Origin: Crossaster papposus
Taxonomy: Eukaryota > Echinodermata > Asteroidea > Velatida > Solasteridae
DNA length: 64,000 nt
NCBI GenBank assembly: GCA_037893245.1
Contig: JBAIAA010000117.1
Span: forward strand, 1,550,001-1,614,000
Reading direction: 5' to 3'
Shown: positions 1 to 64,000 of the stretch, in pieces
How positions within the stretch are numbered: position 1 is the stretch's first letter
How the letters are laid out: each line of letters begins with the position of its first letter
Notes under the pieces: model-generated
The model's input: only the letters and a program-made list of their open reading frames with translations
Told to the model about the DNA's origin: nothing
The model's database searches: none
Made by a program: the position numbers and the translations under genes

Positions 1-880
1 TTTTGAAACTTGTACACGAAACACCCCCCCCCCCCCCCCCCCTTCCTACAGACTGCAATCTCGCAGAAAAAAATGTGGCCTGAACTGACCTCCCATGAAG
101 CGTATATCACTAGAAAAAAAACTTAAATTAAGAATTACGCTCTGGGCGGGATAGTTACGCAACCACACTGCTGGCATACCAGCACATCATAAATTATACA
201 GATTTATCTCTGCAGACCAAGCCACCACCTAAAATCCAATGATACTTCACGCAGTAGAACTGCTTCAGCATCTCCAAAAAAGATTACGAAAACGATGAGA
301 AAAAGTTCTGACTTGTGACAACTCCCATAAACACCCTCCCCTTCCCACATAGAATGAGTTCTGATTCACTGCAGCTAACTCTAGAATTGATTAAAAAAAA
401 GACAAACAAATTAACTGATCATTCCTTGAAGTATGCCTGCATAAACCGGTTTCTCTGTGCTATACCTTCTTGCAAAAGCACTCCATTAGAATTATAATAG
501 CCTCACAGAAAAAGAAAGAAAATTCCACAAAACCCAGTATTACACGTCCTTCACGTTAATGTCCTTCCCAGGTGACCGAGAATCGCTCTAAAAATTTAAA
601 AAACCGTGACTGACATGTATGATTACGCTGCTTCCCAATAAACACAAAAACAACGTGAGAATTCTGGTCTTTGACAATTATCAAAGTTGTCCAGTGCCTT
701 TAAGCCATCACTTAAACAACATCACTTTTTCTGTTTGAAAATTTCAATCTAAAAACCTTTACAACATATATGGCCGCCATCTTGGATTTATTCAAATAAA
801 CATTTGAAATTTTGATTTAAATTGTTAAGTAGCTTAATTTGTAAGAATCTCCATGTTTGTGGAACCTTTGATTTTTTTCA
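1..880. other. AT-rich non-coding DNA with a poly-C tract
   Basis: A run of 19 C occupies 24-42. The rest is AT-rich sequence with scattered A-runs and no convincing exon; the short open frame at 315-497 has no coding character. Around 770-785 there is a GGCCGCCATCTTGG word, which often precedes the kind of repeat that follows at ~880. I see no gene here. Confidence 0.6.
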
Positions 881-1555
881 CTTAACCAATCATATCTGCA
901 TTTATACAGTTTTATATGCCATGTGACCTTTGACCTCGGCCTGACCTTGACCTAGGTCACCCAAACCGGGACCCCATCAAGAATAGTCCTTTAGGTCCTT
1001 GAAAACAAGTATAAGATTTAAAGCCTATCTTAATTGTCAACCTTGATTTGCAATCATAGATCTGCATTTATGCAGTATTATATGCCTTGTGAACTTTGAC
1101 CTCAGCCTGACCTTGATAAAGGTCATCCCAACCGGACACCCCTTCTACAATGGTTCTATTGGCCCTATAGAGCAACTCTACACAATTAAGTGTCTAAAAT
1201 ATTGCTTGTCAACCTTGATTTGCAATCATAATGTGCATTTAAACAGCATTATTATATGCCACGTGACCTTTGACCTCAGGCTGACCATTACCTAGGTCAC
1301 CTAAGCCAGGCATCCCTTCTACAATGGTTCTGTTGGTCCTATAGAACAACTCTACACAAGTTAGTGTCTAAAAAATTGCTTCTCAACCTTGATTTGCCAT
1401 CAATATCCGCATTCAAACATAATTACATGCCACGTGACCTTTGACCTCATGCTGACCTTGACCTAGGTCACCTAAGCCGGGCACCCCCCTCTAGAATTGT
1501 TCAGTGGGTCATATAGAACAAGTGTGCCAAGTTTGGTGCTTTAATCCGGCGGGTC
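880..1555. repeat. Four tandem copies of a ~170-bp repeat with nuclear-receptor-like half sites
   Basis: The word GTGACCTTTGACCTC or a close variant recurs near 923, 1089, 1263 and 1434, giving spacings of about 166, 174 and 171 bp. The surrounding sequence is repeated as well: a TTGATTTGCAATCAT segment, a TCTACAATGGTTCT segment and a CCTAGGTCAC segment. TGACCTTTGACCT is the reverse complement of a DR1 nuclear-receptor site. TGACCTTGA matches an extended ERR/SF1-type half site, and TGACCTAGGTCA is an everted palindrome. Copy 2 has decayed sites, and copies 3 and 4 also carry CACGTG. Whether any of these is bound by a factor is unknown. Confidence 0.75.
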
Positions 1556-1582
1556 ACGATTTTTTCACTAAGCCACCGGACT

Positions 1583-4095
1583 ATTACATTACTGGTCGAT
1601 TTTATTACATTACTGGTCGATTTTATTACATTACTGGTCGATTTTATTACATTACTGGGGTCGATTTTATTACATTACTGGGGTCGATTTTATTACATTA
1701 CTGGTCGATTTTATTACATTACTGGTCGATTTTATTACATTACTGGTCGATTTTATTACATTACTGGTCGATTTTATTACATTACTGGTCGATTTTATTA
1801 CATTACTGGTCGATTTTATTACATTACTGGTCGATTTTATTACATTACTGGGGTCGATTTTATTACATTACTGGTCGATTTTATTATATTACTGGTCGAT
1901 TTTATTACATTACTGGTCGTTTTTATTACATTACTGGTCGATTTTATTACATTACTGGTCGATTTTATTACATTACTGGTCGATTTTATTACATTACTGG
2001 TCGATTTTATTACATTACTGGTCGATTTTATTACATTACTGGTCGATTTTATTACATTACTGGGGTCGATTTTATTACATTACTGGTCGATTTTATTATA
2101 TTACTGGTCGATTTTATTACATTACTGGTCGATTTTATTACATTACTGGTCGATTTTATTACATTACTGGTCGATTTTATTACATTACTGGTCGATTTTA
2201 TTACATTACTGGTCGATTTTATTACATTACTGGGGTCGATTTTATTACATTACTGGTCGATTTTATTATATTACTGGTCGATTTTATTACATTACTGGTC
2301 GATTTTATTACATTACTGGTCGATTTTATTACATTACTGGTCGATTTTATTACATTACTGGTCGATTTTATTACATTACTGGTCGATTTTATTACATTAC
2401 TGGTCGATTTTATTACATTACTGGTCGATTTTATTACATTACTGGGGTCGATTTTATTACATTACTGGGGTCGATTTTATTACATTACTGGTCGATTTTA
2501 TTACATTACTGGTCGATTTTATTACATTACCGGGGTCGATTTTATTACATTACTGGTCGATTTTATTACATTACTGGTCGATTTTATTACATTACTGGTC
2601 GATTTTATTACATTACTGGTCGATTTTATTACATTACTGGTCGATTTTATTACATTACTGGTCGATTTTATTACATTACTGGGGTCGATTTTATTACATT
2701 ACTGGGGTCGATTTTATTACATTACTGGTCGATTTTATTACATTACTGGTCGATTTTATTACATTACTGGTCGATTTTATTACATTACTGGTCGATTTTA
2801 TTACATTACTGGTCGATTTTATTACATTACTGGGGTCGATTTTATTACATTACTGGGGTCGATTTTATTACATTACTGGTCGATTTTATTACATTACTGG
2901 TCGATTTTATTACATTACTGGTCGATTTTATTACATTACTGGTCGATTTTATTACATTACTGGTCGATTTTATTACATTACTGGTCGATTTTATTACATT
3001 ACTGGTCGATTTTATTACATTACTGGTCGATTTTATTACATTACTGGTCGATTTTATTACATTACTGGTCGATTTTATTACATTACTGGGGTCGATTTTA
3101 TTACATTACTGGGGTCGATTTTATTACATTACTGGTCGATTTTATTACATTACTGGTCGATTTTATTACATTACTGGTCGATTTTATTACATTACTGGTC
3201 GATTTTATTACATTACTGGTCGATTTTATTACATTACTGGGGTCGATTTTATTACATTACTGGGGTCGATTTTATTACATTACTGGTCGATTTTATTACA
3301 TTACTGGTCGATTTTATTACATTACTGGTCGATTTTATTACATTACTGGTCGATTTTATTACATTACTGGTCGATTTTATTACATTACTGGTCGATTTTA
3401 TTACATTACTGGTCGATTTTATTACATTACTGGTCGATTTTATTACATTACTGGTCGATTTTATTACATTACTGGTCGATTTTATTACATTACTGGGGTC
3501 GATTTTATTACATTACTGGGGTCGATTTTATTACATTACTGGTCGATTTTATTACATTACTGGTCGATTTTATTACATTACTGGTCGATTTTATTACATT
3601 ACTGGTCGATTTTATTACATTACTGGTCGATTTTATTACATTACTGGTCGATTTTATTACATTACTGGGGTCGATTTTATTACATTACTGGGGTCGATTT
3701 TATTACATTACTGGTCGATTTTATTACATTACTGGTCGATTTTATTACATTACTGGTCGATTTTATTACATTACTGGTCGATTTTATTACATTACTGGTC
3801 GATTTTATTACATTACTGGTCGATTTTATTACATTACTGGTCGATTTTATTACATTACTGGTCGATTTTATTACATTACTGGTCGATTTTATTACATTAC
3901 TGGTCGATTTTATTACATTACTGGGGTCGATTTTATTACATTACTGGTCGATTTTATTATATTACTGGTCGATTTTATTACATTACTGGTCGATTTTATT
4001 ACATTACTGGTCGATTTTATTACATTACTGGGGTCGATTTTATTACATTACTGGTCGATTTTATTACATTACTGGTCCATTTTATTACATTACTG
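1583..4095. repeat. Minisatellite of 21-bp and 23-bp units, about 117 copies
   Basis: The 21-bp unit reads GGTCGATTTTATTACATTAC plus T. The 23-bp variant has GGGG instead of GG before TCG. I count 22 of the long units, starting at 1657, 1680, 1850, 2062, 2232, 2444, 2467, 2532, 2681, 2704, 2832, 2855, 3088, 3111, 3239, 3262, 3495, 3518, 3667, 3690, 3923 and 4030. All spacings equal 23 plus a whole number of 21s. The unit has no stop codon in any plus-strand frame, so an 877-codon open frame (1504-4137) runs through it. That frame switches among three heptapeptide repeats whenever a 23-bp unit occurs, so I do not call it a gene. Confidence 0.95.
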
Positions 4096-4111
4096 ATTGT
4101 AACAACTATGT

Positions 4112-4187
4112 GGGAACATAGGGACTGGGGAACATAGGGACTGGGGAACATAGGGACTGGGGAACATAGGGACTGGGGAACATAGCT
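4112..4187. repeat. 16-bp tandem repeat, about 4.7 copies
   Basis: The unit GGGAACATAGGGACTG is repeated from 4112 and breaks off inside GGGGAACATAGC. It lies between the 21/23-bp minisatellite and the first visible exon of the transposase-like gene. Sixteen is not a multiple of three, so the repeat cannot keep a reading frame. Confidence 0.9.
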
Positions 4188-4410
4188 ACGCACCCCCTTG
4201 GCAGCATAGGAGTTAAGTTTTCATCAGAGAGAGCTATGCGAAAGCGACAAAATGTGCTACTCAAAGACAACCTGACAGGAAGCCTTGTTCCATTGGTCTT
4301 CAATTCTGATAAGGCCTCGGGCACAATGGTGTGGAGTCACGAGATGTACCCTTTGTCACCATCAAAAATTTAGGCTCAATGATCCTGGACTATCTGGACA
4401 GACATGATTT
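4188..4410 (+). pseudogene. 5'-most visible exon of the transposase-like gene, frameshifted
   Basis: One frame reads from the repeat edge through GSLVPLVFNSDKASGT and hits TAG at 4371-4373. A second frame opens after TAA at 4310-4312, reads RDVPFVTIKNLGSMILDYLD and runs into a good donor (ATTT|GTAAGT, GT at 4411-4412). That second frame joins in phase to the next exon at 4519. Both halves look coding and together resemble the N-terminal flank of this family, so a frameshift is likely between 4313 and 4370, probably near 4325-4345. No GT-AG intron fits in so short an interval. No start codon or further upstream exon can be placed, because minisatellite begins at the exon's left edge. A sequencing error is an alternative explanation for the shift. 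Confidence 0.6.
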
Positions 4411-4518
4411 GTAAGTTTTTTAGTACATGCAATTCAGAATTGTAATTTATAAATTTTGCCTTTTGAGCCTGAATATACATGTAATCTATCGCATCAAACA
4501 AAAATATTTCTCTTACAG

Positions 4519-6841
4519 GTATGAGTCTCTGACCTGGCATGATGGTGTGATCCCAGATAATGAAGTGTGGATCAAAGTTGGAGGAGATAAAGGAGGCAAA
4601 TCCTTTAAAATGTCCTTCCAAATAGTGAACACACATCACCCCAATTCTTTGAAAAACACTGTTTGTTTTGCTTGTTTTGAGGCCAACGACTCAATTGTGA
4701 ATCTTCAATCAGTTCTGCCACCCGTTCTGGAACAAGTGTCTCAACTTAATGGCCAAAAGTGGAGGTAAAATAAATATTTGATAACAAATATGATACATGT
4801 GTAATACATTTTAAAATGATACTTATTACCTGTATTGCATCATGATTGTGCCTTTACAATTTTGTTTCTTTTTACAGAGACAAAACTTTCAGACTTTTCC
4901 TTTTTGGGGACTATGAGTTGTTAACCAAGATGTATGGCATATGCAGCTGCAATGGTAACCAAACTGGATATTATTACATGTTCATTAATTATGCCAGAAA
5001 ACAATTACAGACAAATACTATTTACACAAGTATGCCACTTTCACTGTACATGTACCAAATCCAAACTGTTGTGTTATTTTGTTTCTTTATAGCAAGATAT
5101 TGCTGTCTATATTGCACAACATCCAAGGACAACATGAAACTCCCCATCATTGAGAGAGCAGCAGCCACTCCACGCACCCTACAGTCAATTCTGAAATCAT
5201 ACAAGGCATATGAAGCAGATGGCTCTGTGAAAGCTCGGTCCAAGGATGTTTCACATAGCATCATAGCAAAGCCAATTATTGACATTGCAATTGACCATGT
5301 AAGTTCAAATAAAAACAAAAGCAATTAACAAAAAAATCTGGGGATCTAAGTAAATATTTGCACACCTTGAAAAGATACATGTGCAATGAAATAAGTGACA
5401 GCTCTGCTGAATAAATTGCAAATAAAAACACCATTTGTTTGTATCAACAACGGTTAATTCATATTTACATTACATTTACACTTGTATTGTTTAGGTGGTT
5501 CTCACAAGCCTTCACATATCTCTTGGAGTTTACAAGAAGCTCTTTGATATGTATGAAGCAAGATGCCACATGCTTGATCTCAAGATATTTGAATTGCTAA
5601 TCAGGCATGCGGATGAAGATGAGGTAGAATTAAGTACCACAAATTTTGACCAGAAGGTTGCACGAGAGTTCAACCGTCAAAAACAGCTTGCCAATGACAA
5701 AGCCATCAAGCAAGATGAACTTGAGCAGATTGAAGAAGAGTTGCCCCTTCACTTCCTCCAACACAACCTTCAACATGCTGATAACAAGTTTCAGCAGATG
5801 GCCAATAGGGCTTTCAATCTTCGTCATGAACTTCAGCAAGTGGTAAGAATTTCCATGTACATTTTAATGTTGATCGCGCTGCACTATTGGTTGATTCTGT
5901 ACGATACCTCAGTCCTTTATTACTTACCTTTTTAAGAGCCAAACACATGTTATTATACTTTACATTTTTGAGTCACAGGACAAAGACAAACCAGATCTAC
6001 CGATTGGTGCTGGTCCAGTAGCTGGTAGCCTTGATGTGGTATTGAAGAGGCATCATGTTGAACGGCAAGCGTACCATGGAAAAGCCTTCGTTGGTAACCA
6101 TGTTCACAAATGTTGTCAGGTAAACCTACACAACCGGCATTTTCGTTTTGACAAACATTCACTTTTTTCAATTGCATACAATTGAGGAAGTGTATCCCTT
6201 TCATTTGTTTTTCCAACAGATTCAAGTCATCTCTGATCTCACAAGCGAACCACGTAGAATTGTCCAGAATATGTCCTACGATGATATTCCATTGAAACGT
6301 CAGCAAGATTTCGTCCGTGAAGCGGCTTCGATTGGGTCCAAGTTTGAGGATATTTTCCTCAAATTTGCTGACACACATTTTGCGATTAACCATGCGAAGG
6401 CTTTATCTCCTGATGATTTGAAATGCATTGGTAATTACTCAATTTCTTTTCATTTTGTTGTGAAGTATGAATATTAAATCCAGTCAAGAGTAATATACAT
6501 TTCTATTCCTCGCCACAGATACGTGTATCAAGGTCTTCATGGCATCTTACCGAGACAGTTTCCCTGAATCCAGCATCACTCCCAAGATGCACTTATTGGA
6601 GAATGATGCAGTAGAACAGCTGTCGAGGTTTGGTGTTGGATTTGGCCTTCTCAACGAGCAAGGGGGAGAGCTAATACACACCGAATTTAACAGAACAGGT
6701 TGTGTTGTACATAGAATGCGGGATGATTTGAAGCGTCTCATGACGACGATGCTACGTCACCACTTGTCAACCACTCCAGAAGTACAAGCCAAAGTGATCA
6801 CATGTGAAAAAAAATCGAAAAAAACAAACATTGAAGAATAA
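4519..6841 (+). CDS. DDE-transposase-like protein, seven further exons (multi-exon gene, 5' end broken)
   Basis: Exons 4519-4764, 4878-4954, 5093-5298, 5495-5842, 5979-6119, 6220-6430 and 6519-6841 have AG/GT borders and join without a frame break into about 517 residues ending at TAA. In order, the protein shows WIKVGGDKGGKSFKM (Asp codon 4586-4588), then FLFGDYELLTKMYG (Asp 4909-4911) followed by cysteine pairs (CSC, CCLYC). Next come SLHISLGVYKKLF, a charged likely coiled coil (5600-5840), a YHGKAFVGNH block (~6060-6115), and finally KMHLLEND with NEQGGE (Glu 6656-6658 and 6668-6670). Family knowledge: I recognise this set of motifs from uncharacterised multi-copy proteins of marine invertebrates. 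Inference: two Asp, a Cys-rich insert and a late Glu suggest an RNase H-fold DDE transposase, with a loose likeness to RAG1/Transib. The superfamily is not settled. Exon structure is solid; function is not. No terminal repeats were found. Confidence 0.6.
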
Positions 6842-6995
6842 CACAAATATTGAATTTTGGGGCAAAGGGATTTCAGTTTGGGAATGGAGCCAATATCATG
6901 TAGAAAACAAATACATGTGTATGACTACAGACATGTGTGCAAACCCCATCCTAAACTGAATTTGGGTCGGCCGGCCGCCTTTAAAAAAAAAACTA

Positions 6996-7001
6996 AATAA
7001 A
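6996..7001 (+). promoter_or_regulatory. Candidate polyadenylation signal AATAAA
   Basis: AATAAA lies about 155 bp after the TAA stop of the transposase-like gene, within an A-rich stretch. The position is reasonable for a 3' UTR, but the A-richness makes a chance match possible. Confidence 0.35.
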
Positions 7002-7419
7002 CAAAAACAGCTTGGAATGATTATTAAACAGAAAAGGGATCTTATTTATTTATTTGTTTATTATAAACATTAACACATTGATATTCACTTGATATTTTTT
7101 TTCTCAGCTGAATCCGGTACATGAAAACAATGTTTAGAATTTAGTATTAAAAATTAGTCACTCGCCTTCACATCAGTCCATTCGAAACTAGGCAATGACA
7201 GAGTTGTGGTTGATCTCTCTTGCAGTTGCTTTCTAAACAAATAGAATCCGGCTGTAGTTTGGAGAATATAAAACGATAACAAATTATCAACTGCCGTCCG
7301 TCATCGCAACAAATACAATAGGCCTTGTATGTGTGTATTTACTTAACAATGAATTGCTTCTCAACGAAATGTAACTGCAAATACATTTATAATAATTTAA
7401 AATAATTTAAAATTAAAAA
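7002..7419. other. Non-coding AT-rich spacer
   Basis: No open frame of note, no splice-compatible exon and no tandem repeat were seen. The sequence consists of AT-rich stretches between the 3' end of the transposase-like gene and the fold-back element. Confidence 0.6.
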
Positions 7420-8190
7420 ACTGCAATCTGTGAGGTAAAAAAACCATCAGATTTCACTCTCAAATTGGCCATACAATTATTAGACACATCACTCAAGATA
7501 CAAATAAACATCGATGGTTAAAATCATGGTACTAAGGTGTACTTACGATTCTCATGAAAAGTGAAATTTTCAGTTAAATTCCGAGAGCTCCATAACCTAA
7601 GTTGCACTTCTTAACCGTAAATTGTTCGCTTGCATTTAAAATGGAGTATTTAACCTCTACCACAGTTAGCACGCTTGCAGCAAGTAAACATTACCTAAAC
7701 GTAATTTGATTATACAATGTACATCTAAACTGCTTTTGAGATCGAGGTTGACAATCATCACGTGGTGAATAATAATACATTGCTGTATACGTGTAAATAT
7801 CCTACACTGGTTCCCGTCAGAATTTACGGTGCGAAATAATAAAGCAGTGAACCAATGTAGGATGTGCACCGCGCGATGATTTTTTCCACACTCGATCTTG
7901 AAAGCAGTTCTTATGTACAGTGTACATTGTACAATCGTTTACCAAATGTGATCGAGGTTAACGACTCCATTAATGCAAGTGGAAATTAACGGTCGAGAAA
8001 TTACAGGGAGCTCTCGGAATTCAAGGGGAAATTTCACTTTTCTCTAAGATCATAAGTACACCTTAGTACCATGATTTTAATCATCGATGACTATATTTTG
8101 TATCTCGAGTGATGTGATTGTGTCTTTTAATTTTGGTCGTTTTGAGTGTCAAATCTGATGGTGTTGTTAAAAACTATGAAATTCTTTCCT
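7420..8190. mobile_element. Fold-back (long imperfect inverted repeat) element
   Basis: The left arm (about 7420-7812) is the imperfect reverse complement of the right arm (about 7850-8190). Anchor pairs are CATGGTACTAAGGTGTACTT near 7526 against its complement near 8053, CCGAGAGCTC at 7581 against GAGCTCTCGG at 8008, AACTGCTTTTGAGATCGAG near 7728 against 7890-7909, and ATCCTACACTGGTTCC at 7797 against CCAATGTAGGAT at 7852. The loop is about 40 bp. No open frame spans it, so it is either a non-autonomous fold-back/MITE-type insertion or an inverted duplication. The outer ends and any target-site duplication are not clear. Confidence 0.75.
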
Positions 8191-8214
8191 TAATTTTTAC
8201 CACGGAATAGACTA

Positions 8215-8220
8215 TTTATT
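8215..8220 (-). promoter_or_regulatory. Candidate polyadenylation signal (AATAAA, minus strand)
   Basis: TTTATT on the plus strand reads AATAAA on the minus strand, about 290 bp downstream of the stop of the tyrosine-recombinase gene. It is the nearest such hexamer I noticed. This is weak evidence in AT-rich DNA. Confidence 0.2.
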
Positions 8221-8507
8221 AAACACTAGTCAAAGGCTGATTGTATGTGCAAGTTTGTACGTACACATGTACACGCATACATGTAGACACTACCACACTG
8301 AGGGCATACTTGTCATTCTATCCAATGGAGGACACTTGAGTGTGTGTGAATTACACCTATCAAAGTGAGGACACGACACTAAAATGCTGGTTGTCCATTG
8401 GTTTCATATTGATGTGCATTCTAAAGTCATCATTGCGATTGCAAATTCTAAATAGTCAAGTACTCTGACGCATCCGTACATGTATGTGAACTGACGAAAC
8501 ACCCTGC

Positions 8508-10854
8508 TTAGCTTTGATGAAGCTTCATTTTGTTCCGACAAAAGTCTTTGATGTTCCTCCAGCTTCGTGTCTGCAGTGCCACAAGACAGGATGTTTCGAT
8601 GTCTCGTTTGCCAGGAAGCTTCTTCAGCAGAAAGAATTTCTGCAAACCCTTCGTAACGTCTCCCTTCTCCTCGGCAGTCCAGGGACGACGTTTCACTCGT
8701 CTCGAGTTGTTCAGAGATGCCAGACTTCCAGATGGAACACTGATAGGAGCCTGTCGAGTACCTAATGTCAAATAGGAAACAAGTCGATATAAAACACAGA
8801 TATTTATGCACTTTTAATTCAGACAGCCCGATAGCCAGATGAACAAACAAATGGACAGACAGACAATTGTTTTTTTAAAGACAGCCCGACTTAACCAGTT
8901 TGCGCCGGGATTATTTTAACATCGCCGAGCCCACGGGCGGGATTATTTTCAACGAAACTCGATCCGAAGCGGGTTCAGGCTGATAGTGCCGGGAAGCACA
9001 CCCACGCATTTCCGGCCTTGCGCGCTGCTGACATACATTTCCGAACTTGAACTTGGCGTGTTTATGCGTCATCCGTTTTGAATTTTGGAATTTTTTTGCG
9101 TTTATATACGTCATCCGGCGCGAACTGGTTAAAATACAGACACATAAAAGCCTAAACTTACTGTTTTCACTGGGCACATCACAGGAATTGTCACTGCTGT
9201 TATCGCTGTCCTCGTCACTAGTGAAGCCTTCTGCAAGTCACAAAGAGCAGTTTTTGTTAGATTAATGCACACATACCTGACAGTTGGTTGTTGTCCTGCA
9301 TGTAAATTCAGAAAAGTGGACTCAACTCTTGTCAAATTTCTGTGGTCTGTTTCTTTCTATTTTTTTTTATTTCTCTTTCTTGTTCTGTAATGCAGGAGCA
9401 ATAGCAAAAGAAATGCACAAAAACATGTATACCATTTGTTATCATATATTGTGAACTGATAACAAAATGTTATTTCTTGCATTTCTTTCGCTGTTGAAGA
9501 TGTATTAGTGAATAGTAATTACTGATCAAGTATTTTTCAACAAAAGCAATAATTAATGTCTTTCTTTTGCTGTTGAGTAAATAATTTAAAACAACTGTGT
9601 CCTTACCACCAGTGACATGCAGTTCATCCAGGGATTTGCCCTGCTGGGAAGGCAAGTTTCCCCTCTCCAAGCTGAGAAAAAGCCTAGAAAGTTTGGTGAC
9701 CCTCTGCACAGTATCTGGCAACTGGTAGTATTCACGATGGACACGCAAATCATGACCCATGAAGTTTGCAAGTGTTTCAAGTTGATGTTCCTTCAAGGCA
9801 AGAATTTGCGATGCGGTTGCCACGTGCTTACGAAGTTTGTAGACCGGATGCTGGCAGCATTGTCAAGGCCCGCCATGTCTGCGTACAATCTTATACAGTC
9901 ACATCCTCTTATATGACCTGTACCTCCATAAGAACATCGTGCAAACAAGTAGGTGTTGTCGTGGGCGACTCCAGCTTCATTTCTCTTCGCAATCAGAGCA
10001 CTCAACCACGCCACCACCTCATTGCTGAGAAGCACAGGAACAGTTCGACCCCTCTTGCCAACTATTTCGACAACTCTGAACATCTTGCACAGATGCCGTT
10101 CAAGATCAGTCAGCAGGCATTCCCCGTTGACACTAGCTGTTGTGTGCTTCTGAAAGTCTTCTAGTTTCATCTTTGATACCTCCCCTTGCCTTCTGCGGTT
10201 GAACATAATAAGGTGGCACAGTGCGACTTCATTCAATCTCTTCCAAGCTGGTCCAATTTGTTCGCCCCGAGCATCCTGGACAAGTTCCACTTCCCTGTTG
10301 CCAGCTTCATGGAGGAACGCCGACATTTTCACAACATCAGCATTTGTCGGCAGAATTTTAGGTTTGTTGCGCTTTTCTTGGTACAGTGTTCGGTGTGCAT
10401 GGGTGGATACACGGTCTCGCCAGGTCAGTTCGCACAACTGCAGAAATTCTTCAGCGTGTTGCGCTTTTTGCTTTTGGCCAGACTCTAGAGCATTTCCTTT
10501 AAGTATGAGTGCACACTTCTTGATGGAATGTCCAATCTTTAAAGCTAGAGACGGAACATCATACAACTGCTTGTCTTCATTAAAGCCAGCAATACCGTGA
10601 ACAGCCTAGATGATATCATTCAGGTAGTGGGGGTGGACAAATAATTCAAGTGATGCATTTGGCTGGTGTGTATTCTTGCGGAGTTGTATGACAAGACGAC
10701 CCAATTCCCGTATCTTGTTTCGGATGTAGCCATGTTGATCTACATCGTGCCCGAGTTTCGCGTATTCCCGCTTGGCTACTTCCACAATCAAAGTGTCATT
10801 CTTGGCCAGCAGAGTCACCTCATCTCTCTTCATCGGAATAAGAACCTGGTTCAA
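8508..10854 (-). pseudogene. Crypton-type tyrosine recombinase, three exons, two inactivating lesions
   Basis: Minus-strand exons: exon 1 10854-9607, exon 2 9230-9162, exon 3 8761-8508. All borders are AG/GT and the phases agree. Exon 1 carries the catalytic core: FNRRRQGEVSKM (first Arg, ~10180-10200), VGKRGRTVPVLL (likely Lys hairpin), LRKHVAT (box II), and GHDLRVHREYYQLP with the presumed Tyr nucleophile. Exon 2 is a short acidic Ser/Asp linker. Exon 3 holds KRRPWTAEEKGDV...PGKRDIE...RSWRNIK, a tail I know from marine-invertebrate Crypton-like proteins. Lesions: TAG at 10606-10608 between NDII and AVHGI, probably from CAG, and a missing nucleotide at about 9839-9840 splitting SIRST from KLRKH. 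Cryptons recombine DNA through a phosphotyrosine link and lack the terminal inverted repeats of DDE elements. Exon 1 start rests on the acceptor CTTTCCAG|TTG. This copy is probably inactive; a host-domesticated gene with assembly errors is the alternative. Confidence 0.8.
8891..9132. mobile_element. TTAA-flanked piggyBac-like MITE inside the recombinase intron
   Basis: The left end reads TTAACCAGTTTGCGCCGG. The right end, as reverse complement, reads TTAACCAGTTCGCGCCGG, matching at 17 of 18 positions. If TTAA is the target-site duplication, as in piggyBac elements, the insert is about 234-238 bp with ~14-bp terminal inverted repeats starting CCAG. CGTCATCCG-type words repeat near the right end. 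There is no coding capacity. It lies in intron 2 of the Crypton-like gene (between 8762 and 9161), so it would be spliced out and need not affect the protein. Confidence 0.75.
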
Positions 10855-11314
10855 CTGGAAAGACACACCGACAGGTGGAGGGCTTTGAAAAAAACACTTG
10901 ATTTATAAATTTGTTTCTGGCTTCTGGGCACCCAGAGTGAATATTTGATAGGGTTCAGAAAACAAGTTCACTAATGAATCAAAATCTTACTACTTTCTAT
11001 GTTGCCGGATGCAGAAAACGTTTATGATTTAGAACGAGTGGAAAAAAACCCAAACACCACTGTTATTTTCTTTAGGGGTAGACGCATATGCCTAATTGCC
11101 TCAGACTAGTTGCCCCTCTGAAGGAGAGGGAGTGGGGAGGAGGGGGAGTGGGGAGGGGTGGGAGGGGTGGGAGGGGTGGGTGTGGGGGGGGGGGTGAAGG
11201 GGGGGGGGGGTGCTTGCAAAAAACACTTGATTTATAAATTTGTTTCTGGCTTCTGGGCACCCAGAGTGAATATTTGATAGGGTTCTGAAAACAAGTTGAG
11301 TGTGTGTGAATTAC

Positions 11315-11443
11315 CTCATATGGAGGAGGGCAAACGGCAGGTCCTGTACCAGAATCAGCCTGTGGGCCATCATCCCAACTGGAACTGCTTTGTAGACTGT
11401 CTGAACCATTTAAGTGCGGACTTGAGAAAATCGTATGGGCCAC
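11315..11443 (-). CDS. Repeated 43-codon exon candidate, copy 1 (intact)
   Basis: On the minus strand, TTTCTATGCCAG precedes the segment and GTAATTC follows it, so it has both splice borders. Its 129 bp are open in one frame, starting AHTIFSSPHLNGSD after a Val and ending CPPPYE. It is rich in Ser, Pro and Asp, with no recognised domain. Length and ends make it a symmetric phase-0 exon that could splice in phase to the recombinase exon at 10854. Expression is not shown. Confidence 0.4.
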
Positions 11444-12675
11444 CTGGCATAGAAATCAAATCAAAATCACATTTAATTTTAAACAAATAACAATTTCTTT
11501 GGGGAGGGGTGGGAGGGCGAGGGGAGGGGTGGTTGTGGTGTGTGGGGGGGGGGGGTGAAGGGGGGGGATGGTGCTTGCAAAAAACACTTTATTTACAAAT
11601 TTGTTTCTGGCTTCTGGGCACCCAGAGTGAATATTTGATAGGGTTCAGAAAACAAGTTCACTGATGAATCAAAATCTTACTACTTTCTATGTTGCCGGAT
11701 GCAGAAAACGTTTATGATTTAGAACGAGTGGAAAAAACCCCAAACACCACTGTTATTTTCTTTAGGGGTAGACGCATATGCCTAATTGCCTCAGACTAGT
11801 TGCCCCTCTGAAGGAGAGGGAGTGGGGAGGAGGGGGAGTGGGGAGGGTTGGGAGGGGTGGGTGTGGGGGGGGGGGGGTGAAGGGGGGGAGGTGCTTGCAA
11901 AAAACACTTGATTTATAACAAAAAATCTGGCTTCTGGGCACCCAGAGTGAATATTTGATAGGGTTCAGAAAACAAGTTCACTAATGAATCAAAATCTTAC
12001 TACTTTCTATGTTGCCGGATGCAGAAAACGTTTATGATTTAGAACGAGTGGAAAAAACCCAAACACCACTGTTATTTTCTTTAGGGGTAGACGCATATGC
12101 CTAATTGCCTCAGACTAGTTGCCCCTCTGAAGGAGAGGGAGTGGGGAGGAGGGGGAGTGGGGAGGGGGAGGGGTGGGAGGGCGAGGGGAGGGGTGGGTGT
12201 GGTGGGGGGGGGGGGGGGGGGGGGGGGTGAAGGGGGGGGGGGGGGATGGTGCTTGCAAAAAACACTTTATTTACAAATTTGTTTCTGGCTTCTGGGCACC
12301 CAGAGTGAATATTTGATAGGGTTAAGAAAACAAGTTCACTAATGAATCAAAATCTTACTACTTTCTATGTTGCCGGATGCAGAAAACGTTTATGATTTAG
12401 AACGAGTGGAAAAAAACCCAAACACCACTGTTATTTTCTTTAGGGGTAGACGCATATGCCTAATTGCCTCAGACTAGTTGCCCCTCTGAAGGAGAGGGAG
12501 TGGGGAGGAGGGGGAGTGGGGAGGGGTGGGAGGGGTGGGTGTGGGGGGGGGGGGGGGGGGTGAAGGGGGGGTGCTTGCAAAAAACACTTGATTTATACAT
12601 TTGTTTCTGGCTTCTGGGCACCCAGAGTGAATATTTGATAGGGTTCTGAAAACAAGTTGAGTGTGTGTGAATTAC

Positions 12676-12804
12676 CTCATATGGAGGAGGGCAAACGGCA
12701 GGTCCTGTACCAGAATCAGCCTGTGGGCCATCATCCCAACTGGAACTGCTTTGTAGACTGTCTGAACCATTTAAGTGCGGACTTGAGAAAATCGTATGGG
12801 CCAC
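12676..12804 (-). CDS. Repeated 43-codon exon candidate, copy 2 (intact)
   Basis: The same 43-residue product as copy 1, with both splice borders preserved. It lies 1,361 bp from copy 1, which corresponds to an A-A-A-B block of the array. Confidence 0.4.
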
Positions 12805-14013
12805 CTGGCATAGAAATCAAATCAAAATCACATTTAATTTTAAACAAATAACAATTTCTTTGGGGAGGGGTGGGAGGGCGAGGGGAGGGGTGGTTGTGGT
12901 GTGTGGGGGGGGGGGGTGAAGGGGGGGGATGGTGCTTGCAAAAAACACTTTATTTACAAATTTGTTTCTGGCTTCTGGGCACCCAGAGTGAATATTTGAT
13001 AGGGTTCAGAAAACAAGTTCACTGATGAATCAAAATCTTACTACTTTCTATGTTGCCGGATGCAGAAAACGTTTATGATTTAGAACGAGTGGAAAAAACC
13101 CCAAACACCACTGTTATTTTCTTTAGGGGTAGACGCATATGCCTAATTGCCTCAGACTAGTTGCCCCTCTGAAGGAGAGGGAGTGGGGAGGAGGGGGAGT
13201 GGGGAGGGTTGGGAGGGGTGGGTGTGGGGGGGGGGGGTGAAGGGGGGGAGGTGCTTGCAAAAAACACTTGATTTATAACAAAAAATCTGGCTTCTGGGCA
13301 CCCAGAGTGAATATTTGATAGGGTTCAGAAAACAAGTTCACTAATGAATCAAAATCTTACTACTTTCTATGTTGCCGGATGCAGAAAACGTTTATGATTT
13401 AGAACGAGTGGAAAAAAACCCAAACACCACTGTTATTTTCTTTAGGGGTAGACGCATATGCCTAATTGCCTCAGACTAGTTGCCCCTCTGAAGGAGAGGG
13501 AGTGGGGAGGAGGGGGAGTGGGGAGGGGGAGGGGTGGGAGGGCGAGGGGAGGGGTGGGTGTGGTGGGGGGGGGTGAAGGGGGGGGGGGTGGTGCTTGCAA
13601 AAAACACTTTATTTACAAATTTGTTTCTGGCTTCTGGGCACCCAGAGTGAATATTTGATAGGGTTAAGAAAACAAGTTCACTAATGAATCAAAATCTTAC
13701 TACTTTCTATGTTGCCGGATGCAGAAAACGTTTATGATTTAGAACGAGTGGAAAAAAACCCAAACACCACTGTTATTTTCTTTAGGGGTAGACGCATATG
13801 CCTAATTGCCTCAGACTAGTTGCCCCTCTGAAGGAGAGGGAGTGGGGAGGAGGGGGAGTGGGGAGGGGTGGGAGGGGTGGGTGTGGGGGGGGGGGGGGTG
13901 AAGGGGGGGTGCTTGCAAAAAACACTTGATTTATACATTTGTTTCTGGCTTCTGGGCACCCAGAGTGAATATTTGATAGGGTTCTGAAAACAAGTTGAGT
14001 GTGTGTGAATTAC

Positions 14014-14142
14014 CTCCTATGGAGGAGGGCAAACGGCAGGTCCTGTACCAGAATCAGCCTGTGGGCCATCATCCCAACTGGAACTGCTTTGTAGACTGTC
14101 TGAACCATTTAAGTGCGGACTTGAGAAAATCGTATGGGCCAC
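14014..14142 (-). pseudogene. Repeated exon candidate, copy 3 (nonsense)
   Basis: A single change turns the penultimate codon TAT into TAG, so PPPYE becomes PPP-stop. The splice borders remain. Use of this copy in a transcript would truncate the protein. Confidence 0.4.
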
Positions 14143-14698
14143 CTGGCATAGAAATCAAATCAAAATCACATTTAATTTTAAACAAATAACAATTTATTTG
14201 GGGAGGGGTGGGAGGGCTAGGGGAGGGGTGGGTGTGGTGGGGTGGGGGGGGGGGGGGGGGGGGTGGTGCTTGCAAACAACACTTTATTTACAAATTTGTT
14301 TCTGGTTTCTGGGCACCCAGAGTGAATATTTGATAGGGTTCAGAAAACAAGTTCAATAATGAATCAAAATCTTACTACTTTCTATGTTGCCGGATGCAGA
14401 AAACATTTATGATTTAGAACGAGTGGAAAAAAACCCAAACACCACTGTTATTTTCTTTAGGGGTAGACGCATATGCCTAATTGCCTCAGACTAGTTGCCC
14501 CTCTGAAGGAGAGGGAGTGGGGAGGAGGGGGAGTGGGGAGGGGTGGGAGGGGTGTGTGTGGGGGGGGGGGGGGGGTGAAGGGGGGGGGGGGGGGTGCTTG
14601 CAAAAAACACTTGATTTATAAATTTGTTTCTGGCTTCTGGGCACCCAGAGTGAATATTTGATAGGGTTCTGAAAACAAGTTGAGTGTGTGTGAATTAC

Positions 14699-14827
14699 CT
14701 CATATGGAGGAGGGCAAACGGCAGGTCCTGTACCAGAATCAGCCTGTGGGCCATCATCCCAACTGGAACTGCTTTGTAGACTGTCTGAACCATTTAAGTG
14801 CGGACTTGAGAAAATCGTATGGGCCAC
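14699..14827 (-). CDS. Repeated 43-codon exon candidate, copy 4 (intact)
   Basis: Identical product to copy 1 with both splice borders. The spacing of 685 bp from copy 3 corresponds to an A-B pair. Confidence 0.4.
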
Positions 14828-15364
14828 CTGGCATAGAAATCAAATCAAAATCACATTTAATTTTAAACAAATAAAAATTTCTTTGGGGAGGGGTGGGAGG
14901 GCGAGGGGAGGGGTGGGTGTGGTGGGGGGGGGGGGGGTGGTGCTTGCAAAAAACACTTTATTTACAAATTTGTTTATGGCTTCTGGGCACCCAGAGTGAA
15001 TATTTGATAGGGTTCAGAAAACAAGTTCACTGATGAATCAAAATCTTACTACTTTCTATGTTGCCGGATGCAGAAAACGTTTATGATTTAGAACGAGTGA
15101 AAAAAACCCCAAACACCACTGTTATTTTCTTTAGGGGTAGACGCATATGCCTAATTGCCTCAGACTAGTTGCCCCTCTGAAGGAGAGGGAGTGGGGAGGA
15201 GGGGGAGTGGGAAGGGGTGGGAGGGGTGGGTGTGGGGGGGGGGGTGAAGGGGGGGGGGGGTGCTTGCAAAAAACACTTGATTTATAAATTTGTTTCTGGC
15301 TTCTGGGCACCAAGAGTGAATATTTGATAGGGTTCTGAAAACAAGTTGAGTGTGTGTGAATTAC

Positions 15365-15493
15365 CTCATATGGAGGAAGGCAAACGGCAGGTCCTGTACC
15401 AGAATCAGCCTGTGGGCCATCATCCCAACTGGAACTGCTTTGTAGACTGTCTGAACCATTTAAGTGCGGACTTGAGAAAATCGTATGGGCCAC
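15365..15493 (-). CDS. Repeated 43-codon exon candidate, copy 5 (intact, Pro to Leu)
   Basis: Open throughout with both splice borders. It differs from copy 1 in the end motif, where CPPPYE reads CLPPYE. Confidence 0.4.
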
Positions 15494-16363
15494 CTGGCAT
15501 AGAAATCAAATCAAAATCACATTTAATTTTAAACAAATAACAATTTCTTTGGGGAGGGGTGGGAGGGCGAGGGGAGGGGTGGGTGTGGTGGGGGGGGGGG
15601 TGGTGCTTGCAAAAAAACACTTTATTTACAAATTTGTTTATGGCTTCTGGGCACCCAGAGTGAATATTTGATAGGGTTCAGAAAACAAGTTCACTGATGA
15701 ATCAAAATCTTACTACTTTCTATGTTGCCGGATGCAGAAAACGTTTATGATTTAGAACTAGTGGAAAAAAACCCAAACACCACTGTTATTTTCTTTAGGG
15801 GTAGACGCATATGCCTAATTGCCTCAGACTAGTTGCCCCTCTGAAGGAGAGGGAGTGGGGAGGAGGGGGAGTGGGGAGGGGTGGGAGGGGTGGGTGTGGG
15901 GGGGGGGTGAAGGGGGAGGGGGGGGGGGTGCTTGCAAAAAACACTTGATTTATAAATTTGTTTCTGGCTTCTGGGCACCCAGAGTGAATATTTGATAGGG
16001 TTCAGAAAACAAGTTCACTAATGAATCAAAATCTTACTACTTTCTATGTTGCCGGATGCAGAAAACGTTTATGATTTAGAACGAGTGGAAAAAACCCCAA
16101 ACACCACTGTTATTTTCTTTAGGGGTAGACGCATATGCCTAATTGCCTCAGACTAGTTGCCCCTCTGAAGGAGAGGGAGTGGGGAGGAGGGGGAGTGGGG
16201 AGGGGTGGGAGGGGTGGGAGGGGTGGGTGTGGGGGGGGGGGGGGTGAAGGGGGGGGGGGTGCTTGCAAAAAACACTTGATTTATAAATTTGTTTCTGGCT
16301 TCTGGGCACCCAGAGTGAATATTTGATAGGGTTCTGAAAACAAGTTGAGTGTGTGTGAATTAC

Positions 16364-16492
16364 CTAATATGGAGGAGGGCAAACGGCAGGTCCTGTACCA
16401 GAATCAGCCTGTGGGCCATCATCCCAACTGGAACTGCTTTGTAGACTGTCTGAACCATTTAAGTGCGGACTTGAGAAAATCGTATGGGCCAC
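16364..16492 (-). pseudogene. Repeated exon candidate, copy 6 (nonsense at last codon)
   Basis: The last codon GAG is TAG here (minus-strand ATATTAG before GTAATTC). The acceptor and the rest of the frame are preserved. Confidence 0.4.
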
Positions 16493-17047
16493 CTGGCATA
16501 GAAATCAAATCAAAATCACATTTAATTTTAATCAAATAACAATTTCTTTGTGGAGGGGTGGGAGGGCGAGGGGAGGGGTGGGTGTGGTGGGGGGGGGGGG
16601 GGGGGGGTGAAGGGGGGGGGGGATGGTGCTTGCAAAAAACACTTTATTTACAAATTAGTTTCTGGCTTCTGGGCACCCAGAGTGAATATTTGATAGGGTT
16701 CAGAAAACAAGTTCACTAATGAATCAAAATCTTACTACTTTCTATGTTGCCGGATGCAGAAAACGTTTATGATTTAGAACGAGTGGAAAAAAAACCAAAC
16801 ACCACTGTTATTTTCTTTAGGGGTAGACGCATATGCCTAATTGCCTCAGACTAGTTGCCCCTCTGAAGGAGAGGGAGTGGGGAGGAGGGGGAGTGGGGAG
16901 GGGTGGGAGGGGTGGGTATGGGGGGGGTGAAGGGGGGGGGGGGTGCTTGCAAAAAACACTTGATTTATAAATTTGTTTCTGGCTTCTGGGCACCCAGAGT
17001 GAATATTTGATAGGGTTCTGAAAACAAGTTGAGTGTGTGTGAATTAC

Positions 17048-17176
17048 CTCATATGGAGGAGGGCAAACGGCAGGTCCTGTACCAGAATCAGCCTGTGGGC
17101 CATAATCCCAACTGGAACTGCTTTGTAGACTGTCTGAACCATTTAAGTGCGGACTCAAGAAAATCGGATGGGCCAC
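17048..17176 (-). CDS. Repeated 43-codon exon candidate, copy 7 (intact, most diverged)
   Basis: Open with both splice borders. Substitutions include AHPIFLSP for AHTIFSSP and DYG for DDG. This is the outermost copy, at the array edge, which fits the usual pattern that edge units escape homogenisation. Confidence 0.4.
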
Positions 17177-17236
17177 CTGGCATAGAAATCAAATCAAAAT
17201 CACATTTAATTTTAAACAAATAACAATTTCTTTGGG

Positions 17237-17407
17237 TTATCTCTAAAATATACTATCTATTTTAACACCATCACAAGCAACAACATTCGCCCTTGATGTG
17301 CAACTTAACTGACGACATACCGGTATTTATCCTCTTCATAAAAAGATATGTAATTCAAATGAGAATTTGTGTCATGTGCATTCATTATATGACTTCTAAG
17401 ACTTCTA
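17237..17407. other. Unique spacer after the array
   Basis: Non-repetitive, AT-rich sequence with no open frame or motif that I can interpret. Confidence 0.5.
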
Positions 17408-17498
17408 AGGCACTTAGGGAGACACTAAAATGTCTCCCTAAGTGCCACTGTCTCCTTATTACCTAAAAACTTACGCTAGTTTGTCTCCCCAAGTGCCT
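17408..17498. repeat. Small inverted-repeat element with a perfect 16-bp hairpin
   Basis: GGCACTTAGGGAGACA (17409-17424), a 6-nt loop CTAAAA, then the perfect complement TGTCTCCCTAAGTGCC (17431-17446). A third copy, TGTCTCCCCAAGTGCCT, ends at 17498 and pairs with the first at 16 of 17 positions. The outer pair could be the terminal inverted repeats of a tiny (~90 bp) MITE. A small-RNA hairpin is possible but unsupported. Confidence 0.55.
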
Positions 17499-17969
17499 AT
17501 TTGGAAGAATTACGCATTTCATTTGTATTCTTCCTAACCTGTCTGTTGTTAATTAATGCATTCTATGGTAATTTTCTCACCAGGTGCTCAAATAGGCAGC
17601 GTGTCACACCATCAGTGTACCGGACGCAGTACTTTCCTGATAAGAAAGCCACAAATTCAACTAATTAAACTTTAAAGGGATTACATGCAATTGGGAGTGG
17701 AATATTGAAAAGTATTTGTTGTTTACAGATCATATATATTTTTGGTTCTGAAGGGGGGGGGGGGAGGAATCAAGTTTAGGAAAAATGGCATTGTTTATTT
17801 ACATGTGGTACATGTCATGGGGGATGTAAGAGGGTATACAGCTGTCTTAATTTATGTGTGACAAATGGGATTCTACATTATGGATTACATTTCTTACCTA
17901 CGGAACCCCTAATGGGACATATGACGAATAGTAATCACCGTGACAAAATAAATTTAGTTTTGTATTTCT
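17499..17969. other. Non-coding spacer with a poly-G run
   Basis: A run of 13 G lies near 17752-17764. Otherwise no gene, repeat or site stands out. Confidence 0.5.
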
Positions 17970-18135
17970 TGCCCACGAAATCATTTCGTGCCCATGAAAT
18001 AATTTCGTGCCCACGAAATCATTTCCCGTGCGCTCGAAAAAAATAATTTCATGAGCTCGAAATAATTTGTTTGCTCGAAATAATTTATTTTTTGTGCGCT
18101 TGAAATAATTTCCTGCGCTCGAAATCATTTTGTGC
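17970..18135. repeat. About eight degenerate ~19-bp repeats with palindromic GAAATNATTTC cores
   Basis: Units such as TGCCCACGAAATCATTTCG recur with spacings of 19-24 bp. Early units carry GCCCACGAAAT and later ones GCGCTCGAAAT. The core GAAATCATTTC is nearly self-complementary. The minus-strand open frame across it is a by-product of the repeat. Confidence 0.7.
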
Positions 18136-19440
18136 AATTGTTAGAAATCGGTTAAGTAAATATGTTTTACAGCACGGTCTTGACGCAAGGTTAACGTGAA
18201 CCCACAAATTACGAGGGCATTCCATTTGTTTTCGTCATATGTCCTTTTAGAGGCTCCGTACTTACCTTTGGTGAAGGAGATTATTACGGCAGGATACCAT
18301 GATGAATCCTTGAGGCCACAGTGCGATTACGTTCTCCCCTTCATGATGCTGGTGATTTGTCAAGGTTCCATCAAGACGACAACTTCGTTTCATGTTTGTT
18401 ATGGTAGTTCTGTCAGCCACACCTAGACTACACAACAATACAACAACAATATACCATTAAACTGATAATACAATTAAATATTAATAATTGTGGCTACTTA
18501 TTTGTTTTATTATTTATACAATAACTACAATTAACTATTTCTTGTTCGCACGGTGCTCAACAACTCATGCTTGCGTTGGCAAAATAAAGCAGTTAAATTT
18601 GGTTATAACTTCTATATTATTCTGAAATTAGGCATATTCACTTCCCATATCATCCTATAGACTAGAGTGAGAGATCGAGGCCATGACTCCAAATTACATT
18701 ACAACGTAAATTAGCACGTCATATATGTCATACTCTGCTACATTCATACTCATAGCGAGTAACATGCAAGCTTCCAAATACAATTGCTCTACTTACCATT
18801 TATTCCAGCTCCATGGTACACCTAGCTAGCTGCAAATGACCACGTCTTCGCATAAACTACAATATGCACTTAGGCCAAAACAACGTTATAATAGTTAAGA
18901 CATGTCTGGGCTAGTTTAACTAGAGACATGTAATGTACATGTATTAAATGTACATGTTTACATTTACGTCGTTGTCACACGCGCAACCAACGGAGGGCGC
19001 TATGCCATTCAGGGTAATCCCGTTTGCGGTTTTTTTGACGGGGTAAAACATGTGCATACTGCCTCACGTCAGGTCTTATGCGTCAACCGAGGACTCCTCC
19101 CAAACGCTTTGATATTTAACCAACAGTCAAAAACGGCCACGAAAGTGCCATTTTTCACAATATTTCATACCGAGGACGCGCTCGGTTTGCAAGGTGTCCT
19201 CAGTATGTGAGTGTGTACTTACATAAAAGCCCTACATTTGCGGTATTGACAGGTACATAGGCCTACACATGTACACGCGTCTGTGTGCAGGATTAATCGA
19301 ACGATGAATTTAACGTTGACAAATAGCAAGATAAAATCTGAAATATCACAAAACATCCCGCTGTCTTTTACCTTGTTTTATCCTGATTGTCTTGAATTAT
19401 GCTTCTTGTCAACCACTGCATTGCGATTGTTTTGGCAAAA
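18136..19440. other. Non-coding spacer before the large satellite
   Basis: No gene can be supported. There is a cluster of TGTACATGT words at 18936-18970 that are self-complementary, and a minus-strand donor-like AAAGGTAAGTAC near 18266 for which no convincing exon could be built. The sequence just before 19440 ends in GGCAAAAAGCCCAG, where the satellite begins. Confidence 0.5.
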
Positions 19441-22400
19441 AGCCCAGCTTCAGCGCAGGTTGATGTTGGCTCCCGATGTGGCAATATTCCACCTTATTCT
19501 TCTGCTGCTGCTGCTTCAGCGCAGGTAGATGGTGGTTCTAGATGTGGCAATATTCCACCTTATTCTTCTGCTGCTCCTACTTCAGCGCAGGTTCATGTTG
19601 GCTCCAGATGTGGCAATATTCCACCTTGTTTTTCTGCTGCTGCTGCTTCAGCGCAGGTTGATGTTGGAGATGTTGCAATAATCCACTATATTCTTCTCCT
19701 GCTGCTTCAGCGCAGGTTGATGTTGGCTCCAGATGTGGCAATATTCCACCTTATTCTTCTGCTGCTGCTACTTCAGCGCAGGTTGATGTTGGCTCCAGAT
19801 GTGGCAATATTCCACCTTATTCTTCTCCTGCTGCTGCTTCAGCGGAGGCCGATGGTGGCCCCAGATGTGGAAATATTCCACCTTATTCTTCTGCTGCTGC
19901 TACTTCAGCGCAGGTTGATGTTGGCTCCAGATGTGGCAATATTCCACCTTATTCTTCTCCTGCTGCTGCTTCAGCGCAGGTTGATGTTGGCTCCAGATGT
20001 GGCAATAATCCACCTTATTCTTATCCTGCTGCTGCTTCAGCGCAGTTTTGGGGTTGGCCCGAGATGTTACAATATTCCACCTTGTTCTTCTCCTGCTGCT
20101 TCAGCGCAGGTTGATGTTGGCTCCAGATGTGGCAATAATCCACCTTATTCTTCTCCTGCTGCTGCTTCAGCGGAGGCCGATGGTGGCCCCAGATGTGGCA
20201 ATATTCCACCTTATTCTTCTGCTGCTGCTACTTCAGCGCAGGTTGATGTTGGCTCCAGATGTGGCAATATTCCACCTTATTCTTCTGCTGCTGCTACTTC
20301 AGCGCAGGTTGATGTTGGCTCCAGATGTGGCAATATTCCACCTTATTCTTCTGCTGCTGCTGCTTCAGCGCAGCTTGATGTTGGAGATGTTGCAATAATC
20401 CACTCTATTCCTCTCCTGCTGCTTCAACGCAGGTTGATGTTGGCTCCCGATGTGGCAATATTCCACCTTATTCTTCTACTGCTGCTGCTTCAGCGCAGGT
20501 AGATGTTGGCTCCAGATGTGGCAATAATCCACCTTATTCTTCTCCTGCTGCTGCTTCAGCGCAGGCCGATGGTGGTTCCAGATGTGGCAATATTCCACCT
20601 TATTCTTCTGCTGCTGCTACTTCAGCGCAGGTTCATGTTGGCTCCAGATGTGGCAATATTCCACCTTGTTTTTCTGCTGCTGCTGCTTCAGCGCAGGTTG
20701 ATGTTGGAGATGTTGCAATAATCCACTATATTCTTCTCCTGCTGCTTCAGCGCAGGTTGATGTTGGCTCCAGATGTGGCAATATTCCACCTTATTCTTCT
20801 GCTGCTGCTACTTCAGCGCAGGTTGATGTTGGCTCCAGATGTGGCAATATTCCACCTTATTCTTCTCCTGCTGCTGCTTCAGCGCAGGTTGATGGTGGCC
20901 CCAGATGTGGCAATATTCCACCTTATTCTTCTGCTGCTGCTACTTCAGCGCAGGTTGATGTTGGCTCCAGATGTGGCAATATTCCACCTTATTCTTCTCC
21001 TGCTGCTGCTTCAGCGCAGGTTGATGTTGGCTCCAGATGTTGCAATAATCCACCTTATTCTTATCCTGCTGCTGCTTCAGCACAGTTTGGGGTTGGCCCG
21101 AGATGTGACAATATTCCACCTTGTTCTTATCCTGCTGCTTCAGCGCAGGTTGATGTTGGCTCCAGATGTGGCAATAATCCACCTTATTCTTCTCCTGCTG
21201 CTGCTTCAGCGGAGTCCGATGGTGGCCCCAGATGTGGCAATATTCCACCTTATTCTTCTGCTGCTGCTACTTCAGCGCAGGTTGATGTTGGCTCCAGATG
21301 TGGCAATATTCCACCTTATTCTTCTGCTGCTGCTACTTCAGCGCAGGTTGATGTTGACTCCAGATGTGGCAATATTCCACCTTATTCTTCTGCTGCTGCT
21401 GCTTCAGCGCAGCTTGATGTTGGAGATGTTGCAATAATCCACTCTATTCTTCTCCTGCTGCTTCAACGCAGGTTGATGTTGGCTCCAGATGTGGAAATAT
21501 TCCACCTTATTCGTCTGCTGCTGCTGCTTCAGTACAGGTTGATGTTGACTCAAGGTGTGGCAATATTCAACATTATTCTTCTCCTGCTGTTTTAGCGCAG
21601 GTTGATGTTGGCTCCAGATGTGACGACATTCCTCTTCATTCTTCTGCTGCTGCTGCTGCTTCTTCAGTGCAGGTTGATGTTGGCTCCAGATGTAGTAATA
21701 TTTCACCTTATTCTTCTCCTGCTGCTTCGAACATGTTCATGTTGGCTCCAGATGTGGCAATATTCCACCTTATTCTTCTCCTGCTGCTTCAGGGCAGGTT
21801 GGTGTTCGCTCCAGATGTGGCAATATTCCACTTTATTCCTCTCCTGCTGCTTCAGGGCAGGTTGATGTTGGCTCCAGATGTGGCAATATTCCACCTTATT
21901 CTTATCCTGCTGCTGCTTTAGCGCAGCTTGATGTTGGAGATGTTGCAATAATCCACTATATTCTTCTCCTGCTGCTTCAGCGCAGGTTGATGTTAGCTCC
22001 CGATGTGGCAATATTCCACCTTATTCTTCTGCTGCTGCTGCTTCAGCGCAGGTAGATGTTGGCTCCAGATGTGGCAATAATCCACCTTATTCTTCTCCTG
22101 CTGCTGCTTCAGCGGAGGCCGATGGTAGCCCCAGATGTGGCAATATTCCACCTTATTCTTCTCCTGCTGCTGCTTCAGCGGAGGCCGATGGTGGCTCCAG
22201 ATGTGGCAATAATCCAACTTATTCTTCTGCTGCTGCTACTTCAGCGCAGGTTGATGTTGGCTCCAGATGTGGCAATATTCCACCTTATTCTTCTCCTGCT
22301 GCTGCTTCAGCGCAGGTTGATGTTGGCTCCAGATGTGGCAATAATCCACCTTATTCTTCTCCTGCTGCTGCTTCAGCGCAGGCCGATGGTGGTTCCAGAT

Positions 22401-24168
22401 GTGGCAATATTCCACCTTATTCTTCTGCTGCTGCTACTTCAGCGCAGGTTGATGTTGGCTCCAGATGTGGCAATATTCCACCTTGTTTTTTTGCTGCTGC
22501 TGCTTCAGCGCAGGTTGATGTTGGAGATGTTGCAATAATCCACTATATTCTTCTCCTGCTGCTTCAGCGCAGGTTGATGTTGGCTCCAGATGTGGCAATA
22601 TTCCACCTTATTATTCTGCTGCTGCTGCTTCAGTACAGGTTGATGTTGACTCAAGATGTGGCAATATTCCACCTTATTCTTCTCCTGCTGCTTCAGCGCA
22701 GGTTGATGTTGGCTCCATATGTAACGACATTGCTCTTCATTCTTCTGCTGCTGCTGCTTTAGTGCAGGTTGATGTTTGCTCCAGATGTAGTAATATTTCA
22801 CCTTATGTTTCTCCTGCTGCTTCGAGCAGGTTGATGTTGGCTCCAGATGTGGCAATATTCCACCTTATTCTTCTCCTGCTGCTTCAGCGCAGGTTGATGT
22901 TGGCTCCAGATGTGGCAATATTCCACCTTATTCTTCTGCTGCTGCTGCTTCAGTACAGGTTGATGTTGACTCAAGATGTGGCAATATTCCACATTATTCT
23001 TCCCCTGCTGCTTCAGCGCAGGTTGATGTTGGCTCCAGATGTGACGACATTCCTCTTCATTCTTCTGCTGCTGCTGCTTCAGTGCAGGTTGATGTTGGTT
23101 CCAGATGTAGTAATATTTCACCTTATTTTTCTCCTGCTGCTTCGAACATGTTCATGTTGGCTCCAGATGTTGCAATATTCCACCTTATTCTTCTCCTGCT
23201 GCTTCAGGGCATGTTGGTGTTCGATCCAGATGTGGCAATATTCCACCTTATTCTTCTCCTGCTGCTTCAGCGCAGGTTGATGTTGGCTCCAGATGTAACG
23301 ACATTGCTCTTCATTCTTCTGCTGCTGCTGCCTCAGTGCAGGTTGATGTTGGCTCCAGATGTACTAATATTTCACCTTATTTTTCTCCTGCTGCTTCGAA
23401 CATGTTCATGTTGGCTCCAGATGTGGCAATATTCCACCTTATTCTTCTCCTGCTGTTTCAGCGCAGGTTGATGTTGGCTCCAGATGTGACGACATTCCTC
23501 TTCATTCTTCTCTGCTGCTGCTGCTGCTTCAGTGCAGGTTGATGTTGGCTCCAGATGTAGTAATATTTCACCTTATTCTTCTCTTGCTACTTCGAACATG
23601 TTCATGTTGGCTCCAGATGTTGCAATATTCCACCTTATTCTTCTCCTGCTGCTTCAGGGCATGTTGGTGTTCGATCCAGATGTGGCAATATTCCACCTTA
23701 TTCTTCTCCTGCTGCTTCAGGGCAGGTTGATGTTGGCTACAGATGTGGCAATATTCCACCTTATTCTTATCCTGCTGCTGCTTCAGCGCGGTTAGGGGTT
23801 GGCCCGAGATGTTGCAATAATCCACTCTATTCTTCTCCTGCTGCTTCAGCGCAGGTTGATGTTGGCTCCCGATGTGGCAATATTCCACCTTATTCTTCTG
23901 CTGCTGCTGCTTCAGCGCAGGTTGATGTTGGAGATGTTGCAATAATCAACTATATTCTTCTCCTGCTGCTTCAGCGCAGGTTGATGTTGGCTCCAGATGT
24001 GGCAATATTCCACCTTATTCTTCTGCTGCTGCTGCTTCAGTACAGGATGATGTTGACTCAAGATGTGGCAATATTCCACATTATTCTTCTCCTGCTGCTT
24101 CAGGGCAGGTTGATGTTGGCTCCAGATGTGACGACATTCCTCTTCATTCTTCTGCTGCTGCTGCTTCA

Positions 24169-27100
24169 GTGCAGGTTGATGTTGGTTCCAGATGTAGTAA
24201 TATTTCACCTTATTTTTCTCCTGCTGCTTCGAGCAGGTTGATGTTGGCTCCAGATGTGGCAATATTCCACCTTATTCTTCTCCTGCTGCTTCAGGGCAGG
24301 TTGATGTTCGCTCCAGATGTGGCAATATTCCACCTGATTCTTCTCCTGCTGCTGCTTCAGCGGAGGCCGATGGTGGTTCCAGATGTGGCAATAATCCACC
24401 TTGTTCTTCTGCTGCTGCTACTTCAGCGCAGGTTGATGTTGGCTCCAGATGTGGCAATATTCCACCTTGTGTTTCTGCTGCTGCTGCTACAGCGCAGGTT
24501 GATGTTGGAGATGTTGCAATATTCCACCTTATTCTTCTGCTGCTGCTGCTTCAGCTCAGGTTGATGTTGGCTCCAGATGTGGCAATATTCCACCTTATTC
24601 TTCTGCTGCTGCTGCTTCAGTGCAAGTTGATGTTGGTTCCAGATGTAGTAATATTTCACCTTATTTTTCTCCTGCTGCTTCGAGCAGGTTGATGTTGGCT
24701 GCAGATGTGGCAATATTCCACCTTATTCTTCTCCTGCTGCTTCAGGGCAGGTTCATGTTGGCTCCAGATGTGGCAATATTCCACCTTATTCTTCTCCTGC
24801 TGCTGCTTCAGCGCAGTTTGGGGTTAGCCCGAGATGTGACAATATTCCACCTTGTTCTTCTTCTGCTGCTTCAGCGCAGGTTGATGTTGGCTCCAGATGT
24901 GGCAATAATCCACCTTATTCTTCTCCTGCTGCTGCTTCAGCGGAGACCGATGGTGGCCCCAGATGTGGCAATAATCCACCTTATTTTTCTCCTGCTGCTG
25001 CTTCAGCGGAGACCGATGGTGGCCCCAGATGTGGCAATATTCCACCTTATTCTTCTGCAGCTGCTACTCCAGCGCAGGTTGATGTTGGCTCCAGATGTGG
25101 CAATATTCCACCTTATTCTTCTGCTGCTGCTGCTTCACCGCAGCTTGATGTTGAAGATGTTGCAATAATCCACTCTATTCTTCTCCTGCTGCTTCAGCGC
25201 AGGTTGATGTTGGCTCCCGATGTGGCAATATTCCACCTTATTCTTCTGCTGCTGCTGCTTCAGCGCAGGTTGATGTTGGCTCCAGATGTGGCAATAATCC
25301 ACCTTATTCTTCTCCTTCTGCTGCTTCAGCGCAGGTTGATGTTGGAGATGTTGCAATAATCCACTATATTCTTCTCCTGCTGCTTCAGCGCATGTTGATG
25401 TTGGCTCCAGATGTGGCAATATTCCACCTTATTCTTCTGCTGCTGCTGCTTCAGTACAGGTTGATGTTGACTCAAGATGTGGCAATATTCCACCTTATTC
25501 TTCTCCTGCTGCTTCAGCGCAGGTTGATGTTGGCTCCAGATGTGGCAATATTCCACCTTATTCTTCTGCTGCTGCTGCTTCAGTACAGGTTGATGTTGAC
25601 TCAAGATGTGGCAATATTCCACATTATTCTTCTCCTGCTGCTTCCGCGCAGGTTGATGTTGGCACCAGATGTGACGACATTCCTCTTCATTCTTCTGCTG
25701 CTGCTGCTTCAGTGCAGGTTGATGTTGATTCCAGATGTAGTAATATTTCACCTTATTTTTCTTCTGCTGCTTCGAGCAGGTTGATGTTGGCTCCAGATGT
25801 GGCAATATTCCACCTTATTTTTCTCCTGCTGCTTCAGGACAGGTTGATGTTCGCTCCAGATGTGGCAATATTCCACCTGATTCTTCTCCTGCTGCTGCTT
25901 CAGCGGAGGCCGGTGGTGGCTCCAGATGTGGCAATAATCCACCTTATTCTTCTGCTGCTGCTACTTCAGCGCAGGTTGATGTTGGCTCCAGATGTGGCAA
26001 TATTCCACCTTATTCTTCTCCTGCTGCTGCTTCAGCGCAGGTTGATGTTGGAGATGTTGCAATAATCCACTATATTCTTCTCCTGCTGCTTCAGCGCAGG
26101 TTGATGTTGGCTCCAGATGTGGCAATATTCCACCTTATTCTTCTGCTGCTGCTGCTTCAGTACAGGTTGATGTTGACTCAAGATGTGGCAATATTCCACA
26201 TTATTCTTCTCCTGCTGCTTCAGCCCAGGTTGATGTTGGCTCCAGATGTGACGACATTCCTCTTCATTCTTCTGCTGCTGCTGCTTCAGTGCAGGTTGAT
26301 GTTGGTTCCAGATGTAGTAATATTTCACCTTATTTTTCTCCTGCTGCTTCGAGCAGGTTGATGTTGGCTCCAGATGTGGCAATATTCCACCTTATTCTTC
26401 TCCTGCTGCTTCAGGGCAGGTTGATGTTCGCTCCAGATGTGGCAATATTCCACCTGATTCTTCTCCTGCTGCTGCTTCAGCGGAGGCCGATGGTGGTTCC
26501 AGATGTGGCAATAATCCACCTTGTTCTTCTGCTGCTGCTACTTCAGCGCAGGTTGATGTTGGCTCCAGATGTGGCAATATTCCACCTTGTGTTTCTGCTG
26601 CTGCTGCTTCAGCGCAGGTTGATGTTGGAGATGTTGCAATATTCCACCTTATTCTTCTGCTGCTGCTGCTTCAGCGCAGGTTGATGTTGGCTCCAGATGT
26701 GGCAATATTCCACCTTATTCTTCTGCTGCTGCTGCTTCAGTGCAGGTTGATGTTGATTCCAGATGTAGTAATATTTCACCTTATTTTTCTCCTGCTGCTT
26801 CGAGCAGGTTGATGTTGGCTGCAGATGTGGCAATATTCCACCTTATTCTTCTCCTGCTGCTTCAGGGCAGGTTCATGTTGGCTCCAGATGTGGCAATAAT
26901 CCACCTTATTCTTCTCCTGCTGCTTCAGGGCAGGTTGATGTTCGCTCCAGATGTGGCAATATTCCACCTGATTCTTCTCCTGCTGCTGCTTCAGCGGAGG
27001 CCGATGGTGGCTCCAGATGTGGCAATAATCCACCTTATTCTTCTGCTGCTGCTACTTCAGTGCAGGTTGATGTTGGCTCCAGATGTGGCAATATTCCACC

Positions 27101-29400
27101 TTTTTCTTCTCCTGCTGCTGCTTCAGCGCAGGTTGATGTTGGAGATGTTGCAATAATCCACTATATTCTTCTCCTGCTGCTTCAGCGCAGGTTGATGTTG
27201 GCTCCAGATGTGGCAATATTCCACCTTATTCTTCTGCTGCTGCTGCTTCAGTGCAGGTTGATGTTGGTTCCAGATGTAGTAATATTTCACCTTATTTTTC
27301 TCCTGCTGCTTCGAGCAGGTTGATGTTGGCTCCAGATGTGGCAATATTCCACCTTATTCTTCTCCTGCTGCTTCAGGGCAGGTTGATGTTCGCTCCAGAT
27401 GTGGCAATATTCCACCTGATTCTTCTCCTGCTGCTGCTTCAGCGGAGGCCGATGGTGGTTCCAGATGTGGCAATAATCCACCTTGTTCTTCTGCTGCTGC
27501 TACTTCAGCGCAGGTTGATGTTGGCTCCAGATGTGGCAATATTCCACCTTGTGTTTCTGCTGCTGCTGCTACAGCGCAGGTTGATGTTGGAGATGTTGCA
27601 ATATTCCACCTTATTCTTCTGCTGCTGCTGCTTCAGCTCAGGTTGATGTTGGCTCCAGATGTGGCAATATTCCACCTTATTCTTCTGCTGCTGCTGCTTC
27701 AGTGCAAGTTGATGTTGGTTCCAGATGTAGTAATATTTCACCTTATTTTTCTCCTGCTGCTTCGAGCAGGTTGATGTTGGCTGCAGATGTGGCAATATTC
27801 CACCTTATTCTTCTCCTGCTGCTTCAGGGCAGGTTCATGTTGGCTCCAGATGTGGCAATATTCCACCTTATTCTTCTCCTGCTGCTGCTTCAGCGCAGTT
27901 TGGGGTTAGCCCGAGATGTGACAATATTCCACCTTGTTCTTCTTCTGCTGCTTCAGCGCAGGTTGATGTTGGCTCCAGATGTGGCAATAATCCACCTTAT
28001 TCTTCTCCTGCTGCTGCTTCAGCGGAGACCGATGGTGGCCCCAGATGTGGCAATAATCCACCTTATTTTTCTCCTGCTGCTGCTTCAGCGGAGACCGATG
28101 GTGGCCCCAGATGTGGCAATATTCCACCTTATTCTTCTGCAGCTGCTACTCCAGCGCAGGTTGATGTTGGCTCCAGATGTGGCAATATTCCACCTTATTC
28201 TTCTGCTGCTGCTGCTTCACCGCAGCTTGATGTTGAAGATGTTGCAATAATCCACTCTATTCTTCTCCTGCTGCTTCAGCGCAGGTTGATGTTGGCTCCC
28301 GATGTGGCAATATTCCACCTTATTCTTCTGCTGCTGCTGCTTCAGCGCAGGTTGATGTTGGCTCCAGATGTGGCAATAATCCACCTTATTCTTCTCCTTC
28401 TGCTGCTTCAGCGCAGGTTGATGTTGGAGATGTTGCAATAATCCACTATATTCTTCTCCTGCTGCTTCAGCGCATGTTGATGTTGGCTCCAGATGTGGCA
28501 ATATTCCACCTTATTCTTCTGCTGCTGCTGCTTCAGTACAGGTTGATGTTGACTCAAGATGTGGCAATATTCCACCTTATTCTTCTCCTGCTGCTTCAGC
28601 GCAGGTTGATGTTGGCTCCAGATGTGGCAATATTCCACCTTATTCTTCTGCTGCTGCTGCTTCAGTACAGGTTGATGTTGACTCAAGATGTGGCAATATT
28701 CCACATTATTCTTCTCCTGCTGCTTCCGCGCAGGTTGATGTTGGCACCAGATGTGACGACATTCCTCTTCATTCTTCTGCTGCTGCTGCTTCAGTGCAGG
28801 TTGATGTTGATTCCAGATGTAGTAATATTTCACCTTATTTTTCTTCTGCTGCTTCGAGCAGGTTGATGTTGGCTCCAGATGTGGCAATATTCCACCTTAT
28901 TTTTCTCCTGCTGCTTCAGGACAGGTTGATGTTCGCTCCAGATGTGGCAATATTCCACCTGATTCTTCTCCTGCTGCTGCTTCAGCGGAGGCCGGTGGTG
29001 GCTCCAGATGTGGCAATAATCCACCTTATTCTTCTGCTGCTGCTACTTCAGCGCAGGTTGATGTTGGCTCCAGATGTGGCAATATTCCACCTTATTCTTC
29101 TCCTGCTGCTGCTTCAGCGCAGGTTGATGTTGGAGATGTTGCAATAATCCACTATATTCTTCTCCTGCTGCTTCAGCGCAGGTTGATGTTGGCTCCAGAT
29201 GTGGCAATATTCCACCTTATTCTTCTGCTGCTGCTGCTTCAGTACAGGTTGATGTTGACTCAAGATGTGGCAATATTCCACATTATTCTTCTCCTGCTGC
29301 TTCAGCCCAGGTTGATGTTGGCTCCAGATGTGACGACATTCCTCTTCATTCTTCTGCTGCTGCTGCTTCAGTGCAGGTTGATGTTGGTTCCAGATGTAGT
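24169..29400. repeat. 3,082-bp tandem duplication inside the satellite
   Basis: Successive landmarks recur at an offset of exactly 3,082 bp: 24169 and 27251, 24423 and 27505, 24620 and 27702, 25135 and 28217, 25326 and 28408, 26032 and 29114. Rare variants are shared by both copies, such as GCTACAGCGCAGG (~24487, ~27569), GCAGCTGCTACTCC (~25056, ~28138) and GCTTCACCGCAGC (~25132, ~28214). This is recent unequal exchange or an assembly duplication. Confidence 0.85.
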
Positions 29401-29821
29401 AATATTTCACCTTATTTTTCTCCTGCTGCTTCGAGCAGGTTGATGTTGGCTCCAGATGTGGCAATATTCCACCTTATTCTTCTCCTGCTGCTTCAGGGCA
29501 GGTTGATGTTCGCTCCAGATGTGGCAATATTCCACCTGATTCTTCTCCTGCTGCTGCTTCAGCGGAGGCCGATGGTGGTTCCAGATGTGGCAATAATCCA
29601 CCTTGTTCTTCTGCTGCTGCTACTTCAGCGCAGGTTGATGTTGGCTCCAGATGTGGCAATATTCCACCTTGTGTTTCTGCTGCTGCTGCTTCAGCGCAGG
29701 TTGATGTTGGAGATGTTGCAATATTCCACCTTATTCTTCTGCTGCTGCTGCTTCAGCTCAGGTTGATGTTGGCTCCAGATGTGGCAATATTCCACCTTAT
29801 TCTTCTGCTGCTGCTGCTTCA

Positions 29822-31200
29822 GTGCAAGTTGATGTTGGTTCCAGATGTAGTAATATTTCACCTTATTTTTCTCCTGCTGCTTCGAGCAGGTTGATGTTGG
29901 CTGCAGATGTGGCAATATTCCACCTTATTCTTCTGCTGCTGCTGCTTCAGTACAGGTTGATGTTGACTCAAGATGTGGCAATATTCCACCTTATTCTTCT
30001 CCTGCTGCTTCAGCGCAGGTTGATGTTGGCTCCAGATGTGGCAATATTCCACCTTATTCTTCTGCTGCTGCTGCTTCAGTACAGGTTGATGTTGACTCAA
30101 GATGTGGCAATATTCCACATTATTCTTCTCCTGCTGCTTCCGCGCAGGTTGATGTTGGCACCAGATGTGACGACATTCCTCTTCATTCTTCTGCTGCTGC
30201 TGCTTCAGTGCAGGTTGATGTTGATTCCAGATGTAGTAATATTTCACCTTATTTTTCTTCTGCTGCTTCGAGCAGGTTGATGTTGGCTCCAGATGTGGCA
30301 ATATTCCACCTTATTTTTCTCCTGCTGCTTCAGGACAGGTTGATGTTCGCTCCAGATGTGGCAATATTCCACCTGATTCTTCTCCTGCTGCTGCTTCAGC
30401 GGAGGCCGGTGGTGGCTCCAGATGTGGCAATAATCCACCTTATTCTTCTGCTGCTGCTACTTCAGCGCAGGTTGATGTTGGCTCCAGATGTGGCAATATT
30501 CCACCTTATTCTTCTCCTGCTGCTGCTTCAGCGCAGGTTGATGTTGGAGATGTTGCAATAATCCACTATATTCTTCTCCTGCTGCTTCAGCGCAGGTTGA
30601 TGTTGGCTCCAGATGTGGCAATATTCCACCTTATTCTTCTGCTGCTGCTGCTTCAGTACAGGTTGATGTTGACTCAAGATGTGGCAATATTCCACATTAT
30701 TCTTCTCCTGCTGCTTCAGCCCAGGTTGATGTTGGCTCCAGATGTGACGACATTCCTCTTCATTCTTCTGCTGCTGCTGCTTCAGTGCAGGTTGATGTTG
30801 GTTCCAGATGTAGTAATATTTCACCTTATTTTTCTCCTGCTGCTTCGAGCAGGTTGATGTTGGCTCCAGATGTGGCAATATTCCACCTTATTCTTCTCCT
30901 GCTGCTTCAGGGCAGGTTGATGTTCGCTCCAGATGTGGCAATATTCCACCTGATTCTTCTCCTGCTGCTGCTTCAGCGGAGGCCGATGGTGGTTCCAGAT
31001 GTGGCAATAATCCACCTTGTTCTTCTGCTGCTGCTACTTCAGCGCAGGTTGATGTTGGCTCCAGATGTGGCAATATTCCACCTTGTGTTTCTGCTGCTGC
31101 TGCTTCAGCGCAGGTTGATGTTGGAGATGTTGCAATATTCCACCTTATTCTTCTGCTGCTGCTGCTTCAGCGCAGGTTGATGTTGGCTCCAGATGTGGCA
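29822..31200. repeat. Further 1,414-bp shifted copy
   Basis: Landmarks at 28794, 29114 and 29371 recur at 30208, 30528 and 30785, an offset of 1,414 bp. The block near 26740 recurs at 31236, an offset of 4,496 = 3,082 + 1,414. The two events are therefore nested. Confidence 0.8.
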
Positions 31201-34118
31201 ATATTCCACCTTATTCTTCTGCTGCTGCTGCTTCAGTGCAGGTTGATGTTGATTCCAGATGTAGTAATATTTCACCTTATTTTTCTCCTGCTGCTTCGAG
31301 CAGGTTGATGTTGGCTGCAGATGTGGCAATATTCCACCTTATTCTTCTCCTGCTGCTTCAGGGCAGGTTCATGTTGGCTCCAGATGTGGCAATAATCCAC
31401 CTTATTCTTCTCCTGCTGCTTCAGGGCAGGTTGATGTTCGCTCCAGATGTGGCAATATTCCACCTGATTCTTCTCCTGCTGCTGCTTCAGCGGAGGCCGA
31501 TGGTGGCTCCAGATGTGGCAATAATCCACCTTATTCTTCTGCTGCTGCTACTTCAGTGCAGGTTGATGTTGGCTCCAGATGTGGCAATATTCCACCTTTT
31601 TCTTCTCCTGCTGCTGCTTCAGCGCAGGTTGATGTTGGAGATGTTGCAATAATCCACTATATTCTTCTCCTGCTGCTTCAGCGCAGGTTGATGTTGGCTC
31701 CAGATGTGGCAATATTCCACCTTATTCTTCTGCTGCTGCTGCTTCAGTACAGGTTGATGTTGACTCAAGATGTGGCAATATTCCACATTATTCTTCTCCT
31801 GCTGCTTCAGCGCAGGTTGATGTTGGCTCCAGATGTGACGACATTCCTCTTCATTCTTCTGCTGCTGCTGCTTCAGTGCAGGTTGATGTTGGTTCCAGAT
31901 GTAGTAATATTTCACCTTATTTTTCTTCTGCTGCTTCGAGCAGGTTGATGTTGGCTCCAGATGTGGCAATATTCCACCTTATTTTTCTCCTGCTGCTTCA
32001 GGACAGGTTGATGTTCGCTCCAGATGTGGCAATATTCCACCTGATTCTTCTCCTGCTGCTGCTTCAGCGGAGGCCGATGGTGGCTCCAGATGTGGCAATA
32101 ATCCACCTTATTCTTCTGATGCTGCTACTTCAGCGCAGGTTGATGTTGGCTCCAGATGTGGCAATATTCCACCTTATTCTTCTCCTGCTGCTGCTTCAGC
32201 GCAGGTTGATGTTGGAGATGTTGCAATAATCCACTATATTCTTCTCCTGCTGCTTCAGCGCAGGTTGATGTTGGCTCCAGATGTGGCAATATTCCACCTT
32301 ATTCTTCTGCTGCTGCTGCTTCAGTACAGGTTGATGTTGACTCAAGATGTGGCAATATTCCACATTATTCTTCTCCTGCTGCTTCAGCCCAGGTTGATGT
32401 TGGCTCCATATGTAACGACATTCCTCTTCATTCTTCTGCTGCTGCTGCTTCAGTGCAGGTTGATGTTTGCTCCAGATGTAGTAATATTTCACCTTATGTT
32501 TCTCCTGCTGCTTCGAGCAGGTTGATGTTGGCTCCAGATGTGGCAATATTCCACCTTATTCTTCGCCTGCTGCTTCAGGGCAGGTTGATGTTCGCTCCAG
32601 ATGTGGCAATATTCCACCTTATTCTTCTGCTGCTGCTGCTTGAGTACAGGTTGATGTTGACTCAAGATGTGGCAATATTCCACCTTATTCTTCTCCTGCT
32701 GCTTCAGCGCAGGTTGATGTTGGCTCCAGATGTGGCAATATTCCACCTTATTATTCTGCTGCTGCTGCTTCAGTACAGGTTGATGTTGACTCAAGATGTG
32801 GCAATATTCCACCTTATTCTTCTCCTGCTGCTTCAGCGCATGTTGATGTTGGCTCCATATGTAACGACATTGCTCTTCATTCTTCTGCTGCTGCTGCTTC
32901 AGTGCAGGTTGATGTTTGCTCCAGATGTAGTAATATTTCACCTTATGTTTCTCCTGCTGCTTCGAGCAGGTTGATGTTGGCTCCAGATGTGGCAATATTC
33001 CACCTTATTCTTCTCCTGCTGCTTCAGGGCAGGTTGATGTTCGCTCCAGATGTGGCAATATTCCACCTTATTCTTCTGCTGCTGCTACTCAGCGCAGGTT
33101 GATGTTGGAGATGTTGCAATAATCCACTATATTCTTCTCCTTCTGCTTCAGCGCAGGTTGATGTTGGCTCCAGATGTGGCAATATTCCACCTTATTCTTC
33201 TGCTTCTGCTGCTTCAGTACAGGTTGATGTTGACTCAAGATGTGGCAATATTCCACATTATTCTTCTCCTGCTGCTTCAGCGCAGGTTGATGTTGGCTCC
33301 AGATGTGACGACATTCCTCTTCATTCTTCTGCTGCTGCTGCTTCAGTGCAGGTTGATGTTGGTTCCAGATGTAGTAATATTTCACCTTATTTTTCTTCTG
33401 CTGCTTCGAGCAGGTTGATGTTGGCTCCAGATGTGGCAATATTCCACCTTATTTTTCTCCTGCTGCTTCAGGACAGGTTGATGTTCGCTCCAGATGTGGC
33501 AATATTCCACCTGATTCTTCTCCTGCTGCTGCTTCAGCGGAGGCCGATGGTGGCTCCAGATGTGGCAATAATCCACCTTATTCTTCTGATGCTGCTACTT
33601 CAGCGCAGGTTGATGTTGGCTCCAGATGTGGCAATATTCCACCTTATTCTATTCCTGCTGCTGCTTCAGCGCAGGTTGATGTTGGAGATGTTGCAATAAT
33701 CCACTATATTCTTCTCCTGCTGCTTCAGCGCAGGTTGATGTTGGCTCCAGATGTGGCAATATTCCACCTTATTCTTCTGCTGCTGCTGCTTCAGTACAGG
33801 TTGATGTTGACTCAAGATGTGGCAATATTCCACCTTATTCTTCTCCTGCTGCTTCAGCGCAGGTTGATGTTGGCTCCAGATGTAACGACATTGCTCTTCA
33901 TTCTTCTGCTGCTGCTGCCTCAGTGCAGGTTGATGTTGGCTCCAGATGTACTAATATTTCACCTTATTTTTCTCCTGCTGCTTCGAACATGTTCATGTTG
34001 GCTCCAGATGTGGCAATATTCCACCTTATTCTTCTCCTGCTGTTTCAGCGCAGGTTGATGTTGGCTCCAGATGTGACGACATTCCTCTTCATTCTTCTCT
34101 GCTGCTGCTGCTGCTTCA

Positions 34119-36290
34119 GTGCAGGTTGATGTTGGCTCCAGATGTAGTAATATTTCACCTTATTCTTCTCCTGCTGCTTCGAACATGTTCATGTTGGCTC
34201 CAGATGTTGCAATATTCCACCTTATTCTTCTCCTGCTGCTTCAGGGCATGTTGGTGTTCGATCCAGATGTGGCAATATTCCACCTTATTCTTCTCCTGCT
34301 GCTTCAGGGCAGGTTGATGTTGGCTACAGATGTGGCAATATTCCACCTTATTCTTATCCTGCTGCTGCTTCAGCGCGGTTAGGGGTTGGCCCGAGATGTT
34401 GCAATAATCCACTCTGTTCTTCTCCTGCTGCTTCAGCGCAGGTTGATGTTGGCTCCCGATGTGGCAATATTCCACCTTATTCTTCTGCTGCTGCTGCTTC
34501 AGCGCAGGTTGATGTTAGAGATGTTGCAATAATCCACTATATTCTTCTCCTGCTGCTTCAGCGCAGGTTGATGTTGGCTCCAGATGTGGCAATATTCCAC
34601 CTTATTCTTCTCCTGCTGCTTCAGGGCAGGTTGATGTTGGCTCCAGATGTGACGACATTCCTCTTCATTCTTCTCTGCTGCTGCTGCTGCTTCAGTGCAG
34701 GTTGATGTTGGCTCCAGATGTAGTAATATTTCACCTTATTCTTCTCCTGCTGCTTCGAACATGTTCATGTTGGCTCCAGATGTTGCAATATTCCACCTTA
34801 TTCTTCTCCTGCTGCTTCAGGGCATGTTGGTGTTCGATCCAGATGTGGCAATATTCCACCTTATTCTTCTCCTGCTGCTTCAGGGCAGGTTGATGTTGGC
34901 TACAGATGTGGCAATATTCCACCTTATTCTTATCCTGCTGCTGCTTCAGCGCGGTTAGGGGTTGGCCCGAGATGTTGCAATAATCCACTCTGTTCTTCTC
35001 CTGCTGCTTCAGCGCAGGTTGATGTTGGCTCCCGATGTGGCAATATTCCACCTTATTCTTCTGCTGCTGCTGCTTCAGCGCAGGTTGATGTTAGAGATGT
35101 TGCAATAATCCACTATATTCTTCTCCTGCTGCTTCAGCGCAGGTTGATGTTGGCTCCAGATGTGGCAATATTCCACCTTATTCTTCTCCTGCTGCTTCAG
35201 GGCAGGTTGATGTTGGCTCCAGATGTGACGACATTCCTCTTCATTCTTCTCTGCTGCTGCTGCTGCTTCAGTGCAGGTTGATGTTGGCTCCAGATGTAGT
35301 AATATTTCACCTTATTCTTCTCCTGCTGCTTCGAACATGTTCATGTTGGCTCCAGATGTTGCAATATTCCACCTTATTCTTCTCCTGCTGCTTCAGGGCA
35401 TGTTGGTGTTCGATCCAGATGTGGCAATATTCCACCTTATTCTTCTCCTGCTGCTTCAGGGCAGGTTGATGTTGGCTACAGATGTGGCAATATTCCACCT
35501 TATTCTTATCCTGCTGCTGCTTCAGCGCGGTTAGGGGTTGGCCCGAGATGTTGCAATAATCCACTCTGTTCTTCTCCTGCTGCTTCAGCGCAGGTTGATG
35601 TTGGCTCCCGATGTGGCAATATTCCACCTTATTCTTCTGCTGCTGCTGCTTCAGCGCAGGTTGATGTTAGAGATGTTGCAATAATCCACTATATTCTTCT
35701 CCTGCTGCTTCAGCGCAGGTTGATGTTGGCTCCAGATGTGGCAATATTCCACCTTATTCTTCTCCTGCTGCTTCAGGGCAGGTTGATGTTGGCTCCAGAT
35801 GTGACGACATTCCTCTTCATTCTTCTCTGCTGCTGCTGCTGCTTCAGTGCAGGTTGATGTTGGCTCCAGATGTAGTAATATTTCACCTTATTCTTCTCCT
35901 GCTGCTTCGAACATGTTCATGTTGGCTCCAGATGTTGCAATATTCCACCTTATTCTTCTCCTGCTGCTTCAGGGCATGTTGGTGTTCGATCCAGATGTGG
36001 CAATATTCCACCTTATTCTTCTCCTGCTGCTTCAGGGCAGGTTGATGTTGGCTACAGATGTGGCAATATTCCACCTTATTCTTATCCTGCTGCTGCTTCA
36101 GCGCGGTTAGGGGTTGGCCCGAGATGTTGCAATAATCCACTCTGTTCTTCTCCTGCTGCTTCAGCGCAGGTTGATGTTGGCTCCCGATGTGGCAATATTC
36201 CACCTTATTCTTCTGCTGCTGCTGCTTCAGCGCAGGTTGATGTTAGAGATGTTGCAATAATCCACTATATTCTTCTCCTGCTGCTTCAGC
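34119..36290. repeat. Four tandem copies of a 576-bp higher-order unit
   Basis: The same nine-monomer order begins at 34119, 34695, 35271 and 35847, exactly 576 bp apart. Each copy has the TCTCTGCTGCTGCTG monomer, the AACATGTTCATG monomer, the GTTCGATCC monomer, the GCGGTTAGGGGTTGG monomer and the GATGTTAGAGATG monomer in that order. Related blocks occur singly or in pairs later, for example at 43217/43793 and 48541/49117. Confidence 0.9.
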
Positions 36291-38141
36291 GCAGGTTGAT
36301 GTTGGCTCCAGATGTGGCAATATTCCACCTTATTCTTCTCCTGCTGCTTCAGGGCAGGTTGATGTTCGCTCCAGATGTGGCAATATTCCACCTGATTCTT
36401 CTCCTGCTGCTGCTTCAGCGGAGGCCGATGGTGGCTCCAGATGTGGCAATAATCCACCTTATTCTTCTGCTGCTGCTACTCAGCGCAGGTTGATGTTGGC
36501 TCCAGATGTGGCAATATTCCACCTTATTCTTCTTCTGCTGCTGCTTCAGCGCAGGTTGATGTTGGAGATGTTGCAATAATCCACTATATTCTTCTCCTGC
36601 TGCTTCAGCGCAGGTTGATGTTGGCTCCAGATGTGGCAATATTCCACCTTATTCTTCTGCTGCTGCTGCTTCAGTACAGGTTGATGTTGACTCAAGATGT
36701 GGCAATATTCCACATTATTCTTCTCCTGCTGCTTCAGCCCAGGTTGATGTTGGCTCCAGATGTGACGACATTCCTCTTCATTCTTCTGCTGCTGCTGCTT
36801 CAGTGCAGGTTGATGTTGGTTCCAGATGTAGTAATATTTCACCTTATTTTTCTCCTGCTGCTTCGAGCAGGTTGATGTTGGCTCCAGATGTGGCAATATT
36901 CCACCTTATTCTTCTCCTGCTGCTTCAGGGCAGGTTGATGTTCGCTCCAGATGTGGCAATATTCCACCTGATTCTTCTCCTGCTGCTGCTTCAGCGGAGG
37001 CCGATGGTGGTTCCAGATGTGGCAATAATCCACCTTGTTCTTCTGCTGCTGCTACTTCAGCGCAGGTTGATGTTGGCTCCAGATGTGGTAATATTCCACC
37101 TTGTGTTTCTGCTGCTGCTGCTTCAGCGCAGGTTGATGTTGGAGATGTTGCAATATTTCACCTTATTCTTCTGCTGCTGCTGCTTCAGCGCAGGTTCATG
37201 TTGGCTCCAGATGTGGCAATATTCCACCTTATTCTTCTGCTGCTGCTGCTTCAGTGCAGGTTGATGTTGGTTCCAGATGTAGTAATATTTCACCTTATTT
37301 TTCTCTTGCTGCTTCGAGCAGGTTGATGTTGGCTCCAGATGTGGCAATATTCCACCTTATTCTTCTGCTGCTGCTTCAGGGCAGGTTCATGTTGGCTCCA
37401 GATGTGGCAATATTCCACCTTATTCTTCTCCTGCTGCTGCTTCAGCGCAGGTTGATGTTGGCTCCAGATGTGGCAATATTCCACCTTATTCTTCTGCTGC
37501 TGCTGCTTCACTGCAGCTTGATGTTGAAGATGTTGCAGTAATCCACTCTATTCTTCTCCTGCTGCTTCAACGCAGGTTCATGTTGGCTCCCGATGTGGCA
37601 ATATTCCACCTTATTCTTCTGCTGCTGCTGCTTCAGCGCAGGTTGATGTTGGCTCCAGATGTGGCAATAATCCACCTCATTCTTCTCCTTCTGCTGCTTC
37701 AGCGCAGGTTGATGTTGGCTCCAGATATTCCTCTTTATTCTTCTGCTGCTGCTGCTTCAGTGCAGGTTGATGTTGGTTCCAGATGTAGTAATATTTCACC
37801 TTATTTTTCTCCTGCTGCTTCGAGCAGGTTGATGTTGGCTCCAGCTGTGGCAACATTCCACCTTATTCTTCTCCTGCTGTTTCAGGGCAGGTTGATGTTT
37901 TCTCCAGATGTGGCAATATTCCACCTGATTCTTCTCCTGCTGTTTCAGGGCAGGTTGATGTTGGCTCCAGATGTGGTAATATTCCACCTTGTGTTTCTGC
38001 TGCTGCTGCTTCAGCGCAGGTTGATGTTGGAGATGTTGCAATATTCCACCTTATTCTTCTGCTGCTGCTGCTTCAGCGCAGGTTCATGTTGGCTCCAGAT
38101 GTGGCAATATTCCACCTTATTCTTCTGCTGCTGCTGCTTCA

Positions 38142-41100
38142 GTGCAGGTTGATGTTGGTTCCAGATGTAGTAATATTTCACCTTATTTTTCTCTTGCTGC
38201 TTCAGCGCAGGTTCATGTTGGCTCCAGATGTGGCAATATTCCACCTTATTCTTCTGCTGCTGCTGCTTCAGTACAGGTTGATGTTGACTTAAGATGTGGC
38301 AATATTCCACCTTATTCTTCTCCTGCTGCTTCAGCGCAGGTTGATGTTGGCTCCAGATGTGACGACATTCCTCTTCATTCTTCTACTGCTGCTGCTTCAG
38401 TGCAGGTTGATGTTTGTTCCAGATGTGGCAATATTCCACCTTATTTTTCTCCTGCTGCTTCAGGACAGGTTGATGTTCGCTCCAGATGTGGCAATATTCC
38501 ACCTGATTCTTCTCCTGCTGCTGCTTCAGCGGAGGCCGATGGTGGCTCCAGATGTGGCAATAATCCACCTTATTCTTCTGATGCTGCTACTTCAGCGCAG
38601 GTTGATGTTGGCTCCAGATGTGGCAATATTCCACCTTATTCTATTCCTGCTGCTGCTTCAGCGCAGGTTGATGTTGGAGATGTTGCAATAATCCACTATA
38701 TTCTTCTCCTGCTGCTTCAGCGCAGGTTGATGTTGGCTCCAGATGTGGCAATATTCCACCTTATTCTTCTGCTGCTGCTGCTTCAGTACAGGTTGATGTT
38801 GACTCAAGATGTGGCAATATTCCACCTTATTCTTCTCCTGCTGCTTCAGCGCAGGTTGATGTTGGCTCCAGATGTAACGACATTGCTCTTCATTCTTCTG
38901 CTGCTGCTGCCTCAGTGCAGGTTGATGTTGGCTCCAGATGTACTAATATTTCACCTTATTTTTCTCCTGCTGCTTCGAACATGTTCATGTTGGCTCCAGA
39001 TGTGGCAATATTCCACCTTATTCTTCTCCTGCTGTTTCAGCGCAGGTTGATGTTGGCTCCAGATGTGACGACATTCCTCTTCATTCTTCTCTGCTGCTGC
39101 TGCTGCTTCAGTGCAGGTTGATGATGGCTCCAGATGTAGTAATATTTCACCTTATTCTTCTCCTGCTGCTTCGAACATGTTCATGTTGGCTCCAGATGTT
39201 GCAATATTCCACCTTATTCTTCTCCTGCTGCTTCAGGGCATGTTGGTGTTCGATCCAGATGTGGCAATATTCCACCTTATTCTTCTCCTGCTGCTTCAGG
39301 GCAGGTTGATGTTGGCTACAGATGTGGCAATATTCCACCTTATTCTTATCCTGCTGCTGCTTCAGCGCGGTTAGGGGTTGGCCCGAGATGTTGCAATAAT
39401 CCACTCTGTTCTTCTCCTGCTGCTTCAGCGCAGGTTGATGTTGGCTCCCGATGTGGCAATATTCCACCTTATTCTTCTGCTGCTGCTGCTTCAGCGCAGG
39501 TTGATGTTAGAGATGTTGCAATAATCCACTATATTCTTCTCCTGCTGCTTCAGCGCAGGTTGATGTTGGCTCCAGATGTGGCAATATTCCACCTTATTCT
39601 TCTCCTGCTGCTTCAGGGCAGGTTGATGTTGGCTACAGATGTGGCAATATTCCACCTTATTCTTATCCTGCTGCTGCTTCAGCGCGGTTAGGGGTTGGCC
39701 CGAGATGTTGCAATAATCCACTCTGTTCTTCTCCTGCTGCTTCAGCGCAGGTTGATGTTGGCTCCCGATGTGGCAATATTCCACCTTATTCTTCTGCTGC
39801 TGCTGCTTCAGCGCAGGTTGATGTTAGAGATGTTGCAATAATCCACTATATTCTTCTCCTGCTGCTTCAGCGCAGGTTGATGTTGGCTCCAGATGTGGCA
39901 ATATTCCACCTTATTCTTCTCCTGCTGCTTCAGGGCAGGTTGATGTTCGCTCCAGATGTGGCAATATTCCACCTGATTCTTCTCCTGCTGCTGCTTCAGC
40001 GGAGGCCGATGGTGGCTCCAGATGTGGCAATAATCCACCTTATTCTTCTGCTGCTGCTACTTCAGCGCAGGTTGATGTTGGCTCCAGATGTGGCAATATT
40101 CCACCTTATTCTTCTTCTGCTGCTGCTTCAGCGCAGGTTGATGTTGGAGATGTTGCAATAATCCACTATATTCTTCTCCTGCTGCTTCAGCGCAGGTTGA
40201 TGTTGGCTCCAGATGTGGCAATATTCCACCTTATTCTTCTGCTGCTGCTGCTTCAGTACAGGTTGATGTTGACTCAAGATGTGGCAATATTCCACATTAT
40301 TCTTCTCCTGCTGCTTCAGCCCAGGTTGATGTTGGCTCCAGATGTGACGACATTCCTCTTCATTCTTCTGCTGCTGCTGCTTCAGCGCAGGTTGATGTTA
40401 GAGATGTTGCAATAATCCACTATATTCTTCTCCTGCTGCTTCAGCGCAGGTTGATGTTGGCTCCAGATGTGGCAATATTCCACCTTATTCTTCTCCTGCT
40501 GCTTCAGGGCAGGTTGATGTTCGCTCCAGATGTGGCAATATTCCACCTGATTCTTCTCCTGCTGCTGCTTCAGCGGAGGCCGATGGTGGCTCCAGATGTG
40601 GCAATAATCCACCTTATTCTTCTGCTGCTGCTACTTCAGCGCAGGTTGATGTTGGCTCCAGATGTGGCAATATTCCACCTTCTTCTTCTTCTGCTGCTGC
40701 TTCAGCGCAGGTTGATGTTGGAGATGTTGCAATAATCCACTATATTCTTCTCCTGCTGCTTCAGCGCAGGTTGATGTTGGCTCCAGATGTGGCAATATTC
40801 CACCTTATTCTTCTGCTGCTGCTGCTTCAGTACAGGTTGATGTTGACTCAAGATGTGGCAATATTCCACATTATTCTTCTCCTGCTGCTTCAGCCCAGGT
40901 TGATGTTGGCTCCAGATGTGACGACATTCCTCTTCATTCTTCTGCTGCTGCTGCTTCAGTGCAGGTTGATGTTGGTTCCAGATGTAGTAATATTTCACCT
41001 TATTTTTCTCCTGCTGCTTCGAGCAGGTTGATGTTGGCTCCAGATGTGGCAATATTCCACCTTATTCTTCTCCTGCTGCTTCAGGGCAGGTTGATGTTCG

Positions 41101-44100
41101 CTCCAGATGTGGCAATATTCCACCTGATTCTTCTCCTGCTGCTGCTTCAGCGGAGGCCGATGGTGGTTCCAGATGTGGCAATAATCCACCTTGTTCTTCT
41201 GCTGCTGCTACTTCAGCGCAGGTTGATGTTGGCTCCAGATGTGGTAATATTCCACCTTGTGTTTCTGCTGCTGCTGCTTCAGCGCAGGTTGATGTTGGAG
41301 ATGTTGCAATATTCCACCTTATTCTTCTGCTGCTGCTGCTTCAGCGCAGGTTCATGTTGGCTCCAGATGTGGCAATATTCCACCTTATTCTTCTGCTGCT
41401 GCTGCTTCAGTGCAGGTTGATGTTGGTTCCAGATGTAGTAATATTTCACCTTATTTTTCTCTTGCTGCTTCAGCGCAGGTTGATGTTGGCTCCAGATGTA
41501 ACGACATTCCTCTTCATTCTTCTGCTGCTGCTGCTTCAGTACAGGTTGATGTTGACTTAAGATGTGGCAATATTCCACCTTATTCTTCTCCTGCTGCTTC
41601 AGCGCAGGTTGATGTTGGCTCCAGATGTGACGACATTCCTCTTCATTCTTCTACTGCTGCTGCTTCAGTGCAGGTTGATGTTGACTCAAGATGTGGCAAT
41701 ATTCCACATTATTCTTCTCCTGCTGCTTCAGCCCAGGTTGATGTTGGCTCCAGATGTGACGACATTCCTCTTCATTCTTCTGCTGCTGCTGCTTCAGTGC
41801 AGGTTGATGTTGGTTCCAGATGTAGTAATATTTCACCTTATTTTTCTCCTGCTGCTTCGAGCAGGTTGATGTTGGCTCCAGATGTGGCAATATTCCACCT
41901 TATTCTTCTCCTGCTGCTTCAGGGCAGGTTGATGTTCGCTCCAGATGTGGCAATATTCCACCTGATTCTTCTCCTGCTGCTGCTTCAGCGGAGGCCGATG
42001 GTGGTTCCAGATGTGGCAATAATCCACCTTGTTCTTCTGCTGCTGCTACTTCAGCGCAGGTTGATGTTGGCTCCAGATGTGGTAATATTCCACCTTGTGT
42101 TTCTGCTGCTGCTGATTCCGCGCAGGTTGATGTTGGAGATGTTGCAATATTCCACCTTATTCTTCTGCTGCTGCTGCTTCAGCGCAGGTTCATGTTGGCT
42201 CCAGATGTGGCAATATTCCACCTTATTCTTCTGCTGCTGCTGCTTCAGTGCAGGTTGATGTTGGTTCCAGATGTAGTAATATTTCACCTTATTTTTCTCT
42301 TGCTGCTTCAGCGCAGGTTGATGTTGGCTCCAGATGTAACGACATTCCTCTTCATTCTTCTGCTGCTGCTGCTTCAGTACAGGTTGATGTTGACTTAAGA
42401 TGTGGCAATATTCCACCTTATTCTTCTCCTGCTGCTTCAGCGCAGGTTGATGTTGGCTCCAGATGTGACGACATTCCTCTTCATTCTTCTACTGCTGCTG
42501 CTTCAGTGCAGGTTGATGTTTGTTCCAGATGTGGCAATATTCCACCTTATTTTTCTCCTGCTGCTTCAGGACAGGTTGATGTTCGCTCCAGATGTGGCAA
42601 TATTCCACCTGATTCTTCTCCTGCTGCTGCTTCAGCGGAGGCCGATGGTGGCTCCAGATGTGGCAATAATCCACCTTATTCTTCTGATGCTGCTACTTCA
42701 GCGCAGGTTGATGTTGGCTCCAGATGTGGCAATATTCCACCTTATTCTATTCCTGCTGCTGCTTCAGCGCAGGTTGATTTTGGAGATGTTGCAATAATCC
42801 ACTATATTCTTCTTCTGCTGCTTCAGCGCAGGTTGATGTTGGCTCCAGATGTGGCAATATTCCACCTTATTCTTCTGCTGCTGCTGCTTCAGTACAGGTT
42901 GATGTTGACTCAAGATGTGGCAATATTCCACCTTATTCTTCTCCTGCTGCTTCAGCGCAGGTTGATGTTGGCTCCAGATGTAACGACATTGCTCTTCATT
43001 CTTCTGCTGCTGCTGCCTCAGTGCAGGTTGATGTTGGCTCCAGATGTACTAATATTTCACCTTATTTTTCTCCTGCTGCTTCGAACATGTTCATGTTGGC
43101 TCCAGATGTGGCAATATTCCACCTTATTCTTCTCCTGCTGTTTCAGCGCAGGTTGATGTTGGCTCCAGATGTGACGACATTCCTCTTCATTCTTCTCTGC
43201 TGCTGCTGCTGCTTCAGTGCAGGTTGATGTTGGCTCCAGATGTAGTAATATTTCACCTTATTCTTCTCCTGCTGCTTCGAACATGTTCATGTTGGCTCCA
43301 GATGTTGCAATATTCCACCTTATTCTTCTCCTGCTGCTTCAGGGCATGTTGGTGTTCGATCCAGATGTGGCAATATTCCACCTTATTCTTCTCCTGCTGC
43401 TTCAGGGCAGGTTGATGTTGGCTACAGATGTGGCAATATTCCACCTTATTCTTATCCTGCTGCTGCTTCAGCGCGGTTAGGGGTTGGCCCGAGATGTTGC
43501 AATAATCCACTCTGTTCTTCTCCTGCTGCTTCAGCGCAGGTTGATGTTGGCTCCCGATGTGGCAATATTCCACCTTATTCTTCTGCTGCTGCTGCTTCAG
43601 CGCAGGTTGATGTTAGAGATGTTGCAATAATCCACTATATTCTTCTCCTGCTGCTTCAGCGCAGGTTGATGTTGGCTCCAGATGTGGCAATATTCCACCT
43701 TATTCTTCTCCTGCTGCTTCAGGGCAGGTTGATGTTGGCTCCAGATGTGACGACATTCCTCTTCATTCTTCTCTGCTGCTGCTGCTGCTTCAGTGCAGGT
43801 TGATGTTGGCTCCAGATGTAGTAATATTTCACCTTATTCTTCTCCTGCTGCTTCGAACATGTTCATGTTGGCTCCAGATGTTGCAATATTCCACCTTATT
43901 CTTCTCCTGCTGCTTCAGGGCATGTTGGTGTTCGATCCAGATGTGGCAATATTCCACCTTATTCTTCTCCTGCTGCTTCAGGGCAGGTTGATGTTGGCTA
44001 CAGATGTGGCAATATTCCACCTTATTCTTATCCTGCTGCTGCTTCAGCGCGGTTAGGGGTTGGCCCGAAATGTTGCAATAATCCACTCTGTTCTTCTCCT

Positions 44101-47100
44101 GCTGCTTCAGCGCAGGTTGATGTTGGCTCCCGATGTGGCAATATTCCACCTTATTCTTCTGCTGCTGCTGCTTCAGCGCAGGTTGATGTTAGAGATGTTG
44201 CAATAATCCACTATATTCTTCTCCTGCTGCTTCAGCGCAGGTTGATGTTGGCTCCAGATGTGGCAATATTCCACCTTATTCTTCTCCTGCTGCTTCAGGG
44301 CAGGTTGATGTTCGCTCCAGATGTGGCAATATTCCACCTGATTCTTCTCCTGCTGCTGCTTCAGCGGAGGCCGATGGTGGCTCCAGATGTGGCAATAATC
44401 CACCTTATTCTTCTGCTGCTGCTACTCAGCGCAGGTTGATGTTGGCTCCAGATGTGGCAATATTCCACCTTATTCTTCTGCTGCTGCTGCTTCAGTACAG
44501 GTTGATGTTGACTCAAGATGTGGCAATATTCCACATTATTCTTCTCCTGCTGCTTCAGCCCAGGTTGATGTTGGCTCCAGATGTGACGACATTCCTCTTC
44601 ATTCTTCTGCTGCTGCTGCTTCAGTGCAGGTTGATGTTGGTTCCAGATGTAGTAATATTTCACCTTATTTTTCTCCTGCTGCTTCGAGCAGGTTGATGTT
44701 GGCTCCAGATGTGGCAATATTCCACCTTATTCTTCTCCTGCTGCTTCAGGGCAGGTTGATGTTCGCTCCAGATGTGGCAATATTCCACCTGATTCTTCTC
44801 CTGCTGCTGCTTCAGCGGAGGCCGATGGTGGTTCCAGATGTGGCAATAATCCACCTTGTTCTTCTGCTGCTGCTACTTCAGCGCAGGTTGATGTTGGCTC
44901 CAGATGTGGTAATATTCCACCTTGTGTTTCTGCTGCTGCTGCTTCAGCGCAGGTTGATGTTGGAGATGTTGCAATATTTCACCTTATTCTTCTGCTGCTG
45001 CTGCTTCAGCGCAGGTTCATGTTGACTCCAGATGTGGCAATATTCCACCTTATTCTTCTGCTGCTGCTGCTTCAGTGCAGGTTGATGTTGGTTCCAGATG
45101 TAGTAATATTTCACCTTATTTTTCTCTTGCTGCTTCGAGCAGGTTGATGTTGGCTCCAGATGTGGCAATATTCCACCTTATTCTTCTCCTGCTGCTTCAG
45201 GGCAGGTTCATGTTGGCTCCAGATGTGGCAATATTCCACCTTATTCTTCTCCTGCTGCTGCTTCAGCGCAGGTTGATGTTGGCTCCAGATGTGGCAATAT
45301 TCCACCTTATTCTTCTGCTGCTGCTGCTTCACTGCAGCTTGATGTTGAAGATGTTGCAGTAATCCACTCTATTCTTCTCCTGCTGCTTCAGCGCAGGTTC
45401 ATGTTGGCTCCCGATGTGGCAATATTCCACCTTATTCTTCTGCTGCTGCTGCTTCAGCGCAGGTTGATGTTGGCTCCAGATGTGGCAATAATCCACCTCA
45501 TTCTTCTCCTTCTGCTGCTTCAGCGCAGGTTGATGTTGGCTCCAGATATTCCTCTTTATTCTTCTGCTGCTGCTGCTTCAGTGCAGGTTGATGTTGGTTC
45601 CAGATGTAGTAATATTTCACCTTATTTTTCTCCTGCTGCTTCGAGCAGGTTGATGTTGGCTCCAGCTGTGGCAACATTCCACCTTATTCTTCTCCTGCTG
45701 TTTCAGGGCAGGTTGATGTTTTCTCCAGATGTGGCAATATTCCACCTGATTCTTCTCCTGCTGTTTCAGGGCAGGTTGATGTTGGCTCCAGATGTGGTAA
45801 TATTCCACCTTGTGTTTCTGCTGCTGCTGCTGCTTCAGCGCAGGTTGATGTTGGAGATGTTGCAATATTCCACCTTATTCTTCTGCTGCTGCTGCTTCAG
45901 CGCAGGTTCATGTTGGCTCCAGATGTGGCAATATTCCACCTTATTCTTCTGCTGCTGCTGCTTCAGTGCAGGTTGATGTTGGTTCCAGATGTAGTAATAT
46001 TTCACCTTATTTTTCTCTTGCTGCTTCAGCGCAGGTTGATGTTGGCTCCAGATGTAACGACATTCCTCTTCATTCTTCTGCTGCTGCTGCTTCAGTACAG
46101 GTTGATGTTGACTTAAGATGTGGCAATATTCCACCTTATTCTTCTCCTGCTGCTTCAGCGCAGGTTGATGTTGGCTCCAGATGTGACGACATTCCTCTTC
46201 ATTCTTCTACTGCTGCTGCTTCAGTGCAGGTTGATGTTTGTTCCAGATGTGGCAATATTCCACCTTATTTTTCTCCTGCTGCTTCAGGACAGGTTGATGT
46301 TCGCTCCAGATGTGGCAATATTCCACCTGATTCTTCTCCTGCTGCTGCTTCAGCGGAGGCCGATGGTGGCTCCAGATGTGGCAATAATCCACCTTATTCT
46401 TCTGATGCTGCTACTTCAGCGCAGGTTGATGTTGGCTCCAGATGTGGCAATATTCCACCTTATTCTATTCCTGCTGCTGCTTCAGCGCAGGTTGATGTTG
46501 GAGATGTTGCAATAATCCACTATATTCTTCTCCTGCTGCTTCAGCGCAGGTTGATGTTGGCTCCAGATGTGGCAATATTCCACCTTATTCTTCTGCTGCT
46601 GCTGCTTCAGTACAGGTTGATGTTGACTCAAGATGTGGCAATATTCCACCTTATTCTTCTCCTGCTGCTTCAGCGCAGGTTGATGTTGGCTCCAGATGTA
46701 ACGACATTGCTCTTCATTCTTCTGCTGCTGCTGCCTCAGTGCAGGTTGATGTTGGCTCCAGATGTACTAATATTTCACCTTATTTTTCTCCTGCTGCTTC
46801 GAACATGTTCATGTTGGCTCCAGATGTGGCAATATTCCACCTTATTCTTCTCCTGCTGTTTCAGCGCAGGTTGATGTTGGCTCCAGATGTGACGACATTC
46901 CTCTTCATTCTTCTCTGCTGCTGCTGCTGCTTCAGTGCAGGTTGATGTTGGCTCCAGATGTAGTAATATTTCACCTTATTCTTCTCCTGCTGCTTCGAAC
47001 ATGTTCATGTTGGCTCCAGATGTTGCAATATTCCACCTTATTCTTCTCCTGCTGCTTCAGGGCATGTTGGTGTTCGATCCAGATGTGGCAATATTCCACC

Positions 47101-50100
47101 TTATTCTTCTCCTGCTGCTTCAGGGCAGGTTGATGTTGGCTACAGATGTGGCAATATTCCACCTTATTCTTATCCTGCTGCTGCTTCAGCGCGGTTAGGG
47201 GTTGGCCCGAGATGTTGCAATAATCCACTCTGTTCTTCTCCTGCTGCTTCAGCGCAGGTTGATGTTGGCTCCCGATGTGGCAATATTCCACCTTATTCTT
47301 CTGCTGCTGCTGCTTCAGCGCAGGTTGATGTTAGAGATGTTGCAATAATCCACTATATTCTTCTCCTGCTGCTTCAGCGCAGGTTGATGTTGGCTCCAGA
47401 TGTGGCAATATTCCACCTTATTCTTCTCCTGCTGCTTCAGGGCAGGTTGATGTTCGCTCCAGATGTGGCAATATTCCACCTGATTCTTCTCCTGCTGCTG
47501 CTTCAGCGGAGGCCGATGGTGGCTCCAGATGTGGCAATATTCCACCTTATTCTTCTGCTGCTGCTGCTTCAGTGCAGGTTGATGTTGGTTCCAGATGTAG
47601 TAATATTTCACCTTATTTTTCTCTTGCTGCTTCAGCGCAGGTTGATGTTGGCTCCAGATGTAACGACATTCCTCTTCATTCTTCTGCTGCTGCTGCTTCA
47701 GTACAGGTTGATGTTGACTTAAGATGTGGCAATATTCCACCTTATTCTTCTCCTGCTGCTTCAGCGCAGGTTGATGTTGGCTCCAGATGTGACGACATTC
47801 CTCTTCATTCTTCTACTGCTGCTGCTTCAGTGCAGGTTGATGTTTGTTCCAGATGTGGCAATATTCCACCTTATTTTTCTCCTGCTGCTTCAGGACAGGT
47901 TGATGTTCGCTCCAGATGTGGCAATATTCCACCTGATTCTTCTCCTGCTGCTGCTTCAGCGGAGGCCGATGGTGGCTCCAGATGTGGCAATAATCCACCT
48001 TATTCTTCTGATGCTGCTACTTCAGCGCAGGTTGATGTTGGCTCCAGATGTGGCAATATTCCACCTTATTCTATTCCTGCTGCTGCTTCAGCGCAGGTTG
48101 ATTTTGGAGATGTTGCAATAATCCACTATATTCTTCTTCTGCTGCTTCAGCGCAGGTTGATGTTGGCTCCAGATGTGGCAATATTCCACCTTATTCTTCT
48201 GCTGCTGCTGCTTCAGTACAGGTTGATGTTGACTCAAGATGTGGCAATATTCCACCTTATTCTTCTCCTGCTGCTTCAGCGCAGGTTGATGTTGGCTCCA
48301 GATGTAACGACATTGCTCTTCATTCTTCTGCTGCTGCTGCCTCAGTGCAGGTTGATGTTGGCTCCAGATGTACTAATATTTCACCTTATTTTTCTCCTGC
48401 TGCTTCGAACATGTTCATGTTGGCTCCAGATGTGGCAATATTCCACCTTATTCTTCTCCTGCTGTTTCAGCGCAGGTTGATGTTGGCTCCAGATGTGACG
48501 ACATTCCTCTTCATTCTTCTCTGCTGCTGCTGCTGCTTCAGTGCAGGTTGATGTTGGCTCCAGATGTAGTAATATTTCACCTTATTCTTCTCCTGCTGCT
48601 TCGAACATGTTCATGTTGGCTCCAGATGTTGCAATATTCCACCTTATTCTTCTCCTGCTGCTTCAGGGCATGTTGGTGTTCGATCCAGATGTGGCAATAT
48701 TCCACCTTATTCTTCTCCTGCTGCTTCAGGGCAGGTTGATGTTGGCTACAGATGTGGCAATATTCCACCTTATTCTTATCCTGCTGCTGCTTCAGCGCGG
48801 TTAGGGGTTGGCCCGAGATGTTGCAATAATCCACTCTGTTCTTCTCCTGCTGCTTCAGCGCAGGTTGATGTTGGCTCCCGATGTGGCAATATTCCACCTT
48901 ATTCTTCTGCTGCTGCTGCTTCAGCGCAGGTTGATGTTAGAGATGTTGCAATAATCCACTATATTCTTCTCCTGCTGCTTCAGCGCAGGTTGATGTTGGC
49001 TCCAGATGTGGCAATATTCCACCTTATTCTTCTCCTGCTGCTTCAGGGCAGGTTGATGTTGGCTCCAGATGTGACGACATTCCTCTTCATTCTTCTCTGC
49101 TGCTGCTGCTGCTTCAGTGCAGGTTGATGTTGGCTCCAGATGTAGTAATATTTCACCTTATTCTTCTCCTGCTGCTTCGAACATGTTCATGTTGGCTCCA
49201 GATGTTGCAATATTCCACCTTATTCTTCTCCTGCTGCTTCAGGGCATGTTGGTGTTCGATCCAGATGTGGCAATATTCCACCTTATTCTTCTCCTGCTGC
49301 TTCAGGGCAGGTTGATGTTGGCTACAGATGTGGCAATATTCCACCTTATTCTTATCCTGCTGCTGCTTCAGCGCGGTTAGGGGTTGGCCCGAGATGTTGC
49401 AATAATCCACTCTGTTCTTCTCCTGCTGCTTCAGCGCAGGTTGATGTTGGCTCCCGATGTGGCAATATTCCACCTTATTCTTCTGCTGCTGCTGCTTCAG
49501 CGCAGGTTGATGTTAGAGATGTTGCAATAATCCACTATATTCTTCTCCTGCTGCTTCAGCGCAGGTTGATGTTGGCTCCAGATGTGGCAATATTCCACCT
49601 TATTCTTCTCCTGCTGCTTCAGGGCAGGTTGATGTTCGCTCCAGATGTGGCAATATTCCACCTGATTCTTCTCCTGCTGCTGCTTCAGCGGAGGCCGATG
49701 GTGGCTCCAGATGTGGCAATAATCCACCTTATTCTTCTGCTGCTGCTACTCAGCGCAGGTTGATGTTGGCTCCAGATGTGGCAATATTCCACCTTATTCT
49801 TCTTCTGCTGCTGCTTCAGCGCAGGTTGATGTTGGAGATGTTGCAATAATCCACTATATTCTTCTCCTGCTGCTTCAGCGCAGGTTGATGTTGGCTCCAG
49901 ATGTGGCAATATTCCACCTTATTCTTCTGCTGCTGCTGCTTCAGTACAGGTTGATGTTGACTCAAGATGTGGCAATATTCCACATTATTCTTCTCCTGCT
50001 GCTTCAGCCCAGGTTGATGTTGGCTCCAGATGTGACGACATTCCTCTTCATTCTTCTGCTGCTGCTGCTTCAGTGCAGGTTGATGTTGGTTCCAGATGTA

Positions 50101-53100
50101 GTAATATTTCACCTTATTTTTCTCCTGCTGCTTCGAGCAGGTTGATGTTGGCTCCAGATGTGGCAATATTCCACCTTATTCTTCTCCTGCTGCTTCAGGG
50201 CAGGTTGATGTTCGCTCCAGATGTGGCAATATTCCACCTGATTCTTCTCCTGCTGCTGCTTCAGCGGAGGCCGATGGTGGTTCCAGATGTGGCAATAATC
50301 CACCTTGTTCTTCTGCTGCTGCTACTTCAGCGCAGGTTGATGTTGGCTCCAGATGTGGTAATATTCCACCTTGTGTTTCTGCTGCTGCTGCTTCAGCGCA
50401 GGTTGATGTTGGAGATGTTGCAATATTTCACCTTATTCTTCTGCTGCTGCTGCTTCAGCGCAGGTTCATGTTGACTCCAGATGTGGCAATATTCCACCTT
50501 ATTCTTCTGCTGCTGCTGCTTCAGTGCAGGTTGATGTTGGTTCCAGATGTAGTAATATTTCACCTTATTTTTCTCTTGCTGCTTCGAGCAGGTTGATGTT
50601 GGCTCCAGATGTGGCAATATTCCACCTTATTCTTCTCCTGCTGCTTCAGGGCAGGTTCATGTTGGCTCCAGATGTGGCAATATTCCACCTTATTCTTCTC
50701 CTGCTGCTGCTTCAGCGCAGGTTGATGTTGGCTCCAGATGTGGCAATATTCCACCTTATTCTTCTGCTGCTGCTGCTTCACTGCAGCTTGATGTTGAAGA
50801 TGTTGCAGTAATCCACTCTATTCTTCTCCTGCTGCTTCAGCGCAGGTTCATGTTGGCTCCCGATGTGGCAATATTCCACCTTATTCTTCTGCTGCTGCTG
50901 CTTCAGCGCAGGTTGATGTTGGCTCCAGATGTGGCAATAATCCACCTCATTCTTCTCCTTCTGCTGCTTCAGCGCAGGTTGATGTTGGCTCCAGATATTC
51001 CTCTTTATTCTTCTGCTGCTGCTGCTTCAGTGCAGGTTGATGTTGGTTCCAGATGTAGTAATATTTCACCTTATTTTTCTCCTGCTGCTTCGAGCAGGTT
51101 GATGTTGGCTCCAGCTGTGGCAACATTCCACCTTATTCTTCTCCTGCTGTTTCAGGGCAGGTTGATGTTTTCTCCAGATGTGGCAATATTCCACCTGATT
51201 CTTCTCCTGCTGTTTCAGGGCAGGTTGATGTTGGCTCCAGATGTGGTAATATTCCACCTTGTGTTTCTGCTGCTGCTGCTGCTTCAGCGCAGGTTGATGT
51301 TGGAGATGTTGCAATATTCCACCTTATTCTTCTGCTGCTGCTGCTTCAGCGCAGGTTCATGTTGGCTCCAGATGTGGCAATATTCCACCTTATTCTTCTG
51401 CTGCTGCTGCTTCAGTGCAGGTTGATGTTGGTTCCAGATGTAGTAATATTTCACCTTATTTTTCTCTTGCTGCTTCAGCGCAGGTTGATGTTGGCTCCAG
51501 ATGTAACGACATTCCTCTTCATTCTTCTGCTGCTGCTGCTTCAGTACAGGTTGATGTTGACTTAAGATGTGGCAATATTCCACCTTATTCTTCTCCTGCT
51601 GCTTCAGCGCAGGTTGATGTTGGCTCCAGATGTGACGACATTCCTCTTCATTCTTCTACTGCTGCTGCTTCAGTGCAGGTTGATGTTTGTTCCAGATGTG
51701 GCAATATTCCACCTTATTTTTCTCCTGCTGCTTCAGGACAGGTTGATGTTCGCTCCAGATGTGGCAATATTCCACCTGATTCTTCTCCTGCTGCTGCTTC
51801 AGCGGAGGCCGATGGTGGCTCCAGATGTGGCAATATTCCACCTTATTCTATTCCTGCTGCTGCTTCAGCGCAGGTTGATGTTGGAGATGTTGCAATAATC
51901 CACTATATTCTTCTCCTGCTGCTTCAGCGCAGGTTGATGTTGGCTCCAGATGTGGCAATATTCCACCTTATTCTTCTGCTGCTGCTGCTTCAGTACAGGT
52001 TGATGTTGACTCAAGATGTGGCAATATTCCACCTTATTCTTCTCCTGCTGCTTCAGCGCAGGTTGATGTTGGCTCCAGATGTAACGACATTGCTCTTCAT
52101 TCTTCTGCTGCTGCTGCCTCAGTGCAGGTTGATGTTGGCTCCAGATGTACTAATATTTCACCTTATTTTTCTCCTGCTGCTTCGAACATGTTCATGTTGG
52201 CTCCAGATGTGGCAATATTCCACCTTATTCTTCTCCTGCTGTTTCAGCGCAGGTTGATGTTGGCTCCAGATGTGACGACATTCCTCTTCATTCTTCTCTG
52301 CTGCTGCTGCTGCTTCAGTGCAGGTTGATGTTGGCTCCAGATGTAGTAATATTTCACCTTATTCTTCTCCTGCTGCTTCGAACATGTTCATGTTGGCTCC
52401 AGATGTTGCAATATTCCACCTTATTCTTCTCCTGCTGCTTCAGGGCATGTTGGTGTTCGATCCAGATGTGGCAATATTCCACCTTATTCTTCTCCTGCTG
52501 CTTCAGGGCAGGTTGATGTTGGCTACAGATGTGGCAATATTCCACCTTATTCTTATCCTGCTGCTGCTTCAGCGCGGTTAGGGGTTGGCCCGAGATGTTG
52601 CAATAATCCACTCTGTTCTTCTCCTGCTGCTTCAGCGCAGGTTGATGTTGGCTCCCGATGTGGCAATATTCCACCTTATTCTTCTGCTGCTGCTGCTTCA
52701 GCGCAGGTTGATGTTAGAGATGTTGCAATAATCCACTATATTCTTCTCCTGCTGCTTCAGCGCAGGTTGATGTTGGCTCCAGATGTGGCAATATTCCACC
52801 TTATTCTTCTCCTGCTGCTTCAGGGCAGGTTGATGTTCGCTCCAGATGTGGCAATATTCCACCTGATTCTTCTCCTGCTGCTGCTTCAGCGGAGGCCGAT
52901 GGTGGCTCCAGATGTGGCAATATTCCACCTTATTCTTCTGCTGCTGCTGCTTCAGTGCAGGTTGATGTTGGTTCCAGATGTAGTAATATTTCACCTTATT
53001 TTTCTCTTGCTGCTTCAGCGCAGGTTGATGTTGGCTCCAGATGTAACGACATTCCTCTTCATTCTTCTGCTGCTGCTGCTTCAGTACAGGTTGATGTTGA

Positions 53101-56100
53101 CTTAAGATGTGGCAATATTCCACCTTATTCTTCTCCTGCTGCTTCAGCGCAGGTTGATGTTGGCTCCAGATGTGACGACATTCCTCTTCATTCTTCTACT
53201 GCTGCTGCTTCAGTGCAGGTTGATGTTTGTTCCAGATGTGGCAATATTCCACCTTATTTTTCTCCTGCTGCTTCAGGACAGGTTGATGTTCGCTCCAGAT
53301 GTGGCAATATTCCACCTGATTCTTCTCCTGCTGCTGCTTCAGCGGAGGCCGATGGTGGCTCCAGATGTGGCAATAATCCACCTTATTCTTCTGATGCTGC
53401 TACTTCAGCGCAGGTTGATGTTGGCTCCAGATGTGGCAATATTCCACCTTATTCTATTCCTGCTGCTGCTTCAGCGCAGGTTGATTTTGGAGATGTTGCA
53501 ATAATCCACTATATTCTTCTTCTGCTGCTTCAGCGCAGGTTGATGTTGGCTCCAGATGTGACGACATTCCTCTTCATTCTTCTGCTGCTGCTGCTTCAGT
53601 GCAGGTTGATGTTGGTTCCAGATGTAGTAATATTTCACCTTATTTTTCTCCTGCTGCTTCGAGCAGGTTGATGTTGGCTCCAGATGTGGCAATATTCCAC
53701 CTTATTCTTCTCCTGCTGCTTCAGGGCAGGTTGATGTTCGCTCCAGATGTGGCAATATTCCACCTGATTCTTCTCCTGCTGCTGCTTCAGCGGAGGCCGA
53801 TGGTGGTTCCAGATGTGGCAATAATCCACCTTGTTCTTCTGCTGCTGCTACTTCAGCGCAGGTTGATGTTGGCTCCAGATGTGGTAATATTCCACCTTGT
53901 GTTTCTGCTGCTGCTGCTTCAGCGCAGGTTGATGTTGGAGATGTTGCAATATTTCACCTTATTCTTCTGCTGCTGCTGCTTCAGCGCAGGTTCATGTTGG
54001 CTCCAGATGTGGCAATATTCCACCTTATTCTTCTGCTGCTGCTGCTTCAGTGCAGGTTGATGTTGGTTCCAGATGTAGTAATATTTCACCTTATTTTTCT
54101 CTTGCTGCTTCGAGCAGGTTGATGTTGGCTCCAGATGTGGCAATATTCCACCTTATTCTTCTCCTGCTGCTTCAGGGCAGGTTCATGTTGGCTCCAGATG
54201 TGGCAATATTCCACCTTATTCTTCTCCTGCTGCTGCTTCAGCGCAGGTTGATGTTGGCTCCAGATGTGGCAATATTCCACCTTATTCTTCTGCTGCTGCT
54301 GCTTCACTGCAGCTTGATGTTGAAGATGTTGCAGTAATCCACTCTATTCTTCTCCTGCTGCTTCAGCGCAGGTTCATGTTGGCTCCCGATGTGGCAATAT
54401 TCCACCTTATTCTTCTGCTGCTGCTGCTTCAGCGCAGGTTGATGTTGGCTCCAGATGTGGCAATAATCCACCTCATTCTTCTCCTTCTGCTGCTTCAGCG
54501 CAGGTTGATGTTGGCTCCAGATATTCCTCTTTATTCTTCTGCTGCTGCTGCTTCAGTGCAGGTTGATGTTGGTTCCAGATGTAGTAATATTTCACCTTAT
54601 TTTTCTCCTGCTGCTTCGAGCAGGTTGATGTTGGCTCCAGCTGTGGCAACATTCCACCTTATTCTTCTCCTGCTGTTTCAGGGCAGGTTGATGTTTTCTC
54701 CAGATGTGGCAATATTCCACCTGATTCTTCTCCTGCTGTTTCAGGGCAGGTTGATGTTGGCTCCAGATGTGGTAATATTCCACCTTGTGTTTCTGCTGCT
54801 GCTGCTGCTTCAGCGCAGGTTGATGTTGGAGATGTTGCAATATTCCACCTTATTCTTCTGCTGCTGCTGCTTCAGCGCAGGTTCATGTTGGCTCCAGATG
54901 TGGCAATATTCCACCTTATTCTTCTGCTGCTGCTGCTTCAGTGCAGGTTGATGTTGGTTCCAGATGTAGTAATATTTCACCTTATTTTTCTCTTGCTGCT
55001 TCAGCGCAGGTTGATGTTGGCTCCAGATGTAACGACATTCCTCTTCATTCTTCTGCTGCTGCTGCTTCAGTACAGGTTGATGTTGACTTAAGATGTGGCA
55101 ATATTCCACCTTATTCTTCTCCTGCTGCTTCAGCGCAGGTTGATGTTGGCTCCAGATGTGACGACATTCCTCTTCATTCTTCTACTGCTGCTGCTTCAGT
55201 GCAGGTTGATGTTTGTTCCAGATGTGGCAATATTCCACCTTATTTTTCTCCTGCTGCTTCAGGACAGGTTGATGTTCGCTCCAGATGTGGCAATATTCCA
55301 CCTGATTCTTCTCCTGCTGCTGCTTCAGCGGAGGCCGATGGTGGCTCCAGATGTGGCAATAATCCACCTTATTCTTCTGATGCTGCTACTTCAGCGCAGG
55401 TTGATGTTGGCTCCAGATGTGGCAATATTCCACCTTATTCTATTCCTGCTGCTGCTTCAGCGCAGGTTGATGTTGGAGATGTTGCAATAATCCACTATAT
55501 TCTTCTCCTGCTGCTTCAGCGCAGGTTGATGTTGGCTCCAGATGTGGCAATATTCCACCTTATTCTTCTGCTGCTGCTGCTTCAGTACAGGTTGATGTTG
55601 ACTCAAGATGTGGCAATATTCCACCTTATTCTTCTCCTGCTGCTTCAGCGCAGGTTGATGTTGGCTCCAGATGTAACGACATTGCTCTTCATTCTTCTGC
55701 TGCTGCTGCCTCAGTGCAGGTTGATGTTGGCTCCAGATGTACTAATATTTCACCTTATTTTTCTCCTGCTGCTTCGAACATGTTCATGTTGGCTCCAGAT
55801 GTGGCAATATTCCACCTTATTCTTCTCCTGCTGTTTCAGCGCAGGTTGATGTTGGCTCCAGATGTGACGACATTCCTCTTCATTCTTCTCTGCTGCTGCT
55901 GCTGCTTCAGTGCAGGTTGATGTTGGCTCCAGATGTAGTAATATTTCACCTTATTCTTCTCCTGCTGCTTCGAACATGTTCATGTTGGCTCCAGATGTTG
56001 CAATATTCCACCTTATTCTTCTCCTGCTGCTTCAGGGCATGTTGGTGTTCGATCCAGATGTGGCAATATTCCACCTTATTCTTCTCCTGCTGCTTCAGGG

Positions 56101-59100
56101 CAGGTTGATGTTGGCTACAGATGTGGCAATATTCCACCTTATTCTTATCCTGCTGCTGCTTCAGCGCGGTTAGGGGTTGGCCCGAGATGTTGCAATAATC
56201 CACTCTGTTCTTCTCCTGCTGCTTCAGCGCAGGTTGATGTTGGCTCCCGATGTGGCAATATTCCACCTTATTCTTCTGCTGCTGCTGCTTCAGCGCAGGT
56301 TGATGTTAGAGATGTTGCAATAATCCACTATATTCTTCTCCTGCTGCTTCAGCGCAGGTTGATGTTGGCTCCAGATGTGGCAATATTCCACCTTATTCTT
56401 CTCCTGCTGCTTCAGGGCAGGTTGATGTTCGCTCCAGATGTGGCAATATTCCACCTGATTCTTCTCCTGCTGCTGCTTCAGCGGAGGCCGATGGTGGCTC
56501 CAGATGTGGCAATAATCCACCTTATTCTTCTGCTGCTGCTACTTCAGCGCAGGTTGATGTTGGCTCCAGATGTGGCAATATTCCACCTTATTCTTCTTCT
56601 GCTGCTGCTTCAGCGCAGGTTGATGTTGGAGATGTTGCAATAATCCACTATATTCTTCTCCTGCTGCTTCAGCGCAGGTTGATGTTGGCTCCAGATGTGG
56701 CAATATTCCACCTTATTCTTCTCCTGCTGCTTCAGGGCAGGTTGATGTTCGCTCCAGATGTGGCAATATTCCACCTGATTCTTCTCCTGCTGCTGCTTCA
56801 GCGGAGGCCGATGGTGGCTCCAGATGTGGCAATAATCCACCTTATTCTTCTGCTGCTGCTACTCAGCGCAGGTTGATGTTGGCTCCAGATGTGGCAATAT
56901 TCCACCTTATTCTTCTTCTGCTGCTGCTTCAGCGCAGGTTGATGTTGGAGATGTTGCAATAATCCACTATATTCTTCTCCTGCTGCTTCAGCGCAGGTTG
57001 ATGTTGGCTCCAGATGTGGCAATATTCCACCTTATTCTTCTGCTGCTGCTGCTTCAGTACAGGTTGATGTTGACTCAAGATGTGGCAATATTCCACATTA
57101 TTCTTCTCCTGCTGCTTCAGCCCAGGTTGATGTTGGCTCCAGATGTGACGACATTCCTCTTCATTCTTCTGCTGCTGCTGCTTCAGTGCAGGTTGATGTT
57201 GGTTCCAGATGTAGTAATATTTCACCTCATTTTTCTCCTGCTGCTTCGAGCAGGTTGATGTTGGCTCCAGATGTGGCAATATTCCACCTTATTCTTCTCC
57301 TGCTGCTTCAGGGCAGGTTGATGTTCGCTCCAGATGTGGCAATATTCCACCTGATTCTTCTCCTGCTGCTGCTTCAGCGGAGGCCGATGGTGGTTCCAGA
57401 TGTGGCAATAATCCACCTTGTTCTTCTGCTGCTGCTACTTCAGCGCAGGTTGATGTTGGCTCCAGATGTGGTAATATTCCACCTTGTGTTTCTGCTGCTG
57501 CTGCTTCAGCGCAGGTTGATGTTGGAGATGTTGCAATATTTCACCTTATTCTTCTGCTGCTGCTGCTTCAGCGCAGGTTCATGTTGGCTCCAGATGTGGC
57601 AATATTCCACCTTATTCTTCTGCTGCTGCTGCTTCAGTGCAGGTTGATGTTGGTTCCAGATGTAGTAATATTTCACCTTATTTTTCTCTTGCTGCTTCGA
57701 GCAGGTTGATGTTGGCTCCAGATGTGGCAATATTCCACCTTATTCTTCTCCTGCTGCTTCAGGGCAGGTTCATGTTGGCTCCAGATGTGGCAATATTCCA
57801 CCTTATTCTTCTCCTGCTGCTGCTTCAGCGCAGGTTGATGTTGGCTCCAGATGTGGCAATATTCCACCTTATTCTTCTGCTGCTGCTGCTTCACTGCAGC
57901 TTGATGTTGAAGATGTTGCAGTAATCCACTCTATTCTTCTCCTGCTGCTTCAGCGCAGGTTCATGTTGGCTCCCGATGTGGCAATATTCCACCTTATTCT
58001 TCTGCTGCTGCTGCTTCAGCGCAGGTTGATGTTGGCTCCAGATGTGGCAATAATCCACCTCATTCTTCTCCTTCTGCTGCTTCAGCGCAGGTTGATGTTG
58101 GCTCCAGATATTCCTCTTTATTCTTCTGCTGCTGCTGCTTCAGTGCAGGTTGATGTTGGTTCCAGATGTAGTAATATTTCACCTTATTTTTCTCCTGCTG
58201 CTTCGAGCAGGTTGATGTTGGCTCCAGCTGTGGCAACATTCCACCTTATTCTTCTCCTGCTGTTTCAGGGCAGGTTGATGTTTTCTCCAGATGTGGCAAT
58301 ATTCCACCTGATTCTTCTCCTGCTGTTTCAGGGCAGGTTGATGTTGGCTCCAGATGTGGTAATATTCCACCTTGTGTTTCTGCTGCTGCTGCTTCAGCGC
58401 AGGTTGATGTTGGAGATGTTGCAATATTCCACCTTATTCTTCTGCTGCTGCTGCTTCAGCGCAGGTTCATGTTGGCTCCAGATGTGGCAATATTCCACCT
58501 TATTCTTCTGCTGCTGCTGCTTCAGTGCAGGTTGATGTTGGTTCCAGATGTAGTAATATTTCACCTTATTTTTCTCTTGCTGCTTCAGCGCAGGTTGATG
58601 TTGGCTCCAGATGTAACGACATTCCTCTTCATTCTTCTGCTGCTGCTGCTTCAGTACAGGTTGATGTTGACTTAAGATGTGGCAATATTCCACCTTATTC
58701 TTCTCCTGCTGCTTCAGCGCAGGTTGATGTTGGCTCCAGATGTGACGACATTCCTCTTCATTCTTCTACTGCTGCTGCTTCAGTGCAGGTTGATGTTTGT
58801 TCCAGATGTGGCAATATTCCACCTTATTTTTCTCCTGCTGCTTCAGGACAGGTTGATGTTCGCTCCAGATGTGGCAATATTCCACCTGATTCTTCTCCTG
58901 CTGCTGCTTCAGCGGAGGCCGATGGTGGCTCCAGATGTGGCAATAATCCACCTTATTCTTCTGATGCTGCTACTTCAGCGCAGGTTGATGTTGGCTCCAG
59001 ATGTGGCAATATTCCACCTTATTCTATTCCTGCTGCTGCTTCAGCGCAGGTTGATGTTGGAGATGTTGCAATAATCCACTATATTCTTCTCCTGCTGCTT

Positions 59101-62100
59101 CAGCGCAGGTTGATGTTGGCTCCAGATGTGGCAATATTCCACCTTATTCTTCTGCTGCTGCTGCTTCAGTACAGGTTGATGTTGACTCAAGATGTGGCAA
59201 TATTCCACCTTATTCTTCTCCTGCTGCTTCAGCACAGGTTGATGTTGGCTCCAGATGTAACGACATTGCTCTTCATTCTTCTGCTGCTGCTGCCTCAGTG
59301 CAGGTTGATGTTGGCTCCAGATGTACTAATATTTCACCTTATTTTTCTCCTGCTGCTTCGAACATGTTCATGTTGGCTCCAGATGTGGCAATATTCCACC
59401 TTATTCTTCTCCTGCTGTTTCAGCGCAGGTTGATGTTGGCTCCAGATGTGACGACATTCCTCTTCATTCTTCTCTGCTGCTGCTGCTGCTTCAGTGCAGG
59501 TTGATGTTGGCTCCAGATGTAGTAATATTTCACCTTATTCTTCTCCTGCTGCTTCGAACATGTTCATGTTGGCTCCAGATGTTGCAATATTCCACCTTAT
59601 TCTTCTCCTGCTGCTTCAGGGCATGTTGGTGTTCGATCCAGATGTGGCAATATTCCACCTTATTCTTCTCCTGCTGCTTCAGGGCAGGTTGATGTTGGCT
59701 ACAGATGTGGCAATATTCCACCTTATTCTTATCCTGCTGCTGCTTCAGCGCGGTTAGGGGTTGGCCCGAGATGTTGCAATAATCCACTCTGTTCTTCTCC
59801 TGCTGCTTCAGCGCAGGTTGATGTTGGCTCCCGATGTGGCAATATTCCACCTTATTCTTCTGCTGCTGCTGCTTCAGCGCAGGTTGATGTTAGAGATGTT
59901 GCAATAATCCACTATATTCTTCTCCTGCTGCTTCAGCGCAGGTTGATGTTGGCTCCAGATGTGGCAATATTCCACCTTATTCTTCTCCTGCTGCTTCAGG
60001 GCAGGTTGATGTTCGCTCCAGATGTGGCAATATTCCACCTGATTCTTCTCCTGCTGCTGCTTCAGCGGAGGCCGATGGTGGCTCCAGATGTGGCAATAAT
60101 CCACCTTATTCTTCTGATGCTGCTACTTCAGCGCAGGTTGATGTTGGCTCCAGATGTGGCAATATTCCACCTTATTCTATTCCTGCTGCTGCTTCAGCGC
60201 AGGTTGATGTTGGAGATGTTGCAATAATCCACTATATTCTTCTCCTGCTGCTTCAGCGCAGGTTGATGTTGGCTCCAGATGTGGCAATATTCCACCTTAT
60301 TCTTCTGCTGCTGCTGCTTCAGTACAGGTTGATGTTGACTCAAGATGTGGCAATATTCCACCTTATTCTTCTCCTGCTGCTTCAGCACAGGTTGATGTTG
60401 GCTCCAGATGTAACGACATTGCTCTTCATTCTTCTGCTGCTGCTGCCTCAGTGCAGGTTGATGTTGGCTCCAGATGTACTAATATTTCACCTTATTTTTC
60501 TCCTGCTGCTTCGAACATGTTCATGTTGGCTCCAGATGTGGCAATATTCCACCTTATTCTTCTCCTGCTGTTTCAGCGCAGGTTGATGTTGGCTCCAGAT
60601 GTGACGACATTCCTCTTCATTCTTCTCTGCTGCTGCTGCTGCTTCAGTGCAGGTTGATGTTGGCTCCAGATGTAGTAATATTTCACCTTATTCTTCTCCT
60701 GCTGCTTCGAACATGTTCATGTTGGCTCCAGATGTTGCAATATTCCACCTTATTCTTCTCCTGCTGCTTCAGGGCATGTTGGTGTTCGATCCAGATGTGG
60801 CAATATTCCACCTTATTCTTCTCCTGCTGCTTCAGGGCAGGTTGATGTTGGCTACAGATGTGGCAATATTCCACCTTATTCTTATCCTGCTGCTGCTTCA
60901 GCGCGGTTAGGGGTTGGCCCGAGATGTTGCAATAATCCACTCTGTTCTTCTCCTGCTGCTTCAGCGCAGGTTGATGTTGGCTCCCGATGTGGCAATATTC
61001 CACCTTATTCTTCTGCTGCTGCTGCTTCAGCGCAGGTTGATGTTAGAGATGTTGCAATAATCCACTATATTCTTCTCCTGCTGCTTCAGCGCAGGTTGAT
61101 GTTGGCTCCAGATGTGGCAATATTCCACCTTATTCTTCTCCTGCTGCTTCAGGGCAGGTTGATGTTCGCTCCAGATGTGGCAATATTCCACCTGATTCTT
61201 CTCCTGCTGCTGCTTCAGCGGAGGCCGATGGTGGCTCCAGATGTGGCAATAATCCACCTTATTCTTCTGCTGCTGCTACTTCAGCGCAGGTTGATGTTGG
61301 CTCCAGATGTGGCAATATTCCACCTTATTCTTCTGCTGCTGCTGCTTCAGCGCAGGTTGATGTTGGAGATGTTGCAATAATCCACTATATTCTTCTCCTG
61401 CTGCTTCAGCGCAGGTTGATGTTGGCTCCAGATGTGGCAATATTCCACCTTATTCTTCTGCTGCTGCTGCTTCAGTACAGGTTGATGTTGACTCAAGATG
61501 TGGCAATATTCCACATTATTCTTCTCCTGCTGCTTCAGCCCAGGTTGATGTTGGCTCCAGATGTGACGACATTCCTCTTCATTCTTCTGCTGCTGCTGCT
61601 TCAGCGCAGGTTGATGTTAGAGATGTTGCAATAATCCACTATATTCTTCTCCTGCTGCTTCAGCGCAGGTTGATGTTGGCTCCAGATGTGGCAATATTCC
61701 ACCTTATTCTTCTCCTGCTGCTTCAGGGCAGGTTGATGTTCGCTCCAGATGTGGCAATATTCCACCTGATTCTTCTCCTGCTGCTGCTTCAGCGGAGGCC
61801 GATGGTGGCTCCAGATGTGGCAATAATCCACCTTATTCTTCTGCTGCTGCTACTTCAGCGCAGGTTGATGTTGGCTCCAGATGTGGCAATATTCCACCTT
61901 ATTCTTCTTCTGCTGCTGCTTCAGCGCAGGTTGATGTTGGAGATGTTGCAATAATCCACTATATTCTTCTCCTGCTGCTTCAGCGCAGGTTGATGTTGGC
62001 TCCAGATGTGGCAATATTCCACCTTATTCTTCTGCTGCTGCTGCTTCAGTACAGGTTGATGTTGACTCAAGATGTGGCAATATTCCACATTATTCTTCTC

Positions 62101-64000
62101 CTGCTGCTTCAGCCCAGGTTGATGTTGGCTCCAGATGTGACGACATTCCTCTTCATTCTTCTGCTGCTGCTGCTTCAGTGCAGGTTGATGTTGGTTCCAG
62201 ATGTAGTAATATTTCACCTTATTTTTCTCCTGCTGCTTCGAGCAGGTTGATGTTGGCTCCAGATGTGGCAATATTCCACCTTATTCTTCTCCTGCTGCTT
62301 CAGGGCAGGTTGATGTTCGCTCCAGATGTGGCAATATTCCACCTGATTCTTCTCCTGCTGCTGCTTCAGCGGAGGCCGATGGTGGTTCCAGATGTGGCAA
62401 TAATCCACCTTGTTCTTCTGCTGCTGCTACTTCAGCGCAGGTTGATGTTGGCTCCAGATGTGGTAATATTCCACCTTGTGTTTCTGCTGCTGCTGCTTCA
62501 GCGCAGGTTGATGTTGGAGATGTTGCAATATTCCACCTTATTCTTCTGCTGCTGCTGCTTCAGCGCAGGTTCATGTTGGCTCCAGATGTGGCAATATTCC
62601 ACCTTATTCTTCTGCTGCTGCTGCTTCAGTGCAGGTTGATGTTGGTTCCAGATGTAGTAATATTTCACTTTATTTTTCTCTTGCTGCTTCAGCGCAGGTT
62701 GATGTTGGCTCCAGATGTAACGACATTCCTCTTCATTCTTCTGCTGCTGCTGCTTCAGTACAGGTTGATGTTGACTTAAGATGTGGCAATATTCCACCTT
62801 ATTCTTCTCCTGCTGCTTCAGCGCAGGTTGATGTTGGCTCCAGATGTGACGACATTCCTCTTCATTCTTCTACTGCTGCTGCTTCAGTGCAGGTTGATGT
62901 TTGTTCCAGATGTGGCAATATTCCACCTTATTTTTCTCCTGCTGCTTCAGGACAGGTTGATGTTCGCTCCAGATGTGGCAATATTCCACCTGATTCTTCT
63001 CCTGCTGCTGCTTCAGCGGAGGCCGATGGTGGCTCCAGATGTGGCAATAATCCACCTTATTCTTCTGATGCTGCTACTTCAGCGCAGGTTGATGTTGGCT
63101 CCAGATGTGGCAATATTCCACCTTATTCTATTCCTGCTGCTGCTTCAGCGCAGGTTGATTTTGGAGATGTTGCAATAATCCACTATATTCTTCTTCTGCT
63201 GCTTCAGCGCAGGTTGATGTTGGCTCCAGATGTGGCAATATTCCACCTTATTCTTCTGCTGCTGCTGCTTCAGTACAGGTTGATATTGACTCAAGATGTG
63301 GCAATATTCCACCTTATTCTTCTCCTGCTGCTTCAGCGCAGGTTGATGTTGGCTCCAGATGTAACGACATTGCTCTTCATTCTTCTGCTGCTGCTGCCTC
63401 AGTGCAGGTTGATGTTGGCTCCAGATGTACTAATATTTCACCTTATTTTTCTCCTGCTGCTTCGAACATGTTCATGTTGGCTCCAGATGTGGCAATATTC
63501 CACCTTATTCTTCTCCTGCTGTTTCAGCGCAGGTTGATGTTGGCTCCAGATGTGACGACATTCCTCTTCATTCTTCTCTGCTGCTGCTGCTGCTTCAGTG
63601 CAGGTTGATGTTGGCTCCAGATGTAGTAATATTTCACCTTATTCTTCTCCTGCTGCTTCGAACATGTTCATGTTGGCTCCAGATGTTGCAATATTCCACC
63701 TTATTCTTCTCCTGCTGCTTCAGGGCATGTTGGTGTTCGATCCAGATGTGGCAATATTCCACCTTATTCTTCTCCTGCTGCTTCAGGGCAGGTTGATGTT
63801 GGCTACAGATGTGGCAATATTCCACCTTATTCTTATCCTGCTGCTGCTTCAGCGCGGTTAGGGGTTGGCCCGAGATGTTGCAATAATCCACTCTGTTCTT
63901 CTCCTACTGCTTCAGCGCAGGTTGATGTTGGCTCCCGATGTGGCAATATTCCACCTTATTCTTCTGCTGCTGCTGCTTCAGCGCAGGTTGATGTTAGAGA
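38142..64000. repeat. 1.5-4.1-kb superunits in the right half of the satellite
   Basis: A recognisable ~0.9-kb block begins at 38142, 42248, 45966, 47572, 51415, 52955, 54941, 58525 and 62629. The distances are 4106, 3718, 1606, 3843, 1540, 1986, 3584 and 4104 bp. Several blocks give the same 302-codon open frame; the 51415 copy is one 66-bp monomer shorter, and the 52955 copy changes course after ~0.55 kb. The pattern is one of large superunits with internal losses and gains of monomers. Confidence 0.85.

Follow-up and report, generated by a model that had tools for sequence, protein, structure and literature searches.

A variable-number array of a symmetric, predicted coding exon, probably minisatellite-like, inside the recombinase gene of a Crypton-like transposon of Crossaster papposus

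The window, by which we mean the whole stretch of 64,000 nucleotides of Crossaster papposus DNA that was analysed (contig JBAIAA010000117.1, positions 1,550,001 to 1,614,000), holds a transposon copy of ~11.0 kb (8265..19257) that, like all of its parts, lies on the minus strand. Its extent was set by comparing flanks across loci, and its termini were read from the sequence as TGTACCTGTCAATACC at the 5' end and ...GTGTACATGT at the 3' end. Exon 1 (18266..18393), recognized from relatives of the element and from domain matches, provides the start codon and the first half of a putative Tudor-like domain but is frameshifted in this copy; exon 2 (17581..17636), also placed from relatives, provides the second half of the domain and ends in phase 0. 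Seven module exons of 129 nt follow at 17048..17176 (copy 1, of the VAHPIFLSP type and not of the amplified type), 16364..16492 (copy 2), 15365..15493 (copy 3), 14699..14827 (copy 4), 14014..14142 (copy 5), 12676..12804 (copy 6) and 11315..11443 (copy 7). As the original prediction held, each has CTATGCCAG on its 5' side and GTAATTC on its 3' side, and five of the seven are open because two carry a stop, as the last codon of copy 2 (the segment from 16492) and as codon 42 of copy 5 (the segment from 14142). A deletion junction at 10881..10887 fuses an array intron to the large exon, and the terminal module and a Cys/His-rich part are gone. The remainder of the large exon (9607..10886) includes the tyrosine recombinase, which had rightly been called broken: it carries a stop at 10608-10606 and a frameshift further on. 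The acidic exon B (9162..9230, border read from sequence) and exon C (8508..8761, frame read by eye), with a basic C-terminal region and the stop, come next, and the 3' untranslated part contains GTAATTCACACACACTCAA (8336..8354), the same letters that start the module introns. The window element is thus a broken, dead copy of a multicopy transposon.

Relatives of the element provided the gene model. Their genes run from two Tudor-like exons through n copies of the 129-bp phase 0-0 exon to a large exon and two small exons, and the large exon itself opens with the 43-codon module and continues into the recombinase without a break. The window had been read as having its next exon at 10854, after CTTTCCAG, but in relatives this site is the interior of one continuous coding exon and the supposed acceptor at 10855 is coding sequence. 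Nor would a splice from 11315 to 10854 be a normal junction, since in relatives no intron separates the last module from the recombinase, a part that the window copy has deleted. The upstream start exon that had been reported missing is represented by two start-side exons (18393-18266 and 17636-17581). The central claim, that a phase-0 symmetric 43-codon exon and its intron were multiplied ahead of a tyrosine recombinase, stands and extends to a variable-number trait of the whole element family: relatives of the recombinase carry the 129-bp exon, as the proposed check showed, and, with 129 nt per module and equal phase at both ends in relatives too, any number of modules is neutral to the frame. 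Protein length is predicted to be 804 + 43n residues. In the 1.02-Gb genome the internal-exon donor pattern occurs at 657 sites and the junction pattern of the terminal module at 399 (each with up to 2 mismatches), and reversed control patterns gave 0 matches. With pattern matches this abundant and the controls at 0, repetition of the module is not a product of chance.

From its sequence the element appears to be a Crypton-like tyrosine-recombinase (YR) DNA transposon, although the YR is weak by profile: the Pfam Phage_integrase match in the large exon (residues 481-589, E 7.8e-4) scored 19.7 bits, below the curated cut-off of 27.1. The YR motifs RRRQGEV, KLRKHVAT, MGHD and REYY were read by eye, and by comparison with XerD we take the HxxR box to have Thr at the first His. 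Searches of PDB and NCBIfam with the recombinase returned no match, and its single-sequence structure prediction had a mean pLDDT of only 36.1. No reverse transcriptase was present among the eight ORFs scanned in L015, a locus with a whole element of ~6 kb and nine ORFs of at least 100 aa; seven matched nothing in Pfam, the large exon matched YR only, and the ninth lies outside the element. Absence of a reverse transcriptase separates the element from DIRS-like elements. A scan of viral contigs for relatives gave four pattern matches, none of them confirmed. At the N-terminus, Pfam matches to Agenet (3.3e-5), Tudor_3 (1.4e-4) and LBR_tudor (2.5e-4), each under its cut-off, were accompanied by a PDB match to the PHF20L1 Tudor (1.8e-4). 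A SANT/Myb-like C-terminus was considered and dropped for want of Pfam support. The 43-residue module is Ser-rich and probably disordered. According to Kojima and Jurka (2011; PMC3212892), animal Cryptons lack both a C-terminal domain and terminal repeats. Like CryptonA, the C. papposus element is a DNA transposon of animal type whose gene encodes a tyrosine recombinase and in which no reverse transcriptase was seen, but it lies outside that description (PMC3212892) with its two coding exons (B and C) past the recombinase and its short, imprecise TGTACATGT ends, and differs further in its putative Tudor-like N-terminus and exon array. All 16 loci examined open with TGTACATGT or a variant, and several copies also close with TGTACATGT.

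The number of modules ahead of the large exon, n, ranges from 0 to 7 across the family, the window having n = 7, and an exact-pattern count covering 39 of 43 terminal exons gave values of 1-4 and 6. Array-poor elements are under-sampled in these figures because loci were picked by likeness to the array. Near-identical elements differ in n: L029 (n = 6) and L030 (n = 3) show a difference of 1 nt in 1911. Two verified elements have n = 0; their exons 1 and 2 are followed by native intron 2 and then directly by the large exon. These two are more decayed (94.5-94.9 and 97.0-97.4 percent identity), which suggests that n = 0 is the ancestral state. An unrooted FastTree tree, in which the rows of L024, L009 and L019 were badly aligned, placed them beside L012 and L011 (both n = 1) with support of 0.88 and 0.75. 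Array collapse could likewise recreate n = 0. Three elements (L012, L024 and L039) retain a longer intron-2 tail ahead of the last module, a state that would be expected of an intermediate.

Modules also evolve in concert inside elements: exons of one element differ by 0.013 (59 pairs) and exons of different elements by 0.047 (1216 pairs), and an internal copy differs by 0.028 from the terminal module of its own element versus 0.056 from those of others. Six of the seven window exons carry a variant with 6 occurrences genome-wide, all in the window, and 12 intron-unit cores (spanning 11083..16854) share a variant that, among 623 matches with up to 3 mismatches, likewise occurs only there. Because both variants are found nowhere else in the assembly, the window array grew in place, as a local amplification within a broken element. 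With a probability of about 0.72, a figure for the whole explanation, including predicted splicing, unequal exchange and the order of steps, we read the array as a minisatellite-like repeat of a symmetric exon inside the recombinase gene of a transposon.

An unlikely alternative is that the internal modules are passengers, pseudo-exons skipped by a splicing machinery that joins exons 1 and 2 directly to the large exon, with growth as an intronic minisatellite and open frames as remnants of a recent coding-module duplication. Growth of the window array inside a broken element fits this alternative, as does the donor (GAG/GTAATT), which has no G at position +5. The amino acids of the module point the same way. 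Purifying selection, expected in the original prediction, was not seen at the amino-acid level when the copies were compared: pN/pS was 0.97 for internal exons, with wide limits (bootstrap 0.43-4.25), 0.92 for 29 distinct internal-exon sequences and 0.91 for terminal modules, versus 0.26 (0.12-0.51) for the recombinase, which is under purifying selection. The 43 residues are thus not visibly constrained. The module has variable sites (12 or 14 of 129) no less often than pooled introns (58 of 1223), an uneven class (0.8 to 8.9 percent); informative sites numbered 12 or 14 of 129 in the module versus 30 of 1673 in other coding parts, and sites were handled as independent in these comparisons. 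We do not claim diversifying selection, the excess over pooled introns being only about twofold and pN/pS not above 1. A conserved WW-domain ligand at the module end was rejected as a trait of the family, PPPY being present in only 26 of 68 copies. Homogenisation within elements could by itself preserve open frames. Against skipped modules, all 51 internal exons detected are exactly 129 nt, with AG upstream, GT downstream and equal phase at both ends, counts that are biased upward because detection demanded near-intact borders, yet adjacent stretches of intron are of variable length, the modal class being 44 of 53 in a 96-bp piece and 19 of 51 in the piece that follows the donor. A looser BLAST listing of 60 module copies at 21 loci had CAG before every copy. 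Intron lengths, by comparison, are spread evenly across modulo 3 (16, 15 and 16 of 47), and retention of any of the 47 would break the frame. In the seven elements whose large exon is open, none of the 19 internal exons has a stop, versus 3 of 32 in the remaining elements, and the open exons of intact elements also argue against passengers. From these borders and frames, we infer that the internal exons would be spliced into mRNA.

The observed structure, the variation in n among near-identical elements and the conserved frame and borders are consistent with an origin of the minisatellite-like exon repeat in several steps, whose order we infer along with unequal exchange as the mechanism. The first 129 nt of the large coding exon would have been duplicated along with the tail of the preceding intron, and a foreign G/C-rich repeat inserted between the module copies would have supplied a 5' splice site, the outcome being a symmetric phase 0-0 exon in a tandem unit of ~690 bp. 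The minisatellite-like intron would then let unequal exchange or conversion gain and lose whole units fast, and the symmetry of the exon would keep the recombinase in frame at every n. An outside source of the intron repeat is suggested by one flank, that of L023, where sequence like the intron unit (~80-88 percent) lies beyond the 3' end of the element, and by the L031 flank, which has the first bases of an intron-unit-like repeat. L038 and L039, once candidates for independent intron-unit repeats, are both transposon copies with n = 1. More doubtful is an extension in which the array acts as a fast length dial, holding the Tudor reader 1 to 8 modules from the DNA-binding and catalytic parts, with selection on n and exchange outpacing point mutation.

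Tandem duplication of symmetric exons is familiar in host genes, such as those with kringle, spectrin and titin repeats. There, too, a same-phase exon is duplicated along with its intron and the frame stays intact, but here the gene belongs to a mobile element and the number shifts rapidly between element copies. A literature search, with subscription journals and preprints outside its scope, found no transposon described as having a coding exon array of this type. Two reports on mouse L1 describe 5' monomers whose tandem-unit count differs among near-identical copies (PMC6454616, PMC9022269), a likeness to the present element in a variable 5' part of a mobile element that could favor a function of the array as DNA, such as a variable-number promoter or enhancer, its coding look being incidental. 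The L1 units are promoters that belong to a retrotransposon's 5' untranslated region, unlike the coding exon and intron units of this recombinase gene, and such a function is very improbable for an array that sits within the gene behind two coding exons and whose terminal module is certainly coding. Assembly of G/C-rich tandem arrays is difficult, but that repeats collapsed or expanded in assembly produced the copy numbers is hardly credible when units of one array differ mutually, with locus-private variants, and the native intron of single-module elements is clean.

The family makes the birth and turnover of an exon array visible within one genome that holds many near-identical copies of the gene. 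Elements with a single module, with a first duplication and with an expanded array occur side by side, so the way in which a symmetric exon arises and multiplies can be traced step by step and dated. Should the internal exons be spliced, sister copies of a selfish element would differ by whole modules in the length of the recombinase they encode, and the effect of module copy number on transposition would be directly testable.

The seven 129-bp segments predicted on the minus strand between positions 11315 and 17176 were recovered in the window (five of the seven are open), and the same exon and intron structure recurs at many other genomic places (at least 175 matches when the last exon plus its intron served as DNA query). 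Pattern counts on both strands, allowing up to two mismatches, placed internal-exon donors at 657 places in the genome and terminal-module junctions at 399; reversed control patterns for the donor and the junction had no genomic matches at the same tolerance. The central idea of the original prediction, a symmetric exon array ahead of a transposon recombinase, holds across the family, and the sequence comparisons indicate that this frame-preserving array of predicted exons is a real part of the recombinase gene.

We compared 20 loci of approximately 9.9 kb, three more and the window copy. The flanks of loci L018 and L026 are the same as those of L017 and L020, and they look like second haplotypes of these loci; they were left out of later counts, leaving 22 loci. 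In the relatives, exon 1 (127 nt, starting with ATG) and exon 2 (56 nt, ending in phase 0) are jointly translated as MKRSSRLDGTLTNHQHHEGENVIALWPPDSSWYPAVIISFTKGKYCVRYTDGVTRCLFEHQ, whose likeness to Tudor domains consists of Pfam matches below the cut-offs and a match to PHF20L1 (E 1.8e-4). The 129-nt exons come next. Past ...PPYE, the terminal module of the relatives reads GAAGCCTCAAGT where internal copies have GAG|GTAATTC, and from there the coding sequence stays intron-free across a Cys/His-rich region, which by eye resembles a zinc finger, and the words GVSFQLNQVLIPM up to the recombinase. Because of this uninterrupted reading, CTTTCCAG ahead of 10854 is coding in the relatives, and the splice junction once proposed there was not borne out. 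The large exon measures 1909 nt in locus L030, from the start of the terminal module to the donor, and exons B and C lie 3' of it in the relatives. The exon B border (AACA|GTAAGT) was read by hand from the sequence, and the predicted protein total of 804 + 43n residues, for n internal modules, depends on it.

Exact patterns on contigs C7 to C97 identified 0, 1, 2, 3, 4 and 6 internal copies in 4, 11, 16, 8, 3 and 1 of 43 terminal exons, respectively, taking in terminal exons up to C97:844175, the extent of the listed internal exons; 15 of the 100 internal exons were listed without an exact terminal exon within reach. The zero counts comprise two true single-module elements (contigs C26 and C53), in which exon 1, exon 2 and the native intron 2 lead straight into the large-exon module, one element truncated upstream and one whose internal copy escaped the exact pattern. 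Past the module, the large exons of loci L029 (n = 6) and L030 (n = 3) are identical except at 1 of 1911 sites. The window copy is broken: a length change in exon 1 shifts the frame, a stop interrupts the recombinase at residue 82 (numbered from LNQV), more stops follow past a frameshift, and the terminal module and Cys/His-rich part are deleted. Parts of this region are also missing from locus L016 and from L020 and its haplotype L026, at breakpoints different from those of the window, which marks the module array as prone to such losses. The losses in L016, L020 and L026 begin in the array or last module and extend into the large exon.

Internal exons differ on average by 0.013 within one element (59 pairs) and by 0.047 between elements (1216 pairs), and from terminal modules by 0.028 in their own element (37 comparisons) versus 0.056 in others. 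Window copies 2 to 7 share CATACGATTTTCTCAAGTCCGCAC, whose 6 occurrences in the entire assembly are all in the window, and a sequence common to the 12 window intron cores, CTAGTCTGAGG..., likewise has its 12 exact matches all in the window (the remaining 611 matches carry 1 to 3 mismatches). Copy 1 is a different module type. These window-private variants, together with the distinct copy 1, indicate that the array arose by local growth from a single exon-intron unit. Most arrays have 57 bp of intron 2 ahead of each module; in L012, L024 and L039 a longer intron-2 tail is kept ahead of the last module too, in what looks like the first duplication state. The intron between modules consists of two units of approximately 320 bp, similar to DNA outside the element (L023 flank), and opens with 19 bases also present in the element's 3' untranslated part. 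These sequences may have supplied the module donor. The L023 and L031 copies sit in one repeat family, as seen in their 3' flanks, and in L023 this family includes units similar to the array intron.

All 16 loci examined have TGTACATGT or a variant at the element's 5' end, and the word recurs at the 3' end in several copies, not all. The recombinase matches its profile weakly, and the L015 element showed no reverse transcriptase. Animal Cryptons, as described in PMC3212892, lack a C-terminal domain and terminal repeats, unlike the present element with its exons B and C and end words; because of this difference, it is called Crypton-like and is not placed in CryptonA. Elsewhere in the window, approximately 44.5 kb of satellite DNA (19447-63995; unit of about 66 bp, GCTTCAGCGCAGG...) starts about 190 bp past the transposon 5' end, and 1582-4095 is filled by about 118 tandem copies of a 21-bp repeat, at 97 percent matches. 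A DUF1280 match at 4424-4765 on the plus strand (E 2.5e-17, above the Pfam cut-off), from which gene-like stretches continue to about 6841, looks like part of a separate multi-exon gene or other mobile element.

The terminal module counts as the start of a coding exon because it opens a frame of 681 codons to the first stop (L015, L017, L018, L021, L023, L029, L030 and L031), the last 45 or so of which fall in the following intron. All 51 internal modules detected with a pattern that demanded near-intact borders are exactly 129 nt long, with AG and GT borders and the donor GTAATT, and retention of any one of 47 introns would disrupt the frame. CAG precedes 60 of 60 modules in a BLAST-based listing, a search of which the acceptor was not part. 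In seven elements whose large exon is open, all 19 internal copies are open too, versus 29 of 32 in other elements. The purifying selection expected on the module copies did not emerge: pN/pS is 0.97 (0.43-4.25) for internal exons versus 0.26 (0.12-0.51) for the recombinase (codons 216-640, seven elements). Two readings fit both the kept borders and frames and this ratio: the length and frame of the module may matter and its exact residues not, as would hold for a disordered spacer; alternatively, internal copies may be too young to tell.
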